In this document: positions 1-64,000 of the stretch, one piece after another
How the letters are laid out: the number at the start of each line of letters is the position of its first letter
Numbering within the stretch: the first letter of the stretch is position 1
NCBI GenBank assembly: GCA_902515405.1
Contig: CABXUS010000002.1
Location: forward strand, 33,886-97,885
DNA: 64,000 bases
From: an uncultured Bacteroidota bacterium
GTDB taxonomy: Bacteria > Bacteroidota > Bacteroidia > Flavobacteriales > Flavobacteriaceae
Reading direction: 5' to 3'
Program-made: the position numbers and the translations under genes
Notes under the pieces: model-generated
Told to the model about the DNA's origin: nothing
Seen by the model: only the letters and a program-made list of their open reading frames with translations
Databases searched by the model: none

Positions 1-297
1 TAAATTTTTATCTGTATCAGCAAGTAATGGGTATCTAAAGCCAAATTTATTAGAAAAATTACTTTGAGTTTTAATTTTATCGCAACTAACTCCCAAAATT
101 GAATAACCTTTTTTGGTTAGATTATCAAAATTTTCAGAAAGATTACAGGCTTCAGCAGTACAACCAGGTGTATTAGCTCTTGGATAGAAAAAAACAATTA
201 GTTTTTTACCATAGTAATCACTGCTTTTAATTAAATCCCCTTTGTCATTTAAACATTTAAATTCAGGTAATTTATCTCCAATTTCTAAAGTATTCAT
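1..297 (-). CDS. bcp: Thioredoxin-dependent thiol peroxidase (peroxiredoxin Q/Bcp), 3' end outside window
   Basis: Reading the minus strand from the ATG at 297 gives 99 codons with no stop before the window edge, so the C-terminal third is missing. The protein shows the peroxiredoxin Q signature NTPGCTAEAC, with a peroxidatic Cys at residue 46 and a resolving Cys five residues on at 51, the spacing of the atypical two-Cys Bcp group. It reduces hydroperoxides with electrons from thioredoxin in the cytoplasm; trxB lies further along this window. It is divergent from nth, with only about 30 bases between the starts, a pairing common in Flavobacteria. Family assignment is secure; only the C-terminus is unseen. 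Confidence 0.95.
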   Translation of the reverse strand, partial: MNTLEIGDKLPEFKCLNDKGDLIKSSDYYGKKLIVFFYPRANTPGCTAEACNLSENFDNLTKKGYSILGVSCDKIKTQSNFSNKFGFRYPLLADTDKNL

Positions 298-326
298 ATA
301 TATAAAATTTGAGTAAATTTAATAAA

Positions 327-971
327 ATGAATAAATCTGAAAAAATTAATTTCATAATTAAAGTTTTAGAAGATTTCTATCCAAAAATTGAGATTCCTTT
401 AGATCATAAAGACCCATACACTCTTTTAATAGCAGTGTTATTATCTGCTCAAAGTACTGATAAAGGAGTAAACAAAATTACTCCGTTACTATTTTCCAAA
501 GCGGACAACCCTTATGATATGATAAAATTAAGCGTAGAAGAAATTAGAAATATAATTCGTCCAGTTGGTTTATCCCCAATGAAATCAAAAGGAATTTATG
601 GACTTTCAAAAATTTTAATAGAAAAATATGAAGGTAAAGTACCAAAAAGTTTTAAAGATCTTGAAAGTCTTCCTGCGGTTGGACATAAAACAGCAAGTGT
701 TGTTATGTCTCAAGCATTTGGAGTTCCATCCTTTCCAGTTGATACTCACATTCATAGACTAATGTATCGCTGGGGGCTTTCGAATGGGAAAAGTGTAAAG
801 AAGACAGAACAAGATGCTAAGAGGCTTTTTCCAAAAGAATTATGGAATAAAATTCATATTCAAATAATTCTTTATGCAAGAAGTTTTTCACCTGCCAGAG
901 CATGGAATATTAGAAACGATATTATAATGATGAAAATTGGAAGAAAATCCATTTTAAAAAAAATGATTTAA
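327..971 (+). CDS. nth: Endonuclease III-type DNA glycosylase lacking the iron-sulfur cluster
   Basis: 214-residue base-excision repair glycosylase/AP lyase for oxidised pyrimidines. The helix-hairpin-helix LPAVGHKTAS carries the catalytic Lys (residue 121) and VDTHIHRL carries the catalytic Asp (139), at almost the same positions as in E. coli Nth (120 and 138). I chose the ATG at 327; a TTG at 309 would add six unconvincing residues. The odd point is the C-terminus: the family normally ends in a four-cysteine loop binding a 4Fe-4S cluster, but this protein has no cysteine at all and ends in a basic tail (IGRKSILKKMI). The catalytic core looks intact, so I read this as a cluster-less variant rather than a broken gene. 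Confidence 0.93.
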   Translation: MNKSEKINFIIKVLEDFYPKIEIPLDHKDPYTLLIAVLLSAQSTDKGVNKITPLLFSKADNPYDMIKLSVEEIRNIIRPVGLSPMKSKGIYGLSKILIEKYEGKVPKSFKDLESLPAVGHKTASVVMSQAFGVPSFPVDTHIHRLMYRWGLSNGKSVKKTEQDAKRLFPKELWNKIHIQIILYARSFSPARAWNIRNDIIMMKIGRKSILKKMI

Positions 972-1033
972 CCACAAACTATCTTATGCATAGTCCAATT
1001 GAAACAAGACTAGCAAAATCAGTAAATAATTTT

Positions 1034-1453
1034 CTAAAATAAGGTTGGATTTACAATTTTTTTCATTAAACCATTTTTTCTTAAAACTTTTCCGATCTTA
1101 TATTCCTCAATATTAATATCTAAATTACTTTCTAACCATATAGCAACTAAATGTCTGTGACAAAATTTTTTCTTTGATCCATCTGTCATGAGAATAGGTT
1201 CGTGCCCAGAAACTAATGAATTTAAGTCCTCAAAGACTGTATTAGGGTTCAAAGAGTACAATTGATGATTAAAATTCATAATAAATTTTTCTTCCGATAT
1301 TTTCTTTAATTTTAAATCTTCATATAATTTCCAATTAGGTACTAATGACTTATATTCATGCTTAACAAATTCATTGTTAGATGAGTATAAAGAAATAGAT
1401 ATAAATCCATTATTTTTCTCTTCTTTAATTTGCTTGTAAGTTCCTGTTTTCAT
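1034..1453 (-). CDS. DUF488-like small protein
   Basis: 139-residue cytoplasmic protein with no signal peptide or membrane segment. The best clue is the segment KKKFCHRHLVAIWLES (about residues 94-109), which resembles the conserved Cys-His-Arg motif of the DUF488 family; upstream spacing (a lysine-rich helix, then ILMTDG before the motif) also fits. The biochemical role of DUF488 proteins is not established, so none is proposed. The gene converges with nth (62 bases between stops) and is divergent from the acylase gene across a 285-base gap. The start is a plain ATG. The call rests on motif resemblance only. Confidence 0.55.
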   Translation of the reverse strand: MKTGTYKQIKEEKNNGFISISLYSSNNEFVKHEYKSLVPNWKLYEDLKLKKISEEKFIMNFNHQLYSLNPNTVFEDLNSLVSGHEPILMTDGSKKKFCHRHLVAIWLESNLDINIEEYKIGKVLRKNGLMKKIVNPTLF

Positions 1454-1738
1454 TAAAAATTAATATAGAAAAATTATTAATTTATTTGTTATAAATAAAT
1501 GATATTTTTTAATCTTATAAAATATTAAGAACTAATCATATAACTATAATTGAACTTAATTATAATGCTAAAAAACCATAGCAACAGCTTTTGGTTCATA
1601 CAGATATGATTATTATATCAAATTTTAATAAATTAATGCATATCCAAATATGGTTTAAAAAGTAGATTAATAATAATTAACTTCTGTTTAATTAAAAAAC
1701 ACGCCTACTTTGGCGGGTTTTTTGTTGTATATATTTAT
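1454..1738. other. 285-base intergenic region between divergent genes
   Basis: Very AT-rich and without a convincing ORF. It should hold the start signals of the DUF488-like gene (minus) and the acylase (plus), but I see no clean TAnnTTTG element. The only clear structure is the hairpin at 1694-1723, listed separately. Confidence 0.5.
1694..1723 (+). terminator. Terminator-like hairpin 15 nt upstream of the acylase start codon
   Basis: Arms at 1694-1705 (AAAAAACACGCC) and 1712-1723 (GGCGGGTTTTTT) pair over 12 positions with one mismatch around a 6-base loop, and the 3' arm ends in a T tract. It has the form of an intrinsic terminator on either strand. On the plus strand no gene precedes it within 700 bases, and only 15 bases separate it from the acylase ATG. 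Confidence 0.7.
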
Positions 1739-3805
1739 ATGAATAAATTAAAGTTTATTTGCCTTTTATTTTTATTATTCTCAATATCTGGAATTACTCA
1801 AATTATTAATAAAAATAATATTGAGATTATAAGAGATAATTTTGGAGTGCCCCACATATATACTAAAACTGATGCAGAACTAGGATATGGATTAGCATGG
1901 GTTCATTCTGAAGATGATTTTAAAACAATTCAAGAAGCATATTTAGCTGGAAATTCTCTTTTAAGTAAGCATATTGGTTTAAGTGGAGCACCTATTGACT
2001 TTTTATCTCAACTAATTCGTTCAGGTGAAATTATTGATAGTTTGTACAATACTATAGATAAGAATTTTATTGAAGTTGTTAAAGGATATGCTCAGGGAAT
2101 TAATAGATATGCAGAGCTAAATCCAAAAGAAGTGCTTGTGAAGAAGCTATTTCCAATTACGCCTAAAAAAATGCTTAAATACTCCTTTTTACAACTATTT
2201 ATCTCAAGTGAAGGAGATCGAGCTGTTAGAGCGATATTTGAAAACAATTTTAAAAGCTTAACCTTTCAAAGAAGAAATGAACTTGGGTCAAATTTATTTT
2301 CTTTCAATACAAACAAGACAAGAAATGGTGAGACATACATGGCAGTCAACACTCATCAACCTTTAGATGGTCCAACATCTTGGTATGAAGTTCATTTAGA
2401 AAGTGAAGAAGGTACAAGCATCATTGGAGCAACATTTGCAGGAGCTCCATGTGTTTTAACAGGAACTAATAAAAACCTAGCATGGACACATACCGTTAAT
2501 AGACCTGATAAGACTGACATTTATCAATTAGAAATGGTAAAAAATAGTAAAAGAAAATATTTTTTTGATGATAAAATTTTAAAATTAAAAAAATATAGAG
2601 GAAAAGCATTCATTAAAATCTTAGGTATTCCAATAAAAGTAAGTAAAAAATACTACTCAAGTGTATATGGTCCTACATTAAAAAACAAAACTGGATTCTT
2701 CTCTGTAAGGACTGGCTCTTTATTTAAAGTTAGAGGTTTAGAGCAGTGGTGGAAAATGAATAAAGCAAGTAGTTTTAAAGAATTTTATTCAATTTTAGAA
2801 ATGAATGAAATTCCAGGATACAATATTGGATATGCGGATAAAGATGATAATATATTTTATATATCAAATGGTCTAATTCCCAAAAGAAATAATAAGTATA
2901 AATGGACAGATGTTTTACCTGGTAATACCAGTGAAACATTGTGGACTGATTACTATAAAACATCCGAACTTCCTCAAGTTATAAATCCTAAATCTGGGTA
3001 TATCTATAATGCTAATCACTCACCATTTAAATCAACATCACTGAACGAAAATCCCAATCCAAAGAATTTCAATTCAAATATGGGCTTTGAAACTTTCGAT
3101 AACAATAGAAGTACAAGAATTTTTGAACTTATAGAGTCATTCAATGCTATTGATTATAAAAATTTCAAAACTATAAAATATGACAACAAGTTTCCTAATC
3201 CATTTAATTACAATTTTATGGATATAAATAACATAATGGAAATGAATCCTAAAAATTATCCTGAAATTTCTGATTTGCTAGAGCAAATCCAAAAATGGGA
3301 CCGCGTAACTGATGCAAATTCAACTGGAGCTGGTGCCTACGCAATATTCTATTATACACTAGTTGAAAAATATTTCTACAAGAGTTATTATGATAGAAAT
3401 TTTAGTAAAGATTTAATTGCAGATTGTTTAAAGGATGTAAAAGAGAAAATGATCAAATATTTCAATTCAAGTACTGTAAAACTTGGTGAGTATCAGAAGT
3501 TGGTTAGAGGTAATAAAGAAATGCCAATTTTCGGTATGCCTGATGTAATAACAGCTATGACTGCATCAAAATATAGAAACGGTAAAATACAGGTTACACA
3601 TGGTGAGTCATATATTCAACTTGTTAAGTTTAGTAATAAAGGAGTTGAAATAGAGTCTATTATTTCATATGGAAGTAGTGATCATAAAGATTCTCCTCAT
3701 TATAATGATCAAATGGATTTATATTCTAATTTTAAAACAAAAAAAATGAGTTTTGATAAGGACTATGTTCTTAAAAATGCTAAAAAGACTTACAGCCCAA
3801 AGTAA
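1739..3805 (+). CDS. Penicillin-acylase family Ntn-hydrolase (secreted)
   Basis: 688 residues with an N-terminal signal peptide (hydrophobic stretch at residues 5-20). The alpha-chain signature RDNFGVPHIYT follows at 32-42. The expected Gly-Ser autocleavage and nucleophile site is GSN at residues 183-185, after which the beta chain would begin at Ser184; WTHTVN further on fits the beta-chain core. Members of this family (penicillin G, cephalosporin and acyl-homoserine-lactone acylases) cleave amide bonds in the periplasm after self-processing. The substrate cannot be told from sequence; N-acyl-homoserine lactones or N-acyl amino acids are possible. It converges with bshA, with two bases between the stops. 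Confidence 0.88.
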   Translation: MNKLKFICLLFLLFSISGITQIINKNNIEIIRDNFGVPHIYTKTDAELGYGLAWVHSEDDFKTIQEAYLAGNSLLSKHIGLSGAPIDFLSQLIRSGEIIDSLYNTIDKNFIEVVKGYAQGINRYAELNPKEVLVKKLFPITPKKMLKYSFLQLFISSEGDRAVRAIFENNFKSLTFQRRNELGSNLFSFNTNKTRNGETYMAVNTHQPLDGPTSWYEVHLESEEGTSIIGATFAGAPCVLTGTNKNLAWTHTVNRPDKTDIYQLEMVKNSKRKYFFDDKILKLKKYRGKAFIKILGIPIKVSKKYYSSVYGPTLKNKTGFFSVRTGSLFKVRGLEQWWKMNKASSFKEFYSILEMNEIPGYNIGYADKDDNIFYISNGLIPKRNNKYKWTDVLPGNTSETLWTDYYKTSELPQVINPKSGYIYNANHSPFKSTSLNENPNPKNFNSNMGFETFDNNRSTRIFELIESFNAIDYKNFKTIKYDNKFPNPFNYNFMDINNIMEMNPKNYPEISDLLEQIQKWDRVTDANSTGAGAYAIFYYTLVEKYFYKSYYDRNFSKDLIADCLKDVKEKMIKYFNSSTVKLGEYQKLVRGNKEMPIFGMPDVITAMTASKYRNGKIQVTHGESYIQLVKFSNKGVEIESIISYGSSDHKDSPHYNDQMDLYSNFKTKKMSFDKDYVLKNAKKTYSPK

Positions 3806-3825
3806 AGTTAGCTTATAAGTCTTTT
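3783..3825. terminator. Bidirectional hairpin enclosing both stop codons of a convergent pair
   Basis: A 10-base perfect inverted repeat, AAAAGACTTA (3783-3792) and TAAGTCTTTT (3816-3825), flanks the acylase stop (3803-3805) and the bshA stop (3808-3810). Its A-rich and T-rich outer ends would act as U tracts on both strands. The arms lie inside the last codons of both genes, so one element could end both transcripts. The 23-base loop is long, which lowers certainty. Confidence 0.5.
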
Positions 3826-4914
3826 ATATTCTGCTTCATACATAGGAACAATATTTTCTATATTATATTTTTGAGCTTGCTTATATGAATTTAATTTAAA
3901 TCTTTCTAAAAGCTTTTCGCTGGTAAGAAGTTTGAGAATAGCTTCAACATATGCATCAATGTCATTGTAATCGCATGTAAATCCAGTTTTATTATTAATA
4001 TTAAGCTCGGGTAATCCTCCTCTATTAGATGAAATTACAGCGTTTTTGGAGGCCATTGCTTCAAGAGCAGCAAGTCCAAAACTTTCTGTTTTAGATGGTA
4101 AAATAAATATGTCAGAGTGACAAAGAACTTTTTCAACTTCATTATTATTTCCCATAAAATCAATGTTTTTAATCTTTAAATCTTTAGCCATTGATTTGGC
4201 AACTTCTAGTTCAGGCCCCTCACCTATCAAATTAAACTTACAATTGAATTGATTAGAAATTTTTGAATAAACTTTTATGAGTGTTCTTATGTTTTTAACA
4301 GGTCTAAAATTACTGACATGAGTGATTGTTTTTATATCATCCTCATTTTTACACATTTCTAGTTGATTATTAAACTTTTTTATATCTACAAAGTTTGGAA
4401 TAACTTTAATTTTTTTATTTGTATTAAAAAACTCGTGAGTGTCATTTTTCAAGCTTTTTGAAACAGAAGTAACTATATTAGATTTATCTATAGAAAACTT
4501 AACAGCATTCTTATAAAATGGATGTTTACCAACAAGTGTTATATCAGTTCCATGTAATGTTGTGATGATTGGCAGAGTAATTTTAGAGCTTTTGAGCATC
4601 TTTTGAGCCATATATGCAGCATATGCATGCGGAATAGCATAATGAACATGTATTAAGTCTATTTTATTTTTAGAGGCAACATCAACTATTTTGGTTGATA
4701 AAGCTAATTCATATGGCTGAAAATTAAACAAAGGATAGAATGGAACATTTACTTTATGAAAAAAAATCGTCCTATTATCTTCATTAAGCCTTACGGGTTT
4801 TTGATACGCAATAAAATGTACAAAATGACCTCTTTTTGCTAAATCATGACCAAGCTCAGTAGCTAAAACACCGCTCCCTCCAAAAGTTGGATAACAAACT
4901 ATTATTATTCTCAT
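3808..4914 (-). CDS. bshA: N-acetyl-alpha-D-glucosaminyl L-malate synthase, bacillithiol pathway
   Basis: 368-residue GT4-type retaining glycosyltransferase that joins GlcNAc from UDP-GlcNAc to L-malate, the first step of bacillithiol synthesis. The N-terminal CYPTFGGSGVLATELG, the HVHYAIPHA segment (about residues 94-102) and the nucleotide-sugar region ILPSKTESFGLAALEAMA are characteristic of BshA rather than other GT4 enzymes. Full length for the family, cytoplasmic. Last gene of the minus-strand run: it follows the GH3 fusion by four bases, so it is probably cotranscribed. The genes for later bacillithiol steps are not in this window. Confidence 0.93.
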   Translation of the reverse strand: MRIIIVCYPTFGGSGVLATELGHDLAKRGHFVHFIAYQKPVRLNEDNRTIFFHKVNVPFYPLFNFQPYELALSTKIVDVASKNKIDLIHVHYAIPHAYAAYMAQKMLKSSKITLPIITTLHGTDITLVGKHPFYKNAVKFSIDKSNIVTSVSKSLKNDTHEFFNTNKKIKVIPNFVDIKKFNNQLEMCKNEDDIKTITHVSNFRPVKNIRTLIKVYSKISNQFNCKFNLIGEGPELEVAKSMAKDLKIKNIDFMGNNNEVEKVLCHSDIFILPSKTESFGLAALEAMASKNAVISSNRGGLPELNINNKTGFTCDYNDIDAYVEAILKLLTSEKLLERFKLNSYKQAQKYNIENIVPMYEAEYKRLIS

Positions 4915-4918
4915 AAGT

Positions 4919-7804
4919 TTAATTAAAAACTATTTTTTTAATTTCTGTTCTAATATTATAATCAATTAATTTTCTATTATCCATGCTTGGAAATGTTCTG
5001 TTTGATAAGAATACATAAACAATTTCAGTTTCAGGATCAGCCCATGCATATGTACCAGTGAAACCAGAATGCCCAAAACTTTCTTTTGAAACGCAGTTAC
5101 AAGTTATGTTTTCTTGATCGTTTATTTCAGGTTTATCAAATCCTATGCCTCTTCTTACGTCATTCTTACAAAAGTGACATTTATTAAATTCATTAAATAT
5201 TTCTTCTTTAAAAAAAATACTTTTTCCATATTTTCCTTTCTGAAGATATAATTGCATTATTTTGGCAACGTCTAATGAGTTCCCAAAAAGACCTGCATGT
5301 CCAGCAACACCACCTAGCATTGCAGCCCCCATATCATGAACATATCCTTTTAAAAGCCCAAATCTAAAATAGTTATCTATTTCTGAGGGAATAATTTTTT
5401 TTTTATCTATTGTTTTATTTGGATTAAAAGTTAAAGAAGAAGCTCCAATTTTAGAATAAATCAATTTACTTATTAATGTATCTAAAGAAGTACTGTATGT
5501 CTTTTCAAAATATTTTTTAATTAAATAATATGGAAGATCACTATACTTATATTCTTTTTTTTGAAGAAGTTTTGAGTTAATAATTCTTTTAAAAATTGTA
5601 TCATTCCATGAGGACATAAATAATCCTTCTCTTACTTCATTTTTAAATAAATCAGAGTAATTATTTGAATAGAAACTTTTGATAGGTTTTTTAGTTAACG
5701 AATCTAGTGTCTCTTTATAAAAAGGAATCCAGGGTGTTAGTTTAGAATAATGTGAAAGCATTTCATCTAACTTAATATCTTTTTTATCTCCTAAATTTGT
5801 ATCAGTAAAAAGATCTTGTAAAGTAGTTTTAAAACTTAACTTATTTAATTCAAATTCATTTATAATTAAAGGAAGGGAAGCTAATATTTTAGTTAATGAT
5901 GCTAAATCATAAACATCATCATTACTTACTCGTGTTTTTTTTTCATATGTATGAAATCCATATGATTTTTGATAAATAACACTACCATTCTTTGCAATTA
6001 AAAGTTGAGCACCTGGTGTCATTTTTTCTCTTATAGAAAAATTAATTATAGAATCAATTTTTTTTAAGTTTTTAGACTTGAAACCTTTATTTAGATAATG
6101 ACCAAAGCTTAAAATTTTTTTTTTTTTTAATTTAATTGATGTATTTAATGGTATATTTTTGTTAATTGTTACTGGCAAAACACCCTTTACATTAATTCCT
6201 CCAAAAATTGCTTGTGCGGCTTTTCGTTGAAAAACATCAGAATTTTGGTATGCAATTAAAATTGATTCAATTCCATTTATATCAATATCAAGCATTGAAT
6301 ATGGCTTTGAAAAAACTACTAGAGTAATATCATTATTGTTTTTTAAATCATTAATTATTGATATCTCACCAGGTTTAAACTTATAATCACCAAAAGGAGA
6401 TTTATCAGATTTATGTAAACCAATTATTATTTTTTTATAATCTTTAGCCTTTTCGGATAAATTATCATTATTTAATGAATTTATATGATATACATCATCA
6501 TATTTTTTCATATAGCTTAAAAAAGTATCAAATGTATCATCACCGAAATTTATATATCCAATTGGTTTATCATTAGATATAGTCAACGGCAAATTAGAGT
6601 TTGAATTTTTTACGAGAGTTATTGACTCCTCAGCTAACCTATCCAATAGCGCAAAATCTTCATCTTGATTAAGATCCTCAACAATATTTTCAAGCTTAAT
6701 TGGCTTAAAATTATCTAATCCGGATTTAAACTTAGCCATTAAGTTTTTTTTGACAGCATCTTCAAGTCTTTTAGGTTTAATCTTACCTTTTTTTAATGCT
6801 TTTTTTATTTCTTTAATGCTTTTTTCGATATCAGTTGGCATCAAAAGAAGATCATTTCCTGCATTTAAAGCAGCTACATCCTGGTGTTCGCCTTTGCTAA
6901 AATCTACTATGGCTTTCATATCTAATGCATCTGTAATTACCAATCCTTTAAAATTTAAATCTTCAATTAAAAGATTGTTGATAACTTTTTTTGAAAGCGT
7001 TGAAATTTTGGTCTTATCTAAGTTTGGAATGTTTAAATGAGCGGTCATAATTCCATCAAGATTATTATTAATTAATTCTTTAAAAGGATATAATTCAACT
7101 TCATTTATTCGTTCTTTAGAAAAATTAATTGAAGGCAAGGTTAAGTGTGAGTCAGTTTCTGTGTCTCCATGACCAGGGAAATGCTTAGCAGCACCCATAA
7201 TACCATAATAATGCATTCCTTTTAAATAATTTAAAGCCTTGCTCGCTACATTAAACTTATCCTCACCAAAAGATCTGAAACCAATTATTGGGTTCCTTGG
7301 ATTAGTATTTATATCAACTACAGGAGCAAAATTTATTTGTACTCCCAATCTTTTTGCGTGATAACCAATTCTTTTTCCAACTTCATATATTAATTTGTCA
7401 TCTTGAATTGCACCAAGTGTCATATTATATGGGAATGAAAAAGCATCTCTCAATCTCATACCAATACCCCACTCGGCATCCATAGAAATTAAAAGAGGAA
7501 CTTTAGATAGTTTTTGGAATTTATTTATTGCTATTGCTTGATCTTTTATGTTACCAAGTGAAAAAATTAATCCTCCAAGATGATAATCCCTAATAAGTTT
7601 TGAAATATGTTTTATTTCTTCCTCACCATATCTGGTTGCAACCCAAACGGTATACAACTGCCCTATCCTTTCATCTAAAGAAAGATTATTATATACCCTA
7701 TCAACCCATTCTTTTTGTTTAAAACTATCCTCTGAAATTAATGGATTTTGAGAGTAGCTATAAAAAGAGATTAAAATTGATATTATTAGAAATTTATTTT
7801 TCAT
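4919..7804 (-). CDS. GH3 beta-N-acetylglucosaminidase fused to a class-C-like serine hydrolase
   Basis: 961-residue exported protein (signal peptide, residues 1-18). Residues about 30-365 form a NagZ-type GH3 barrel with the KHFPGHG motif (207-213), the adjacent Asp/His acid-base element of that group (DSH, 218-220) and the nucleophile Asp292 in VITDALDM. Residues 365-560 resemble the GH3 C-terminal alpha/beta domain. Residues about 575-955 form a beta-lactamase-like serine hydrolase with SLTK (636-639) as the SxxK motif. This two-enzyme architecture is known in Bacteroidota. A role in periplasmic peptidoglycan turnover (hexosaminidase plus peptidase or esterase) is an inference, helped by the amidase upstream and the GlcNAc kinase at 15.2 kb. 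Its ATG overlaps the upstream stop (ATGA). Confidence 0.9.
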   Translation of the reverse strand: MKNKFLIISILISFYSYSQNPLISEDSFKQKEWVDRVYNNLSLDERIGQLYTVWVATRYGEEEIKHISKLIRDYHLGGLIFSLGNIKDQAIAINKFQKLSKVPLLISMDAEWGIGMRLRDAFSFPYNMTLGAIQDDKLIYEVGKRIGYHAKRLGVQINFAPVVDINTNPRNPIIGFRSFGEDKFNVASKALNYLKGMHYYGIMGAAKHFPGHGDTETDSHLTLPSINFSKERINEVELYPFKELINNNLDGIMTAHLNIPNLDKTKISTLSKKVINNLLIEDLNFKGLVITDALDMKAIVDFSKGEHQDVAALNAGNDLLLMPTDIEKSIKEIKKALKKGKIKPKRLEDAVKKNLMAKFKSGLDNFKPIKLENIVEDLNQDEDFALLDRLAEESITLVKNSNSNLPLTISNDKPIGYINFGDDTFDTFLSYMKKYDDVYHINSLNNDNLSEKAKDYKKIIIGLHKSDKSPFGDYKFKPGEISIINDLKNNNDITLVVFSKPYSMLDIDINGIESILIAYQNSDVFQRKAAQAIFGGINVKGVLPVTINKNIPLNTSIKLKKKKILSFGHYLNKGFKSKNLKKIDSIINFSIREKMTPGAQLLIAKNGSVIYQKSYGFHTYEKKTRVSNDDVYDLASLTKILASLPLIINEFELNKLSFKTTLQDLFTDTNLGDKKDIKLDEMLSHYSKLTPWIPFYKETLDSLTKKPIKSFYSNNYSDLFKNEVREGLFMSSWNDTIFKRIINSKLLQKKEYKYSDLPYYLIKKYFEKTYSTSLDTLISKLIYSKIGASSLTFNPNKTIDKKKIIPSEIDNYFRFGLLKGYVHDMGAAMLGGVAGHAGLFGNSLDVAKIMQLYLQKGKYGKSIFFKEEIFNEFNKCHFCKNDVRRGIGFDKPEINDQENITCNCVSKESFGHSGFTGTYAWADPETEIVYVFLSNRTFPSMDNRKLIDYNIRTEIKKIVFN

Positions 7805-8286
7805 TTAAATAGTTGTTGATGCCAGCTATCTTTGGCGCATAATTCCCAGTTTTGGATCATGTCTTTTTTAAACTTAATTAAGTTATTAAAAACTATGGTA
7901 TTTTCATTTACTTCATTAGTCAAAACTTTCATTTTAAAATCATTTAACCGATCAATAATGATATCATTACCTTTTCTGTATGAAATATCAAGCCTGTCAA
8001 GTAATCTTAAACCATACTCCTTCTCGAGCATTTTTATAAAAGACATTAATTTATCTATTGAGCAACCAGTTGCATTTGAATTATTTTCATCTAATGCAAT
8101 AAATAAAAAAAGATTATACTTAATTGTAAATGCTGAATTTAACTCACTTCCATGAGATGTCCAGGAAGATAGAAACTGACTAATTTTTTTTTCTAAAGAA
8201 TTAATTAGCTCATCTTTAAAAGGGCGATTAGATTGATAAATCCACAACTTTGATTCATCACTAATATCATCAAATCTCACAACCAT
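7801..8286 (-). CDS. Conserved flavobacterial protein of unknown function
   Basis: 161-residue soluble protein with no signal peptide. It begins MVVRFDDISDESKLWIYQSN and is similar in character to a Bacteroidota family often labelled 'ABC transporter ATPase', but no Walker A motif or other ATP-binding signature is visible, so that label is not supported here. A central ALDENNSNATGCSID segment looks like a conserved core. Its stop overlaps the next gene's start by four bases, pointing to translational coupling with the GH3 fusion. Function unknown. Confidence 0.75.
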   Translation of the reverse strand: MVVRFDDISDESKLWIYQSNRPFKDELINSLEKKISQFLSSWTSHGSELNSAFTIKYNLFLFIALDENNSNATGCSIDKLMSFIKMLEKEYGLRLLDRLDISYRKGNDIIIDRLNDFKMKVLTNEVNENTIVFNNLIKFKKDMIQNWELCAKDSWHQQLFK

Positions 8287-8288
8287 AA

Positions 8289-8420
8289 TTAATCTATTGA
8301 TGCCTGTTCAACTATTTCAGCTATATCAAGTACTTTAACTTTTTGTTCAGCTTTAAGAGTTGTTGATTGAAAAACCCAAGCTTTTGAATCAATATTTAAG
8401 TTTTTAAACTCAACCGTCAC
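8289..8420 (-). CDS. 43-residue ORF coupled to the acyl-CoA dehydrogenase gene, possible paralogue remnant
   Basis: A GTG at 8420-8418 overlaps the acyl-CoA dehydrogenase stop (GTGA) and opens 43 codons ending at TAA 8289, two bases before the next gene. The peptide carries the pattern V-x-F...SKxWxxQS near its N-terminus, which also occurs at the start of the neighbouring 161-residue protein (FDDISDESKLWIYQS against FKNLNIDSKAWVFQS). It could be a truncated paralogue, a small functional protein or chance. The perfect fit between two genes and the stop/start overlap favour translation. Confidence 0.45.
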   Translation of the reverse strand: MTVEFKNLNIDSKAWVFQSTTLKAEQKVKVLDIAEIVEQASID

Positions 8421-9598
8421 GATCTAAAAGCAGATATACCGGTTATACTTTTTCCAGTGATTAAGGTGTGTATCTCCTCAGTTCCCTGATATGTTTTTAA
8501 CACCTCAAGGTTTAATATGTGACGCATGACTGGATATTCAGCAGTTACACCCATTCCACCCAAAATTGATCTAGCAATTACGGCAACTTCACTGGCCATA
8601 CTAACACTTGAACGTTTTGCTAATGATATTTGCTCAAAAGTGGCTTGAGATTCATTCATTAATTTACCTAATCTCCAAACCAAAATTTGAATTTTTGTAA
8701 TTTCAGTTATCATATCACTTAATTTTTTTTGGACCAATTGATATGATGCTATTTTTTTTCCAAATTGAATTCTTTCAGTTGAATATTTAAGTGCACAATC
8801 GTAACAGTCCATTGCAATACCTAATGCTCCCCATGCAACAGCATACCTGCCTATATTTAAACAACTCAACATTTCTTGAATGTTTTTTGTTCTAAACAAA
8901 AGGTTTTCCTTTTGAAGTTTTAAATCGTTAAAAATTAATTCACCTGTTTCTGATCCTCTAAATCCCCACTTATTTTTAATTTTTGATGTTTCAAATCCTT
9001 CAAAACCTCGCTCTACTAAAAACAAACCAAATTCATCATTGTTATTTCTGGCCCAGAATAAAGCTAAGTCACATATTGGAGCTTGACCAATCCATAACTT
9101 TGAACCATTAATTAGATAATAATCACCATGATCATCAAATCTCGTGAGCATGGATGATGGATCAGATCCATGATTTGGCTCACTCATTCCAAAACTACCC
9201 ACATTATCTCCATTTGAAAGCGACAATAAATATTTGTCCTTTTGTTTTTCATTAGCATGTTGGTATATTAATTTCATTACAAGCCCAGATTGAATAGAAC
9301 TTAAAACTCTAAGTGAAGAATCCCCCCTTTCAAGCTCTTGCATCATGAGACCATAAGAGATATAGTCTACACCTGCACCGCCATATTTTTCAGGTAAAAA
9401 AGGACCAAAACCACCAATCTCAGCAAGTCCTTTAATAAATTCCATAGGAAACTTATCGTTTTGGACCGCACTTTCTATCACAGGTGATACATTACTCTTA
9501 ACCCATTCTCTTGTAACATCTCTAATCAAAAGATTCTCCTCAGATAATAACTTATCTAAAGCAAAATAATCAGGTGAGATAAAACTATCTTTTCTCAT
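8417..9598 (-). CDS. Acyl-CoA dehydrogenase family protein (glutaryl-CoA dehydrogenase-like) with substituted catalytic Glu
   Basis: 393-residue flavoprotein of the acyl-CoA dehydrogenase fold. FGMSEPNHGSDPSSM (136-150), LGGMGVTAEYPVMRH (346-360) and the C-terminal TGKSITGISAF place it nearest the glutaryl-CoA dehydrogenase branch. In that branch the catalytic base is the Glu of TYEGT; here the codon is CAG, giving TYQGT with Gln371. The alternative base used by isovaleryl-CoA dehydrogenase (Glu in LDLER) is also absent, since the matching segment reads CLNIGRYAVAW. The fold looks intact, so it may have an altered reaction or use another residue. It sits three bases after the HAD gene in the minus-strand run. 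Confidence 0.88.
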   Translation of the reverse strand: MRKDSFISPDYFALDKLLSEENLLIRDVTREWVKSNVSPVIESAVQNDKFPMEFIKGLAEIGGFGPFLPEKYGGAGVDYISYGLMMQELERGDSSLRVLSSIQSGLVMKLIYQHANEKQKDKYLLSLSNGDNVGSFGMSEPNHGSDPSSMLTRFDDHGDYYLINGSKLWIGQAPICDLALFWARNNNDEFGLFLVERGFEGFETSKIKNKWGFRGSETGELIFNDLKLQKENLLFRTKNIQEMLSCLNIGRYAVAWGALGIAMDCYDCALKYSTERIQFGKKIASYQLVQKKLSDMITEITKIQILVWRLGKLMNESQATFEQISLAKRSSVSMASEVAVIARSILGGMGVTAEYPVMRHILNLEVLKTYQGTEEIHTLITGKSITGISAFRS

Positions 9599-9600
9599 AT

Positions 9601-10041
9601 TTATTTTCTATCATCAAATACCTCGATTTTGGCATTTTTTTCGATAAGGTCTGTAAATTTACCATTATATCTGGTTGCTCTTACAAGGTGATTATCAATC
9701 CAGTGATAATTTCCCCCACGTGGCTTACCCATTAATAATGAATGATACTTAAACCCATTTTTATTCAACCATTCTTCAGTCACATTTCTATGACTTTCAG
9801 TTCTTGACGTAAAAAAACAAATAATATGACCTTCTTCAAACCATTTATTAAGTGTAACAAGAGCATCTGGATATACTTTCGCTGTTGACATTCTCTCGGG
9901 TTCTTCGTTTGGGATATCATCACATATTGTACCGTCAATATCAATCAAATAATTTTTCACACCATCTGGAAGTATGGGACTAATATTTTTTCCATGCTCA
10001 ACTTTATTTTTTAAAATTTTATCAAGATCTATTTTACTCAT
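9601..10041 (-). CDS. HAD-superfamily phosphatase-like protein
   Basis: 146-residue cytoplasmic protein. HAD motif I is DIDGTICDD, with Asp34 and Asp36 as nucleophile and acid/base; motif II is FFTSR (Thr or Ser) and motif III a Lys in MGKPRGG. The small size leaves room for only a minimal cap, as in class III HAD phosphatases. Homologues in this group are sometimes labelled phosphoheptose isomerase without biochemical support. The substrate is probably a small phosphorylated sugar or similar compound, but the sequence does not say which. Packed between mlaD-like (two bases) and the acyl-CoA dehydrogenase (two bases). Confidence 0.8.
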   Translation of the reverse strand: MSKIDLDKILKNKVEHGKNISPILPDGVKNYLIDIDGTICDDIPNEEPERMSTAKVYPDALVTLNKWFEEGHIICFFTSRTESHRNVTEEWLNKNGFKYHSLLMGKPRGGNYHWIDNHLVRATRYNGKFTDLIEKNAKIEVFDDRK

Positions 10042-10043
10042 TT

Positions 10044-10973
10044 TTATTTTTCTTTTATGTAGTCTTTATTTTTTTTTCCAAAGAGAGAAAAATGAACATA
10101 TCTTTTTGGGTTTAATCTCAAGTCTTCAATTAATAAATTAATATTACTACTAGCTGCATTTAAAGATTTAATTAAGTTGTCATCATAAATTAAATTACCA
10201 AGGGATCCATTTCCCGAGGATATCTCATTTACTATATTTTCTATGCTATTTGATGATTCTGAAAGATTTTCAATAATTACAGTTAAATCAGAAAAACTAT
10301 TAGATAAATCTGAAAGTTCATTTGATGATTTATTCACGTTAGTAATAATATTATTTATTTTATTTTTATTCATACTAATCATTTCATCTAAAGTGCCAGC
10401 TGAATTTTTTAAATCAGTCACAGTTGATGAAAAATTTGTAATAGTTGACTGAATCTGATCTTTTGCTTGAGTATTTAAAACTGAGTTTAAACTGATTAAA
10501 ACAGAATCTGCACTGACAACCATAGATTCAATCTTTTCTTGCAAAGGAGATAGCTTATCATTAACAAGCTCAGTTAAACCTGGTGCAATAGAGGAATTCA
10601 AAGTGTCTCCGCTTTTTGCAATTTCATTTCCATATTTTGGAATTACAGCTAAAGCTTTTCCACCGATTAGGCCTGTCTCATATATTTGAGCGGTACTTTG
10701 ATTAGAAAAATTAAAATCATTTTCAACTCTAAATTTTAATAAGAGTTTTGATGAATTATTGAAAAATTTGATATCCTGAACACTACCAACATTAAAACCG
10801 CTGATAGTTACCGGAGTACCTTTACTTACACCTTCAACATCCTCATAAACAGCATAAAAAACTCTGTCTTTAATAAAAACATCATTAGATTTTAAATAAC
10901 TAAAACCAATTATAAAGAGAATAATTCCTGTTAATACAAGGACACCAGTTTTTATTTCGTAAGATAATTTCAA
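10044..10973 (-). CDS. MlaD/MCE-domain protein, lipid transport
   Basis: 309-residue inner-membrane-anchored periplasmic protein. One transmembrane helix (about residues 9-26, IKTGVLVLTGIILFIIGF) is followed by an MCE domain (about 36-115, with GVSKGTPVTISGFNVGSV) and a long Ser/Asn-rich helical region with heptad-like leucines that probably forms the oligomeric tube. MCE proteins shuttle phospholipids between membranes with an ABC transporter; no permease or ATPase is adjacent, so those parts lie elsewhere. The start is TTG; the resulting MKLSYEIKTG is the usual beginning for flavobacterial members. Confidence 0.88.
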   Translation of the reverse strand: MKLSYEIKTGVLVLTGIILFIIGFSYLKSNDVFIKDRVFYAVYEDVEGVSKGTPVTISGFNVGSVQDIKFFNNSSKLLLKFRVENDFNFSNQSTAQIYETGLIGGKALAVIPKYGNEIAKSGDTLNSSIAPGLTELVNDKLSPLQEKIESMVVSADSVLISLNSVLNTQAKDQIQSTITNFSSTVTDLKNSAGTLDEMISMNKNKINNIITNVNKSSNELSDLSNSFSDLTVIIENLSESSNSIENIVNEISSGNGSLGNLIYDDNLIKSLNAASSNINLLIEDLRLNPKRYVHFSLFGKKNKDYIKEK

Positions 10974-11009
10974 TTAATCTTTTTTCAAATTTATAAATAA
11001 GTGTTAGTA

Positions 11010-12101
11010 TTATTCAAATTCAGACAAATATTTTTTTAAATCATAAAGACCCCCATCTTTAAAAACTGAAATAAAAGAAGATTTAAAACCTGCTTTTATC
11101 GCTTTGTTTAATAACTTTTTTGCCTCTTTATAGCTTTTTGTATTTCCATAATAATATTTAATTAAGCCATTAGAATTTATTGTTGATAAGTTATTTAAAC
11201 CTTTGAAGTTGTAAGATTTCAAGGGCAATAATTTTGAACTAGCTGAAATTTGAATTTTAAAAATATAATTATTGTCTCCTTTAAAAGACCCTTTTGTTGT
11301 ATTAATAATTGAATTGTAATTTAGTTTTTTTGCATCAATAGTACTTAAATATTTTACAATTCCGTTTGAAATAGATTTTGCAATTTCTTTTTGACCCTTT
11401 AAAGAATTTAAATATTTTCCTTCAATTTTATTTGTTAAAAATCCTGTTTCAACTAAGACACTTGGCATGTATGTATTTCTTAACACCACAAAACCAGCTT
11501 GCTTAACTTTTCTATCTTTTCTGTTTAAGTCTTTAACAAGAAAGTCTTGAATATAATCTGCTGCTATTATACTTTGATCTAAATATTCTTCTTGCATAAG
11601 AACTAAACTTATTACTGATTCTGGATTGTTTGGATCAAAACCATCATATTTTTCTTCATAATCTTCCTCCAAAAAAATTACTGAATTTTCTTTTTGAGCA
11701 ATTTTAAAGTTTCTCTCATTTGCATGCAGACCAAGAACAAAAGTACCAGCACCATATGCATTCGAATTGTGAGCGTCACAATGGATTGAAATAAATAAAT
11801 CTGCATTTGCATTATTTGCAATTTGAGCTCTTTTGTAAAGGTCTATAAATCGATCATCCTTTCTTGTATATATGACTTTTATGTTCTTGTTGTTTTTAGT
11901 TAAATCACTACCTACATTTAAGGCAATATTTAAAACAATATTTTTTTCATAATATCCATTGCCCCTGTTTCCAGGATCTTTTCCTCCGTGACCTGGATCA
12001 ATTACAACTACATAATCATTATTTGTAGATTGAGAATTAACATTAAAAGAGCAAAGAAAAACTATACATAAAAAAAAGTTAATATGTCTTAAAAAAATCA
12101 T
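11010..12101 (-). CDS. N-acetylmuramoyl-L-alanine amidase (Amidase_3) with SPOR-like C-terminus
   Basis: 363-residue exported peptidoglycan amidase (signal peptide to about residue 23). The zinc site is visible: His38 in DPGHGG, Glu52 in YYEKN, His107 in FISIHCDAH, and the catalytic Glu218 in VLVETGFLTN. Residues about 283-355 (FKIQISASS, then AKKLLNKAIKAGFKSSF) resemble a SPOR domain, which binds glycan strands stripped of peptides at division sites. It removes stem peptides from MurNAc during cell separation or turnover. First gene of the minus-strand run; divergent from lptD with only 43 bases between starts. Confidence 0.93.
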   Translation of the reverse strand: MIFLRHINFFLCIVFLCSFNVNSQSTNNDYVVVIDPGHGGKDPGNRGNGYYEKNIVLNIALNVGSDLTKNNKNIKVIYTRKDDRFIDLYKRAQIANNANADLFISIHCDAHNSNAYGAGTFVLGLHANERNFKIAQKENSVIFLEEDYEEKYDGFDPNNPESVISLVLMQEEYLDQSIIAADYIQDFLVKDLNRKDRKVKQAGFVVLRNTYMPSVLVETGFLTNKIEGKYLNSLKGQKEIAKSISNGIVKYLSTIDAKKLNYNSIINTTKGSFKGDNNYIFKIQISASSKLLPLKSYNFKGLNNLSTINSNGLIKYYYGNTKSYKEAKKLLNKAIKAGFKSSFISVFKDGGLYDLKKYLSEFE

Positions 12102-12119
12102 CTCTTATAAAATTATCAT

Positions 12120-12127
12120 TAATTTTG
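12120..12127 (+). promoter_or_regulatory. Candidate -7 element for lptD
   Basis: TAATTTTG matches the Bacteroidota -7 consensus TAnnTTTG and ends 17 bases before the TTG start of lptD, inside the 43-base divergent gap with the amidase. No TTG -33 element is seen at the expected distance, so the call rests on one box. Confidence 0.4.
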
Positions 12128-12144
12128 ATAAATCTTTTATCACA

Positions 12145-14745
12145 TTGTATTTTAATAAAAAACATATAATAGTTTTAATTATCGCATTATGTTTTTTTAA
12201 TGTTTTTTTTAACAATCATAATTTATATTCTCAAGAAGTAGAAAAAGACACAATATCTTCAGATAGTCTTAAAACAAATTTTATATTGGATGAGGTAAGG
12301 AGAAAAGCAAAAGGATTTATACAAATCAATAACAAAGATAAGATCATCACATTATATGATAATGCTGAACTGTATTATATGGATATTGAACTTAAATCAG
12401 GTATTATTAAGTTCAATTGGGAAAGTAATATTGTTTCAGCTGGCAGAATTAGGGATTCAGTTGGCAATTACACCCAATCTCCTATTTTTAAACAAGGTGG
12501 TGATGAAATTAATCCTGATTCTTTGAGATATAACTTTGATTCTAAAAAAGCTCTTATTTGGAATTCAAGGACTAAGCAAAATGATATGAATGTTTTTTCT
12601 TCTGCCACAAAGAAAGAAAGTGATTCGATATACTTTATTAAGGAAGCTAAGGTTACAACATCTAGCAATCTTGATGATCCTGAATATTATATAAGAGTAA
12701 GATCTGGTAAGTTTATACCTAAAAATAAAATTATTGCTGGACCAAGTAATTTATATATATATGATGTACCAACTCCTATATTTCTCCCTTTTGCATATTT
12801 TCCTCTATCTGAGGACAGAAACTCAGGTTTTATTTTTCCAACAATAGGTCAAAATAATAGAAGAGGTTATTTTTTTCAAAACGGAGGATATTACTTAGCT
12901 CCATCTGAATATTTTGATCTAACATTACTGGGAGATTATTATACTAATGGAAGCTATGGAATGAGAGTTGAGTCATCTTATAGAAAGAGATATTCATTTA
13001 ATGGTAGGCTGAGTCTAAGATTTGAAAATTTAATAGATGGTGAAAGAGGCTTGCCAGGATATTCAAAATCTAATATTTATAATATTAGATGGTCACACTC
13101 TCAAGACTCTAAAGCAAATCCCTATAATAGATTTTCAGCATCTGTTAATTTAGGTAGCAGTAATTATTTTAGAGAATCTTTGAATCAAATAAATACACCA
13201 AATTTTCTAAACAATACATTAAACTCGTCGGTTTCATTTTCTAAAACATTTAGAGGTTATCCATCTGTCAATATATCATTAACAGCATCACATTCACAAA
13301 ACACAAGGTCTAATACAGTTAGTCTTGTACTTCCAACATTTCAAGGGAATGTGGAGAGAGTTTATCCATTTGTTAAAAAAAATGGACAGAAAAAAGGATT
13401 TTTTAAAAATATTAATTTTCAATATTCATTAAGAGGAGAAAATAGGATAAATACTGCTGATTCATTATTTTTTAAAAAAGGGATGTTTGATAATGCAAAA
13501 TATGGGATGAAACATACGATTCCAGTAAGCACAAATTTTAAAATTTTCAAACATTTTAGTGTAAGCATGAATGGTAGTTTTGAAGAAATATGGACAGGAA
13601 ATTCAATAATTAGAAATGATTTTAATAATGAAACTCAAGAACCTGGTGAAAGATTAATGATAAATGGTTTTGACAGATTTAATCAATATAATTTTGGAAT
13701 GAGTATAGGCACAACTATATATGGTCTATTTAATTTTAAAGAGGAAAGTAAAGTTAAGTCAGTCCGTCATGTTATAAGACCTTCAATAAGTTACAATATA
13801 AGACCTAGCTTTAAAAAATATTATGATACTTACATAATAGATGCAAATGGAAATACAGCAGAATATACAAGATTTGAAGAGAATTTCTTTGGATTGCCCT
13901 CTAGAAGATACTCAAGCTCAATTGGATTGCAATTAAGTAATAATATTGAAGCAAAAGTTAATGAAAAAGACAGCTTATCTTCTGAGGCAAGAAAGATAAC
14001 TATTCTGAATAATCTTAACTTGTCTACAAGCTATAATATAGCTGCAGATTCGTTAAGGTTATCCCCTGTTCGAATGACAACAGGCACAAACCTATTTAAA
14101 AACAAATTAAATTTAAATATATCAGCAACATTTGATCCATATAGTATTAATGAAAATGGATTAAGAATAAATAAACTCAATATAAGTGATGGAGGAAGTT
14201 TATTAAGAATGACAAGTGCAAATATTAATATGAATTTTTCAATTGACAGTAAATCTTTTAATTCAAATTCATCTAAAGAAAATAGTGAAAATTTAACTGG
14301 AGGTGGAAGAGACGATGATTTATTTGGTTCAAGTCAAGATTTAACAAAAAGTACCTTTGATGATGAAGAAAATGATGAAAAAAGAAAAGAAAACTTAAAG
14401 GAATATATTAATAATATTGGATGGGATTTAAGATTTGCCCACTCATTAACTTATTTGAATAGCCAAAAAGAGAGAAGAATTGGAAATAACTCTTTGATGT
14501 TTTCAGGAAATATTATGCTTTCAAAAAAATGGAAAATTGGAGGGTCATCAGGATATGATTTTAAAAATAAAGGCTTTACTTATACCCAACTGAGATTTGA
14601 ACGGGATTTAGATAGTTGGAAAATGAATTTTAGCTGGGTTCCATTTAGCGTAAGAGAATCTTGGTATTTTTTCATAGGAATTAAATCTGGATTTTTAAGT
14701 GATTTAAAATATGATAAGAGGAAAGAACCAGATAAAAGACTTTAA
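12145..14745 (+). CDS. lptD: LptD-like outer-membrane LPS assembly protein
   Basis: 866-residue exported protein. After the signal sequence (about residues 7-30) comes an OstA/LptA-like beta-jellyroll region (about 50-200, with repeated strands such as KDKIITLYDNAELYYMDIEL), then a long run of alternating amphipathic strands typical of a large beta barrel. In the family this barrel forms the outer-membrane LPS translocon with LptE. Residues about 705-755 are an acidic, low-complexity insert. The start is a TTG at 12145; no ATG fits upstream of the signal sequence. Position between an amidase and ridA is a familiar flavobacterial order. Confidence 0.88.
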   Translation: MYFNKKHIIVLIIALCFFNVFFNNHNLYSQEVEKDTISSDSLKTNFILDEVRRKAKGFIQINNKDKIITLYDNAELYYMDIELKSGIIKFNWESNIVSAGRIRDSVGNYTQSPIFKQGGDEINPDSLRYNFDSKKALIWNSRTKQNDMNVFSSATKKESDSIYFIKEAKVTTSSNLDDPEYYIRVRSGKFIPKNKIIAGPSNLYIYDVPTPIFLPFAYFPLSEDRNSGFIFPTIGQNNRRGYFFQNGGYYLAPSEYFDLTLLGDYYTNGSYGMRVESSYRKRYSFNGRLSLRFENLIDGERGLPGYSKSNIYNIRWSHSQDSKANPYNRFSASVNLGSSNYFRESLNQINTPNFLNNTLNSSVSFSKTFRGYPSVNISLTASHSQNTRSNTVSLVLPTFQGNVERVYPFVKKNGQKKGFFKNINFQYSLRGENRINTADSLFFKKGMFDNAKYGMKHTIPVSTNFKIFKHFSVSMNGSFEEIWTGNSIIRNDFNNETQEPGERLMINGFDRFNQYNFGMSIGTTIYGLFNFKEESKVKSVRHVIRPSISYNIRPSFKKYYDTYIIDANGNTAEYTRFEENFFGLPSRRYSSSIGLQLSNNIEAKVNEKDSLSSEARKITILNNLNLSTSYNIAADSLRLSPVRMTTGTNLFKNKLNLNISATFDPYSINENGLRINKLNISDGGSLLRMTSANINMNFSIDSKSFNSNSSKENSENLTGGGRDDDLFGSSQDLTKSTFDDEENDEKRKENLKEYINNIGWDLRFAHSLTYLNSQKERRIGNNSLMFSGNIMLSKKWKIGGSSGYDFKNKGFTYTQLRFERDLDSWKMNFSWVPFSVRESWYFFIGIKSGFLSDLKYDKRKEPDKRL

Positions 14746-14754
14746 ATATTTGTT

Positions 14755-15207
14755 ATGAAAAAAATTATTGTTTTTGTTAGTATATTTATTTCATTAACAC
14801 AATGCACCCAAAATTCAGATATGAAAAAAATTATTAAATCAGATAATGCTCCAAATCCAGTTGGACCTTATAGTCAAGCTGTAATGGTTGATAAAACATT
14901 ATACATCTCAGGTCAAGTAGCAATAAACCCAGAGAATAACGAATTGATTGTAGGTTCGATTGAAGCTGAAAGCGAACAAATAATGAAAAATATAAAATCA
15001 ATTCTGAATCAAGCAGGATATGATTTTAATAATGTAGTTAGGTCAAAAATTTATTTAACTGACATGAATAACTTTTCAAAAGTTAATAATATATATGGAT
15101 CATATTTTCAAAAAAATCAAGAACCAGCTAGAACAACTATAGAGGTAAGTGGTTTACCATTGGGTGTAAATGTTGAAATTGATATGATAGCAGTTTCTAT
15201 TGACTAG
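14755..15207 (+). CDS. RidA-family protein with an N-terminal signal or lipoprotein-like leader
   Basis: 150 residues. From about residue 23 the sequence is a standard RidA/YjgF protein (MKKIIKSDNAPNPVGPYSQA...), with the conserved Arg in PARTTIEVSGLP and Glu in VNVEIDMIAV that in RidA hydrolyse reactive enamine/imine intermediates. The first 22 residues form a leader, Lys-Lys then a hydrophobic core ending SLTQC, like a lipoprotein signal though with an unusual Gln before the Cys. A second in-frame ATG at 14821 would give a plain cytoplasmic RidA. Which start is used decides whether the protein is exported. Its 3' end overlaps nagK by 11 bases. Confidence 0.9.
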   Translation: MKKIIVFVSIFISLTQCTQNSDMKKIIKSDNAPNPVGPYSQAVMVDKTLYISGQVAINPENNELIVGSIEAESEQIMKNIKSILNQAGYDFNNVVRSKIYLTDMNNFSKVNNIYGSYFQKNQEPARTTIEVSGLPLGVNVEIDMIAVSID

Positions 15208-16054
15208 AGTCATTTAAATGGTATTTAACTAAACCATCAATAGGTCTTCTTAAAATGTTACCACAATTCATGTTGTTTTTTTTCAAACACTCCTTAAGTT
15301 CATCTTGTAAATAAAAACAAATTGACCCTACAAAATGTAATGGGATTTGCTTGCAATCTTGAAACTGCTCTATCTGATTTTTAATAAATAAATTAAAACC
15401 CTTTTTAATCAGTGTTTTGGAATAGGGTTTTTCTTTGTTTTCAATTAAAAACCTTGCAAATTTAGCTAAGTATGTATTTGGGTTAGGTTTTTTATATAAG
15501 CGATCTTTTATTTCACTGGCCTCAAGGCGAAAAGATCGATAAAACTCTTTTGAAATTGATGTAGGCATTTTTTCAAAAAAATAATCTCTTATTAACTGTC
15601 TCCCAAAGTAATTTCCGCTAGCATCATCCATTAATATATAGCCAAGTGAAGTAACTTTTTGAATTATGTTTTTTCCATCAAAATATGTACAGTTTGAACC
15701 TGTGCCTAAAATTGAAACAATAGATTTTTCTTGATTTCTACATGATGCATAAACAGCAGCATATGTGTCTTCCTTTACAATTATGGATGAATTAATAAAT
15801 ATAGATTCAAATACTTTTTTGATTAACTTTTTTGGAGGTTCGGTTCCACAACCTGCTCCGTAAAAATATAAATGTGAAATCTTTTTACGATTTTGATATA
15901 AATCATAATTATTAATTACCCTCTCTTTAATTATATTACTATCTAATACTTGTGGATTTAATCCTAGTGTTTGGGTTTCAAAAAACTTATTGTTATCTGA
16001 ATCTAAACAAATCCAATCTGTTTTTGTTGATCCACTATCAACTATAAGCTTCAT
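15197..16054 (-). CDS. nagK: N-acetylglucosamine kinase (BadF/BadG/BcrA ATPase family)
   Basis: 285-residue ASKHA-fold sugar kinase. The phosphate-1 loop is VDSGSTKTDWI (residues 4-14), phosphate-2 is SILGTGSNC and the adenosine-side segment is around HFVGSI. This layout is that of the BadF-type GlcNAc kinases common in Bacteroidota, which make GlcNAc-6-phosphate from GlcNAc freed in cell-wall recycling or chitin use. The substrate is inferred from the family; other amino sugars are possible. It is last in a minus-strand group pfkA-gap-nagK, 13 bases after gap, which links amino-sugar salvage to glycolysis. Confidence 0.82.
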   Translation of the reverse strand: MKLIVDSGSTKTDWICLDSDNNKFFETQTLGLNPQVLDSNIIKERVINNYDLYQNRKKISHLYFYGAGCGTEPPKKLIKKVFESIFINSSIIVKEDTYAAVYASCRNQEKSIVSILGTGSNCTYFDGKNIIQKVTSLGYILMDDASGNYFGRQLIRDYFFEKMPTSISKEFYRSFRLEASEIKDRLYKKPNPNTYLAKFARFLIENKEKPYSKTLIKKGFNLFIKNQIEQFQDCKQIPLHFVGSICFYLQDELKECLKKNNMNCGNILRRPIDGLVKYHLNDSSQ

Positions 16055-16067
16055 TTAATATTAAGTT

Positions 16068-17066
<999 letters not shown>

Positions 17067-17076
17067 TTATTATAAT

Positions 17077-18051
17077 TTATGTATTCATTATTTGAGACAT
17101 TCTCAATAATTCTTTATTAATTTTTGTTTTACCTTTTAATGCTTTGTTTAATGGAGTAAATATTATTTTTCCATTGTCTATTCCTACCATTAATCCATTT
17201 TTACCTTCTATTAATGCCTCTACAGCTTTGACACCAAGTTGCGTGCCTAAAACTCTATCAAAACATGTTGGTGATCCACCTCTTTGAATGTGTCCTAGTA
17301 CTGAAACTCTAGTTTCATATTTAAGAAGATTTTCCTCAATTTTAGAAGCTAGTTCAAAAACATTCTTACCAGTTTTATCACCCTCAGCTACTACAATAAT
17401 ACTGGATGTTTTACCTGATTTTTTACTCTTTTTTAAGGATTTAATTATACTATCAAAAGACATATTAACCTCTGGAATTAAGATTTCCTGCGCCCCAATT
17501 GCTAATCCTGAATTTAAAGCAATATAACCAGCATCAGCTCCCATTACTTCAACAAGAAACAATCTGTGATGAGATATGGCAGTATCTCTAATTTTATCAA
17601 TAGCATCCATTACGGTATTTAAAGCAGTATCATAACCTAAGGTATGGCTAGTTCCAAATAAATCATTATCAATAGTTCCAGGTATTCCTATAACAGGAAA
17701 ATTAAACTCATCTTTTAGTTTTAAGGCTCCTGTGAAAGAACCATCTCCACCAATAATAATTAAACCATCAGCACCCATAGCCTTAAGGTTTTCATACGCT
17801 TTTTTTCTTCCCTCTATTGATTTAAATTCTTCGCATCTTGCAGAATATAAGAAGGTGCCACCTCTATTAATAATTCCCCTAACACTTCTAGTATTTAAAA
17901 CTTTAGTGTCATTTTCAATTAAGCCTGAATATCCTCTTATTATGCCAATACATTTTTTATTATAGTGAGCGCAAGACCTAACAACTGCTCTTATGGAAGA
18001 ATTCATTCCTGGAGCATCACCACCTGACGTTAATACAGCTATCGTATTCAT
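17077..18051 (-). CDS. pfkA: ATP-dependent 6-phosphofructokinase
   Basis: 324 residues from the ATG at 18051; a TTG four codons upstream is less likely. SGGDAPGMN, GGDGS and PGTIDND are visible: the Gly in GGDGS and the Gly in PGTIDND are those expected of ATP-dependent enzymes, where pyrophosphate-dependent ones carry Asp and Lys. It phosphorylates fructose-6-phosphate in glycolysis. On the minus strand a TAATTTTG (18061-18068) matches the -7 consensus and would give a very short leader. First gene of the pfkA-gap-nagK group. Confidence 0.97.
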   Translation of the reverse strand: MNTIAVLTSGGDAPGMNSSIRAVVRSCAHYNKKCIGIIRGYSGLIENDTKVLNTRSVRGIINRGGTFLYSARCEEFKSIEGRKKAYENLKAMGADGLIIIGGDGSFTGALKLKDEFNFPVIGIPGTIDNDLFGTSHTLGYDTALNTVMDAIDKIRDTAISHHRLFLVEVMGADAGYIALNSGLAIGAQEILIPEVNMSFDSIIKSLKKSKKSGKTSSIIVVAEGDKTGKNVFELASKIEENLLKYETRVSVLGHIQRGGSPTCFDRVLGTQLGVKAVEALIEGKNGLMVGIDNGKIIFTPLNKALKGKTKINKELLRMSQIMNT

Positions 18052-18089
18052 AATAAGGTGCAAAATTACGTTATATTTTTAAAAAAGTA

Positions 18090-18104
18090 AGAATCTAAGA
18101 TTCT
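18090..18104 (-). terminator. Short hairpin across the oxidoreductase stop codon
   Basis: AGAATCT and AGATTCT form a 7-base inverted repeat around one base, so the real loop is larger, followed on the minus strand by TAC and six Ts. It spans the stop codon of the Gfo/Idh/MocA gene and lies before pfkA, where a terminator would be expected. Weak stem. Confidence 0.38.
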
Positions 18105-19237
18105 AAATCTATCCAAATATTTCCTTTTTTATTGGATTCAACAGCTTTTTCAATAAAATCCATTCCTCTTACTCCTTCGTCAATAGTAGGAAATTCACCT
18201 TTCTTAATTTTTTCTTTTCTGATTGCTCGAGCAACTCCACGGTAAATATTGCCCATAGCATCAAAAATACCCTCTGGATGACCAGCAGGAAGCTTTGTTC
18301 CATCAAGAGACAACTTAGAATTATAGAAATGACCAGGTTTAAGGACTTGTAATGACTTATCAGCTGTGTAATAATATAAGTAGTTTGGATTTTCTTGTTC
18401 CCATGATAAAGATCCTTTAGAACCATAAATACTAATATTTAAATTGTTTTCCAGACCTGTTGCTATTTGTGTTGATCTGATAGTGCCTTTACAACCATTT
18501 TCCATTCTTACCAGAACACTAACATCAATATCTAAAGGATTATCATCATATAAGTTATTTAAGTCAGCTAGGATATTTTTTACTTTCATACCACAAACTA
18601 ATTCAAGCATATTAAATGCATGAGTGCCAATATCTGCAAGACAGGAACTTATTCCGCTAACCTCTGGATTTAATCTCCAAGTAGAGTTTCTTTTATCTTT
18701 ATCATGAATAATGTCATTTATCCATCCTTGAAAATATGTCGAATCTACTCTTTGAATATTACCAATAACATTATCAGAAATCATTTTGGTCATTTGTCTG
18801 ACCATTGGATAACCAGTATATGTATGTGTAACAGCAAAAACTAAATTTTTTGATTTTTTTATTTCTTTTAATTCTAAAGCTTCTTTTAGAGTTACTGATA
18901 ATGGTTTTTCACATATAACATGAAAGCCATTCATAAGAAAAGTTTTTGCCATTGGAAAGTGCAAAAAATTAGGGGTTAAGATGCATACGGCTTCAATTTT
19001 TATATTTGACTCAAGTTTAGATTCTACTTCAGCCATTTCTTCATAATTATTATAAACCCTTGATAAATCTAATCCTAAATTATTGGCAGTACTTATATTA
19101 ATTTTAGAATTAGAACTAAAAACACCCCCAACTATTTCATAGCGATCAAACATTACTGCAGCGACCTTATGAAGAACTCCAATGAGTGAGTCGTTACCTC
19201 CACCTACAAAACCAAGTTTAATTTTATTGCTAGGCAT
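18095..19237 (-). CDS. Gfo/Idh/MocA-family oxidoreductase (cytoplasmic)
   Basis: 380-residue NAD(P)-dependent dehydrogenase with no signal peptide. Residues 6-13 (KLGFVGGG) form the Rossmann start; CEKPLSVT (about 130-137) carries the conserved Glu-Lys-Pro, whose Lys takes part in catalysis in the family. ADIGTHAFNM fits the second conserved His region of the C-terminal domain. Such enzymes oxidise or reduce sugars and inositols. Its start overlaps the end of the MFS gene by eight bases, so a transporter/enzyme pair for one cytoplasmic substrate is likely. The substrate is unknown. Confidence 0.85.
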   Translation of the reverse strand: MPSNKIKLGFVGGGNDSLIGVLHKVAAVMFDRYEIVGGVFSSNSKINISTANNLGLDLSRVYNNYEEMAEVESKLESNIKIEAVCILTPNFLHFPMAKTFLMNGFHVICEKPLSVTLKEALELKEIKKSKNLVFAVTHTYTGYPMVRQMTKMISDNVIGNIQRVDSTYFQGWINDIIHDKDKRNSTWRLNPEVSGISSCLADIGTHAFNMLELVCGMKVKNILADLNNLYDDNPLDIDVSVLVRMENGCKGTIRSTQIATGLENNLNISIYGSKGSLSWEQENPNYLYYYTADKSLQVLKPGHFYNSKLSLDGTKLPAGHPEGIFDAMGNIYRGVARAIRKEKIKKGEFPTIDEGVRGMDFIEKAVESNKKGNIWIDLES

Positions 19238-20450
19238 TTTTATATCTTATTTTTTCTAATTTTTTTCTGTTTAAATACAATATCCCAAAGAATACTACTA
19301 ATATTAATGGAAAATAGGTAATATTTCCTAGAGTTGCTTTTCCAGCTGCAAGTTCTGCTAAATCTTGTGTCAATCCTGAATCTAATGCATTCTGAGTATT
19401 TTCATCAATCCATGATCCTATTACAGGCTGCCATATTCCAGTTGCAAGCATACCAGCTCCACCAACCAATGACATACCCAAAGCACCTGTTTTTGGGAGA
19501 TATTCTGAAACAAAACCTATCATCGTTGGCCAGAAATAACAAACTCCAAAAGCAAACAATATAGCTACAAAATAAAGAGATTTTCCATCAACAACAGATA
19601 AAAGATAAATTGCTAAAGTTGAAACTATTGCAGACATAAAAAGAACTCCAACAGGATTTAATTTATGAACTATAGGGCCAGCAAAGTATCTTCCTACGGC
19701 CATAACGCCAGTCACCATAGCTAAAATCAACATTGGACTTGCTCCGGATTTATCTAATAGAGGAGCTAGCCATTGTTGAGTACCCAACTCTGTAACAGCT
19801 GTTAATGTCATACACGCGGCAATAAAAACAAACAATGGAGTTAGAGTAGATTTTAAGTTTATCATTGTATCGGTTTCAATATTTTCAGATTTTGGAAATA
19901 GTGATTTAAAAAACATATATCCATAAATTAAAGTAGGCAAAATCATAGAAGCTATTTTTATTTGCCATCCCAAAGACATAGTATTTAATAACTCAACAAC
20001 TAATGAACCAATAACAATTCCACCTGGGAACCAAACATGGAATTTATTTAACATTGTCGTTCTATTGTCTGAGTGCATATCAGCGATTAATGGATTACAA
20101 GCAGCCTCAACGGAGCCATTAGCAAATCCAATCAAAAAAGATGATAAAAGAAGTGTGGTAAACCCATCTGCATAAATTGTCATTACAAGACCTATTAAAT
20201 GAGAAAGAAAAGCTGCAACAAGTAATTTCTTTGGACCAAAATAATTATACAAAAGTCCTCCAAATATTGTAGCAACGGGAAAGCCCCAAAAGGCCATTGC
20301 ATTAATCCATCCTAGTTGAGTATTGTTCAAACCAAAATCGACACCTAGTTCTGTAAGAATACCAGCTCTAATGGCAAATGTCATTGCAGTTACAGTTAAA
20401 GCGATACATGAAGCATTAAATAATGCTTTTTTTGAAATATTTAATTCCAT
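19230..20450 (-). CDS. MFS transporter, probable sugar uptake
   Basis: 406 residues with about 12 hydrophobic helices. The first half contains GFANGSVEAACNPLIADMH, which resembles the conserved helix-4/5 region of the sugar-type permeases near FucP, and the loop after helix 2 (YNYFGPKKLL) is a degenerate version of the MFS GxxxDRxGRR motif. Inner-membrane secondary transporter. The downstream oxidoreductase overlaps it by eight bases and probably acts on the imported compound. The ligand cannot be named from sequence. Confidence 0.85.
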   Translation of the reverse strand: MELNISKKALFNASCIALTVTAMTFAIRAGILTELGVDFGLNNTQLGWINAMAFWGFPVATIFGGLLYNYFGPKKLLVAAFLSHLIGLVMTIYADGFTTLLLSSFLIGFANGSVEAACNPLIADMHSDNRTTMLNKFHVWFPGGIVIGSLVVELLNTMSLGWQIKIASMILPTLIYGYMFFKSLFPKSENIETDTMINLKSTLTPLFVFIAACMTLTAVTELGTQQWLAPLLDKSGASPMLILAMVTGVMAVGRYFAGPIVHKLNPVGVLFMSAIVSTLAIYLLSVVDGKSLYFVAILFAFGVCYFWPTMIGFVSEYLPKTGALGMSLVGGAGMLATGIWQPVIGSWIDENTQNALDSGLTQDLAELAAGKATLGNITYFPLILVVFFGILYLNRKKLEKIRYKNA

Positions 20451-20489
20451 TGTTTTATTTGATTTAGTTGTTATTTCTAAAGATATAAA

Positions 20490-23400
20490 TTATTTCTTTT
20501 TTTTCTTCCTGATTTTTTGAATTAACTCAGAAAAGGAATCAAATTCGACATCGTAAGAAATTCCAATACCTTGTGTGTAGCCTATTTCATCTCCAAAAAA
20601 TTGATACTCATTTTCCTTGTTGAATATTCTAGCTTTTAGATTGCCGGTATCATTAAGTAAAAATTCAATTTGAACATCACCTAGAATCACATTCTCTTCA
20701 GTTCCACTTACTGGGACTCCAATTTTACCGTTAATCAATATCCTGTCACTGATTTCACTTTGCAATGATAATCCAATTCTATCTCTGTTCAATAAACTTG
20801 ATGATGAAAACTTGTCTCCTTGAGAAAAATTAATACCAACATTCATTTTATCATCAGGATTTGTAAAAATTTCATCGATTATTCCAGATGCTCGTTGGAA
20901 AAGGTTATTTGTAATTGTTTGAGATGAAACAATTGAATTGTTTCCACTTTCAGTAAAAAAACCTTGACTGATAAGAGAAATTGCTTGAGTTTGTTTATTC
21001 TCATAATCATTAAGGTAGTATTCAAGCTCAGACTTTATAGATCCTCTAGTATTAGGAAAGGAAATATCAAATTTTGGAGTTTGTAAATTTGAGAGTTCTC
21101 CTAAAAGATAAACGTTTACAAAAGTTGGAATTTTTCTGTTAAAAGATGTGTTTTGTATAAGTGCAGCGGGATTAGCTCCGCCAGGAACTTCATATATGGC
21201 CTCAGCATTGATTATACCTTTATAGGGGTCTCCATCCCATGTTATATTTGCTCCTTTTTTAATCTCAAAAATCCTTTCTACAAATCCAAAGTTTTTAAAA
21301 TGATATTTACCAACATTTGTTATAAAATCTCCTTTTATATTAAATTTTCCTGAATAATCAGACTCGAAAATAAAATCACCATTACCTCTTCCAGATATTT
21401 TTGACCCACTATTCTCATCAAAAATAATTTCAAGTTCAGCATTATCGTTTAAATTTAAATTAACATTAACCTCCAGGCCTTCATTTATTATGTTGTCTGT
21501 TGTATTATCATTAGATGAAAATTTGAGATACGAGAGATTTCCAACTCCATCATCATATTTAATTGGAATTGTAATTTTAGTTTCTTTATTTGTAGATCCT
21601 GAAATATTAATGTCTAAATCTTTACCTGGTCCATAAAATTTTGCTGATCCGTTTAAGTATCCTGTGCCATAATAAAAATCATTGTCATCATATGATGTTT
21701 TTATGGCTAATAGGTTTTCAGATATAATATTAAAATCTAAAAACCAATCTTTTAATCTATTATGATTGATTTGTCCATTTAAAATACCATGACTATTTTT
21801 CAATACATCTTGAATTTTAAATCCTTCCATATAAATAGACATTTCATTGAGCTTAAAAGAAGGATTCTCTGGGAAAGAATATCTAACACCTAGATAAGGC
21901 ACATCAAAACTTGAGTCATTTGCAGTTAAATACCCTTCAAAATTTGGTTTGTAAAAAGTACCTGTAATATTAAAATTTGAATCAAAATATCCCTCAAAGT
22001 TTTGCAATACTTCTTCACCAATTGCTGAGAATGGTTTAATTAGAAAATTATTGGTTTTAACATTCAAATCTATTGGATAATCATTGTCATCAATTTTAAA
22101 AAAACCATCTAAATGAAAAGTGTTTAAATTATTTTTAACAATTTTAAATTCAACATCATATTTATCTTTAGATTCAGAACTTATTATATCTAAAAAACCA
22201 TCACCTAAAACAAATCCATTAGATGAAAAATTTTCTAAAATTATTTTAGACTCACTTGAATATATACCATCATCTTTACTAAGTGATATATTTCCATTAA
22301 CTAAACCTTCATAAAGAATGTTTTTTGGTCTTGGTAATAGAGATGAAAAACCAACATTCTTAAAAATTGACTCAAAATCAAATTTATCTTTATTGTTTAA
22401 ATATTTAAACTCAATTATTTGATCATTGGATGTGATTTTAGTGGATTTTAATTCTTTATAATTTTTACTTAATATCAATTTGTTTTTATTTGATTGGTTA
22501 GATTTATCAAGAACCCATTTATTCTTATTATAATCAAATGAAATATCTAAGAAAGAAAATAAGGTTCTATTGTTTTCATCAATTGTATGGTTAAAACTTA
22601 TTTTATTTAATCCATTAATTGAATTAAAATTAATTAGAAAGTTTGTTTTGTCATCTTTAAAGTCTGAAACTAATTTGACATTATTTCCATTGAACAACTT
22701 AGATTTAAATCTATCTAAATTTATAACTCCATATTTATCATTAATTTTTAAATCAATATTTTCTAAGACTATATCCTTGGATTTTAAATATGAACTTGTA
22801 AAAAAAATTTCAAAGGATTTATCTAGGTTAAAATTTCCTCTGAAAAAAGTGTTTTCGTCAATTGTTATATCACTATTTATTACGCTTGCGATTTTTGGCT
22901 TCAAATTTAAATTAAAGCTAAAGTCACTAAAAAAACTTTCATCAATTGAATCAAAATTTTCATAATTTGAAAAAACATAATTTTTTAATATTTCATTAAA
23001 CTTTAGAAAATTTAAATCTCCAATAATAATCCCATTAATTGCATCCGGCGAATTAATATTATAAAATCTCTTATTATTGTTAATTCTGGATTGAGCTAAT
23101 AATTCATCAAAACTATATTTGATATCTCCTGTACTGTATATAAAATTTGAAAAAGAAACATCTCCTATTAAGTCTGAAATACTAGTGCCTCTCAATTTTG
23201 TTTTTATTTCACCTGACAAGAAATTATTTAAATCATTTGTAATTTTTAAATTACCAATTTTTGCATCAATTATTTGAGTTGAAAAATCAAAATCAATTAA
23301 TTCATCTGAATAATCAATTAAACCAGTAAAATTCATTATTAAATTATCATCATTTACCTTAAGCTCACCATTAAAAATCTTATCTGAAACATTACCAAAA

Positions 23401-24725
23401 ACAGAAATTTCGTTGTAAACATATTCGTTTATTTCTAATGACTGTATTTTTCCATTAAGTTGTGAATTCAAAAACTCAGGAATAAATCCTTGACCATCAA
23501 TTGTAAATTCAAAGTTTGATTTACCAAGAAAGGGAAGTGTAATAAAATTTGATAAATTAATGTTATCACCCTTAAAAGTGCCAACATATTTTGCATTATC
23601 TATATTATCGAAATCAGAAATATTTAATGCTGAGAATATTTTTCCATTATTATTGAAAAGCTCAAAGTTTGAAATAATATTATCATTTGAATAATTAATA
23701 AATCCCTTCAATGAAAATCTTCCTATTGATTCTAAGGAACTTGGTAATATAGACCCAAAAATATTAGGAAATGTTTTTGATATTTCAAAAGATGAGGAGT
23801 TAAACTCTTTAAAATCAAGCTCTATGTTGTTAAAAGATTTAGAAAATGGATCTTTGATGATTATTGAAGTATTTATTTCTGTGTATTCATTTTCTAATTC
23901 TAGATTATTTAAAATAATTTCATTTTTATTACCATTAAATTTTGAATTTAAATTAAATGAATTGTCAATAGAACCATAAATAAAATTTGAAGAAATTATT
24001 CTTGAATTTTTAATATCCCCATAATAAATTACGCTATCAAGATTATTAGTTTTTTCAATAAAAACATTAAGATTAATATTTGAGTTTTTATAAACTAAAC
24101 TTACATCATTTAAATTTAAATTATCTTTTGAAATATTTACATTAGAGTTAATTGAATTAATTTGATCAATTTCATTTAATTTAATATTTGAGTTTTTTAA
24201 TGAAAAATCAATGTTGTTTTTTGATATAATAAAATCATTAATGTCAAAATTAATATTGTTAGTATTATCAGAATTAATTATCCTAAAGTCGTTTAAAAGA
24301 AGTGTTTTTATTAATAGTTTATTTTCACTGTTAAGAGAATATGATTTTTCAATTTCATCAAAATCGTTAAAGTTTTCAATAAAGAATGATCCCTTTTGAA
24401 TAACTATTTTATCAAAATCATATTCATTATTTATTACAGCATTTTGAACACTTGTTGGATTTACTAAAATTTTAGGCGAATAAAAAAGAGTGTCTTTATT
24501 ATTATTAAAAATTATAACATTATCGAAGGATAAATCTCCTGAAAAATTAAAATCTACATCATCTAACTTAACCGAGTAGTTAGAGTTTTTAGAAAACTGA
24601 TTGGAAATAATATTCTGAATATTATTTTCCAAATAAGAAAGTGTTGATAAAACAATAATTATAAATAGAAATAAAAAGATTATTAATTTCTTTCTGGAAA
24701 AAATATTTTTGATAATAGATAGCAT
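20490..24725 (-). CDS. tamB: TamB-like translocation/assembly module (AsmA-like lipid transfer family)
   Basis: 1411 residues. A single N-terminal transmembrane anchor (about 11-29) is followed by a very long periplasmic region of short, Asn/Asp/Ile-rich beta strands, ending in a DUF490/TamB C-terminal domain (about the last 400 residues, with GDFITNVGKYHFKNFGF and the FDISFPNTRG region). TamB proteins bridge inner and outer membranes and take part in outer-membrane protein assembly and phospholipid transport. Length is normal for Bacteroidota members. Divergent from tsaD: if tsaD began at its upstream TTG the two genes would overlap by 17 bases. Confidence 0.88.
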   Translation of the reverse strand: MLSIIKNIFSRKKLIIFLFLFIIIVLSTLSYLENNIQNIISNQFSKNSNYSVKLDDVDFNFSGDLSFDNVIIFNNNKDTLFYSPKILVNPTSVQNAVINNEYDFDKIVIQKGSFFIENFNDFDEIEKSYSLNSENKLLIKTLLLNDFRIINSDNTNNINFDINDFIISKNNIDFSLKNSNIKLNEIDQINSINSNVNISKDNLNLNDVSLVYKNSNINLNVFIEKTNNLDSVIYYGDIKNSRIISSNFIYGSIDNSFNLNSKFNGNKNEIILNNLELENEYTEINTSIIIKDPFSKSFNNIELDFKEFNSSSFEISKTFPNIFGSILPSSLESIGRFSLKGFINYSNDNIISNFELFNNNGKIFSALNISDFDNIDNAKYVGTFKGDNINLSNFITLPFLGKSNFEFTIDGQGFIPEFLNSQLNGKIQSLEINEYVYNEISVFGNVSDKIFNGELKVNDDNLIMNFTGLIDYSDELIDFDFSTQIIDAKIGNLKITNDLNNFLSGEIKTKLRGTSISDLIGDVSFSNFIYSTGDIKYSFDELLAQSRINNNKRFYNINSPDAINGIIIGDLNFLKFNEILKNYVFSNYENFDSIDESFFSDFSFNLNLKPKIASVINSDITIDENTFFRGNFNLDKSFEIFFTSSYLKSKDIVLENIDLKINDKYGVINLDRFKSKLFNGNNVKLVSDFKDDKTNFLINFNSINGLNKISFNHTIDENNRTLFSFLDISFDYNKNKWVLDKSNQSNKNKLILSKNYKELKSTKITSNDQIIEFKYLNNKDKFDFESIFKNVGFSSLLPRPKNILYEGLVNGNISLSKDDGIYSSESKIILENFSSNGFVLGDGFLDIISSESKDKYDVEFKIVKNNLNTFHLDGFFKIDDNDYPIDLNVKTNNFLIKPFSAIGEEVLQNFEGYFDSNFNITGTFYKPNFEGYLTANDSSFDVPYLGVRYSFPENPSFKLNEMSIYMEGFKIQDVLKNSHGILNGQINHNRLKDWFLDFNIISENLLAIKTSYDDNDFYYGTGYLNGSAKFYGPGKDLDINISGSTNKETKITIPIKYDDGVGNLSYLKFSSNDNTTDNIINEGLEVNVNLNLNDNAELEIIFDENSGSKISGRGNGDFIFESDYSGKFNIKGDFITNVGKYHFKNFGFVERIFEIKKGANITWDGDPYKGIINAEAIYEVPGGANPAALIQNTSFNRKIPTFVNVYLLGELSNLQTPKFDISFPNTRGSIKSELEYYLNDYENKQTQAISLISQGFFTESGNNSIVSSQTITNNLFQRASGIIDEIFTNPDDKMNVGINFSQGDKFSSSSLLNRDRIGLSLQSEISDRILINGKIGVPVSGTEENVILGDVQIEFLLNDTGNLKARIFNKENEYQFFGDEIGYTQGIGISYDVEFDSFSELIQKIRKKKKK

Positions 24726-24747
24726 TATATTTACAAAAACAAAGATT

Positions 24748-25752
24748 GTGCCCGTAACAATTTTAGGAATAGAATCATCTTGTGATGAAACTTCTGCAGC
24801 TATAATTTCTGATAAAAAAATATTATCAAATGTTATTGCAAACCAGGAGGTTCATAAAAAATATGGAGGGGTTGTGCCTGAATTAGCATCAAGAGCCCAC
24901 CAAAAAAATATAATTCCCGTCGTTAATCAAGCACTTTCAAAAGCAAATATCGCAAAAAATAAGATAGATGCCATAGCATACACTAGAGGTCCTGGTTTAC
25001 TTGGCTCTCTTTTAGTAGGTTCCTCTTTTGCTAAATCACTTTCAATGTCACTTAAAATTCCATTAATTGAAGTAAATCACATGCAAGCACATTTATTATG
25101 TCATTTTATCGAAGACAACTGCGATAAAAAAACAAATTTTCCATTTATAGGCGTAAATATATCAGGTGGACATACACAAATTATATTATGTAAAGATTAT
25201 TTTAATATGGATCTAATCGGAGAAACTTTAGATGATTCAATTGGCGAAGCATTTGATAAATGTGGTAAAATAATGGGTCTAGAATATCCAGCTGGTCCGC
25301 TAATAGATAAAAATTCTTTAATGGGTGATCCAGATAAGTTCAAATTTACTGTTCCTAAAGTTGAAGGATTAGATTTTAGTTTTAGTGGTTTAAAAACAAA
25401 TTTTAAAAGATGTGTTGAAAAAGGCATTAAAGCAAAAGAAAGCTTTTTAAAAGAAGAATTAAATAACCTATGCTCATCAATACAATCAACAATTGTTAAG
25501 ATACTCTCTATTAAAATTAAGGCTGCTGTTAATAAAACTGGTATTAAAAATATAGTATTTGGAGGTGGAGTTTCAGCAAATTCAGGAATAAGAAATTATT
25601 TTAACAAAAATAAAAACTTAAATGTTTTTTTTCCTAAAAGAGAATATACTACAGATAATGCTGCTATGATTGCCATGGTTGGGTATTTAAAATTTAAGAA
25701 TAATAAATTTTCAAACCTAGATGTTGTTTCAAAAGCTAGATACAAGATTTAA
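24748..25752 (+). CDS. tsaD: tRNA N6-threonylcarbamoyladenosine transferase
   Basis: 334 residues from a GTG at 24748, which gives the usual short start before ILGIESSCDETSAA. A TTG at 24709 would add 13 residues and overlap tamB. The metal site HxxxH is HMQAH, with GGVVPELASRAH upstream and the ASKHA-fold FGGGVSANSGIR downstream. TsaD transfers threonylcarbamoyl to A37 of ANN-decoding tRNAs, with TsaB and TsaE. Its stop overlaps the rsmE start by one base (TAATG). Confidence 0.95.
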   Translation: MPVTILGIESSCDETSAAIISDKKILSNVIANQEVHKKYGGVVPELASRAHQKNIIPVVNQALSKANIAKNKIDAIAYTRGPGLLGSLLVGSSFAKSLSMSLKIPLIEVNHMQAHLLCHFIEDNCDKKTNFPFIGVNISGGHTQIILCKDYFNMDLIGETLDDSIGEAFDKCGKIMGLEYPAGPLIDKNSLMGDPDKFKFTVPKVEGLDFSFSGLKTNFKRCVEKGIKAKESFLKEELNNLCSSIQSTIVKILSIKIKAAVNKTGIKNIVFGGGVSANSGIRNYFNKNKNLNVFFPKREYTTDNAAMIAMVGYLKFKNNKFSNLDVVSKARYKI

Positions 25753-26450
25753 TGGAATTATTTTATAATAAACATATTGATTCTCAGACTAAAGAGTTTA
25801 TACTTGAAAAGGAGGAAAATAATCACATAATTAAGGTTTTAAGAAAAAAACAAGGCGATATAATTGAATTTACAAATGGAAATAATATTAGCTTTAAAAC
25901 TAAGATTATAACAATTGCTAAAAAAAGGTCAACTTTTAAAATAATATCTAGAAAAAAAATTAATCCTCCACCCCACTTACACATAGGTATTTCTATTTTA
26001 AAATCTCCATCTAGATTTGAAGTATTTCTTGAAAAGGCAGTTGAAATTGGAGTCTCAGAAATTACACCTATTATTTGTGAAAGGACATATAAAAAAACAA
26101 TTAATTCAAAAAGACTTAATAAAATTTTAATATCCGCTTTAAAACAATCATTTAAATATAATTTACCAAAACTTAATAACCCAATTGACTTTAAAAATTT
26201 CATTAAATTAAAAAATGAAAAAAACAAATTAATTGCTACTTGTGAGGAATATAATAAAAGTCATCTTTCAAATGAATATAATATTAAAATGAAAAATTTA
26301 ATATTGATAGGTCCTGAGGGAGATTTTAGTAAAAAAGAATTGGATGAATCAAAAAATTCTGGATTTAAGTTTGTTAGCCTTGGCGATACAAGATTAAGAG
26401 CCGAAACAGCTGGTATAATGGCCTGTGCTATTTTTTCATTTATTAAGTAA
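25752..26450 (+). CDS. rsmE: 16S rRNA (uracil-1498-N3)-methyltransferase
   Basis: 232 residues, SPOUT class. The C-terminal knot is visible as LIGPEGDFSKKELDE and VSLGDTRLRAETAGI, the S-adenosylmethionine-binding loops of RsmE. The N-terminal part is the small RNA-binding domain. It methylates U1498 of 16S rRNA. Translationally coupled to tsaD through a one-base overlap, which explains the exact ATG choice. Confidence 0.95.
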   Translation: MELFYNKHIDSQTKEFILEKEENNHIIKVLRKKQGDIIEFTNGNNISFKTKIITIAKKRSTFKIISRKKINPPPHLHIGISILKSPSRFEVFLEKAVEIGVSEITPIICERTYKKTINSKRLNKILISALKQSFKYNLPKLNNPIDFKNFIKLKNEKNKLIATCEEYNKSHLSNEYNIKMKNLILIGPEGDFSKKELDESKNSGFKFVSLGDTRLRAETAGIMACAIFSFIK

Positions 26451-26462
26451 TATATTTGTTAA

Positions 26463-27551
26463 ATGATTAAAGGAGGTTTATCTAATTCAATAACGAAGTC
26501 TATATTTTATTTAATATCTACTATCCTTGTTGGCTATCTTATAATTAAACTTAAAATAATCGTTGGTTATTTATTAATTGCTTCAATTTTAACATTATTG
26601 TCAAGACCAATTGTTAAATTTCTTTGTGATAAACTTAAATTTAGAATCACTATAGCAAGCATTTTTGCAATTATTCTGATTTTAATTATAATTTCTGGGA
26701 TTATTTCTCTTTTAATTCCTTTAGTTCTAGAACAAGGAAAGAATCTTTCTCTACTCAACGTTAATGCTTTTCAAGAAAGAGCCAACACACTTTATTCAGA
26801 GTTTGGTATTTATCTTAATAAATATAATATAAGCATTAGTGATAGTATTTTTGACATTCAAGGATTTACAAAAAATAGTGTTGAAGCCATACCAGCACTT
26901 CTTAATTCAATTGGATCAGTTTTAGGTTCATTAACTATTGGAATTCTTTCTGTTTTATTCATTACCTTTTTTTTGTTAAAAGACGGTATTTATTTTGAAA
27001 AAATATTTGTTCTTTTATTTCCTTCCAAAATGAAAAAGAGAATAGAAAATTCACTTTTACATATAAAATCTCTTCTTTCTCGTTATTTCTTAGGTCTTAT
27101 TTTTCAAATAAGTATTTTATTTTTTCTCTACACAATAATTCTTTTAATATTTGGAGTTAAAGATGCTGTTGTGATTGCATTTTTATGTGCACTTTTAAAT
27201 TTAATTCCCTATATAGGTCCTTTAATTGGTATTATTCTAATGAGTTTTTTAACAATGACAAGCTATTTAGGAGAAGATTTTAGTAGTGTTATTATTCCTA
27301 AAACTGTATATGTAATCATAGGATACATTATTGCTCAACTTGTAGATAATTTATTAAGTCAACCTTTTATATTTTCAAATTCAGTTAAATCACATCCTCT
27401 TGAAATTTTTCTTGTAATATTAACGGGAGGGATATTATTTGGAGTTGTAGGAATGATTCTAGCTATCCCATCTTACACAGTAATTAAGGTGTTTCTTAAA
27501 GTTTTTTTTAGTGAAAATAAGCTCGTAAAGAAACTTACAAAAAACCTTTAG
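26463..27551 (+). CDS. AI-2E family (PerM-like) membrane protein
   Basis: 362 residues, about eight hydrophobic helices: two pairs at the N-terminus, a periplasmic loop at about 90-140, then a conserved C-terminal block containing LLNLIPYIGPLIG and ILTGGILFGVVGMILAIP, both diagnostic of the AI-2E transporter family. Members export AI-2-like signals or act in ion and peptide transport; the specific role here is unknown. It starts 12 bases after rsmE and is probably cotranscribed. AAGGAGG lies inside its first codons, not upstream. Confidence 0.88.
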   Translation: MIKGGLSNSITKSIFYLISTILVGYLIIKLKIIVGYLLIASILTLLSRPIVKFLCDKLKFRITIASIFAIILILIIISGIISLLIPLVLEQGKNLSLLNVNAFQERANTLYSEFGIYLNKYNISISDSIFDIQGFTKNSVEAIPALLNSIGSVLGSLTIGILSVLFITFFLLKDGIYFEKIFVLLFPSKMKKRIENSLLHIKSLLSRYFLGLIFQISILFFLYTIILLIFGVKDAVVIAFLCALLNLIPYIGPLIGIILMSFLTMTSYLGEDFSSVIIPKTVYVIIGYIIAQLVDNLLSQPFIFSNSVKSHPLEIFLVILTGGILFGVVGMILAIPSYTVIKVFLKVFFSENKLVKKLTKNL

Positions 27552-27580
27552 TTTATTTTTTTACATATTAAATTAAAACT

Positions 27581-27588
27581 TAAATTTG
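27581..27588 (+). promoter_or_regulatory. Candidate -7 element for tRNA-Ser
   Basis: TAAATTTG matches TAnnTTTG exactly and ends 11 bases before the tRNA, nearly the same distance as at tRNA-Arg in this window. No clear TTG -33 box is seen. Confidence 0.55.
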
Positions 27589-27599
27589 GATTCCAATTT

Positions 27600-27683
27600 G
27601 GAGAGGTGCCAGAGTGGTAATGGAGCAGATTGCTAATCTGTCGACGGGAAACTGTCGCCGGGGTTCGAATCCCCGTCTCTCCG
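27600..27683 (+). tRNA. tRNA-Ser (GCT)
   Basis: 84 nt, class II tRNA with a long variable arm. The acceptor stem GGAGAGG pairs with TCTCTCC (one G-T) and is followed by discriminator G. The anticodon loop lies in CAGATTGCTAATCTG, giving GCT for AGC/AGT codons. The T arm is GGGGTTCGAATCCCC. CCA is not encoded. Confidence 0.96.
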
Positions 27684-27689
27684 CAAAGT

Positions 27690-27728
27690 AAAACCCTAAA
27701 TACTTAATAAATAAGTTATTAGGGTTTT
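27690..27728 (+). terminator. Intrinsic terminator after tRNA-Ser
   Basis: AAAACCCTAA (27690-27699) pairs with TTAGGGTTTT (27719-27728) over 10 bases, seven bases after the tRNA end. A/T tracts at both ends fit an intrinsic terminator. Confidence 0.8.
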
Positions 27729-27788
27729 ATAATTTAATATCATATTTTTTGATAACAGATATTTCTGTTACTGGTATCTAAAAAACAT

Positions 27789-27796
27789 TACATTTG
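27789..27796 (+). promoter_or_regulatory. Candidate -7 element for typA
   Basis: TACATTTG fits TAnnTTTG and lies 16 bases before the typA ATG, after the tRNA-Ser terminator, where a fresh promoter is needed. No obvious -33 TTG. Confidence 0.5.
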
Positions 27797-27812
27797 CGCA
27801 AAATTATAGTAG

Positions 27813-29612
27813 ATGAACTCTATTAGAAATATTGCAATTATTGCTCATGTTGACCACGGGAAAACTACACTGGTTGATAAAATATTACATCATTGCAAAT
27901 TATTTCGAGATAATAAAGAAATAGGTGAGTTAATATTAGATAACAATGATTTAGAAAAAGAAAGAGGAATTACAATACTTTCTAAAAATGTTTCTGTTCA
28001 ATATAAAGGAGTTAAAATAAATATTATTGATACACCTGGTCACGCTGATTTTGGAGGAGAAGTTGAAAGAGTCCTAAATATGGCTGATGGAGTACTATTA
28101 TTAGTTGATGCATTTGAAGGTCCAATGCCACAAACAAGATTTGTATTGCAAAAGGCACTAGATCTAAAATTAAAACCATTGGTAATAGTAAATAAAGTTG
28201 ATAAAGAAAACTGTAAGCCTGATGAAGTTTATGAGTCTGTATTTGATTTAATGTTTGAACTAGATGCTGAAGAATGGCAATTAGATTTTCCTGTTATTTA
28301 TGGGTCAGCAAAAAACAATTGGATGTCCGAAGATTGGAAAAATCAAACAGATAGTATCGAACCACTTTTAGATTCTGTAATAAAGTATATTCCGAAACCT
28401 AAAGTTTCAGATGGAACATCACAAATGCTTATAACTTCTTTAGATTACTCCTCATTTACAGGAAGGGTTGCTGTTGGAAGATTACAAAGAGGTGTTTTAA
28501 AACAGGGTGACAATATTAGTTTAGTTAAAAGAGATGGATCAATTATAAAATCAAAAATTAAAGAGTTAAATATTTTTGATGGATTAGGTAAATCAAAAGT
28601 TAACAATGTTAATTCTGGTGATATCTGTGCAGTAGTTGGACTAGAAAATTTTGAAATTGGAGATACTATCGCTGATTTTGACAATCCAGAAGCATTAGCA
28701 ACAATAAAGATAGATGAACCAACAATGAGTATGCTATTTACAATTAATGATTCTCCATTTTTTGGAAAAGAAGGTAAATATGTTACATCAAGAAAAATCA
28801 AAGAAAGACTGGAAAAAGAATTAGAAAAGAATTTAGCAATGAATCTAAAAGAAACTGGATCGGCAGATAAATTTTTAGTTTTTGGAAGAGGTGTACTCCA
28901 TTTATCTGTACTTATTGAAACTATGAGAAGAGAAAGCTACGAGTTACAAATTGGACAACCACAGGTAATAATTAAAGAAATTAATGGTGTAAAATCTGAA
29001 CCTGTTGAAGAATTGATAATTGATTTACCAGAGCATGTTTCGGGTAAAGCAATTGAAATGGTTGCAGCCAGAAAAGGAGAAGTGATAAGTATGGATGCAA
29101 AAGGTTCAAGGATGGTATGCAAGTTTATCATACCATCAAGAGGAATTATTGGCTTAAGAAATTTGCTAATTACTGCTTCTGCTGGTGAAGCTATTATGAA
29201 TCATAGATTTATAGAATTTCAACCTTTTAAAGGAGATTTACCAAAAAGACTTAGTGGATCATTGATTTCTATGGAACAAGGAATAGCAATACCATATTCA
29301 CTAGATAAGCTAAAAGATAGAGGAAAGTTTTTTATATATCCTGGAGATGCTGTATATACAGGTCAGGTTATTGGTGAAAATAATCGAGCAGATGATATTG
29401 TAGTAAATGTTACTAAAACAAAAAAACTATCAAACGTAAGAGCTGCTGGTACTGACGATAAGGTTAAATTAGCTCCACCAATACAATTTGGGTTAGAGGA
29501 AGCATTAGAATATATCCAAAAAGATGAATATGTTGAGGTAACTCCAGAAAGTATTAGAATAAGAAAAATTTATCTTGATCAAAACGTTAGAAAAAGAGAA
29601 AGTACAGATTAA
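27813..29612 (+). CDS. typA: Ribosome-associated GTPase TypA/BipA
   Basis: 599 residues, full length. G1 is AHVDHGKTTL (10-19), switch II DTPGHADFGGEV and G4 NKVDKENC. EF-G-like beta-barrel domains follow, then the BipA-specific C-terminal domain with PSRGIIGLRNLLITASAGEA (quoted up to Ala). TypA is a translational GTPase needed for ribosome assembly and growth under stress or cold. Monocistronic by appearance: terminator upstream, and the next gene starts 17 bases downstream from a TTG. Confidence 0.97.
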   Translation: MNSIRNIAIIAHVDHGKTTLVDKILHHCKLFRDNKEIGELILDNNDLEKERGITILSKNVSVQYKGVKINIIDTPGHADFGGEVERVLNMADGVLLLVDAFEGPMPQTRFVLQKALDLKLKPLVIVNKVDKENCKPDEVYESVFDLMFELDAEEWQLDFPVIYGSAKNNWMSEDWKNQTDSIEPLLDSVIKYIPKPKVSDGTSQMLITSLDYSSFTGRVAVGRLQRGVLKQGDNISLVKRDGSIIKSKIKELNIFDGLGKSKVNNVNSGDICAVVGLENFEIGDTIADFDNPEALATIKIDEPTMSMLFTINDSPFFGKEGKYVTSRKIKERLEKELEKNLAMNLKETGSADKFLVFGRGVLHLSVLIETMRRESYELQIGQPQVIIKEINGVKSEPVEELIIDLPEHVSGKAIEMVAARKGEVISMDAKGSRMVCKFIIPSRGIIGLRNLLITASAGEAIMNHRFIEFQPFKGDLPKRLSGSLISMEQGIAIPYSLDKLKDRGKFFIYPGDAVYTGQVIGENNRADDIVVNVTKTKKLSNVRAAGTDDKVKLAPPIQFGLEEALEYIQKDEYVEVTPESIRIRKIYLDQNVRKRESTD

Positions 29613-29629
29613 TCATTAATGACTAATAT

Positions 29630-30640
29630 TTGAACGAACTAATAAACATAAATGAAATATATAGAGCTAAAAATAATCTTTCTAATATTGTTTTAAAATC
29701 TAGCTATTCAAAAAATAAATATTATTCTAATTTTTATGACAGTAATATCTTTATAAAAAGAGAAGATGAACAAATTGTCAAATCTTTTAAAATTAGAGGA
29801 GCATTTAACAAAATAAGCAATTTAGGAGATGACAAAACAAATAGGGGAATAGTTTGTGCAAGTGCGGGTAATCACGCACAAGGATTCGCACTTTCATGTA
29901 GTATCTTAAAAATTAAAGGAACTGTTTTCATGCCTAAATCTACACCAAATATTAAAATTAAAAAAGTCAAGAAATTTGGGAAAAAAAATGTAGAAATTGT
30001 TCTTTATGGGAATGATTTTTATGATGCTTATGACAAATCTATAGAATTTTCAATAAAAAATAATTTAACATTTATTCACCCATTTGATGATTTAAAAGTA
30101 ATTGAGGGACAATCAACATTATTTTTAGAAATTCTTAATCAATCAGTTGAAAAAATTGATTTTTTGCTAGTGCCTATTGGAGGCGGAGGACTTATTTCGG
30201 GTGCAATTAATGTATTTAAACAATTATCAAAAAATACGAAAATTATTGGAGTTGAAACAGCGGGTGCAAGTTCGATGAAAAAATCAATTGAAAAAGGAAT
30301 TATAACTGTACTTAAAAAGATTGATAATTTTGTTGATGGTGCCGCTGTAAGAAAAGTAGGAGATATACCATTTAAAATATGTAAAGACTATCTAGATGAA
30401 ATAATTATTGTTGACGAGGGGGAAATATGTAAAACAGTTATTGATTTAAAAAAGCACTTAAATATTAATGCTGAACCCTCGGGTGCAATGTCAATAACAG
30501 CTCTGCGTCAAATAAAAGAAAAAATTAAAGGAAAAAACGTTGCCTGTTTAATTTGTGGAGGAAATAATGACAAAAAACGATTGCCTGAAATAAAAATAAG
30601 ATCAAAAAAATGGATACTTAATAACTTAAAAAATATTTAA
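29630..30640 (+). CDS. Threonine dehydratase-like PLP enzyme (no ACT domain)
   Basis: 336-residue fold-type II PLP enzyme. The PLP-binding Lys54 is in SFKIRGAFN, the substrate loop is ASAGNHAQGFA and the phosphate-binding glycine loop PIGGGGLISG. The length stops at the catalytic domain, so there is no C-terminal ACT-type regulatory domain for isoleucine feedback; it resembles the catabolic TdcB form or serine racemase/dehydratase. It deaminates threonine or serine to 2-oxoacids. The start is TTG at 29630; the first ATG lies far inside the conserved region. The exact substrate is uncertain. Confidence 0.85.
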   Translation: MNELININEIYRAKNNLSNIVLKSSYSKNKYYSNFYDSNIFIKREDEQIVKSFKIRGAFNKISNLGDDKTNRGIVCASAGNHAQGFALSCSILKIKGTVFMPKSTPNIKIKKVKKFGKKNVEIVLYGNDFYDAYDKSIEFSIKNNLTFIHPFDDLKVIEGQSTLFLEILNQSVEKIDFLLVPIGGGGLISGAINVFKQLSKNTKIIGVETAGASSMKKSIEKGIITVLKKIDNFVDGAAVRKVGDIPFKICKDYLDEIIIVDEGEICKTVIDLKKHLNINAEPSGAMSITALRQIKEKIKGKNVACLICGGNNDKKRLPEIKIRSKKWILNNLKNI

Positions 30641-30683
30641 ATTAGATGTTATTTAATAAATATTTTGGATTATTACGCAACTA

Positions 30684-31691
30684 ATGAATAAACCAACAAT
30701 AATCGATATATCAAAAGCAACTGGGTTTTCAAAATCTACAATATCAAAGTCATTGAACGATAGTAAAGAAATTAGTAAAAAAACTAAAAATATTATTATT
30801 AAATATGCAAAAAAAATCAATTATAAACCAAATTTTTTTGCCAGTCATCTAAGAAAAAATATCGTAAAAAATGTTGCTATAATTATCCCCAATATTTTAA
30901 ATTATTATTTTGCCAAAGTTTTAAAAGGCGCACAACAAGAATTTTTTGATAAGGGATATGATCTTATGTGTTTTGTTAATGAGGAATCAATCTCAAGAGA
31001 AAAAAAAATACTTGAAAAGTTAAAAAACGGAAGTATTGCTGGATTAATGATATCACCTGCAAAAAATCCTTTTTCAAAAAAAATATCTAAACAACTTGTT
31101 GAAATTCAAGATTATCAAATTCCAATTGTGATGTTTGATAGAATTGTTGGTGACTTTAAATGCGATAAAGTTTTTATTGATGATTTTCAAAGCACCTATG
31201 ATATTGTGAAACATCTAGTTTCAAGAGGAAAAAGTAAAATAGCCTTAGTTTCACCAATTCATGAAACTCTTATTGGTAAAAAAAGATACGACGGTTACAA
31301 AAAGGCTCTAAAAATAGAAAAAATTGAGTATGATGAAAACTTATATATTCCTTTAAATAGTGGTAACACCATTCAAAGCGAAATTACAAAACTTGCAATC
31401 TCAAAAAAAATTGATTCAATTATTTGTATTGAACAACATATTACTGTTGCAATTCATAGTTTGATATTAAATTTAAAATTTAATATTCCTAAAGATATTG
31501 CGATAGTTGGTTTTACGGACGGACCATTATTTGAATTCATAAAGCCAAGTATAACCTCAATTAACCAACATGGTGAATATATCGGTAAATTATCAGCTAA
31601 AATTCTTATTGATAGAATAGAAAATAATAATAATTTAGATTTTGTTGAAGAAAAAGTTCCAACATCTTTAATTATAAGAGGTTCATCTTAA
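30684..31691 (+). CDS. LacI-family transcriptional regulator, probable xylan-locus repressor
   Basis: 335 residues. Residues 4-50 form the LacI helix-turn-helix and hinge (TIIDISKATGFSKSTISKSL, then INYKPNFFASHLR); about 60-335 form a periplasmic-binding-protein-like sensor domain (NVAIIIPNIL, VFIDDF, IALVSPIHE, IAIVGFTD). It converges on the xylanase gene with one base between the stops, so it faces the xylan/xylose operon it most probably controls. LacI-type operator candidates lie upstream of susC at the far end of that operon. The inducer is likely xylose or a xylo-oligosaccharide (inference from neighbours). A weak hairpin (31695-31700 with 31713-31718) before a T run could end its transcript. 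Confidence 0.88.
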   Translation: MNKPTIIDISKATGFSKSTISKSLNDSKEISKKTKNIIIKYAKKINYKPNFFASHLRKNIVKNVAIIIPNILNYYFAKVLKGAQQEFFDKGYDLMCFVNEESISREKKILEKLKNGSIAGLMISPAKNPFSKKISKQLVEIQDYQIPIVMFDRIVGDFKCDKVFIDDFQSTYDIVKHLVSRGKSKIALVSPIHETLIGKKRYDGYKKALKIEKIEYDENLYIPLNSGNTIQSEITKLAISKKIDSIICIEQHITVAIHSLILNLKFNIPKDIAIVGFTDGPLFEFIKPSITSINQHGEYIGKLSAKILIDRIENNNNLDFVEEKVPTSLIIRGSS

Positions 31692-31692
31692 A

Positions 31693-32790
31693 TTAATCAT
31701 ACAAAACTAGAGATGATTTTTTGTCAATTAAAGCTTTTTTTATTGCAAAAAGTGCTGGTTTAGGTCTTAACTGGTTATCAAATAAAAACCTGTTTTCATT
31801 TGTATGTTCACCAGGCCTATCAATCATTCCCCATGTATTAAAAGTAACAACACCATTGTTTCTTCTAGATATTAAAACCTTTATTACGTTTGAGTAAGCA
31901 GCTGCCTGTCTTTGGAGATCTTTATTTGATGGATTTTCTTTATTAATTCTGTAATCCATTTCCGTAACATGAAAATCTAACCCATTCCTATGAGACCAAT
32001 CAATAATGGAAGCAAAAAAATCAAGTTTTTCTTTGTTTAGTGCTAATGTTTCAAGGTCTTTAAGATGAGCTTGCCAACCTATTCCATTGACTCTAAAACC
32101 ATTTTCCTTTAAATATAATATAGTTTCAAGAACTCTTTTCCACATCAAAGGTTCCATTCCTCCATGTTGATTATAAACTAAACTAATATTTGGGGCATAT
32201 TTATTAGCAATTTCAAAGGCTTTAATTATGTATATTGGAATTCCATCATCATTTAATCCAATTTGAGTCCAAGGATTTTCCCATTTTTTAAATCCTGGTT
32301 TTTCTGCAAACCACTCCCCTTTCCTAGTGACTGTTTCATTTACAACATCCATCCATTTAACATGTGGATTATCATTGATTTTAATACATAAAGCAGTAAA
32401 AAATTCATTTAAATTTGTTAATAATTCTTGTTTTGTTCTATTATCATTTTTAGCCCACCAAGATGCCTGAGGGCTGACGGGTCCATGAATTCTCAATGTT
32501 ATATTATTATCATTAGCAAATTTTAAGTAATCGTCAAGCTTTGACCATCTCCATATACTAGGTTCAGGATGAATTTGAGCTTGCTTAGCACAATTTTCAG
32601 GCGTTGAGTAATTAAATTCATTTAGAAAAAGTTCCGAAATAGGAGTATTTAGTTGTTTGTGATTTAATGTTGCCCCAACAAAAAAAGAATCAATGCTATA
32701 ATTGTTTTCTTTTAAAATATTTTTAATTGAATATTTATCCTGGCTAAATGATAAAAAGAATCCAAATAATAATATTAAAATAGATTTCAT
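31693..32790 (-). CDS. GH10 endo-1,4-beta-xylanase, secreted
   Basis: 365 residues from the ATG at 32790; a TTG three codons upstream is less likely. A signal peptide covers about 1-17. The GH10 barrel shows the acid/base Glu152 in WMDVVNETVTR and the nucleophile Glu277 in DFHVTEMD, with QAHL and NTWGMIDRPGEH as further substrate-site segments. The usual HxLVWHxQ segment is replaced by RIHGPVSPQASWW, as in a divergent GH10 branch. Endo-cleavage of beta-1,4-xylan in the periplasm or at the surface. Last gene of the susC-led operon, ten bases after the symporter. Confidence 0.93.
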   Translation of the reverse strand: MKSILILLFGFFLSFSQDKYSIKNILKENNYSIDSFFVGATLNHKQLNTPISELFLNEFNYSTPENCAKQAQIHPEPSIWRWSKLDDYLKFANDNNITLRIHGPVSPQASWWAKNDNRTKQELLTNLNEFFTALCIKINDNPHVKWMDVVNETVTRKGEWFAEKPGFKKWENPWTQIGLNDDGIPIYIIKAFEIANKYAPNISLVYNQHGGMEPLMWKRVLETILYLKENGFRVNGIGWQAHLKDLETLALNKEKLDFFASIIDWSHRNGLDFHVTEMDYRINKENPSNKDLQRQAAAYSNVIKVLISRRNNGVVTFNTWGMIDRPGEHTNENRFLFDNQLRPKPALFAIKKALIDKKSSLVLYD

Positions 32791-32800
32791 AGATTCCAAT

Positions 32801-34480
32801 TTAAAAGAATATTGGTGAAAAGAATATTAAAATACCAATAACAATTAGAACTAAAACAACTGAAAGAACAATATCTATTGTTGAATATGAATTATCTGCA
32901 TTTAACCTATCTTGGGCTGATAAAGTACCATAAGATAAACCTCGAATTTTTTGATAATCTGGTTCAGAGGTTAAAATAGATACTGAAATACATAAAATAA
33001 CAGAAAATAAGAACATCCAAATTGCCATATAAGAAAAATTAATAGAAGCAAATTCAAATAAAAAACCACTATCTATTATTCCTTCATTTGTTGCAATCTC
33101 TGAACCTAATCTTAATACAAGCAAAAACAAACCACTGAAAAGAGTAACAATAGCAGCTTGAGAATTAACTCTTTTCCATATTATTCCAAGTAGAAAAACA
33201 GTTGTTACAGGTGGTGCTATATAAGCTTGAACATTTTGAAGGTACTGATACATTACTCCACCTCCAATTTTTTCCATAATTGGAATCCAAGCAATTCCTA
33301 ATATCACAATTACTACAGTTGCGATTTTACCCACATTAACTAAGTATTGTTCAGATTTTTCAGGACTGATTTGTTTGTAAATATCAATTGTAAAAATTGT
33401 TGAGCAGGAATTAAAAACAGATGCCAAAGAACTCATTAATGCAGCCATTAATCCACCTGCTACAAGTCCTTTTAATCCTACTGGCAATAATGTAGTTACC
33501 AACATAGGAAAGGCCCTGTCAGCTCTTTCTAAGCCAGTTTCAGGGTCTATAACACTAAAAATTTCAGGGTTTTGTATAGTTAATGCATATGCAATTATTC
33601 CGGGTACAAGAAAAATAAGAATTGGTAATAGTTTTAGATAAGCACCAAAAATAGCCCCTCTTCTACCAATAGTTATGTTATTTGCAGCTAAAGTTCTTTG
33701 AACAATATACTGATCTGTACACCAATACCATATACCTACAATAGTACCTCCAAAAAGTAGTCCTGCCCATGGAAATTCTGGATCATCCCAAGGTCTCCAC
33801 ATATTAAAATGTTCAGGGCTAACTTCAGTTACAGTCTTTGTTAACTGATTCCATCCTCCAACTTCTTGAAAACCTAAATAAGTAATAATAATAGATCCAG
33901 CAATTAAAACAACAGTTTGTAATGTCTCGGTATAAACAACAGCTTTTAATCCTCCAACTATTGTATAGATTCCAGTAAATACAACTATTCCAATTGCTCC
34001 AACCCAAAAATCTAAATTTAATAGCTCAGATACAACAATTCCCCCAGCATAAATAGTAACCGAAACTTTGGTTATAACATAGGCAAATAAAGAAAAAACT
34101 GAAAGAAACCACCTTGATCTACTATCAAACCTTTTTTCCAAAAATTCAGGCATTGTAAATGCTCCACTTCTTATATAAAAAGGCAAAAACAACCAACCCA
34201 GTAAAAGAACGATCCATGCATGTAACTCATAATGTGCCAATGGAGTTCCAGATGAAAAACCAGTACCAGCAAGACCAACAACATGTTCTGATCCTATGTT
34301 AGATGCAAAAATTGATGCTCCAATTACAAACCATCCAACATTTCTTCCTGCAAGAAAATAATCTTCTGTATTTTTATTTCTCTGTAGAGCTACCCAAATT
34401 GCCACTCCAATTAGAATAGCAAAATAAATTCCTAAAACTACCCAATCTAATCCCTCAAATATTGATTTTGTTGCTTCCAT
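32801..34480 (-). CDS. Sodium:solute symporter (SSS family), probable xylose/sugar importer
   Basis: 559 residues with about 14 membrane helices. TEDYFLAGRNVGWFVIGASI is the SGLT-type N-terminal signature and SNIGSEHVVGLAGTG the Na+/sugar-site region of sugar symporters. It sits between xylA and the GH10 gene, three bases from xylA, so transport of xylose or short xylosides across the inner membrane is the natural reading. The ligand is inferred from the neighbours. Confidence 0.9.
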   Translation of the reverse strand: MEATKSIFEGLDWVVLGIYFAILIGVAIWVALQRNKNTEDYFLAGRNVGWFVIGASIFASNIGSEHVVGLAGTGFSSGTPLAHYELHAWIVLLLGWLFLPFYIRSGAFTMPEFLEKRFDSRSRWFLSVFSLFAYVITKVSVTIYAGGIVVSELLNLDFWVGAIGIVVFTGIYTIVGGLKAVVYTETLQTVVLIAGSIIITYLGFQEVGGWNQLTKTVTEVSPEHFNMWRPWDDPEFPWAGLLFGGTIVGIWYWCTDQYIVQRTLAANNITIGRRGAIFGAYLKLLPILIFLVPGIIAYALTIQNPEIFSVIDPETGLERADRAFPMLVTTLLPVGLKGLVAGGLMAALMSSLASVFNSCSTIFTIDIYKQISPEKSEQYLVNVGKIATVVIVILGIAWIPIMEKIGGGVMYQYLQNVQAYIAPPVTTVFLLGIIWKRVNSQAAIVTLFSGLFLLVLRLGSEIATNEGIIDSGFLFEFASINFSYMAIWMFLFSVILCISVSILTSEPDYQKIRGLSYGTLSAQDRLNADNSYSTIDIVLSVVLVLIVIGILIFFSPIFF

Positions 34481-34483
34481 AAT

Positions 34484-35812
34484 TTATTTTATATAATTAA
34501 ATAATATGTTTTCTATTAGTTCTTGTTTACCACTTTTTAAATCTAATTTACCATTAAATTTTGCCAATTTATATAAGTCATCTAAACTTAATTTACCCTC
34601 TTCAAACTTCTTTCCATCTCCAGAGTCAAAACTTTTATATCTTTTATTGAGCATATCAACCAAAGGAGAATCAGTCAGTAACTTATCAGCAATAAGTAAA
34701 GCTCTTGCAAAAGTATCTGCACCTCCAATGTGAGCTAAGAACAAGTCTTCTAAATCAGTGGAATTTCTTCTAAGCTTAGCGTCAAAATTTACACCACCAC
34801 CTTTTAATCCACCGACTTTTAAAAAAACTAACATGGCCTCTGTTGTTTCCTGGATATTAATAGGAAATTGGTCAGTATCCCAGCCATTTTGGTAATCTCC
34901 TCTGTTTGCATCAATACTACCTAGCATACCGGAATTGGCAGCTACAGTTAGCTCATGTTGAAAAGTATGCTGAGCTAAAGTGGCGTGATTTACCTCAATA
35001 TTAATCTTAAAATCTTTATCTAACTCATATTCTTTAAGAAAACCAATTGATGTAGCAGTATCAAAATCATATTGATGTTTAGATGGTTCCATTGGCTTTG
35101 GTTCAATAAAAAATGTACCATTGAATCCTTTTGACCTAGCATAGTCTCTACACATTTTTAAAAATTGAGCCATATGATCAAGTTCTCTGCCCATATCAGT
35201 ATTTAGTAAAGACATGTAACCTTCTCTTCCACCCCAAAAAACATAATTCTCTCCCTCAAGTGCAATTGTAGCATCTAATGCTAATTTAATTTGACCTCCC
35301 GCTCTTGAAACTACATCAAAATCTGGGTTAGTTGCAGCCCCATTCATATAATGTGGATTTGAAAAACAATTTGCAGTTCCCCATAATAGTTTAATACCAG
35401 ACTCTTGTTTTTTCTTTTTAATATACTCCGTTATATAAAGTAACCTCTCTTCAGACTCTGAAAAGGTACTGGCCTCCTGAATCAAATCAAAATCATGAAA
35501 ACAAAAATAATCAAATCCCATTTTAGATATAAATTCAAAAGCTGCATCTGCTTTATCTTTTGCAGATTGAAAAGGGTCATTTGACTTATCCCATGGAAAA
35601 CTTTGTGTGCCAGATCCGAATGGATCTGCTCCTTGTCCACAGAAAGAATGCCAGTAAGCAACTGCAAACTTAAAGTGTTCTTTCATAGTTTTACCAGCGA
35701 CCAATTTATCTGGGTTGTAATATTTAAAAGCAAAAGGGTTTTTGGATTCTGTTCCTTCGTAATTAACTTTATTAATTCCTTTAAAAAACTCTTTATTTCC
35801 AATTGTTACCAT
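34484..35812 (-). CDS. xylA: Xylose isomerase
   Basis: 442 residues, normal for the longer class II isomerases. The catalytic His is in YFCFHDFDL, the xylose isomerase signature VFWGGREGY is present, and the metal ligands lie in FFIEPKP and IEVNHATLA. The EPKPMEPSKHQYDFD segment is typical of the family. It converts D-xylose to D-xylulose in the cytoplasm. Six bases from xylB and three from the symporter gene, so all three are clearly cotranscribed. Confidence 0.97.
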   Translation of the reverse strand: MVTIGNKEFFKGINKVNYEGTESKNPFAFKYYNPDKLVAGKTMKEHFKFAVAYWHSFCGQGADPFGSGTQSFPWDKSNDPFQSAKDKADAAFEFISKMGFDYFCFHDFDLIQEASTFSESEERLLYITEYIKKKKQESGIKLLWGTANCFSNPHYMNGAATNPDFDVVSRAGGQIKLALDATIALEGENYVFWGGREGYMSLLNTDMGRELDHMAQFLKMCRDYARSKGFNGTFFIEPKPMEPSKHQYDFDTATSIGFLKEYELDKDFKINIEVNHATLAQHTFQHELTVAANSGMLGSIDANRGDYQNGWDTDQFPINIQETTEAMLVFLKVGGLKGGGVNFDAKLRRNSTDLEDLFLAHIGGADTFARALLIADKLLTDSPLVDMLNKRYKSFDSGDGKKFEEGKLSLDDLYKLAKFNGKLDLKSGKQELIENILFNYIK

Positions 35813-35818
35813 AATATG

Positions 35819-37297
35819 TTAGTTTATAATTTTTAATAGATTTTCTTTCCACAAATTGTAGGCATCTTTGTAAGAGGATTTATTATTTTCAGGTTCAAAT
35901 GATTTGACGTAATCATTTTTAGTTGTTTTTTGTGAATATGACTTAAAATTTTTTGTATTGTAACCAGCTGCTCTTGCGGCACCGTAAGCCCCTGTTGTAT
36001 CATAAATTTCTATCTCTCTTTCTAAGACTGTTGATATTGTATTAGAAAAGATTTCAGAACGAAATAAATTATCATTTCCAGCTCTTACTAATTTGGGTGT
36101 AAAATTATCATTAATTAAGATTTCCATTCCATATATAAATGAAAATGCAATTCCCTCAAGTGATGCTCTATACAAATGTTCTTTTGAGTGTCTATTAAGA
36201 TTAAGGTTTTTTAAACATGTTCCAATATTTTTATTATTGAACATTCTTTCACTACCATTTCCAAAAGGATAAACAAGCAAACCATTAGAACCTACTTTGA
36301 CTTCACTTGCAAGATTATTCATTTCATCATATTCTCTTGCCGAAGTTAGGTTTTTTAACCACTTATATTGAATTCCTGCTCCGTTTATACATAAAAGTTT
36401 ACCAATCAACTTATTAGAATTAGAATAATTTACATGTGCAAAATTATTTAAGCGTAGCGATTCCTTAGATTTAATACTGTCTGTTAAAGCATATAATACA
36501 CCAGAAGTTCCTCCAGTTGCAGCTACTTCTCCAATATTCAATACATTTAAAGTCATAGCATTGTTTGGTTGATCTCCTGCTCTATATTTTATTGGTGTTC
36601 CTTTTTCAAGTCCAGTTTCTTTAGATCCAATGTAAGAAACGTAGCATTGATCACTAAAGTTTTCTACAATATCAGGTATTAAATCATTATCAATATTATA
36701 GTAATCTAGAAGCCAATTAGCAGTTTTATTTTCTTTGAAATCCCAGAACATACCCTCGGAAAGGCCAGTTATTGTTGATGAAATATCTCCTGAAAGCTTG
36801 TAGGAAATATAATCACCTGGTAATAAAAATTTATAAATTTTCTGGTATAAATCAGGTTCATTTCTTTTTACCCACGCAAGTTTAGATGCTGTAAAATTGC
36901 CAGGAGAATTTAATAAATGATTAGAACATTTATCTGATCCAATTTCATTAAAAGCTTTATTGCCAATTTCAACAGCTCTCCCATCACACCAAATTATAGA
37001 ATTTCTTAAAGATTTTCCATTTTTATCAATAACAACTAAGCCATGCATTTGATATGAAATACCCACACCAATAATATCCTTAGAACGAATTTGACTTTCA
37101 TTAATTATTCTTTTTGTTCCTGAACATATTAAATCCCACCAGTAATCAGGATCTTGTTCAGCCCATCCATTTGACTTTGAAATAATATCCATTTCATTTT
37201 TTGGCTCTTGAATCAAGTTAACTTTCTCACCAGATTCTGCATTAGTTAATGCAATCTTGAGTGAAGAACTACCTAAATCATAGCCTATGTAATACAT
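35819..37297 (-). CDS. xylB: Xylulokinase (FGGY family)
   Basis: 492 residues. The N-terminal [14 protein letters not shown] is the phosphate-1 loop; the [10 protein letters not shown] segment and [11 protein letters not shown] are typical of xylulokinases, and [12 protein letters not shown] forms the phosphate-2 loop. It makes D-xylulose 5-phosphate for the pentose phosphate pathway, completing the route from xylan. It lies five bases from the GH43 gene upstream and six from xylA downstream. Confidence 0.95.
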
Positions 37298-37302
37298 AAT
37301 AT

Positions 37303-38346
37303 TTATTCTATTATTGTATTTATAGTTTCTATAGAACCATCTTCTTTATGAAACATCTCAGTATATTTTACATTTCTCAAAAAATCTTTTCCTGAAATTT
37401 GAGTATCATGGTAAAAGAAATACCATTTATTATCAACTTCCAATGTTGAGTGATGGTTTGTCCACCCTTGGACAGGGTTATTCATAATTCCTTGGTAAAC
37501 AAAAGGTCCATAAGGGTTGTCACTTGTAGCATATACAATGAGATGAGTATTTCCGGTCGAATAACTTAAATAATATATACCATCTTTTTTGTGAACCCAT
37601 GCTGCTTCAAAAAATCGTCTTTCATGATCTTTTGTTAAAATTGGCATGCCTTCCTTATCAATAATTCTAACTGGTTTTGGTTCTTCAGCAAAACTTACCA
37701 TATCATCAGACATTAAAGCAATTCTTGGTGAAATTGCTGGACTATTAGGTATGCCATTATCTTGAGTTTCACAACCTGATGGTGTGTACTGATTGTTTTC
37801 ATCCCATCGTTGTAATTGACCTCCCCAAATACCTCCTATATACATGTAATATTTTCCGTCATCATCTTTATACACACTTGGATCCATGCTGTAGCTTCCC
37901 TCAATAGGATCTTTCTTAGATTTAAAAGGACCCTCAGGTTTGTTTGAGACTGCTACTCCAATTTTAAAAATATCTTCTTTATCTTTTGTAGGAAAATATA
38001 AGTAATATTTTCCATCTTTTTCAGCAGCATCTGGTGCCCAAAATTGTCTTTTAGCCCAGGGAACATCATTTAAGTCAAGTGCGACGTCGTGAATCGTCAC
38101 AGGTCCTCCAATAGAATCCATTGACAAAACCCTGTAATCTCTCATAGCATATTGGCTACCACAATCATCATATAATGGATCTTTTTCAATTATATCGTGA
38201 GAGGGATAAATGTAAATTTTTCCATTGAATAAATGCGCAGATGGATCAGCAGTGAAAATTTCCGAAACTAAGGGGTCATTTAAAAAATTTTTTTGGCAAT
38301 AAGAAAATGATGTAAAGATTAGTAATAGAATTATTATTTTTTTCAT
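37303..38346 (-). CDS. GH43 glycoside hydrolase, probable beta-xylosidase/arabinofuranosidase
   Basis: 347 residues with an N-terminal signal sequence. The five-bladed GH43 propeller shows the catalytic triad: Asp34 (base, FTADPSAH), Asp155 (pKa modulator, [10 protein letters not shown]) and Glu247 (acid, RRFFEAAW). It is a single-domain enzyme without a carbohydrate-binding module. It would release xylose or arabinose from xylo-oligosaccharides in the periplasm; linkage specificity cannot be read from sequence. Its ATG overlaps the sulfatase stop (ATGA). Confidence 0.92.
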
Positions 38347-39818
38347 TTTATAAATATTTTATTTTCTGAGAAATCTCTCATGTTTTTAAGTTTTCTTGAA
38401 TACTTTTCAACAATATTTTTATTTTCTGGATAATGTGAAATATTAATTGACTGATTTTTATCATTTTTCATATCAAATAACATTTTTTGCGTAACAATAA
38501 TTTTAGTTCCAGAAACATGTGTTTTCGCCCCATATTTATTCTTTCGTGTCTCTGGATAATAAAGAATCTCGTGATATGAGTATTCTTTATCTTGAACAAC
38601 CTCTCTAAACTGATATCTACTGTAAATTTGGTCTTTAAAATCTAGATTTGGGTTTTTTAATAATTGAACAAAACTTTTACCGTGAATGTAATCAGGAGGA
38701 TTTAATCCAGCAAGTTCACTAATAGTAGGGTATATATCTACATATTCAACCAATGCATCAGATTTCACATTTGATTTCATACCTGGTGAAGAAACAATTA
38801 ATGGGACATGAATTGCTTCTTGAAATGTATGATGTTTACACCAAAAACCATGTTCGCCTAGAAAAAAACCGTGATCACTCCAAAATACAATTGTGGTATT
38901 TTCTCTCAGATCAAGATCATCAAGAGCATTAATTAATTTACCAAGCATTGCGTCCATATAGCTTACACTTGCATAATATGACTTAATTAAATCCTTTTCC
39001 ATTTGAGCTGATACAGGGCCATTTTGGGGAATGTCTAAATAAGCGTTTCTTAACTCAGACCATTGATGATTAGCTCGTGATGGAGCGTTAATTGGAATAT
39101 CTCTTAGATTAGAATAGACAATATCATCATCACTGTACAGATCACCATATTTTTGTGGCTGGATAAAAGGTAAATGTGTGGAAATATAACCAACTGCCAG
39201 AAAAAAAGGATCACCTGACTTTTTAAAATTGCTGAGTGTTTTAATTGCATAATCAGTCAATTTGCCATCATTATAGGCATCGTCACTAACATTTGCATAT
39301 TCAAAAGCTGGACCTTTCAATTTACCATTTGATGGGTGACGTTCGTTTCTATCTTTTATAGATTTTATAGATTTAGGATTTTGATATCCAGTAAAATTTT
39401 GAAATGATTTGTGAATATCCCATTCATCAATATTATCTCTTGAATTATGATATATCTTTCCAAGAGATGCTGTTTTATATCCATTTTTTCTAAAAAGTTT
39501 TGCAAGTGTTACTGCTTTAGGTAAATCTTCATCAGCTCTTGAATAATATCTATAAAATCGAGAGTTATTTCCCCTTACTCCAGTTAAAATACTTGCTCTG
39601 CTAGCACCACAAACAGCAACATTTGTATAAGCTTGATTAAATTGAACACCTTCTCTCGCCAACTTATCAATATTTGGTGTTATCATCTGATCATAACCAT
39701 ATGAATTAATTAGAGGTCTTAAATCATCAACGCCAATAAATAATATGTTTTGCTTTTTCTCTTGTGAAAATGATGATAACCATAAAAAAAGAAACACATA
39801 GAATAGTCTAAAATTCAT
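38343..39818 (-). CDS. Type I sulfatase (iduronate-2-sulfatase-like, S1 family)
   Basis: 491 residues with a signal peptide (to about 19). The metal site begins with Asp31-Asp32 (GVDDLRPLI) and the nucleophile motif is VCGASRASILTG with Cys70, to be converted to formylglycine; the motif has Ala where the CxPSR consensus has Pro. WSDHGFFLGEHGFW is the C-terminal metal and sulfate region. Overall resemblance is to the iduronate-2-sulfatase-like subgroup. In this locus it probably removes sulfate esters from a xylan or xylose-containing polymer. A separate formylglycine-generating or anaerobic maturase is required and is not in the window. Confidence 0.92.
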   Translation of the reverse strand: MNFRLFYVFLFLWLSSFSQEKKQNILFIGVDDLRPLINSYGYDQMITPNIDKLAREGVQFNQAYTNVAVCGASRASILTGVRGNNSRFYRYYSRADEDLPKAVTLAKLFRKNGYKTASLGKIYHNSRDNIDEWDIHKSFQNFTGYQNPKSIKSIKDRNERHPSNGKLKGPAFEYANVSDDAYNDGKLTDYAIKTLSNFKKSGDPFFLAVGYISTHLPFIQPQKYGDLYSDDDIVYSNLRDIPINAPSRANHQWSELRNAYLDIPQNGPVSAQMEKDLIKSYYASVSYMDAMLGKLINALDDLDLRENTTIVFWSDHGFFLGEHGFWCKHHTFQEAIHVPLIVSSPGMKSNVKSDALVEYVDIYPTISELAGLNPPDYIHGKSFVQLLKNPNLDFKDQIYSRYQFREVVQDKEYSYHEILYYPETRKNKYGAKTHVSGTKIIVTQKMLFDMKNDKNQSINISHYPENKNIVEKYSRKLKNMRDFSENKIFIK

Positions 39819-39840
39819 TTAATTTGTTTTAAATTGAATT

Positions 39841-39864
39841 AAAAAAGGAGGACTTCATCCTCCT
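39841..39864 (-). terminator. Terminator-like hairpin between the small secreted protein and the sulfatase
   Basis: AGGAGGA (39846-39852) and TCCTCCT (39858-39864) form a perfect 7-base stem with a 5-base loop. On the minus strand the stem is followed by at least six Ts (39841-39846). It lies after the small secreted protein gene and before the sulfatase, so it should lower expression of the enzyme genes relative to susC/susD. Confidence 0.75.
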
Positions 39865-39888
39865 ATTATGTTTACAAATAAAAATAAC

Positions 39889-40230
39889 TTACTGTTTTCT
39901 TGCCTCATTAGCTACTTTTAAAAGCTCTTGAGCTAACTTATTACCAAATCTTTTTGTAAGTTTTTCTTTAATATTATTGTAACCAACTCTATAAATTGCC
40001 TTTTTTTCTTCAGCTGAAGATGCACCACTTTGTTTAATACTATTTGCATTTTCAACAATTTGAGCTAATTGAACTTTACTAAAAAAAATAGCATCTTTTT
40101 CATTTAGATTCATTTTTTCAATTACATAATTTGATATTTTATCCGCGTTTTTTTGTTGCCATTTAGTAGCATTTTGAGAAAATGTAAAAAGTGGCAAAGT
40201 CAGAAATATTATAAATAAAATCTTTTTCAT
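39889..40230 (-). CDS. Small secreted helical protein of the xylan locus
   Basis: 113 residues with a clear signal peptide (cleavage near TFSQ, residue 19). The mature part is short, charged and predicted helical (Lys/Glu-rich with spaced hydrophobics), with no cysteine, no lipobox and no catalytic motif I recognise. It lies four bases after susD and before the terminator hairpin, so it belongs to the highly transcribed susC-susD unit. A binding, chaperone-like (Spy-like) or structural role is possible, but I cannot assign one. Confidence 0.75.
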   Translation of the reverse strand: MKKILFIIFLTLPLFTFSQNATKWQQKNADKISNYVIEKMNLNEKDAIFFSKVQLAQIVENANSIKQSGASSAEEKKAIYRVGYNNIKEKLTKRFGNKLAQELLKVANEARKQ

Positions 40231-40234
40231 ATTA

Positions 40235-41845
40235 TTAATTTATTAATTCGTTAGTATTAATTTCACTAAGTGGAATAGCAAGTTTCATTATTTCAGCTTG
40301 ATTAGTTGAAAAGGGAACTTCTCTATTTGCCGCATATTTTTTAGCACCAACGGCAACTTTTGTTGTACCAATAGCATTGTTGTGAGGTAAAATTGTATTG
40401 TCTAAAAAATATTGCATTCCTCTTCTTCTTACATGAAAAGAATCTTGCCCCTCACCGATTAATTCAATTTTATACTCATTCATAATAGCATCTCTGAAAG
40501 AAGCTTGTCCATTACTAAATTCAGCTCTAACTGGTACACCAGCTCTATCAAGAACTGGCTGTAAATATGTCATTTGCTGGCCATTACCTAATTCATTAGA
40601 TATCTCAGCTAACATTAATAAAAGTTCTGCATATCTCATATCAACAATATTTTGACTATTAAATTGATTTTTATGAGATCTATCTTTTTCTGTCCATTTA
40701 AATAAATATGGGTGAGAATTTCCAAAGTTACTTCTCCAAGTTGCTGAGGGATATGTTCTAACCCTTGCAGCTGGTTTGTCGTATCTAAAATAATCATATA
40801 AATAGGTTGCCGCATATCTTTTATCAGGCATGGTATTTAGATTATTTGGATTGTAGGTTAAGCCACCACCGTATGTTTTTAAGTGATTGTCATGTTGAAA
40901 TGCTGTAACTCTAAACCAGCCAAAATGTTGTCCAGCTTTATATTTCCACGGTGTAAAATTTCTTCCCATTTGAGAATTTGTTGCATCCTGTGAAATTTGT
41001 AATTCAAAGATAGACTCTGATGAATTTTCGCCTTCCACTGTGAATAAACTACCAAAATCAGATACAAGTGAATATTGTCCATAAGCTTTTATACCTTCAT
41101 CATATGCCATTGTCCAATAATCCATTGACCCACCAGAGGTTTGAAGACTTGCATTTGTGGCAATTGCCATATAAATTTTAGACAATAACATATTAGCGGC
41201 ATATTGTTTAGGATATCCGACACCGGCATTTCCATTCATTAAACTTGAAGCCATTTGAAGGTCAGATATAATTTGACTGTAAATATCTATTTCAGGAGAC
41301 AAAGCTTTATTAGTATTCCCTTGAGTTGGTAAGTCTGTCCATAAAGGAAGATCACCCCAAAGTGTAACTAATCTAAAATATGACCATGCTCTTACAAAAT
41401 ATGCGTGTCCAGCAACATCATTAAAAGCAACTTCGTCTTGACTTTGAGGGTCTGAAAACGTATTTACATGAGTAATAACTCCATTGGCTCTTGCAATAGT
41501 TTGGTATAATCCTTGCCACAAAAATTCAGCATCAAGGTGATACCCAGGTTTTAAAGAACACAATGTAGTCATATCTCTTGTATTGATTCTGTTTCCACCT
41601 TTGCCAGTATACATTAATCCTGAAAATAGATTTTCAATAAATAAGCGTCTTTCCTGATTATCATATGAAGTAATAGATTGATATATACCATCTCTAGCTG
41701 CCTCAGCACTTTGAACTTCTTGATATAAATTTTCAAGAAGAAAAGGAGGATTTTCTTCCAATTCACATGATATTGAAAACAACATTGGAATTATTAGAAA
41801 GTATTTTAAGTATTTCATTTTATATATTGATTTTAAGTATTTCAT
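40235..41845 (-). CDS. SusD/RagB-family glycan-binding lipoprotein
   Basis: 536 residues, outer-membrane surface lipoprotein that caps the SusC channel and binds glycan. The lipobox Cys lies in LFSISCELEE; the tetratricopeptide-like helical body includes NDVAGHAYFVRAWSYFRLV (typical SusD helix) and VDMRYAELLLMLAEI near the C-terminus. Two in-frame ATGs, at 41845 and 41818, come from a 27-base tandem duplication; the first lies three bases after the susC stop and suits re-initiation, while the second gives a more standard signal peptide. Target glycan inferred as xylan from the neighbours. Confidence 0.95.
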   Translation of the reverse strand: MKYLKSIYKMKYLKYFLIIPMLFSISCELEENPPFLLENLYQEVQSAEAARDGIYQSITSYDNQERRLFIENLFSGLMYTGKGGNRINTRDMTTLCSLKPGYHLDAEFLWQGLYQTIARANGVITHVNTFSDPQSQDEVAFNDVAGHAYFVRAWSYFRLVTLWGDLPLWTDLPTQGNTNKALSPEIDIYSQIISDLQMASSLMNGNAGVGYPKQYAANMLLSKIYMAIATNASLQTSGGSMDYWTMAYDEGIKAYGQYSLVSDFGSLFTVEGENSSESIFELQISQDATNSQMGRNFTPWKYKAGQHFGWFRVTAFQHDNHLKTYGGGLTYNPNNLNTMPDKRYAATYLYDYFRYDKPAARVRTYPSATWRSNFGNSHPYLFKWTEKDRSHKNQFNSQNIVDMRYAELLLMLAEISNELGNGQQMTYLQPVLDRAGVPVRAEFSNGQASFRDAIMNEYKIELIGEGQDSFHVRRRGMQYFLDNTILPHNNAIGTTKVAVGAKKYAANREVPFSTNQAEIMKLAIPLSEINTNELIN

Positions 41846-41847
41846 TT
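41804..41847. repeat. 27-base-offset direct repeat duplicating the susD start codon
   Basis: TTTTAAGTATTTCATTT occurs at 41804-41820 and again at 41831-41847. The offset of 27 bases equals nine codons, so the duplication is in frame and gives susD two starts with the same first five residues (MKYLK). Confidence 0.85.
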
Positions 41848-41848
41848 T

Positions 41849-44800
41849 TTAAAAAGTTAAATTTACACCAACTAGAACAGATCTTGAGTTTGGCTTATTG
41901 TTCCAGTCAACACCTTGAATTAATCCGTCATACATAAATGTTGTTATTTCAGGATCATAACCTGAATAATTTGTCCATGTAAATAAGTTTGAACCTGTGA
42001 CATAAACATTAGCAGATTTTATAAAATTATCTGATTTCATTGGAATGTCATAATTCATTGTTATGTTTTTAAGTCTTAAATAACTACCATCTTCAACAAA
42101 TCTATCCATAGCTGCTGCAAATAAGTTTGCTGAATAGCCTAGTCTAGGATATGTTCCACTAGGATTTTCAGAGGACCATCTATCATTCCATGCCTCACTC
42201 AGAATATTTCTATAGGTACCCTCTGCAAATCCAAATCTATACATATTTCCATTTACTATATCATTCCCCTCAGTACCATTAAATAAAGCTCTAAGTGAGA
42301 AGTTTTTATAAGATATATTTAGATTAAAACCATAAATATAATCTGGGTTTGGATTACCAATTATAGTTCTATCATCTAAATCAACCACTCCATCACCATT
42401 TAAGTCTAATGCTTTGATATCGCCAGGTTGTGACATGGCCCCATTAATTATGTACATTTGGTCTCCGGATTGAAAAACACCATCTGTTTTCCATCCATAA
42501 AACAATGCTGTTTCTTGTCCTTCTAAGAAAATGTTTAAAGGAAACTTTATACTATTTCCTCTACTTGGAGCATTACCTAAATAAGACGGGATTTGTTGAA
42601 CACCATAATTACCATTACCATCATCCATTAAAACATTTCCTGGTGTAAGACCAAGATTTTCAATTTTAGTTTTATTAAATGCAATATTTCCACCAACTGA
42701 AAGATTGAAATCTCCTTTCTCATGTAGAATCACATCTAAACCTAGCTCAAGACCTCTGTTTTGCAATGTTCCTCTGTTAATTAACATATTTCTAAAACCA
42801 GATGAAGTAGGAATTGGAGTTTGTTGCAATAAATCTTTTGTGTCTTTTTCATATACATCAATAGTGCCAGAAATCTTTCCATTATTAAAACCAAAGTCAA
42901 TACCTACATTTAATTGTTCTGTAGTTTCCCATGTTAAATCTGGGTTTGGAATATTGCTTAAAATTATAGGAACAGTCGTTCCATTAGTTGGCGTTCCATA
43001 TAAACTAGATGAGGCACCATAATTAGGAAGAGTTCCATAAGGGCCAATACCATGGTTACCAATTTGTCCCCAACCTGCTCTTAGCTTGAGACTTGAAAAT
43101 AAATCTAAATTTTGAATAAACTTTTCACTTCCAGCTCTCCATGCAAGTGCAAATGAGGGAAAAAATCCATAACGATTATCCTCTGAAAACTTTGACACAC
43201 CATCCCTCCTAAAACTAGCAGTAAACACATACTTATTTTTAAAGGTATAATTTACTCTACCAAGAACCGAGAACAACTGCTGATCAGCAGCTCGTAAATT
43301 TAGTGGATTTGAAATCACTTGACCTAAAAATGGTTGATCTATTCCAAGCGAAGCTGTTACAAAATCCTGAACAGCATATGTGCTATTAGAAACATCTCTA
43401 ACATCATAAGTGATACCGAGTGTGGCATTTACCCTGTGATTTCTATTTATGTTACGATTATATCTTAAAAAATTATTTACTTGATAAGTAAGAGCATTTA
43501 ACTTCATTTGTTGATATAAACCATTAGCATTTGCTCCCTGCCAAGTTGTAAGTCCATAAAATCTTTTTCTGTCCTTATCTCTTAGGTTTCCTCCAAATCT
43601 AAATTCATATTGTAATCCAGGAATATTAAACTTGTATTTTAAAGCAAGAGAAGCAATAACCCTATTTTCATTTGATTCATCTGTAAAATCATCAATCCAA
43701 GATATGGGATTAGATAAGGCACTGCCATCAAAGAAATCGCTTAAATCCTCTAAACCATTTGCTCTAATTGGATTGTAGGTAGCTGTCTGTTGAACAAAAC
43801 TTTGATCTCCACCAATTAAGTCACCACCTTCTGCAAAATCTGATTCACTAAAAAAAGCAGAAAATCTAGCTTCAACTCTTAACTTATCATTGATATCATA
43901 GTTTAAGTTCAACCTTAAGTCAGTCGTCTTAAAACTAGCATTTTCAATTAATCCGTTCATGTCATTAAAGCCAGCTGATAAATAATAATCTCCAGCATCA
44001 CTAGCACCTGAAAATGTAACTCCTAAATTGGAACTGATTCCTTGCTTATAAATGTAATCTTGCCAGTCATAAATTAAATTTGGAGTATTATCAATCACAT
44101 CAGATGGGGTTCCATCTGGATTAGTTAAAAATGAATAAACATTATCTCCATCTATTCTATACCTTGGACTTTCATCAGCAGCAAGCCTAGCTGCATTAGA
44201 ATAATTTGCATATCCAACCCCATCTAGCATATCATATGTTTTTGTTATTTCTGTAACACTTGTAGTAAAATATGCGTTAAATTTTCCTTTTCCATCCTCC
44301 TTTGATCCAGATTTTGTTGTAATTAAGACAACACCATTTGCTCCTCTAGAACCATAAATTGCAGTTGCAGATGCATCTTTTAAAATTTCTATTCTTTCAA
44401 TATCACGTGGATTAATACCATTTAAACCACTTTGAGCATCCTGGCCAGTATTTCCCGTTCCAACAGCACTAACATCTTCTCCAGCAGATGATATGATAAC
44501 ACCATCAATAACATAAAGAGGCTCATTATTTCCTCTCAAGCTGTTTGTTCCTCTAATTCTAACACTAACACCTGAGTTAGGATTTGCAGCATTTTGAGTT
44601 ACTTGAACACCTGCTGCTCTTCCTTGCAATAGCTGATCAACAGTATTAGAAGCTCTGGAAACATCATCGGAAATCTTTACGGAACTAACAGAACCTGTTA
44701 AATCTCTTTTAAGTACTGTACCGTAGCCTACAACTACAACTTCATCAAGAGCTTCAGTGTCGGGTTGAAGATTTACTGATATAGAAATTTGGTTTGAAAC

Positions 44801-45052
44801 ATCAACTTCTTCATTCAAGTATCCGATATAGGAGATTATCAAAGTTTGTTCTGCATCAAGAGGAATTGAAATTGAAAAGTTACCATCAAAATCGGTGATA
44901 GCACCAATAGTTTCTGATCCTTTAAGCTGAACTGTTGCACCAGGTAGTGGTGAACCATTTTCATCATTTACTAAACCAGTAACCGTTTTAGATTGTGCTA
45001 AAACAAAGAATGGTAATAGTAAAAAAAGTATAATAATTTTTTTGATTTTCAT
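41849..45052 (-). CDS. SusC/RagA-family TonB-linked outer-membrane channel
   Basis: 1067 residues from the ATG at 45052; a TTG eight codons upstream is less likely. A signal peptide is followed by a carboxypeptidase-regulatory-like domain (about 22-95, VTGLVNDENGSPLPGA), a TonB-box-like segment EALDEVVVVGYG, a plug domain (about 110-220) with IERIEILKDASATAIYG, and a 22-strand barrel ending in VGVNLTF. It imports oligosaccharides in partnership with SusD, driven by TonB. First gene of the nine-gene minus-strand xylan operon; operator candidates lie 57-145 bases upstream of its ATG. Confidence 0.97.
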   Translation of the reverse strand: MKIKKIIILFLLLPFFVLAQSKTVTGLVNDENGSPLPGATVQLKGSETIGAITDFDGNFSISIPLDAEQTLIISYIGYLNEEVDVSNQISISVNLQPDTEALDEVVVVGYGTVLKRDLTGSVSSVKISDDVSRASNTVDQLLQGRAAGVQVTQNAANPNSGVSVRIRGTNSLRGNNEPLYVIDGVIISSAGEDVSAVGTGNTGQDAQSGLNGINPRDIERIEILKDASATAIYGSRGANGVVLITTKSGSKEDGKGKFNAYFTTSVTEITKTYDMLDGVGYANYSNAARLAADESPRYRIDGDNVYSFLTNPDGTPSDVIDNTPNLIYDWQDYIYKQGISSNLGVTFSGASDAGDYYLSAGFNDMNGLIENASFKTTDLRLNLNYDINDKLRVEARFSAFFSESDFAEGGDLIGGDQSFVQQTATYNPIRANGLEDLSDFFDGSALSNPISWIDDFTDESNENRVIASLALKYKFNIPGLQYEFRFGGNLRDKDRKRFYGLTTWQGANANGLYQQMKLNALTYQVNNFLRYNRNINRNHRVNATLGITYDVRDVSNSTYAVQDFVTASLGIDQPFLGQVISNPLNLRAADQQLFSVLGRVNYTFKNKYVFTASFRRDGVSKFSEDNRYGFFPSFALAWRAGSEKFIQNLDLFSSLKLRAGWGQIGNHGIGPYGTLPNYGASSSLYGTPTNGTTVPIILSNIPNPDLTWETTEQLNVGIDFGFNNGKISGTIDVYEKDTKDLLQQTPIPTSSGFRNMLINRGTLQNRGLELGLDVILHEKGDFNLSVGGNIAFNKTKIENLGLTPGNVLMDDGNGNYGVQQIPSYLGNAPSRGNSIKFPLNIFLEGQETALFYGWKTDGVFQSGDQMYIINGAMSQPGDIKALDLNGDGVVDLDDRTIIGNPNPDYIYGFNLNISYKNFSLRALFNGTEGNDIVNGNMYRFGFAEGTYRNILSEAWNDRWSSENPSGTYPRLGYSANLFAAAMDRFVEDGSYLRLKNITMNYDIPMKSDNFIKSANVYVTGSNLFTWTNYSGYDPEITTFMYDGLIQGVDWNNKPNSRSVLVGVNLTF

Positions 45053-45108
45053 TTTATTTTTTTTAGGGATCGCCAATTTATTAATAAGATTTTATTTTAA
45101 AAAATTAC

Positions 45109-45120
45109 GAAATCGATTTC
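45109..45120. promoter_or_regulatory. LacI-type operator candidate 1 (perfect palindrome)
   Basis: GAAATCGATTTC is a perfect 12-base palindrome with the central CG pair typical of LacI-family operators. It lies 57 bases upstream of the susC ATG, within promoter range, and is preceded by AAAATTAC, shared with candidate 2. Confidence 0.6.
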
Positions 45121-45185
45121 ATTTAACATAAACAATTTGTTATGACTAATTAACTTGGTAATATATTAAATATATTTAAAATTAC

Positions 45186-45197
45186 GAAACCATTTTC
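45186..45197. promoter_or_regulatory. LacI-type operator candidate 2 (imperfect copy)
   Basis: GAAACCATTTTC keeps the GAAA...TTTC half-sites and the AAAATTAC lead of candidate 1, 77 bases away. Two sites at this spacing would allow looping by a tetrameric or paired dimeric repressor. Confidence 0.42.
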
Positions 45198-45308
45198 TTA
45201 AAAATTCCACAAAAAAAAGTTAGTTTTTATATTAAAACAATAATAATTAATAACATTATTTGAGGAATTTTGATTTTTCAATATTGATTAAATGAGTTAA
45301 TAAAAGAA

Positions 45309-45338
45309 TTGGAAAGAAGATATAATTAATTAAATTTG
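45309..45338 (+). promoter_or_regulatory. Promoter of tRNA-Arg, Bacteroidota type
   Basis: TTG at 45309-45311, a 19-base spacer, then TAAATTTG at 45331-45338. Both boxes and the spacing match the Flavobacterium/Bacteroides sigma consensus (TTG-N~19-TAnnTTTG), 12 bases before the tRNA. This is the cleanest promoter in the window. Confidence 0.8.
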
Positions 45339-45350
45339 CCATCATTATTT

Positions 45351-45424
45351 GGTCGCGTAGCTCAGCTGGATAGAGCATCTGCCTTCTAAGCAGACGGTCG
45401 CACGTTCGAATCGTGCCGCGATCA
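45351..45424 (+). tRNA. tRNA-Arg (TCT)
   Basis: 74 nt. Acceptor GGTCGCG pairs with CGCGATC (one G-T), discriminator A. The anticodon arm CTGCCTTCTAAGCAG gives TCT for AGA/AGG. D arm AGCTCAGCTGGATAGAGC and T arm CACGTTCGAATCGTG are standard. No encoded CCA. It stands alone between two divergent arms of a carbohydrate locus. Confidence 0.97.
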
Positions 45425-45428
45425 CTTT

Positions 45429-45456
45429 AAACCTCACTTTCTTGTGAGGTTTTTTT
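45429..45456 (+). terminator. Intrinsic terminator of tRNA-Arg
   Basis: AAACCTCAC (45429-45437) pairs perfectly with GTGAGGTTT (45444-45452) around a 6-base loop, followed by a T run. Four bases after the tRNA end. Confidence 0.9.
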
Positions 45457-45522
45457 GTGTATTTATAATAAAAGAAATTAATATTAAAAATGGTCATTTT
45501 TTTGATTATTATAAAATAATTT

Positions 45523-45534
45523 GTAACTAGTTAC
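45523..45534. promoter_or_regulatory. Perfect palindrome, candidate operator
   Basis: GTAACTAGTTAC is a perfect 12-base palindrome followed by GAA, so that TTACGAA, the same half-site string found at both susC operator candidates, appears here too. It may bind a regulator of the GH20-like arm or of a short transcript ending at the next hairpin. Confidence 0.4.
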
Positions 45535-45578
45535 GAATTAAACAAACAACTATGAAAAATATATTATCAATCCTAATG

Positions 45579-45604
45579 AAGCCTCTAATTTTTGGGGCTT
45601 TTTT
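45579..45604 (+). terminator. Intrinsic terminator-like hairpin upstream of the GH20-like gene
   Basis: AAGCCTC (45579-45585) pairs with GGGGCTT (45594-45600) with one G-T pair and an 8-base loop, then six Ts. No gene on this strand needs it, as the tRNA already has its own terminator; it could end a short untranslated RNA or act as an attenuator. Confidence 0.65.
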
Positions 45605-45662
45605 ATTTTAAACCATAGAATTATTTTTATAATTATATAACTGATAATTAACGAAATATGTT

Positions 45663-45690
45663 AACCTAACTTTAAAGTGAGTTTTTTTTT
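45663..45690 (+). terminator. Weak terminator-like hairpin resembling the tRNA-Arg terminator
   Basis: AACCTAACTTTAAAGTGAG followed by nine Ts. Base for base it looks like a degraded copy of the tRNA-Arg terminator (AACCTcACTTTcttGTGAG), but its own pairing is interrupted by a mismatch. Confidence 0.4.
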
Positions 45691-45730
45691 ATTTTAATAT
45701 TTACTAAATTCAGAGTATACATATTACGTT

Positions 45731-47767
45731 ATGAAAATTGTCCTAAAAATAATATTAATACTTATCTTTTTTTCTTCATGTCAAAAAAACAAAATTGGAG
45801 AAAATTTTATTTTATTACCATCTGTAAAAAAAGCAGAATACAATGGAAAATTATCATTATTTAACAGTAAATCAGATTTTGTTTTTTATTCTGAATCAAA
45901 TGAACTTCCAGTTTTATTAAGTCAAACATTCAATCTGAAAAAAGGCACAACAAGTAAACATAACTTATCATTTAGAATTGACAATGAATTAGACATACCT
46001 GATGAGGGTTATCATTTAAATATTTCAAAAGAAAATATTGAAATTATAGCAAAGGATAAAGCTGGATTGTTTTATTGTTTTAATTCATTAAACCAGTTAA
46101 TTACTGATTCAAATAATCAAAACATCAATTTACCAATTATTTCAATTAAGGACTTTCCTTCTTTAAAGTATAGATCAATTCATATAGATGTTAAGCACCA
46201 TACTGAAAAAAAAGAATATTATTTAAAACTTATTGACGAATTAGCTTCTTTAAAAATCAATGGCATAATCATAGAATTTGAAGATAAACTTGGATACGAA
46301 AAAAGACCAATTATTGCTGCTCCGGATAGTTATTCGATTTCTTGGTGGAAGAGCTTAAGTTACTATGCTAATGAAAGGAATATTAAGATAAGTCCCCTAA
46401 TCCAAGGTTTGGGGCATGCCTCTTTTATTCTTAAACATGACAAGTACAAAGCTTTAAGAGATGTATCAGATAATGATTGGGCTTTCAATCCCCTTAATAC
46501 AGAAACATATGATGTTCAATTTGATCTTTACAAAGATGCAATTGAAGCTACCCCTTATGGTCAATTTTTACATGTAGGAGGTGATGAAGTAAGAGTTATT
46601 GATAGAGATGGAAAAAAGGGATTCGAGCTTAATCTACTGTGGTTAAATAAAGTTTCAGATTTCGCTAAAAAAAATAATAGAATACCAATATTTTGGGATG
46701 ATATGTATCTAAAACATGGTGGTGTTTGGAATATTACAAGGAATACAAGTCTTTCAAAGAATGATGTAAATAATATTTGGAAAAAAAATAAAAAACAACT
46801 TACTGAGTATATTGATGATTTTCCAAAAAACTGCATATATATGAGATGGAATTATTTTTACCCATTGGCTGAAGGAAATCTAAAAACAATAGACTGGTAT
46901 AAAGAAAATAACATGAAAGTAATGGGGGCTACTGCTGGACAAACAAGATGGATATTAATGCCTCAAGATTATAGTAATATTGAATCGATTAAATCATTTT
47001 CATTGACATCTGTTAAAAAAAATTTAGATGGTTTATTATTAACTCTATGGGATGATGATTCTCCGCATTTTGAGTTGTACAAAAGAGGTATTTATTCCTT
47101 TGCTGAATATACCTGGGGAGGAAAAGATTTGAATCCTAATGATTTTAAATCAAATTTTAGACATCGATATTTTTCTCCAGATTTTAGTGATATTGAGTAT
47201 AGTTTTATTGATGAATTAGATATGCCAGTTAGAGATTGGGCTAATTTATTTGTTGTTGAAAAAAAGCATAGAAATCAAATTACTAAAACTAGTTTGCCAT
47301 TAGAAACTCATATTGTAGAGCTTCCAGAAATAAACAATTCAGGAAAATGGAATCAAAAATTTGATAAAAAAATATCTATTGCCAAAAACCACATTAAAGA
47401 TCTAAAAATAATAATTGAAAAAATAAAACTGCAACAAACGAAAACAATAAGAGGAAGTTATGCATTAGAAGTTTATGAGCAAGTTGCAAAAGTGGCTTTA
47501 TTTAGCTATGAAACTTTTATTGCTATTTCAAATTTTGACAACGGAAAAAATGATCTAAGTAGTTTGTTAAATAAAGGAAATGAATTTGTTTCAATCAGAA
47601 ATAATTTTGAAGAAGTATACTCAAAAAGTAGAAACATTATCAAGCCAGACAACTATATTCTTGATCAAGATCATCACAATCACACAGCTAATCAAACATT
47701 AAATATGGATTGGCAATTTATAGCTGAAATTAAACTTTTTGAAAAAATTAACTTAACTTATAAGTGA
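45731..47767 (+). CDS. GH20-family glycoside hydrolase lipoprotein
   Basis: 678 residues. A lipoprotein signal ends FFSSCQKN (Cys17). Residues about 85-140 look like the GH20b alpha/beta domain, and 145-480 form the GH20 barrel with HVGGDEV and the catalytic Asp285-Glu286 pair that acts with the substrate acetamido group in hexosaminidases. YRSIHIDVKHHTEKKEYYL starts the barrel; a C-terminal helical region of about 150 residues follows. Exo-release of beta-linked N-acetylhexosamine is the family reaction, though the context (3-keto-disaccharide hydrolase and oxidoreductases) leaves the substrate open. The next gene begins one base after its stop. Confidence 0.85.
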   Translation: MKIVLKIILILIFFSSCQKNKIGENFILLPSVKKAEYNGKLSLFNSKSDFVFYSESNELPVLLSQTFNLKKGTTSKHNLSFRIDNELDIPDEGYHLNISKENIEIIAKDKAGLFYCFNSLNQLITDSNNQNINLPIISIKDFPSLKYRSIHIDVKHHTEKKEYYLKLIDELASLKINGIIIEFEDKLGYEKRPIIAAPDSYSISWWKSLSYYANERNIKISPLIQGLGHASFILKHDKYKALRDVSDNDWAFNPLNTETYDVQFDLYKDAIEATPYGQFLHVGGDEVRVIDRDGKKGFELNLLWLNKVSDFAKKNNRIPIFWDDMYLKHGGVWNITRNTSLSKNDVNNIWKKNKKQLTEYIDDFPKNCIYMRWNYFYPLAEGNLKTIDWYKENNMKVMGATAGQTRWILMPQDYSNIESIKSFSLTSVKKNLDGLLLTLWDDDSPHFELYKRGIYSFAEYTWGGKDLNPNDFKSNFRHRYFSPDFSDIEYSFIDELDMPVRDWANLFVVEKKHRNQITKTSLPLETHIVELPEINNSGKWNQKFDKKISIAKNHIKDLKIIIEKIKLQQTKTIRGSYALEVYEQVAKVALFSYETFIAISNFDNGKNDLSSLLNKGNEFVSIRNNFEEVYSKSRNIIKPDNYILDQDHHNHTANQTLNMDWQFIAEIKLFEKINLTYK

Positions 47768-47768
47768 A

Positions 47769-48569
47769 ATGAAAAATATTTATAATTGGCACAAAAATTT
47801 TACCGAAAAAAAGAGATTGTATTGGGATTTATCTCACTACCAAGCTTATTGGATATCTTGGTTTAAAGGAATAGTAATGGGTTTAATAATTGCTTTTCTT
47901 GTTTCTTGTAATTCCTTAAACAATAATGCTGAATGGATATACTTATTTGATGGAGAAAGCACAAATGGCTGGAGAGCATATAATGGAGAAGAAATTCCAA
48001 GTAAATGGGCAGCTGTAGATGGGAATTTAACTTTTGACACTCAGTTGAAGAAAGAAGAAAATTGGGAAGGTGGTGGAGATATCATATATTACCTTGAAGA
48101 ATTTGATAATTTTGAATTATACCTAGAATGGAAATTACCAGTTGGTGGTAACAGTGGAGTTTTTTATCATGTAAAAGAAGGTTATTCAGCTCCATATGCT
48201 GTTTCTCCTGAATATCAATTAATTGATGATTTTGGATGGGGAAAATTAAACAACTCTGAACTTGAGGATTGGCAAAAAGCTGGAGCAGACTATGCAATGT
48301 ATTCTGCAGATGAAAAAATCAAAAAATTAAAACCTGCAGGTGAATGGAATACTTCAAAAATAAAATACACTGAAGAAAAAGTAGAACACTGGATGAATGG
48401 TGAACTTATAGTTTCTTTTACTCCCTACTCTAAAGATTGGTTTGAAAGAAGAAACTCTGGAAAATGGGATCAGTATCCTGATTACGGAAAATTCAAAAAA
48501 GGCTACATAGCACTACAAGACCATGATAGTCCCATATGGTTCAGAGAAATAAAAATCAAAAAATTATAA
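47769..48569 (+). CDS. 3-keto-disaccharide hydrolase (DUF1080) lipoprotein
   Basis: 266 residues. From about residue 54 the concanavalin-like DUF1080 domain is clear: WIYLFDGESTNGWRAYNG, GGNSGVFYHVKEG, YEYQL-type YQLIDDFGW and the closing GYIALQDHDSPIWFREIKIK. Members act on 3-keto-glycosides made by Gfo/Idh/MocA enzymes, and two such genes follow directly. The lipobox LVSC (Cys47) sits after a 36-residue, Trp/Tyr-rich N-terminal extension. An internal ATG at 47877 would give a normal lipoprotein signal, but the ATG at 47769 lies one base after the upstream stop and is well placed for coupling. Confidence 0.88.
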   Translation: MKNIYNWHKNFTEKKRLYWDLSHYQAYWISWFKGIVMGLIIAFLVSCNSLNNNAEWIYLFDGESTNGWRAYNGEEIPSKWAAVDGNLTFDTQLKKEENWEGGGDIIYYLEEFDNFELYLEWKLPVGGNSGVFYHVKEGYSAPYAVSPEYQLIDDFGWGKLNNSELEDWQKAGADYAMYSADEKIKKLKPAGEWNTSKIKYTEEKVEHWMNGELIVSFTPYSKDWFERRNSGKWDQYPDYGKFKKGYIALQDHDSPIWFREIKIKKL

Positions 48570-48570
48570 A

Positions 48571-49914
48571 ATGATAAATAGAAGAAAGTTTTTAAAAAAT
48601 TCATCCATTTTTGGAATTGCTCCTTTTTTACCTAATTATAATATTTTTAAGTCTATGAATAAAAAAATAAGAACAGCTCATATTGGAGTTGGAGGAATGG
48701 GAAAAGCAGATTTAAATGATATAGCTTCTCATAAAAAAGCTCAAATAGTTGCCTTATGTGATGTCGACAACAAAGCTCTTGTTGAAGCTGGAAAATTATT
48801 TCCAGAGGCAAAACTTTTTAAAGACTATAGGGTTATGCTGAAAAATATTCATGATGAAATTGATGCAGTTATTGTTTCAACACCAGATCACACTCATGCA
48901 CCAGCATCTATTATGGCAATGGAGCTAAATAAACACGTTTATTGTCAAAAACCTCTAACTCACCATGTTTCAGAAGCTAGAGCGATGAAAAAGCTAGCTG
49001 AAGAAAAAAATCTAGTTACACAAATGGGTATCCAAGTTCATTCTTTTTATGATTATAAACTTGCAACATTGTTAATTAAATCTGGTATAATTGGAAAAGT
49101 TGACAAAGTTAGAGCATGGTGTCCAAAGAATTGGGGTTATGATGGTCCAGAACCCTCAGGAAATGACCCAATTCCAAATTATCTAGACTGGAATTTATGG
49201 TTAGGAACTTCAAAAGAAAGACCATTTAAAGATAAAATTTATCATCCAGGGATGTGGAGAAAACTGGTTGATTTTGGATGTGGAACATTAGGCGACATGG
49301 GAGTTCATATTTTTGATACTCCATATAATGCTTTAGACCTAGACGTACCTTACACTATAAAGAATAAATGTAGAAAACCAAACAATTTTGGCTTTCCGGA
49401 AAAAAATTATGTTGAGTATGTTTTTCCTGGAACTAAATATACCACAGATACATTAACATGGATATGGGAAGATGGAAAAGATTCTCCAAAAAAACATAAA
49501 GATTTAAAATTACCTAATGGTGATAAACTTCCATTACAAGGAGCTATGTTTATGGGAGAAAAAGGAAAATTACTTCTTCCACATTTTATGGAACTACCTA
49601 AATTGATTGTAGATAATGAATATAAAGATTTTGATGTTTCAAAATTTGTTGATAACGGAGAATTAAGTGAAATACCTGTCAGAGATTATGGTAAAGAGTC
49701 GCACCTACATTATCATCAATTTATTGATACATGTCTTGGGGAAGATGAGTGTACTGCTCCATTTTCATATTCATCAAGATTAACTGAAACTATTCTTTTA
49801 GGAGTAATAGCTGGAAGATTTCCAGGGAAAACATTGCACTGGGATAGCTTAAAAGCAAAATTTAAGGAAGAAGAGGCTAATAAATATTTAGATTCTACTT
49901 ATAGAAAATTTTAA
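48571..49914 (+). CDS. Gfo/Idh/MocA oxidoreductase with Tat-type signal (first of pair)
   Basis: 447 residues. The N-terminus NRRKFLKNSSIFGIAPF is a twin-arginine signal. The Rossmann domain follows (TAHIGVGGMG, residues 36-45; CDVDNKA), then STPDHTHAPASIMAMEL and CQKPLTHHV, where the usual EKP is QKP but the catalytic Lys is kept. GDMGVHIFDTP supplies the second conserved His. Folded export through Tat suggests it leaves the cytoplasm with a bound nicotinamide cofactor. Together with the next gene and the DUF1080 protein it probably forms or removes 3-keto groups on glycosides. Confidence 0.9.
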   Translation: MINRRKFLKNSSIFGIAPFLPNYNIFKSMNKKIRTAHIGVGGMGKADLNDIASHKKAQIVALCDVDNKALVEAGKLFPEAKLFKDYRVMLKNIHDEIDAVIVSTPDHTHAPASIMAMELNKHVYCQKPLTHHVSEARAMKKLAEEKNLVTQMGIQVHSFYDYKLATLLIKSGIIGKVDKVRAWCPKNWGYDGPEPSGNDPIPNYLDWNLWLGTSKERPFKDKIYHPGMWRKLVDFGCGTLGDMGVHIFDTPYNALDLDVPYTIKNKCRKPNNFGFPEKNYVEYVFPGTKYTTDTLTWIWEDGKDSPKKHKDLKLPNGDKLPLQGAMFMGEKGKLLLPHFMELPKLIVDNEYKDFDVSKFVDNGELSEIPVRDYGKESHLHYHQFIDTCLGEDECTAPFSYSSRLTETILLGVIAGRFPGKTLHWDSLKAKFKEEEANKYLDSTYRKF

Positions 49915-49917
49915 TTT

Positions 49918-51294
49918 ATGAATAATTTTAGGAGAAGAGATTTTTTAAAATCATCAACACTTTTTGCAGGAGCAACCTTATTTAGCCCCTATTTACTTAG
50001 CTGTCAAAACCCAAACAATAAATTAAATATTGCCGTTATTGGTGTTGGAGGAAGAGGAGGCGCTAATTATAGTCCTATTTTAAAATCTGAAAACATAGTT
50101 GCCATGTGCGATGTTGATGACATTAGGGCAAAAGATGGATATGAGAAAATTAAATCTCAATTTCCAAATGTCAAAAAATTTACTGATTTCAGAGTGATGT
50201 ATGATAAAATGCATAATGAGATTGATGCTGTTATAATAAGTACGCCTGACCACACTCACTTTGCTCCTGCCATAATTGCAATGGAATTGGGGAAACATGT
50301 GTATATGGAAAAACCATTGGCTCATAATGTATGGGAATGTAGGACTTTAAAAAAAGCCGCAAATTATTATAAAATTGTTTCTCAGATGGGCAACCAAGGC
50401 CATACAACTAATGGTGTTAGACAAATTAAAGAATGGTATGATGCAGGAATATTAGGTGAAGTTGAAGAAGTTCATGCTTGGATTGGGGAATTTAATTTTA
50501 GACCTGGACATTATTGGACACTGCCTGATAGCTTTCCCCCACCAAAAAATGAAATACCAAATCATTTAGATTGGGATTTATGGCTTGGTCCTGCTAAGAA
50601 AAGAGATTATAACCCAGTATATGTTCCTAAATCATGGAGAGGGTTTTTTGATTTTGGAAACGGTCAATTAGGAGATTGGTCATGTCACACACTAGATGGT
50701 CCATTTTGGACGCTAAATTTAGGTATGCCCACTGAAGTTGACTCTTATGTTGAGAACAGAATAAATAATCATCATTTTGTTTGTGAAAAATCAATTGTCA
50801 CATATAATTTTCCCAAGAAAGATGAAAGACCTTCGGTTAAAATGAAATGGTATGAAGGAGGATTTAAACCAGAAATTGACCCGTCATGGCCAATAAAGGA
50901 ACTTTGGGGTGGTGGAATGATAATGGTTGGATCAAAAAATTCCTTAATTACTGGGGGAAGACCAAATAATCCAAGGCTATTAATTTCTGATAATGAATGG
51001 GAAGAATTTCAAAATAATATTCCAGAACAGACAATTCCAAGACTCAAATGGGGAGATGAGACCCCTGTTCAAGAATGGATAGATGCAATTAAAAATAATT
51101 ACCTGCCTGAATCAAATTTTAATTATGGAGCTGACCTAACAGAAATGGCACTACTTGGAACCCTATCACAAAGATTTGGTGCTAAAATAATATATGATTC
51201 ACAAAACATGAAAATAACTAATCGTCCTGATATTGATGCATATATAAAAGAGCCAGCAAGAGAAGGATGGGAATACGGTAATTCAATTACTTAG
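49918..51294 (+). CDS. Gfo/Idh/MocA oxidoreductase with Tat/lipoprotein signal (second of pair)
   Basis: 458 residues, a diverged paralogue of the preceding gene (EIDAVIISTPDHTHFAPAII against EIDAVIVSTPDHTHAPASIM). FRRRDFLKSSTLFAGATLF is a twin-arginine signal and LLSCQNP adds a lipobox, so the mature protein may be a Tat-exported lipoprotein. MEKPLAHNV carries the catalytic Lys and GDWSCHTLDGP the second conserved His. It ends the four-gene plus-strand arm; a hairpin follows 20 bases after its stop, and its 3' end overlaps the convergent DUF3089 gene by 12 bases. Confidence 0.9.
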   Translation: MNNFRRRDFLKSSTLFAGATLFSPYLLSCQNPNNKLNIAVIGVGGRGGANYSPILKSENIVAMCDVDDIRAKDGYEKIKSQFPNVKKFTDFRVMYDKMHNEIDAVIISTPDHTHFAPAIIAMELGKHVYMEKPLAHNVWECRTLKKAANYYKIVSQMGNQGHTTNGVRQIKEWYDAGILGEVEEVHAWIGEFNFRPGHYWTLPDSFPPPKNEIPNHLDWDLWLGPAKKRDYNPVYVPKSWRGFFDFGNGQLGDWSCHTLDGPFWTLNLGMPTEVDSYVENRINNHHFVCEKSIVTYNFPKKDERPSVKMKWYEGGFKPEIDPSWPIKELWGGGMIMVGSKNSLITGGRPNNPRLLISDNEWEEFQNNIPEQTIPRLKWGDETPVQEWIDAIKNNYLPESNFNYGADLTEMALLGTLSQRFGAKIIYDSQNMKITNRPDIDAYIKEPAREGWEYGNSIT

Positions 51295-52350
51295 ATTTTT
51301 AAAATAAGCTTGGACTCTATTTATAGAGTTTTGTCTTATATCTTCCCAAAATAAATTAATATCTCCCTTATGGTAATCTTTTAAAGTTGATATTAAAATT
51401 GTATTAATTAAACCAACTTTTGGAGTTTTTAAAAAAACACCTTTGTCAATATTATCAATTTTTAATGCTTTAGAAAAAACCTTGCCGTTTAGAAATAATA
51501 GGCCTTTGTGATTGGAAAAATTAGATGTTTTTTTTGAATCCCAAGTTATTGGGTTAGAGCACAAAGCATCAGAAAGCCATTGCTTTTCAATTGTATAATT
51601 ATATTTATCTTCTCTCTTAAATATTTTAAAAGTATTCCATGTGACAAAACCACCTGTTTCATTTGGATTTTCCATAAACTGCAAATCAAAAAAATCATTA
51701 TCTGTTATTTTAGTACCAGGCAAATAGGCAGCTATTAGCTTGTTTTTTAATTCTTTACCGTCAAAAAAATCTTGTAGTAATCTTTTAGCATGTCCAGAAC
51801 CTTGACTATGACCTGCAATTATAATTGGCTTACCATGATTGTAATTTTTAAGAAATGTTTCAAATGATCTTTTTATATCTTCATATGCTAGATTATATGC
51901 CTTTTCTCCCCCATTTTCCCATCTAAACTCATCAAATACTCTAAAATGGGCTTGTCTGTAATTTGGAGAATAAAGATTGCCTGAATCTAACCATGCAGTT
52001 GATTGATATTTAATAGAAGATTGCAATAAAACATTAGAGAAATCATTATCATATATATCTGAATTCCAATTAATATTTTTTCTATCAGTAAATAATGTTG
52101 GAACAATAAAAAAAACATCTACCATCATCAGGCCATTATTTTTATTTAAAAAAGTTAAATCAGATTTTTTTTCAGGATGAACTAGCCAATCATCTAAATT
52201 TAAATATGTTGGTTGCTTAGGTTTAGGATGTTTGTTAAAATCTGTTGTCTTATATTTAATCTCACCATTATTATCTTTTAATAAACCACATGATGATGAA
52301 CTAATAATTATAAGAAAAATGAACAATAATTTACTACTTTTAAAAAACAT
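51283..52350 (-). CDS. DUF3089-family alpha/beta hydrolase lipoprotein
   Basis: 355 residues from the ATG at 52350; an upstream TTG would overlap the divergent gene and break the signal peptide. The lipoprotein signal ends SSSSCGLL. DUF3089 features include VDVFFIVPTLF near the N-terminus, TAWLDSGNLYSPNYRQAHF and the nucleophile elbow IIAGHSQGSGHAKRLL with Ser as likely nucleophile. Esterase or lipase activity is plausible but the substrate is unknown. Divergent from the next gene, with 21 bases between starts. Confidence 0.85.
   Translation of the reverse strand: MFFKSSKLLFIFLIIISSSSCGLLKDNNGEIKYKTTDFNKHPKPKQPTYLNLDDWLVHPEKKSDLTFLNKNNGLMMVDVFFIVPTLFTDRKNINWNSDIYDNDFSNVLLQSSIKYQSTAWLDSGNLYSPNYRQAHFRVFDEFRWENGGEKAYNLAYEDIKRSFETFLKNYNHGKPIIIAGHSQGSGHAKRLLQDFFDGKELKNKLIAAYLPGTKITDNDFFDLQFMENPNETGGFVTWNTFKIFKREDKYNYTIEKQWLSDALCSNPITWDSKKTSNFSNHKGLLFLNGKVFSKALKIDNIDKGVFLKTPKVGLINTILISTLKDYHKGDINLFWEDIRQNSINRVQAYFKNLSN
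51314..51332 (+). terminator. Terminator-like hairpin of the keto-glycoside arm
   Basis: ACTCTA (51314-51319) and TAGAGT (51324-51329) pair perfectly around TTTA, followed by four Ts. It lies 20 bases after the second oxidoreductase stop, inside the 3' end of the convergent gene. Confidence 0.5.
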
Positions 52351-52371
52351 TAAATCTAATTTATAATAAAT

Positions 52372-53100
52372 ATGAGAATTCAATTAAAAAAAATTTTTCT
52401 AATAACACAAATTTTTATTTTTCTAGCTTGTAATTCAAAAATAGATCAAAAGATCACAATTTCGAAAATAGAAGGATCTCCATCATTTGAAAGTTCTAAA
52501 CTCTCATTAACTGAACAAGTTAAAGTTGATGATGAATATCAATTTTCTTTTGACGTTTTTGAGTATGAACTAGGTATTAAAACTGAAACAGAATATGATT
52601 ATCACCTTGCTAATTCAGACAAAGGTCAACATATCCATTTTATTATAAATAATGAACCTTATTCTGCCTACTACTCTGAGAATTTTTTAAAAAAAATGGA
52701 TGACGAAAACAATGTAATTCTAGCATTTTTGTCTAGATCACATCATGAATCAGTCAAGAATCAAAATGCATATATTTTAACTCAAATTAGTGATGAGCCT
52801 ATTGATTTAAATAATGAATTTCTTTTTTACAGTAGACCAAAAGGCACTTACAAAGGGAAGGATACTGAAAAAGTTCTTCTAGATTTCTATTTAGTAAATA
52901 CAGATATATCTACTAATGGAAACAAGGTTAGAGCTACAATTGGCGATACTGTTTTCTTTATAGATGAATGGGCTCCATATTATATTGAAGGTTTAGAGGA
53001 AGGAGATACTCAAATTAAATTAGAGCTTATAGATTCGAACGGAAATTTAATCGATGTACCATTCAATCCATCAATAAAAACTGTAACCATTGAGAAATAA
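52372..53100 (+). CDS. Conserved lipoprotein of unknown function (DUF4399-like)
   Basis: 242 residues. The lipoprotein signal ends IFLACNS (Cys20). The body is beta-rich and contains GQHIHFIINNEPY (about 84-96), a conserved segment in a Bacteroidota family sometimes labelled phosphopeptide-binding protein; I see no FHA or phosphate-binding motif that would justify that name. A second region, VRATIGDTVFFIDEWAPYYIEGL, looks like another beta repeat. Periplasmic or outer-membrane anchored. Function unknown. Confidence 0.75.
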   Translation: MRIQLKKIFLITQIFIFLACNSKIDQKITISKIEGSPSFESSKLSLTEQVKVDDEYQFSFDVFEYELGIKTETEYDYHLANSDKGQHIHFIINNEPYSAYYSENFLKKMDDENNVILAFLSRSHHESVKNQNAYILTQISDEPIDLNNEFLFYSRPKGTYKGKDTEKVLLDFYLVNTDISTNGNKVRATIGDTVFFIDEWAPYYIEGLEEGDTQIKLELIDSNGNLIDVPFNPSIKTVTIEK

Positions 53101-53907
53101 TTAATTCTTAGACCACTTTCTTAGTTTATTCATCTTTTCATACTCCACTAAAACTTCTTTTGATATAACCTTTAAAAATGAAGGATGTTGTTCAATAGCA
53201 AATTCAATTTTTTCAACTATGGATTCAACAGAATCATTTTCATAATCAATTTTTAAAGGCTCTTTAATTTCCATAGATTGTAATATACCTTTTTTCTTGA
53301 TTCTTATTCCTCTTTTATCAAATGAACGTCTGAAGCCATCAATTACAATAGGAATAACTACTGGCTTAAATTCTTTTATTATATGTGCTGTACCTTTCCT
53401 AATTGGTTTAAATGGTGTAGTAGTACCTTGGGGGAAAGTTATAACCCATCCGTCATTTAGTGCTATTCCTATATTTGAAATATCACTCATTTTTACTTTT
53501 CTATTAACATCTTTCCCTTTATCCCTCCATGTCCTTTCAATTGAAACTGAACCTGCGTATGAAAAGATTCTTGGAAGTGGTCCAGATTTCATTGTTTCCC
53601 TAGCTGCAACAAAGTATATGTTAAGTTTTGGCTTCCATAAATAACCAACATTTTTTATTGAGTCTACTCTTCCGCTTAACCCAGCGTTAAAAACATGGAA
53701 CATAGCTACCACATCAGCAAAATATGTTTGGTGATTTGAAACAAACAAAACATTTTTTTCTGGTAATTTTCTTAAGATTTCTGATCCTTCAATTTTAAGC
53801 CTATTGAAACCCTTAAATCTTTGATGAGTTAGTATACCTAAAATTCTTATTAACCAAGTTTTAATAAAAAGTATATGACCAAACGGGTTTCTTTTGAAAA
53901 ATGGCAC
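53101..53907 (-). CDS. 1-acylglycerol-3-phosphate acyltransferase-like (PlsC family)
   Basis: 268 residues from a GTG at 53907. The acyltransferase block I is VSNHQTYFADV, with His59 and Asp65, that is Hx5D instead of the usual Hx4D; block III reads FPQGTT (158-163), with Gln where the consensus FPEGTR has Glu. Block IV is VIPIVIDGF. The overall fold match is good, so it is probably an active lysophosphatidate or related acyltransferase in membrane lipid synthesis with lineage-specific motif changes. A -7 element on the minus strand lies just upstream. Confidence 0.82.
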   Translation of the reverse strand: MPFFKRNPFGHILFIKTWLIRILGILTHQRFKGFNRLKIEGSEILRKLPEKNVLFVSNHQTYFADVVAMFHVFNAGLSGRVDSIKNVGYLWKPKLNIYFVAARETMKSGPLPRIFSYAGSVSIERTWRDKGKDVNRKVKMSDISNIGIALNDGWVITFPQGTTTPFKPIRKGTAHIIKEFKPVVIPIVIDGFRRSFDKRGIRIKKKGILQSMEIKEPLKIDYENDSVESIVEKIEFAIEQHPSFLKVISKEVLVEYEKMNKLRKWSKN

Positions 53908-53911
53908 CTTA

Positions 53912-53931
53912 TAAATTTGTCGACAAATATA
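53912..53931. promoter_or_regulatory. Back-to-back -7 elements around a 14-base palindrome
   Basis: TAAATTTG on the plus strand (53912-53919) and TATATTTG on the minus strand (53924-53931) both match TAnnTTTG and share the perfect palindrome ATTTGTCGACAAAT (53915-53928). The minus box would serve the acyltransferase gene, the plus box the cyclophilin gene with a leader of about 115 bases. No -33 boxes are clear. Confidence 0.5.
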
Positions 53932-54042
53932 TAAACAATAAATTAGGACTTAATTATGGATATAAATTCATTTAAAATCATAAGCTAAATGAACGTATAA
54001 TTTAATGATATGACAAAAAAATTTTTTTAATTTTAACAATCT

Positions 54043-54741
54043 GTGTTTAAAATCTTCAAACTTCACCCAATTAATTTATTGATATGGATTGTTATTATTT
54101 TAATTTCATGTCAAGATACACCAAAAACAAAAAATAACAATAAAAATAAAGCTATTGAAAATAAACAGAAAGTTAAATCAGTTGCCGATCAGTTTGTTTT
54201 GAGTGATGAAAATGCAATTCCATTTTTTTTCGAATACAACAAAAAAAATAAAGAAAATAAAGTGCGAATTGAGACTAGGTTTGGAAATATAGATCTATTA
54301 TTATTTAACGAAACTCCATATCATAGATCCAATTTTATTTATTTAACCAAAAAAAAATATTTTGATGGAACCTCTTTTCATCGTGTGGTTAGAGATTTTA
54401 TTATTCAAGGCGGAAATTCAGATTCATATGAAATATCTAAAAGAAGAAAAAAAATTGGTAGATATTTATTACCTCCTGATACAAAGAAAGGATTTAAACA
54501 TCATAGAGGGGTAATATCTATTCCTAGCAGTGATATTGACAATCCATATAAACTTGCATCTCCTTATGAGTTTTTTATAGTTGTTGATATAAATGGTGCT
54601 TATCATTTAGATGAGAACTATACACCTTTTGGCAAAGTAATTAATGGAATGGAGGTAGTTGATTTAATTTCAAATATAGAAACAGACAGAAGAGAATGGC
54701 CAATAGATAATGTAAAGATTAAAGTTAAAATTCTTAACTAA
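54043..54741 (+). CDS. Cyclophilin-type peptidyl-prolyl isomerase lipoprotein
   Basis: 232 residues from a GTG at 54043. The lipoprotein signal ends ILISCQD (Cys23). After an Asn/Lys-rich linker the cyclophilin domain (about 75-232) shows GTSFHRVVRDFIIQGGNS with the catalytic Arg, and YTPFGKVINGMEVVD near the end. ETRFGNIDLLLFNETPYHRSNFI (first part) is the usual domain start. It would assist folding of periplasmic or outer-membrane proteins. Its stop overlaps the convergent 60-residue gene by four bases. Confidence 0.9.
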   Translation: MFKIFKLHPINLLIWIVIILISCQDTPKTKNNNKNKAIENKQKVKSVADQFVLSDENAIPFFFEYNKKNKENKVRIETRFGNIDLLLFNETPYHRSNFIYLTKKKYFDGTSFHRVVRDFIIQGGNSDSYEISKRRKKIGRYLLPPDTKKGFKHHRGVISIPSSDIDNPYKLASPYEFFIVVDINGAYHLDENYTPFGKVINGMEVVDLISNIETDRREWPIDNVKIKVKILN

Positions 54742-54920
54742 ACAACGCCAATTAAATGTGGATGCTTATTAATATAATTTTCAACCCAAATTTCTAACTC
54801 TTCATATTCGTGAGGAAGTAAAACTTTAGATGCTTTATCCAATTCCTTTTTAAATAAAGTAAAACTAAAAGTTACTTTTTTAAGAACATTTTTTGTGTAT
54901 TGAAATACTTGACGAGCCAT
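54738..54920 (-). CDS. 60-residue conserved small protein
   Basis: The peptide is soluble, with a central KNVLKKVTFSFTLFKKELDKASKVLLPHEYEELEIWVENY-type helical pattern (shown here by key residues: Lys-rich helix, then LLPHEYEEL). It resembles short flavobacterial conserved hypotheticals with the layout LKKVSF-xx-LF-KEL-LLPHE. The ATG start and a clean gap to the next gene upstream support a real gene. Function unknown. Confidence 0.6.
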   Translation of the reverse strand: MARQVFQYTKNVLKKVTFSFTLFKKELDKASKVLLPHEYEELEIWVENYINKHPHLIGVV

Positions 54921-54965
54921 GCTTAAATTTAGGATTTGTTTTAGACTTTTAAATTTAAAGAAATG

Positions 54966-55418
54966 TTAAAATTTTCTTTTTATACTCCATTCATAGGTAA
55001 ATTCAGAAACAATATCTCCAACACTATCATAACCTTTTGAACTAAGTTTTATTACAGCTGTAGTGTTATTTTTTGTTAAGTTTTGGAATGAATCTTTAAT
55101 GACTTTTAAATCATTGCATTCAAAAACAATTTTTCCTTTGGCTTTTTTTAAAAATTTTGAAGAGTTTGAAACAACCAGCATAGAAATATTAAAGTCAAAA
55201 TTATCTTTTTCTTTAATTATTAACATTCCTGTTGTTAATTCAGAGGCCATACCTTGAACTGCCCAATATAGAGACCTAAATGGATTACTATTAAACCAAT
55301 TGTGTTTAACTCTTACTAAACATTTTTTATTGTTTAATTCACAAACTCTAATTCCACATAACCAAGCTGATGGAAGATATTTAAATAAAAATAAGTTGTA
55401 TTTAAACATATTAGTCAC
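54966..55418 (-). CDS. DUF4442 hotdog-fold protein (thioesterase-like)
   Basis: 150 residues with no signal peptide. LPSAWLCGIRVCELNNKKC at the N-terminus and NPFRSLYWAVQGMASELTTGMLI (about 44-66) are the conserved DUF4442 segments, the latter placed like the active-site helix of hotdog thioesterases. The expected reaction is acyl thioester hydrolysis, but the family is poorly characterised. Its ATG overlaps the trxB stop by eight bases, so the two are cotranscribed. Confidence 0.8.
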   Translation of the reverse strand: MTNMFKYNLFLFKYLPSAWLCGIRVCELNNKKCLVRVKHNWFNSNPFRSLYWAVQGMASELTTGMLIIKEKDNFDFNISMLVVSNSSKFLKKAKGKIVFECNDLKVIKDSFQNLTKNNTTAVIKLSSKGYDSVGDIVSEFTYEWSIKRKF

Positions 55419-56355
55419 CTATTGATGCCAAGTATCTCTCTGCATCTAATGCAGCCATACATCCTGTTCCAGCAGCTGTAACTGCTTGACGATATTCTTT
55501 ATCTTGAACATCACCAGATGCAAATACGCCAGGAATATTAGTTTTAGTTGTCTTTCCATTGGTAATTATATAACCAGTTTTGTCCATATCAAGCTGACCC
55601 CTAAATAAATCAGTGTTGGGCTTATGCCCTATTGCAACAAAAAAACCAGTAATATTAATCTCTTCAGTTTTTTGCGTTTTATTGTTTATGATTTTCAAAC
55701 CTTCAACAACATTATTACCAAGAACTTCAACAACTTCAGAATTATACTTTAAATCAATATTTTCTTTTGAATTTACACGATGTTGCATAGCTTTTGAAGC
55801 TCTCATTTCATCTTTTCTAACAAGCATTGTGACTTTAGAACATATGTTTGATAAATAAGTTGCTTCTTCTGCTGCAGTATCACCTCCTCCAACAATTGCA
55901 ACTTCTTGTCCTTTGTAGAAAAAACCATCACATACGGCGCATGCAGAAACACCTCCGCCAATTAATTTCTGTTCACTTTCTAGACCTAAATATTTTGCAG
56001 ATGCACCCGTTGAAATAATAATAGTTTTAGCATGAAGAACTGTTTCATGATTAATTATAACTTCATGAATTTCATCAGATTTTTTAGCAAAGGTTACTTT
56101 AGTTGCTTCTCCAATTCTAACATCTGTCCCAAACCTCTCTGCTTGAGCTTTTAATTCTTCCATCATTTTAGGACCATCAATTCCATTCGGATAACCAGGA
56201 AAATTATCAACATCAGTGGTTGTCGTAAGTTGTCCGCCTGGTTCCATTCCAGTATAAAGAACAGGGTTTAAATCAGCTCTTGATGCATATATTGCTGCTG
56301 TATATCCAGCAGGCCCTGAGCCTATAATTAAGGTTTTGATTTTTTCAATCGACAT
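55411..56355 (-). CDS. trxB: Thioredoxin reductase
   Basis: 314 residues from the ATG at 56355. The FAD site is IIGSGPAGYTA, the redox pair CAVC (Cys139, Cys142) and the NADPH site IVGGGDTAAEEA; GVFASGDVQD closes the FAD domain. It reduces thioredoxin with NADPH, which in turn serves the peroxiredoxin at the start of the window. The open frame continues upstream through the antisense of tRNA-Pro, but those 49 residues are not protein-like. GGAGG lies only one base from the ATG, an unusually short spacing for a ribosome binding site. Confidence 0.97.
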   Translation of the reverse strand: MSIEKIKTLIIGSGPAGYTAAIYASRADLNPVLYTGMEPGGQLTTTTDVDNFPGYPNGIDGPKMMEELKAQAERFGTDVRIGEATKVTFAKKSDEIHEVIINHETVLHAKTIIISTGASAKYLGLESEQKLIGGGVSACAVCDGFFYKGQEVAIVGGGDTAAEEATYLSNICSKVTMLVRKDEMRASKAMQHRVNSKENIDLKYNSEVVEVLGNNVVEGLKIINNKTQKTEEINITGFFVAIGHKPNTDLFRGQLDMDKTGYIITNGKTTKTNIPGVFASGDVQDKEYRQAVTAAGTGCMAALDAERYLASIGD

Positions 56356-56424
56356 GCCTCCAAAATTAATATAAAAATTTGTGTTTGTTGTTAATCTAAA
56401 GAGTTTTATATTAGCACCCGTCTT

Positions 56425-56499
56425 CGGGGTGTAGCGTAGCCCGGTTATCGCGCCGCGTTTGGGACGCGGAGGTCGTAGGTTCGAATCCTGCCACCCCGA
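56425..56499 (+). tRNA. tRNA-Pro (TGG)
   Basis: 75 nt. Acceptor CGGGGTG pairs with CACCCCG, discriminator A. The anticodon arm CCGCGTTTGGGACGCGG gives TGG. The T arm is TAGGTTCGAATCCTG. No encoded CCA. A TATATTAG just upstream is a poor match to a -7 box. Confidence 0.96.
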
Positions 56500-56505
56500 C
56501 ACTTT

Positions 56506-56532
56506 AAAGCAGTCAGATGGCTGCTTTTTTTT
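56506..56532 (+). terminator. Intrinsic terminator after tRNA-Pro (TGG)
   Basis: AAAGCAGTC (56506-56514) pairs with GGCTGCTTT (56519-56527) with one G-T pair around AGAT, followed by a T run. It separates the two tRNA-Pro genes. Confidence 0.82.
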
Positions 56533-56581
56533 TATAACATAAAGTCTATTATATTAAATGAGTAAAATATATTTACATAAT

Positions 56582-56656
56582 CGGGATGTGGCGCAGCTCG
56601 GTTAGCGCACACGGCTGGGGGCCGTGGGGTCGCAGGTTCAAATCCTGTCATCCCGA
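56582..56656 (+). tRNA. tRNA-Pro (GGG)
   Basis: 75 nt. Acceptor CGGGATG pairs with CATCCCG, discriminator A. The anticodon arm CACGGCTGGGGGCCGTG gives GGG. The T arm is CAGGTTCAAATCCTG. TATATTTA at 56568-56575 is one base off the -7 consensus. The sugar dehydrogenase gene starts 21 bases downstream with no terminator seen between, so the tRNA may be processed from a longer transcript. Confidence 0.96.
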
Positions 56657-56677
56657 CATTTTTTATATTTTTATATA

Positions 56678-57778
56678 ATGAAGAGATTTATTTTAATTTT
56701 TACTTTTTTTATATCATGTGCACAAAATGATGATACAATCGTTACTCCATCGGAAATTAATTATACAATATCTAATATTCATGAAACAGCGTATGTTCCA
56801 TGGAGTATTGAATTTATTGATAATGAAACAATAATTTACACTGAAAGAAGAGGTAAATTATTTCTATTGAAAAATGGAATTGCAACTGAAATTAATGGAT
56901 TACCTGATGTTTTTCATAAAAACCAAGGGGGATTACTTGATATTGAGTTACATCCAAATTTTTCTAATAATAAAAAAATATATATATCTTTTTCAAAAGC
57001 TAATGATAAAGATGAGACAAATACTGCAATAGCAAGTGCAAAGCTAATTGAAAACAAATTAGAAGATTTAGAAATTATTTATTTAGGAGAAGAAATGACT
57101 TCAAAGTCTCTACACTTTGGATCTAGACTTCAATTTGATAATAATGGATATTTATATTTTACTATAGGTGATAGAGGAAATAGAGATCAAAATCCACAGG
57201 ATATTTCAAGAGATGGAGGGAAAGTTTATAGAATTAATGAAGATGGTTCTATACCTGAAGACAACCCTTTTATTAATGAAAAAGGTGCTAAAACAGCAAT
57301 ATATTCTTTCGGACATAGGAATCCACAAGGAATGTTTAAGCACCCAGTTACAGGGAAAATATGGACTAATGAACATGGTCCAAGAGGAGGAGATGAAATA
57401 AATATTATTGAAAGTGGAAAAAACTATGGTTGGCCAAAAATTACATATGGAATTAATTATAGTGGAACAACAATCACTAATGATAAATCCTTAGAGGGGA
57501 TGGAGCAACCTCTTTATTATTGGGTTCCATCAATTGCCCCAAGTGGTTTTGAATTTATAAGTTCAGAAAAATATGATAACTGGAATGGTAGTATTTTAGT
57601 TGGATCATTAAAATATATGTACTTAGAAAGATTAGTTTTAAACAAAAATAATAACATTAAGTACAGAGAAAAAGTTGCAGAAAAGATTGGCAGAGTTCGT
57701 GATGTAAAGCTTAGCCCTGACGGATACATTTATTTAGCAGTTGACAATAAGGGTATTTTTAAAGTTATTCCTAATTAA
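56678..57778 (+). CDS. PQQ-dependent sugar dehydrogenase-like lipoprotein (Gdh/sorbosone type)
   Basis: 366 residues from the ATG at 56678; the frame extends back into tRNA-Pro, but those residues are an artefact. The lipoprotein signal ends FISCAQND. The six-bladed propeller of the soluble glucose/sorbosone dehydrogenase family shows VPWSIEFIDNETIIYTERRG (first 20), GGLLDIELHPNF, HFGSRLQFDNNGYLYFTIGD (shown in part), GHRNPQG and TNEHGPRGGDEIN. It would oxidise aldoses in the periplasm with PQQ and calcium. PQQ synthesis genes are not in the window. Confidence 0.87.
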   Translation: MKRFILIFTFFISCAQNDDTIVTPSEINYTISNIHETAYVPWSIEFIDNETIIYTERRGKLFLLKNGIATEINGLPDVFHKNQGGLLDIELHPNFSNNKKIYISFSKANDKDETNTAIASAKLIENKLEDLEIIYLGEEMTSKSLHFGSRLQFDNNGYLYFTIGDRGNRDQNPQDISRDGGKVYRINEDGSIPEDNPFINEKGAKTAIYSFGHRNPQGMFKHPVTGKIWTNEHGPRGGDEINIIESGKNYGWPKITYGINYSGTTITNDKSLEGMEQPLYYWVPSIAPSGFEFISSEKYDNWNGSILVGSLKYMYLERLVLNKNNNIKYREKVAEKIGRVRDVKLSPDGYIYLAVDNKGIFKVIPN

Positions 57779-58401
57779 TGATTATTGTTGCAGTTTCAGG
57801 TGGAACAGGGTCTGGTAAAACAACACTTGCAAAAAAAATCTTAAAAAATTATTCTAATCTTAAAGTAAATTATTTATCTCTAGATTTCTACTATAAAGAT
57901 TATAGTGAACTATCTTTCAACAAAAGATCAAAAATTAACTTTGATCATCCAAATTCAATTGACTTTAAATTATTTTATCAACATATTAGTAAACATAGAA
58001 AAGGGGATGATATTAATACCCCCACATACTCATATAAAAAACATAAAAGACTAAAAAAAACTAACTTATTAAAACATGGAGATCTACTAGTTTTAGACGG
58101 TATTTTAATATTGTTAAAAAATAATATTAGAGAATTTTTTGATTTAAGTATATTTTTGGACTTGGATTCTTCTAAACGTTTACAAAGAAGGATTTCAAGA
58201 GATAATAGAGAAAGAGGAAGAAGTAAAGCTGAAGTAGAAGAAAGGTATTTAAAAATGATAAAGCCAATGCACAACAAATATGTTGAGTCTTCTAAAAATT
58301 TTGCAGATATTATTTTGAATGAAGATTATGACTTTGAATTGATTAAAAATAAAATCGATCAAAAATTATATGGAAATAATCAAAAAAATAAAAGATTCTA
58401 A
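57778..58401 (+). CDS. udk: Uridine kinase
   Basis: 207 residues. The P-loop GGTGSGKTTL (9-18), LSLDFYYKDY (Asp at the substrate site), NFDHPNSIDF and RRISRDNRERGRS (lid) are typical of Udk. It phosphorylates uridine and cytidine with ATP or GTP in pyrimidine salvage. Its ATG overlaps the upstream stop by one base (TAATG) and its 3' end overlaps ftsB by 32 bases. Confidence 0.94.
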   Translation: MIIVAVSGGTGSGKTTLAKKILKNYSNLKVNYLSLDFYYKDYSELSFNKRSKINFDHPNSIDFKLFYQHISKHRKGDDINTPTYSYKKHKRLKKTNLLKHGDLLVLDGILILLKNNIREFFDLSIFLDLDSSKRLQRRISRDNRERGRSKAEVEERYLKMIKPMHNKYVESSKNFADIILNEDYDFELIKNKIDQKLYGNNQKNKRF

Positions 58402-58681
58402 ATTTTTTAAACTTTTAAGTAATATATATATTCTAACAACTTTGATTTTTTTTATTTGGATTTTTTTTATTGACTCTAATTCAATTTTAGTAAATCTTAA
58501 ATTAAAAAAAGAAATTAATGAGTTAAGAGATAGAAAAGAAGTTTTGCAGAGACAGATAGAAGTTGATAAAAAAATTATATCTAATTTGAAAAACCCTGAT
58601 AGTCTTGAAAAATATGCCAGAGAAAAACTTTATATGAAAAAAGATAATGAAGAAATTTACATAATAGAATTTAAAGAATAA
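58370..58681 (+). CDS. ftsB: Septum formation initiator, FtsB/DivIC family
   Basis: 103 residues: one transmembrane helix (about 17-35), then a coiled coil (about 45-75, LKLKKEINELRDRKEVLQRQ) and the conserved YAREKLYMKKDNEEIY end. Bitopic division protein that links FtsL and FtsQ to the septal synthase. The ATG lies 32 bases inside udk, and its stop overlaps the parA start by one base, so the string is translationally coupled. Confidence 0.9.
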   Translation: MEIIKKIKDSKFFKLLSNIYILTTLIFFIWIFFIDSNSILVNLKLKKEINELRDRKEVLQRQIEVDKKIISNLKNPDSLEKYAREKLYMKKDNEEIYIIEFKE

Positions 58682-59442
58682 TGGGTAAAATAATTTCAGT
58701 ATCAAATCAAAAAGGTGGTGTTGGAAAAACTACAACATCATTAAGCTTGGCAGCATCCTTAGGGGTTTTAGAAAAAAAAGTTCTTTTAATTGACGCTGAC
58801 CCTCAGGGAAATGCAACATCGGGTATTGGAATTTCAAGCAAAGATTTTGACAAATCTAGTTATGATGTTTTACTTAATCAATGTAAAATTCAAGATTGTA
58901 TAATTAATACAAAAAGCCCAAACCTTGATATAATTCCTGCAAATATTGATTTAGTTGCAATTGAAATTGAAATTGTTGATGTTGAAAAAAGAGAATTAAT
59001 GCTTAGTAAAATGACTAGTGATGTTAAAGATAAATATGATTTTATTGTTATTGATTGTCCACCATCACTAGGATTAATAACTATTAATGCTCTTACTGCA
59101 TCAGACTCAGTTATTATTCCTATACAATGTGAATACTATGCCTTAGAAGGGCTTGGTAAATTATTAAATACTATCAAAGGTGTTCAAAAAGTACACAATG
59201 AAAAGCTTGAAATTGAAGGAATCCTGCTAACAATGTTTGATTCAAGGTTAAGACTTTCTAATCAAGTAAAAGAGGATGTAAAAAAACATTTTGGGAATAT
59301 GGTTTTTTCAACAATTATCCCTAGAAATGTCAGTTTAGGTGAAGCTCCAAGTCATGGAAAAAGTATAATTGTGTATAACTCAACTAGCAAAGGCTCAAAA
59401 AGTTATATTAAATTTGCTCAGGAAGTAATAAATTTAAATTAG
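58681..59442 (+). CDS. parA: ParA chromosome-partitioning ATPase (Soj type)
   Basis: 253 residues. The deviant Walker A is KGGVGKTTTS (10-19), A' DADPQGNATSG and Walker B IVIDCPPSLG. No N-terminal DNA-binding domain, so it is the chromosomal Soj type. It forms nucleoid gradients that move ParB-bound origins. Directly followed by parB (one base gap). Co-orientation with dapB and lepB is the usual flavobacterial order. Confidence 0.96.
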   Translation: MGKIISVSNQKGGVGKTTTSLSLAASLGVLEKKVLLIDADPQGNATSGIGISSKDFDKSSYDVLLNQCKIQDCIINTKSPNLDIIPANIDLVAIEIEIVDVEKRELMLSKMTSDVKDKYDFIVIDCPPSLGLITINALTASDSVIIPIQCEYYALEGLGKLLNTIKGVQKVHNEKLEIEGILLTMFDSRLRLSNQVKEDVKKHFGNMVFSTIIPRNVSLGEAPSHGKSIIVYNSTSKGSKSYIKFAQEVINLN

Positions 59443-59443
59443 T

Positions 59444-60310
59444 TTGGCAAAAGCATATAGAAAAAGAGTTCTGGGTAGAGGCTTATCAGCCATTTTAAGC
59501 GATGATGAAAATAATAGGTTTAAAAACTCTGATTCATCAACAAGCTTTAATGAAATTTCAGTTGATTCAATTGATTTGAATCCATTTCAACCACGAACAA
59601 ACTTTAATAAAAAAGATATAGACAACTTAGCTTCTTCTATAAAAGTTTTAGGTTTAATTCAGCCTATAACTGTTAAAGTTGATAATGATAGGTATGAATT
59701 AATTTCTGGAGAAAGAAGACTCAGAGCATTTAAACTATTAAAAATCACTAATATTCCTGCCTACGTAAGAAAAGCTGATGATCAAGCTTCATTGGAAATG
59801 GCTCTTGTTGAAAACATACAAAGAAAAGATCTTGACCCAATCGAAATTGCGATTTCCTACAATAGATTAATTGATGAGTTGAATATTTCTCAAGAAGACA
59901 TGAGTAAAAGAGTTGGAAAGGACAGATCTACAATTTCAAATTATATTAGATTACTAAGATTAGATCCAATCATACAAAGTGGAATTAGAGATAATTTTAT
60001 ATCAATGGGTCATGGTAGAACTTTAATAAATATAGATTCAAAACAGAAGCAATTAATTATTTACGAAAAGATATTGAGAAGCGGACTTTCAGTTAGGCAA
60101 ACAGAAAAGATTGTAAAAGATTTAAATAAAAAAAAGAAGAAAAAAGAATTTTCAAAAAATGATTTTTCCTTTGAAAAACAAATAAAGATTCTACAGAAAA
60201 AATATAATTTAATTATTGATTTAAAATTAAAAAATGAAAAAGGACATCTTTCATTTAAATTTGATAGTATTTCTCAATTAAACAAATTAATTAAAAAGCT
60301 AGATGAATAA
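59444..60310 (+). CDS. parB: ParB chromosome-partitioning protein
   Basis: 288 residues from a TTG at 59444. The CTPase domain shows NPFQPRTNF, GERRLRAFK and ENIQRKDLDPIEIA; the helix-turn-helix follows (ISQEDMSKRVGKDRSTISNY) and the C-terminal dimerisation region contains a short run of six lysines (about 226-231). It binds parS sites and spreads as a CTP-dependent clamp. I saw no parS consensus in this window. Its 3' end overlaps the next gene by eight bases. Confidence 0.96.
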   Translation: MAKAYRKRVLGRGLSAILSDDENNRFKNSDSSTSFNEISVDSIDLNPFQPRTNFNKKDIDNLASSIKVLGLIQPITVKVDNDRYELISGERRLRAFKLLKITNIPAYVRKADDQASLEMALVENIQRKDLDPIEIAISYNRLIDELNISQEDMSKRVGKDRSTISNYIRLLRLDPIIQSGIRDNFISMGHGRTLINIDSKQKQLIIYEKILRSGLSVRQTEKIVKDLNKKKKKKEFSKNDFSFEKQIKILQKKYNLIIDLKLKNEKGHLSFKFDSISQLNKLIKKLDE

Positions 60311-60836
60311 TAGATTTATTATTGTTTACTTTTTATTTTTTTTCTTTTACAATCTTATGTTTAGTCAAGAAGAAAATTCAAAAAATGAAATTGATATTTT
60401 GAGACCCTCAAAAGCTGCTTTTTACTCTGCAGTAATTCCTGGGCTTGGTCAGATTTACAATAAAAAAGCGTGGAAAGTACCAATTGTTTATGCAGCTATT
60501 GGTATTTCAGGATATTCATATGATTACAATAGAAAAAAGTTTTGGTCTTACAGAGATGCCTATAAAAGAAGAAAAGCTGGATTTTCAGATGATCAATATC
60601 AGGGTATAATTATAAATGATGATAGACTACTTGATGGTCAAGATTTTCATAAAAAATATAAAGATTTATCTATGGTATTTCTTGTGGGATTTTATTTTTT
60701 GAATATTTTAGATGCAAATATTGATGCTCACCTTTTAGATTTCAATGTTAATGAAAACTTGTCTTTTGAACCATACTTTGAAAATGATATAGTATTTGAA
60801 CAAAGCATTGGTTTAAAAGTTAAAATGAATTTATAA
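60303..60836 (+). CDS. DUF5683 membrane-associated protein
   Basis: 177 residues. A signal sequence (about 5-21) is followed by PSKAAFYSAVIPGLGQIYNKKAWKVPIVYAAIGISG, of which SAVIPGLGQIYNKKAWK is the characteristic DUF5683 motif, and a second hydrophobic stretch (about 118-133). Located between parB and dapB as in most Flavobacteria. The function of DUF5683 is unknown. Confidence 0.85.
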   Translation: MNNRFIIVYFLFFFFYNLMFSQEENSKNEIDILRPSKAAFYSAVIPGLGQIYNKKAWKVPIVYAAIGISGYSYDYNRKKFWSYRDAYKRRKAGFSDDQYQGIIINDDRLLDGQDFHKKYKDLSMVFLVGFYFLNILDANIDAHLLDFNVNENLSFEPYFENDIVFEQSIGLKVKMNL

Positions 60837-60837
60837 T

Positions 60838-61548
60838 ATGAATGCTGCAATTATTGGTTATGGGAAGATGGGTAAAGAAGTTGAAAAAGTTTTAATTTCT
60901 AGAGGTCATAAAGTCTCAAAAATTATAGACTTAAGCAATACTAATTTTGATTTAGAGGACTCAGATGTTGCAATCATTTTTTCTTCCCCTGAAAGTGTTT
61001 ATAAGAACATAAGGAATTGTTTAGATTTGAAAATTCCTGTTATATGTGGATCTACAGGATGGACTGATGATCTCAAAGAAATTGAGGAATATTGTAAATC
61101 TTTGAATGGTACATTTTTATTTTCTCCAAACTTTAGCATTGGAGTAAACTTATTTTTTGAGTTAAATAAATATCTTTCTAAAATGATGAAAAACCATGAG
61201 GATTATAAATTAAATATAAATGAAAAACACCATATTGAAAAGGAAGACAAGCCTAGTGGTACAGCTATAAAATTAGCAAATGATATAATAAAAAACTCTA
61301 ACTACTCTAGCTGGATATTAGATTGTAACACCACAAAAAATGATATAAATATTGATTCATACAGAGAAGGAAATGAAAAAGGTTTTCATGAAATAAAATA
61401 TACTTCTAAAAATGATGAAATTACAATTAGTCATAATGCAAAAAACAGATTTAGTTTTGCGTTAGGCTCTGTGTTATCAGCTGAGTATGTAATTGGTAAA
61501 AAAGGAGTATTTACCATAAATGATGTGATTAATAACATAAAACTATAA
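60838..61548 (+). CDS. dapB: 4-hydroxy-tetrahydrodipicolinate reductase
   Basis: 236 residues. Nucleotide-binding IIGYGKMGKEVEKVL at the start and the catalytic motif HHIEKEDKPSGTA, with the His and Lys of the DapB active site. GSTGW and SPNFSIGVN are further conserved pieces. It reduces the diaminopimelate/lysine precursor with NAD(P)H, needed for peptidoglycan. One base after the DUF5683 gene. Confidence 0.95.
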   Translation: MNAAIIGYGKMGKEVEKVLISRGHKVSKIIDLSNTNFDLEDSDVAIIFSSPESVYKNIRNCLDLKIPVICGSTGWTDDLKEIEEYCKSLNGTFLFSPNFSIGVNLFFELNKYLSKMMKNHEDYKLNINEKHHIEKEDKPSGTAIKLANDIIKNSNYSSWILDCNTTKNDINIDSYREGNEKGFHEIKYTSKNDEITISHNAKNRFSFALGSVLSAEYVIGKKGVFTINDVINNIKL

Positions 61549-61551
61549 TAT

Positions 61552-63249
61552 ATGAGTTGGTTTGGATGGTTTATATTTTTTTTGATTATTCAAATCATCC
61601 ATGCTTTAGGTACATTTAATCTATATAAGAAAGCAGGTTTTAATCCTTTTTTATCAATCATCCCGATATACAATGGTTTAGTTTTAATGAAAATTATAAA
61701 AAGACCGTGGTGGTGGATTGTTTTATTGTTTCTTCCTGTAGTAAATCTTCTAATTTTCCCAATAATATGGATTGAAACTGCTAGAAGTTTTGGCAGAAAG
61801 TCCTTACTTGATACTATATTAGTTGTTTTATCACTTGGACTTTACATTTATATAATAAATTACAACAATAAGTCTGAATATTTAGAAAACAGAAATTTGA
61901 ATCCACAAAGTGGATTTGAAGAATGGTTTAGTTCAATAATTTTTGCAGTAATATTAGCAACTGTTGTTCATACATATTTTATTCAACCTTTTATAATCCC
62001 AACTGGATCATTGGAGAGAACTTTACTGGTTGGAGATTTTCTTTTTGTAAGCAAGTACAACTATGGCGCAAGAGTTCCTAAAACACCTGTTGCATTTCCA
62101 ATGGTGCATGATACAATTGTTGGAACCGGACTAAGATCATATCTAAATAAACCACAGTTACCATATCTAAGGCTTCCAAAACTTCAAAAAATTAAAAGAA
62201 ATGATATAGTAACATTTAATTGGCCAGCAGATACAGTTAGACAATTTTTTGTGAAAGAAAAAGGTGTAAAAAAACCCATTGATAAAAAATCAAATTACGT
62301 AAAAAGATGTGTAGCTGTTCCTGGAGATACTTTATTGATTTTAAATGGTGATTTAATTATTAATAACAAAAAAAGTATTCTTCCATACAGAGCAAAACCA
62401 TTATTTAAGTATATAGCATATAATTCAAATGGGATATCAAGTCAAAAACTAAAAAAATTAGGTTTATATGATTTTCAAAGAAAATTTAAAATAAATAATA
62501 TTAATCAAAAATCATTTGATGATATAAAAACTAATATTTTAAGTTTGGTTGACAACAGTTTAGAAAATTTTACAATTATTACAAATTCAAATGGTATTCC
62601 TATAGAAAAAATCAGAATAAATAGAATGTCAATTTCAGAAATAACTGAGAGAAAAAAAAGATTAACAATAACTCAAAAAGATTATGATTTAATTCTTTCA
62701 AGTAATGTTGTTGATAGTATAAAAAGAGACTTTAAAATGAATAAGTCTTACAATACATCATATTTTCCAAATAATATTACCTATGATTGGAATGAAGATA
62801 ATTTTGGACCTTTAATAATTCCAAAAAAAAATAACATAGTTAATTTAAATTTATTTAATATTCCACTATATAAAAAAATCATTAGAGATTATGAAAAAAA
62901 TAATCTTGAAATAATAAACAATAAAATTTTTATTAATGGACAAGAAACTAATGAATATACCTTCAAAATGGATTATTACTGGATGATGGGAGATAATAGA
63001 TATAGCTCAGAGGATAGTCGTATGTGGGGCTTTGTTCCAGATGATCATATTGTTGGAAAACCAGTTTTTATTTGGATGAGTATTGATGGTATAAATGATG
63101 GAATTAAAAATTGGAAAATTAGATGGAATCGTGTGTTTACTACAATTCATAATGATGGTGAGCCAAAGTCATATTTAGTACATTTTTTAGTTTTTTGCTT
63201 ATTGACATGGATTGTAAATAAATTTTTTTTAAAAAAAACTAAGCCTTAA
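61552..63249 (+). CDS. lepB: Signal peptidase I with N-terminal DUF5684-type membrane domain
   Basis: 565 residues, about twice the length of simple LepB. Residues 1-105 are a DUF5684-like membrane domain (WFIFFLIIQ, then GFNPFLSIIPIYNGLVLMKI). The peptidase proper starts at about 122 with its own helix; the catalytic Ser153 is in PTGSLERTL and the catalytic Lys251 in NYVKRCVAVPGD. MGDNRYSSEDSRMWGFV is the conserved C-terminal box. A long insert (about 270-440) lies between Lys and that box, as in other Bacteroidota. It removes signal peptides from exported proteins. Its stop overlaps the next start by one base. Confidence 0.94.
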   Translation: MSWFGWFIFFLIIQIIHALGTFNLYKKAGFNPFLSIIPIYNGLVLMKIIKRPWWWIVLLFLPVVNLLIFPIIWIETARSFGRKSLLDTILVVLSLGLYIYIINYNNKSEYLENRNLNPQSGFEEWFSSIIFAVILATVVHTYFIQPFIIPTGSLERTLLVGDFLFVSKYNYGARVPKTPVAFPMVHDTIVGTGLRSYLNKPQLPYLRLPKLQKIKRNDIVTFNWPADTVRQFFVKEKGVKKPIDKKSNYVKRCVAVPGDTLLILNGDLIINNKKSILPYRAKPLFKYIAYNSNGISSQKLKKLGLYDFQRKFKINNINQKSFDDIKTNILSLVDNSLENFTIITNSNGIPIEKIRINRMSISEITERKKRLTITQKDYDLILSSNVVDSIKRDFKMNKSYNTSYFPNNITYDWNEDNFGPLIIPKKNNIVNLNLFNIPLYKKIIRDYEKNNLEIINNKIFINGQETNEYTFKMDYYWMMGDNRYSSEDSRMWGFVPDDHIVGKPVFIWMSIDGINDGIKNWKIRWNRVFTTIHNDGEPKSYLVHFLVFCLLTWIVNKFFLKKTKP

Positions 63250-63848
63250 TGGTTAGGCTAATTAAGCCAACATATTTTCCTCCTATTTCACATTGGAAAC
63301 ATATTTTATCTGGTAATATATTATGGGATATTAAATCAAGTTACAATAAGCAAACTTTAACAAATAGAACATATATAGATTCTCCTAATGGTGAGCTAAT
63401 GCTTTCAGTTCCTATAAAACACTCTGGTAATGTTAGTCCAAGAGCATATTCTGAAGTAAAAATTGACTATAGTTTTAATTGGAAAAAAAATCATTTTAAA
63501 TCAATTAAAATATCATATCAATCATCTCCATATTTTGAGTTTTATGAATCTGATTTGCTCAATCTTTATCAATCAAATTTTGAGTACTTGTACAAGTTTA
63601 ACTTAGCATCAATAAACTTAATATCTAAATGGATGGACGAAACAATTGATGAAAAAAAAATAAACCTTAATGATTTTAATAATGATGAGATTAATGATTT
63701 AACATTTCTGTCTAAAACCAAAAAAACAAAAAATAAAATAAGAAAAAAATATACTCAAAATTTTGAAGTAAAAAATGGTTTTATTAATGATTTGAGTGTG
63801 TTAGATTTAATTTTTAACTGCGGTCCAAATTCAAAAGAGTATATGTAA
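63249..63848 (+). CDS. WbqC-family protein
   Basis: 199 residues with no signal peptide. YFPPISHWKHIL at the N-terminus and LMLSVPIKHSGN match the WbqC-like family, first noted in O-antigen clusters; KSIKISYQSSPYFEFYESDL is a further conserved piece. The proteins are thought to act in glycan or nucleotide-sugar-linked transfer, but the reaction is not established. Coupled to lepB by a one-base overlap, the usual flavobacterial arrangement; convergent with rnpB. Confidence 0.85.
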   Translation: MVRLIKPTYFPPISHWKHILSGNILWDIKSSYNKQTLTNRTYIDSPNGELMLSVPIKHSGNVSPRAYSEVKIDYSFNWKKNHFKSIKISYQSSPYFEFYESDLLNLYQSNFEYLYKFNLASINLISKWMDETIDEKKINLNDFNNDEINDLTFLSKTKKTKNKIRKKYTQNFEVKNGFINDLSVLDLIFNCGPNSKEYM

Positions 63849-63853
63849 AAAAA

Positions 63854-64000
63854 GGCAGGCCTATAAGCCGGATTCTGTCTAGCCTTATCATTTATCTTGA
63901 CGCAATATTACTATTACATTCTAACCGCCTACCCTTCAACATAGAACGAGCAGCTCTATAAGTTGATTTACTTGGCGTTTCACCTTACAGAGTTTACATG
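63854..64000 (-). ncRNA. rnpB: RNase P RNA (class A), 5' part outside window
   Basis: On the minus strand the sequence contains ACAGAATCCGGCTTATAGG near its end, a close match to the conserved 3' segment of bacterial RNase P RNA, preceded by GGGTAGGC and GGTGAAACGCC-type core elements. The RNA ends in GGCCTGCC followed by seven Ts (63847-63853), a terminator-like end shared with the wbqC 3' side. About 147 bases of the 3' domain are visible; the rest lies beyond the window. Confidence 0.93.

Follow-up and report, generated by a model that had tools for sequence, protein, structure and literature searches.

Paired palindromes upstream of a flavobacterial xylan operon are probable operators of the neighboring LacI-family regulator

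We analyzed a 64,000-nucleotide stretch of DNA (the window) from a Flavobacteriaceae assembly of 1.12 Mb that is 72% complete. The window carries a xylan operon that runs on the minus strand from 45052 to 31693 in the order susC, susD, a small ORF, sulfatase, GH43, xylB, xylA, sodium symporter and GH10. A tRNA-Arg gene lies upstream of susC, and it accounts for the only Rfam match when RNA elements were sought in the susC leader. The features that concern us first are the following.

41849..45052, minus strand: susC (SusC/RagA family, TonB-dependent), with which the operon begins
40235..41845, minus strand: susD
31693..39818, minus strand: remainder of the xylan/xylose operon (sulfatase, GH43, xylulokinase xylB, xylose isomerase xylA, sodium:solute symporter, GH10 xylanase)
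30684..31691, plus strand: LacI-family regulator gene (P0001), convergent with the operon; hinge L56, no C-terminal tetramerization extension
45109..45120, minus strand: op2, putative susC-proximal operator; GAAATCGATTTC is a perfect palindrome centered on CG, and 68 bp separate its start from the susC ATG
45186..45197, minus strand: op1, putative susC-distal operator; the susC strand reads GAAAATGGTTTC, its start is 145 bp from the ATG, and op2 follows 77 bp downstream

The same xylan operon is present on a contig labeled Gammaproteobacteria (SAT84; L094), where the LacI protein is 77% identical to the one described here. That label is probably a binning or naming error.

The first-pass annotation had described paired sites upstream of susC, 77 bases apart, and both sequences lie where it placed them. 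Read on the window strand, op1 is GAAACCATTTTC (45186-45197), and TTACGAA precedes op1 and op2 alike. The corresponding 20-mers, AAAATTACGAAATCGATTTC (45101-45120) and AAAATTACGAAACCATTTTC (45178-45197), have starts 77 bp apart. On the susC strand, the sites read GAAAATGGTTTCGTAA at -145 and GAAATCGATTTCGTAA at -68. GAAATCGATTTC is an even palindrome with a CG center upstream of a sugar operon, as is found for LacI-family operators, and the operator consensus of relatives is CGAAAACGTTTTCG. The CG center is not strict, since the center of op1 is TG, TA or CA.

Exact matches to GAAANNNNTTTCGTAA occur twice in the assembly (1.12 Mb, both strands), at op1 and op2 only, whereas about 0.05-0.1 per Mb per strand are expected when the window is simulated with a second-order Markov model. 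With a weight matrix built from other genomes only, the two best-scoring positions of the 64-kb window were these two sites, at 20.0 and 16.1 bits, and the next match scored 11.1 bits. GAAANNNNTTTCG is found 11 times in the assembly; outside long reading frames it occurs only at op1, op2 and one other position. Assembly-wide motif matches gave no clear further sites that would point to a wider regulon in this genome. We consider it barely conceivable that the sites are chance palindromes in AT-rich DNA. TTACGAA alone and GAAATCGATTTC with up to two mismatches are indeed near expectation in the window, but the exact longer pattern is found nowhere else in the assembly, and seven susC promoters, together with three promoters of another locus, preserve both sites at a fixed distance (see below).

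TTACGAA by itself is weak evidence for operators. It had been proposed to occur three times, beyond chance, within about 680 bases. The three copies actually span 433 bases and are locally dense, as that proposal held, but the heptamer is not rare in the window as a whole (6 copies against 4.6 expected). The third copy has the following position.

45531..45537, plus strand: third TTACGAA, outside the operator system; within a 24-bp palindrome (45517-45540) that belongs to an insert missing from close relatives

This copy had been noted beside another palindrome and grouped with the operators. The copy is real, but its membership of the operator set did not hold up: it has no GAAA....TTTC partner, it is part of a different palindrome, the 24-bp TAATTTGTAACTAGTTACGAATTA, and it falls within roughly 200 bp, flanked by tRNA-Arg and GH20, that are absent from G007 and G015. 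These three features led us to reject it as an operator. The 15-base core of TAATTTGTAACTAGTTACGAATTA has no second exact copy among 23 genus genomes. The insert itself (about 200 bp within 45460-45700, running from tRNA-Arg to GH20) thus contains a near-perfect 24-bp palindrome, and it also holds a short ORF (MKNILSILMKPLIFGAFLF) that overlaps a terminator-like hairpin.

We compared 18 susC orthologs in the genus. The first-pass annotation had staked its claim on conservation of the palindrome upstream of such genes, and the comparison bore it out: the operator pair is present in 7 of the 18, with a spacing of 77 bp in G000, G008, G002 and G014 and of 75 bp in G007, G015 and G016. The remaining 11 have neither palindrome, and their operons are otherwise mostly alike. 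Presence of the sites follows presence of the regulator gene. Where lacI lies beside the operon and the susC promoter is assembled, the sites were found in every case (4/4; G000, G007, G002 and G016). Where the end of the operon is assembled and lacI is missing, they were found in none (0/8; G018, G010, G012, G020, G019, G003, G006 and G011), and the place of lacI is taken by a PALP gene, a phosphoesterase-like gene or others. Fisher's test gives 1/495 for this contrast when the genomes are treated as independent, though they are related; on the susC tree, lacI status requires at least two changes. In G008, G014 and G015 the sites are present but lacI was not found; the contigs stop before the lacI position. 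The sites are thus kept upstream of orthologous operons and co-occur with the regulator gene, as would be expected of LacI operators. Regulator and sites were either lost jointly, at least twice, or gained. Their joint absence in close relatives provides a natural control. In loci L066-L072 and L133-L135, the xylan operon is the same but both lacI and the operators are missing; the susC genes there are 77-88% identical.

The pair is found at a second locus. Across the 23 genus genomes, we looked for GAAA....TTT motifs with a second copy at a distance of 62-92 bp, a pattern with many chance matches. Pairs made up of two full palindromes always had a spacing of 75-78 bp. These included pairs before another susC-like gene in three relatives only: G002 (77 bp; L076, contig C3), G008 (76 bp; L077, contig C5) and G014 (78 bp; L131, contig C14). 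In G002, this locus encodes GH43 and GH43_C2 domains, BD-FAE and SASA esterases, and sulfatases. It is another xylan-type locus.

A related motif accompanies more distant regulators. The best LacI homologs elsewhere in Flavobacteriaceae are 37-41% identical and often adjoin xylA/xylB. In 7 of 10 such loci (L079, L083, L084, L085, L088, L089 and L092), CGAAANNNNTTTCG lies roughly 170-240 bp before xylB (174-237 bp), and the genus-site matrix scored these seven sites as the top matches of their 20-kb loci. Two loci (L081 and L087) have weaker sites, and L090 has no CGAAANNNNTTTCG-type site before xylB. The xylB-upstream sites are single and unpaired. CGAAANNNNTTTCG provides a testable operator motif, together with a regulon, for the LacI-type xylose/xylan regulator found repeatedly in Flavobacteriaceae.

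These comparisons bear on the possibility that another regulator (SusR-like, hybrid two-component or unknown) binds the pair and that the link to LacI is coincidental. The 77-bp distance does equal a SusR tandem spacing, and the assembly contains one weak Y_Y_Y-domain match. We nevertheless regard this explanation as very improbable. SusR sites are direct repeats, whereas these are LacI-type palindromes, whose presence tracks that of lacI and which reappear beside xylBA close to related LacI genes. SusR-type paired sites were rejected on this difference in symmetry, and the Y_Y_Y match falls below the family cut-off.

The only LacI-HTH gene in the assembly (72% complete) is the one at 30684-31691. 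It had been described as lying at the far end of the operon. The adjacency is correct, but the gene is convergent on the opposite strand and is not the last gene of the operon. Its product has an N-terminal LacI HTH (PF00356) and a C-terminal sugar-binding domain (PF13377/PF00532), and the nearest solved structures are CcpA, RbsR and PurR. Residues S16, T19, S21 and K22 of the HTH and L56 of the hinge are invariant across these regulators, L56 in 5 close and 11 family-wide sequences; we take L56 to be the equivalent of E. coli LacI L56. The protein has 335 residues and ends directly after the core domain, as do its homologs, so that the tetramerization helix of looping LacI is absent from all of them. 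Without this helix, a lac-type tetramer and tetramer looping are not expected. No autoregulation site was found upstream of lacI in four assemblies. The protein is 88% identical to a relative in MED-G61, a MAG labeled Cryomorphaceae, and a protein scan of named genomes for relatives returned three only.

Taken as a whole, the best explanation is that both palindromes are operators of the LacI-family regulator beside the xylan operon, as the first-pass annotation had suggested; judging from sequence, we give this reading a probability of about 0.88. The assignment to LacI is well supported because the sites are conserved and co-occur with lacI, the pair recurs at the second locus, and the motif recurs by xylBA near related regulators. 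From these comparisons we infer binding, the dimeric state, the direction of control, the effector and any cooperation between the sites. One LacI dimer would occupy each site, with its HTH on the GAAA/TTTC arms and hinge L56 in the central step. The two sites, about seven helical turns apart, would govern a single susC promoter, from which the uptake-xylanase-xylA-xylB operon is transcribed. The regulator would repress this promoter without sugar and be released by xylose or a short xylo-oligosaccharide. This putative dimeric LacI-type xylose regulator is probably a repressor, and the one point that favors repression is the habit of the LacI family.

The direction of control depends on which promoter box is used.

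45073..45080, minus strand: candidate -7 promoter box TAAATTGG (tentative), which follows op2 by 28 nt

The -7 box has been placed at -12 to -5 (PMC9723704). TAnnTT lies 28 or 29 nt after op2 in all seven paired susC promoters and 37 or 38 nt after op2, about one turn further, in three second-locus promoters. Most of these promoters also have a weak TAnnTTTT-like box directly next to op2. If TAnnTT is the -7 box, the core promoter lies downstream of both operators, an arrangement that activators use as well; if the TAnnTTTT-like box is the -7 box, op2 is a blocking site. With two candidate -7 boxes, promoter placement does not decide between activation and repression. The same LacI and sites could thus activate susC from upstream of a weak promoter, in the manner of SusR and hybrid two-component regulators at the susC promoters of Bacteroidota. 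The TAnnTT boxes would center op2 near -46 or -56 and op1 near -123 or -132, and SusR tandem sites have a spacing of 67 or 77 bp (PMC3878776). We consider activation possible but unlikely, because the box abutting op2 would make it a blocking site and because most characterized LacI-family members bind DNA without ligand (PMC4052901).

Control by a LacI-family regulator is of an ordinary kind; the fixed spacing is its unusual and mildly surprising feature. A distance of 75-78 bp raises the question of how two sites so far apart are used by a LacI that is predicted not to form tetramers. Such a protein might need both operators at this distance to act on Bacteroidota susC promoters, either activating them or repressing them with another protein as a bridge, and the SusR-like spacing would have been reached by convergence; we regard this idea as rather doubtful.

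We compared the predicted system to known regulators. It resembles the LacI-family regulons surveyed by Ravcheev et al. (2014, PMC4052901) in its even palindrome with a CG-type center, its local sugar operon and adjacent regulator gene, and sites that mostly lie 30-140 bp before the start codon. The tandem sites in that survey have spacing peaks at 13, 22 and 32 bp, whereas every pair here is spaced at 75-78 bp. The LacI-family HTH, the hinge leucine, and the presence of more than one palindromic operator per promoter are shared with E. coli lac. In contrast to lac, the regulator here lacks the C-terminal tetramerization extension, the operator core is CGAAANNNNTTTCG, and the regulator gene, instead of lying upstream of the operon, converges on it. 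We found no described LacI-type polysaccharide regulator in Bacteroidota with the literature search terms used. Bacteroides SusR also uses paired sites, 67 or 77 bp apart, before susC-type operons, but it comes from a different protein family and recognizes direct repeats (PMC3878776). Bacteroides XylR (BT0791) is likewise predicted to control xylose utilization in Bacteroidota, but it is a member of the NrtR family (PMC3878776). Thus, the predicted control of xylose use in Bacteroides employs a different regulator family from the LacI-type regulator proposed here.
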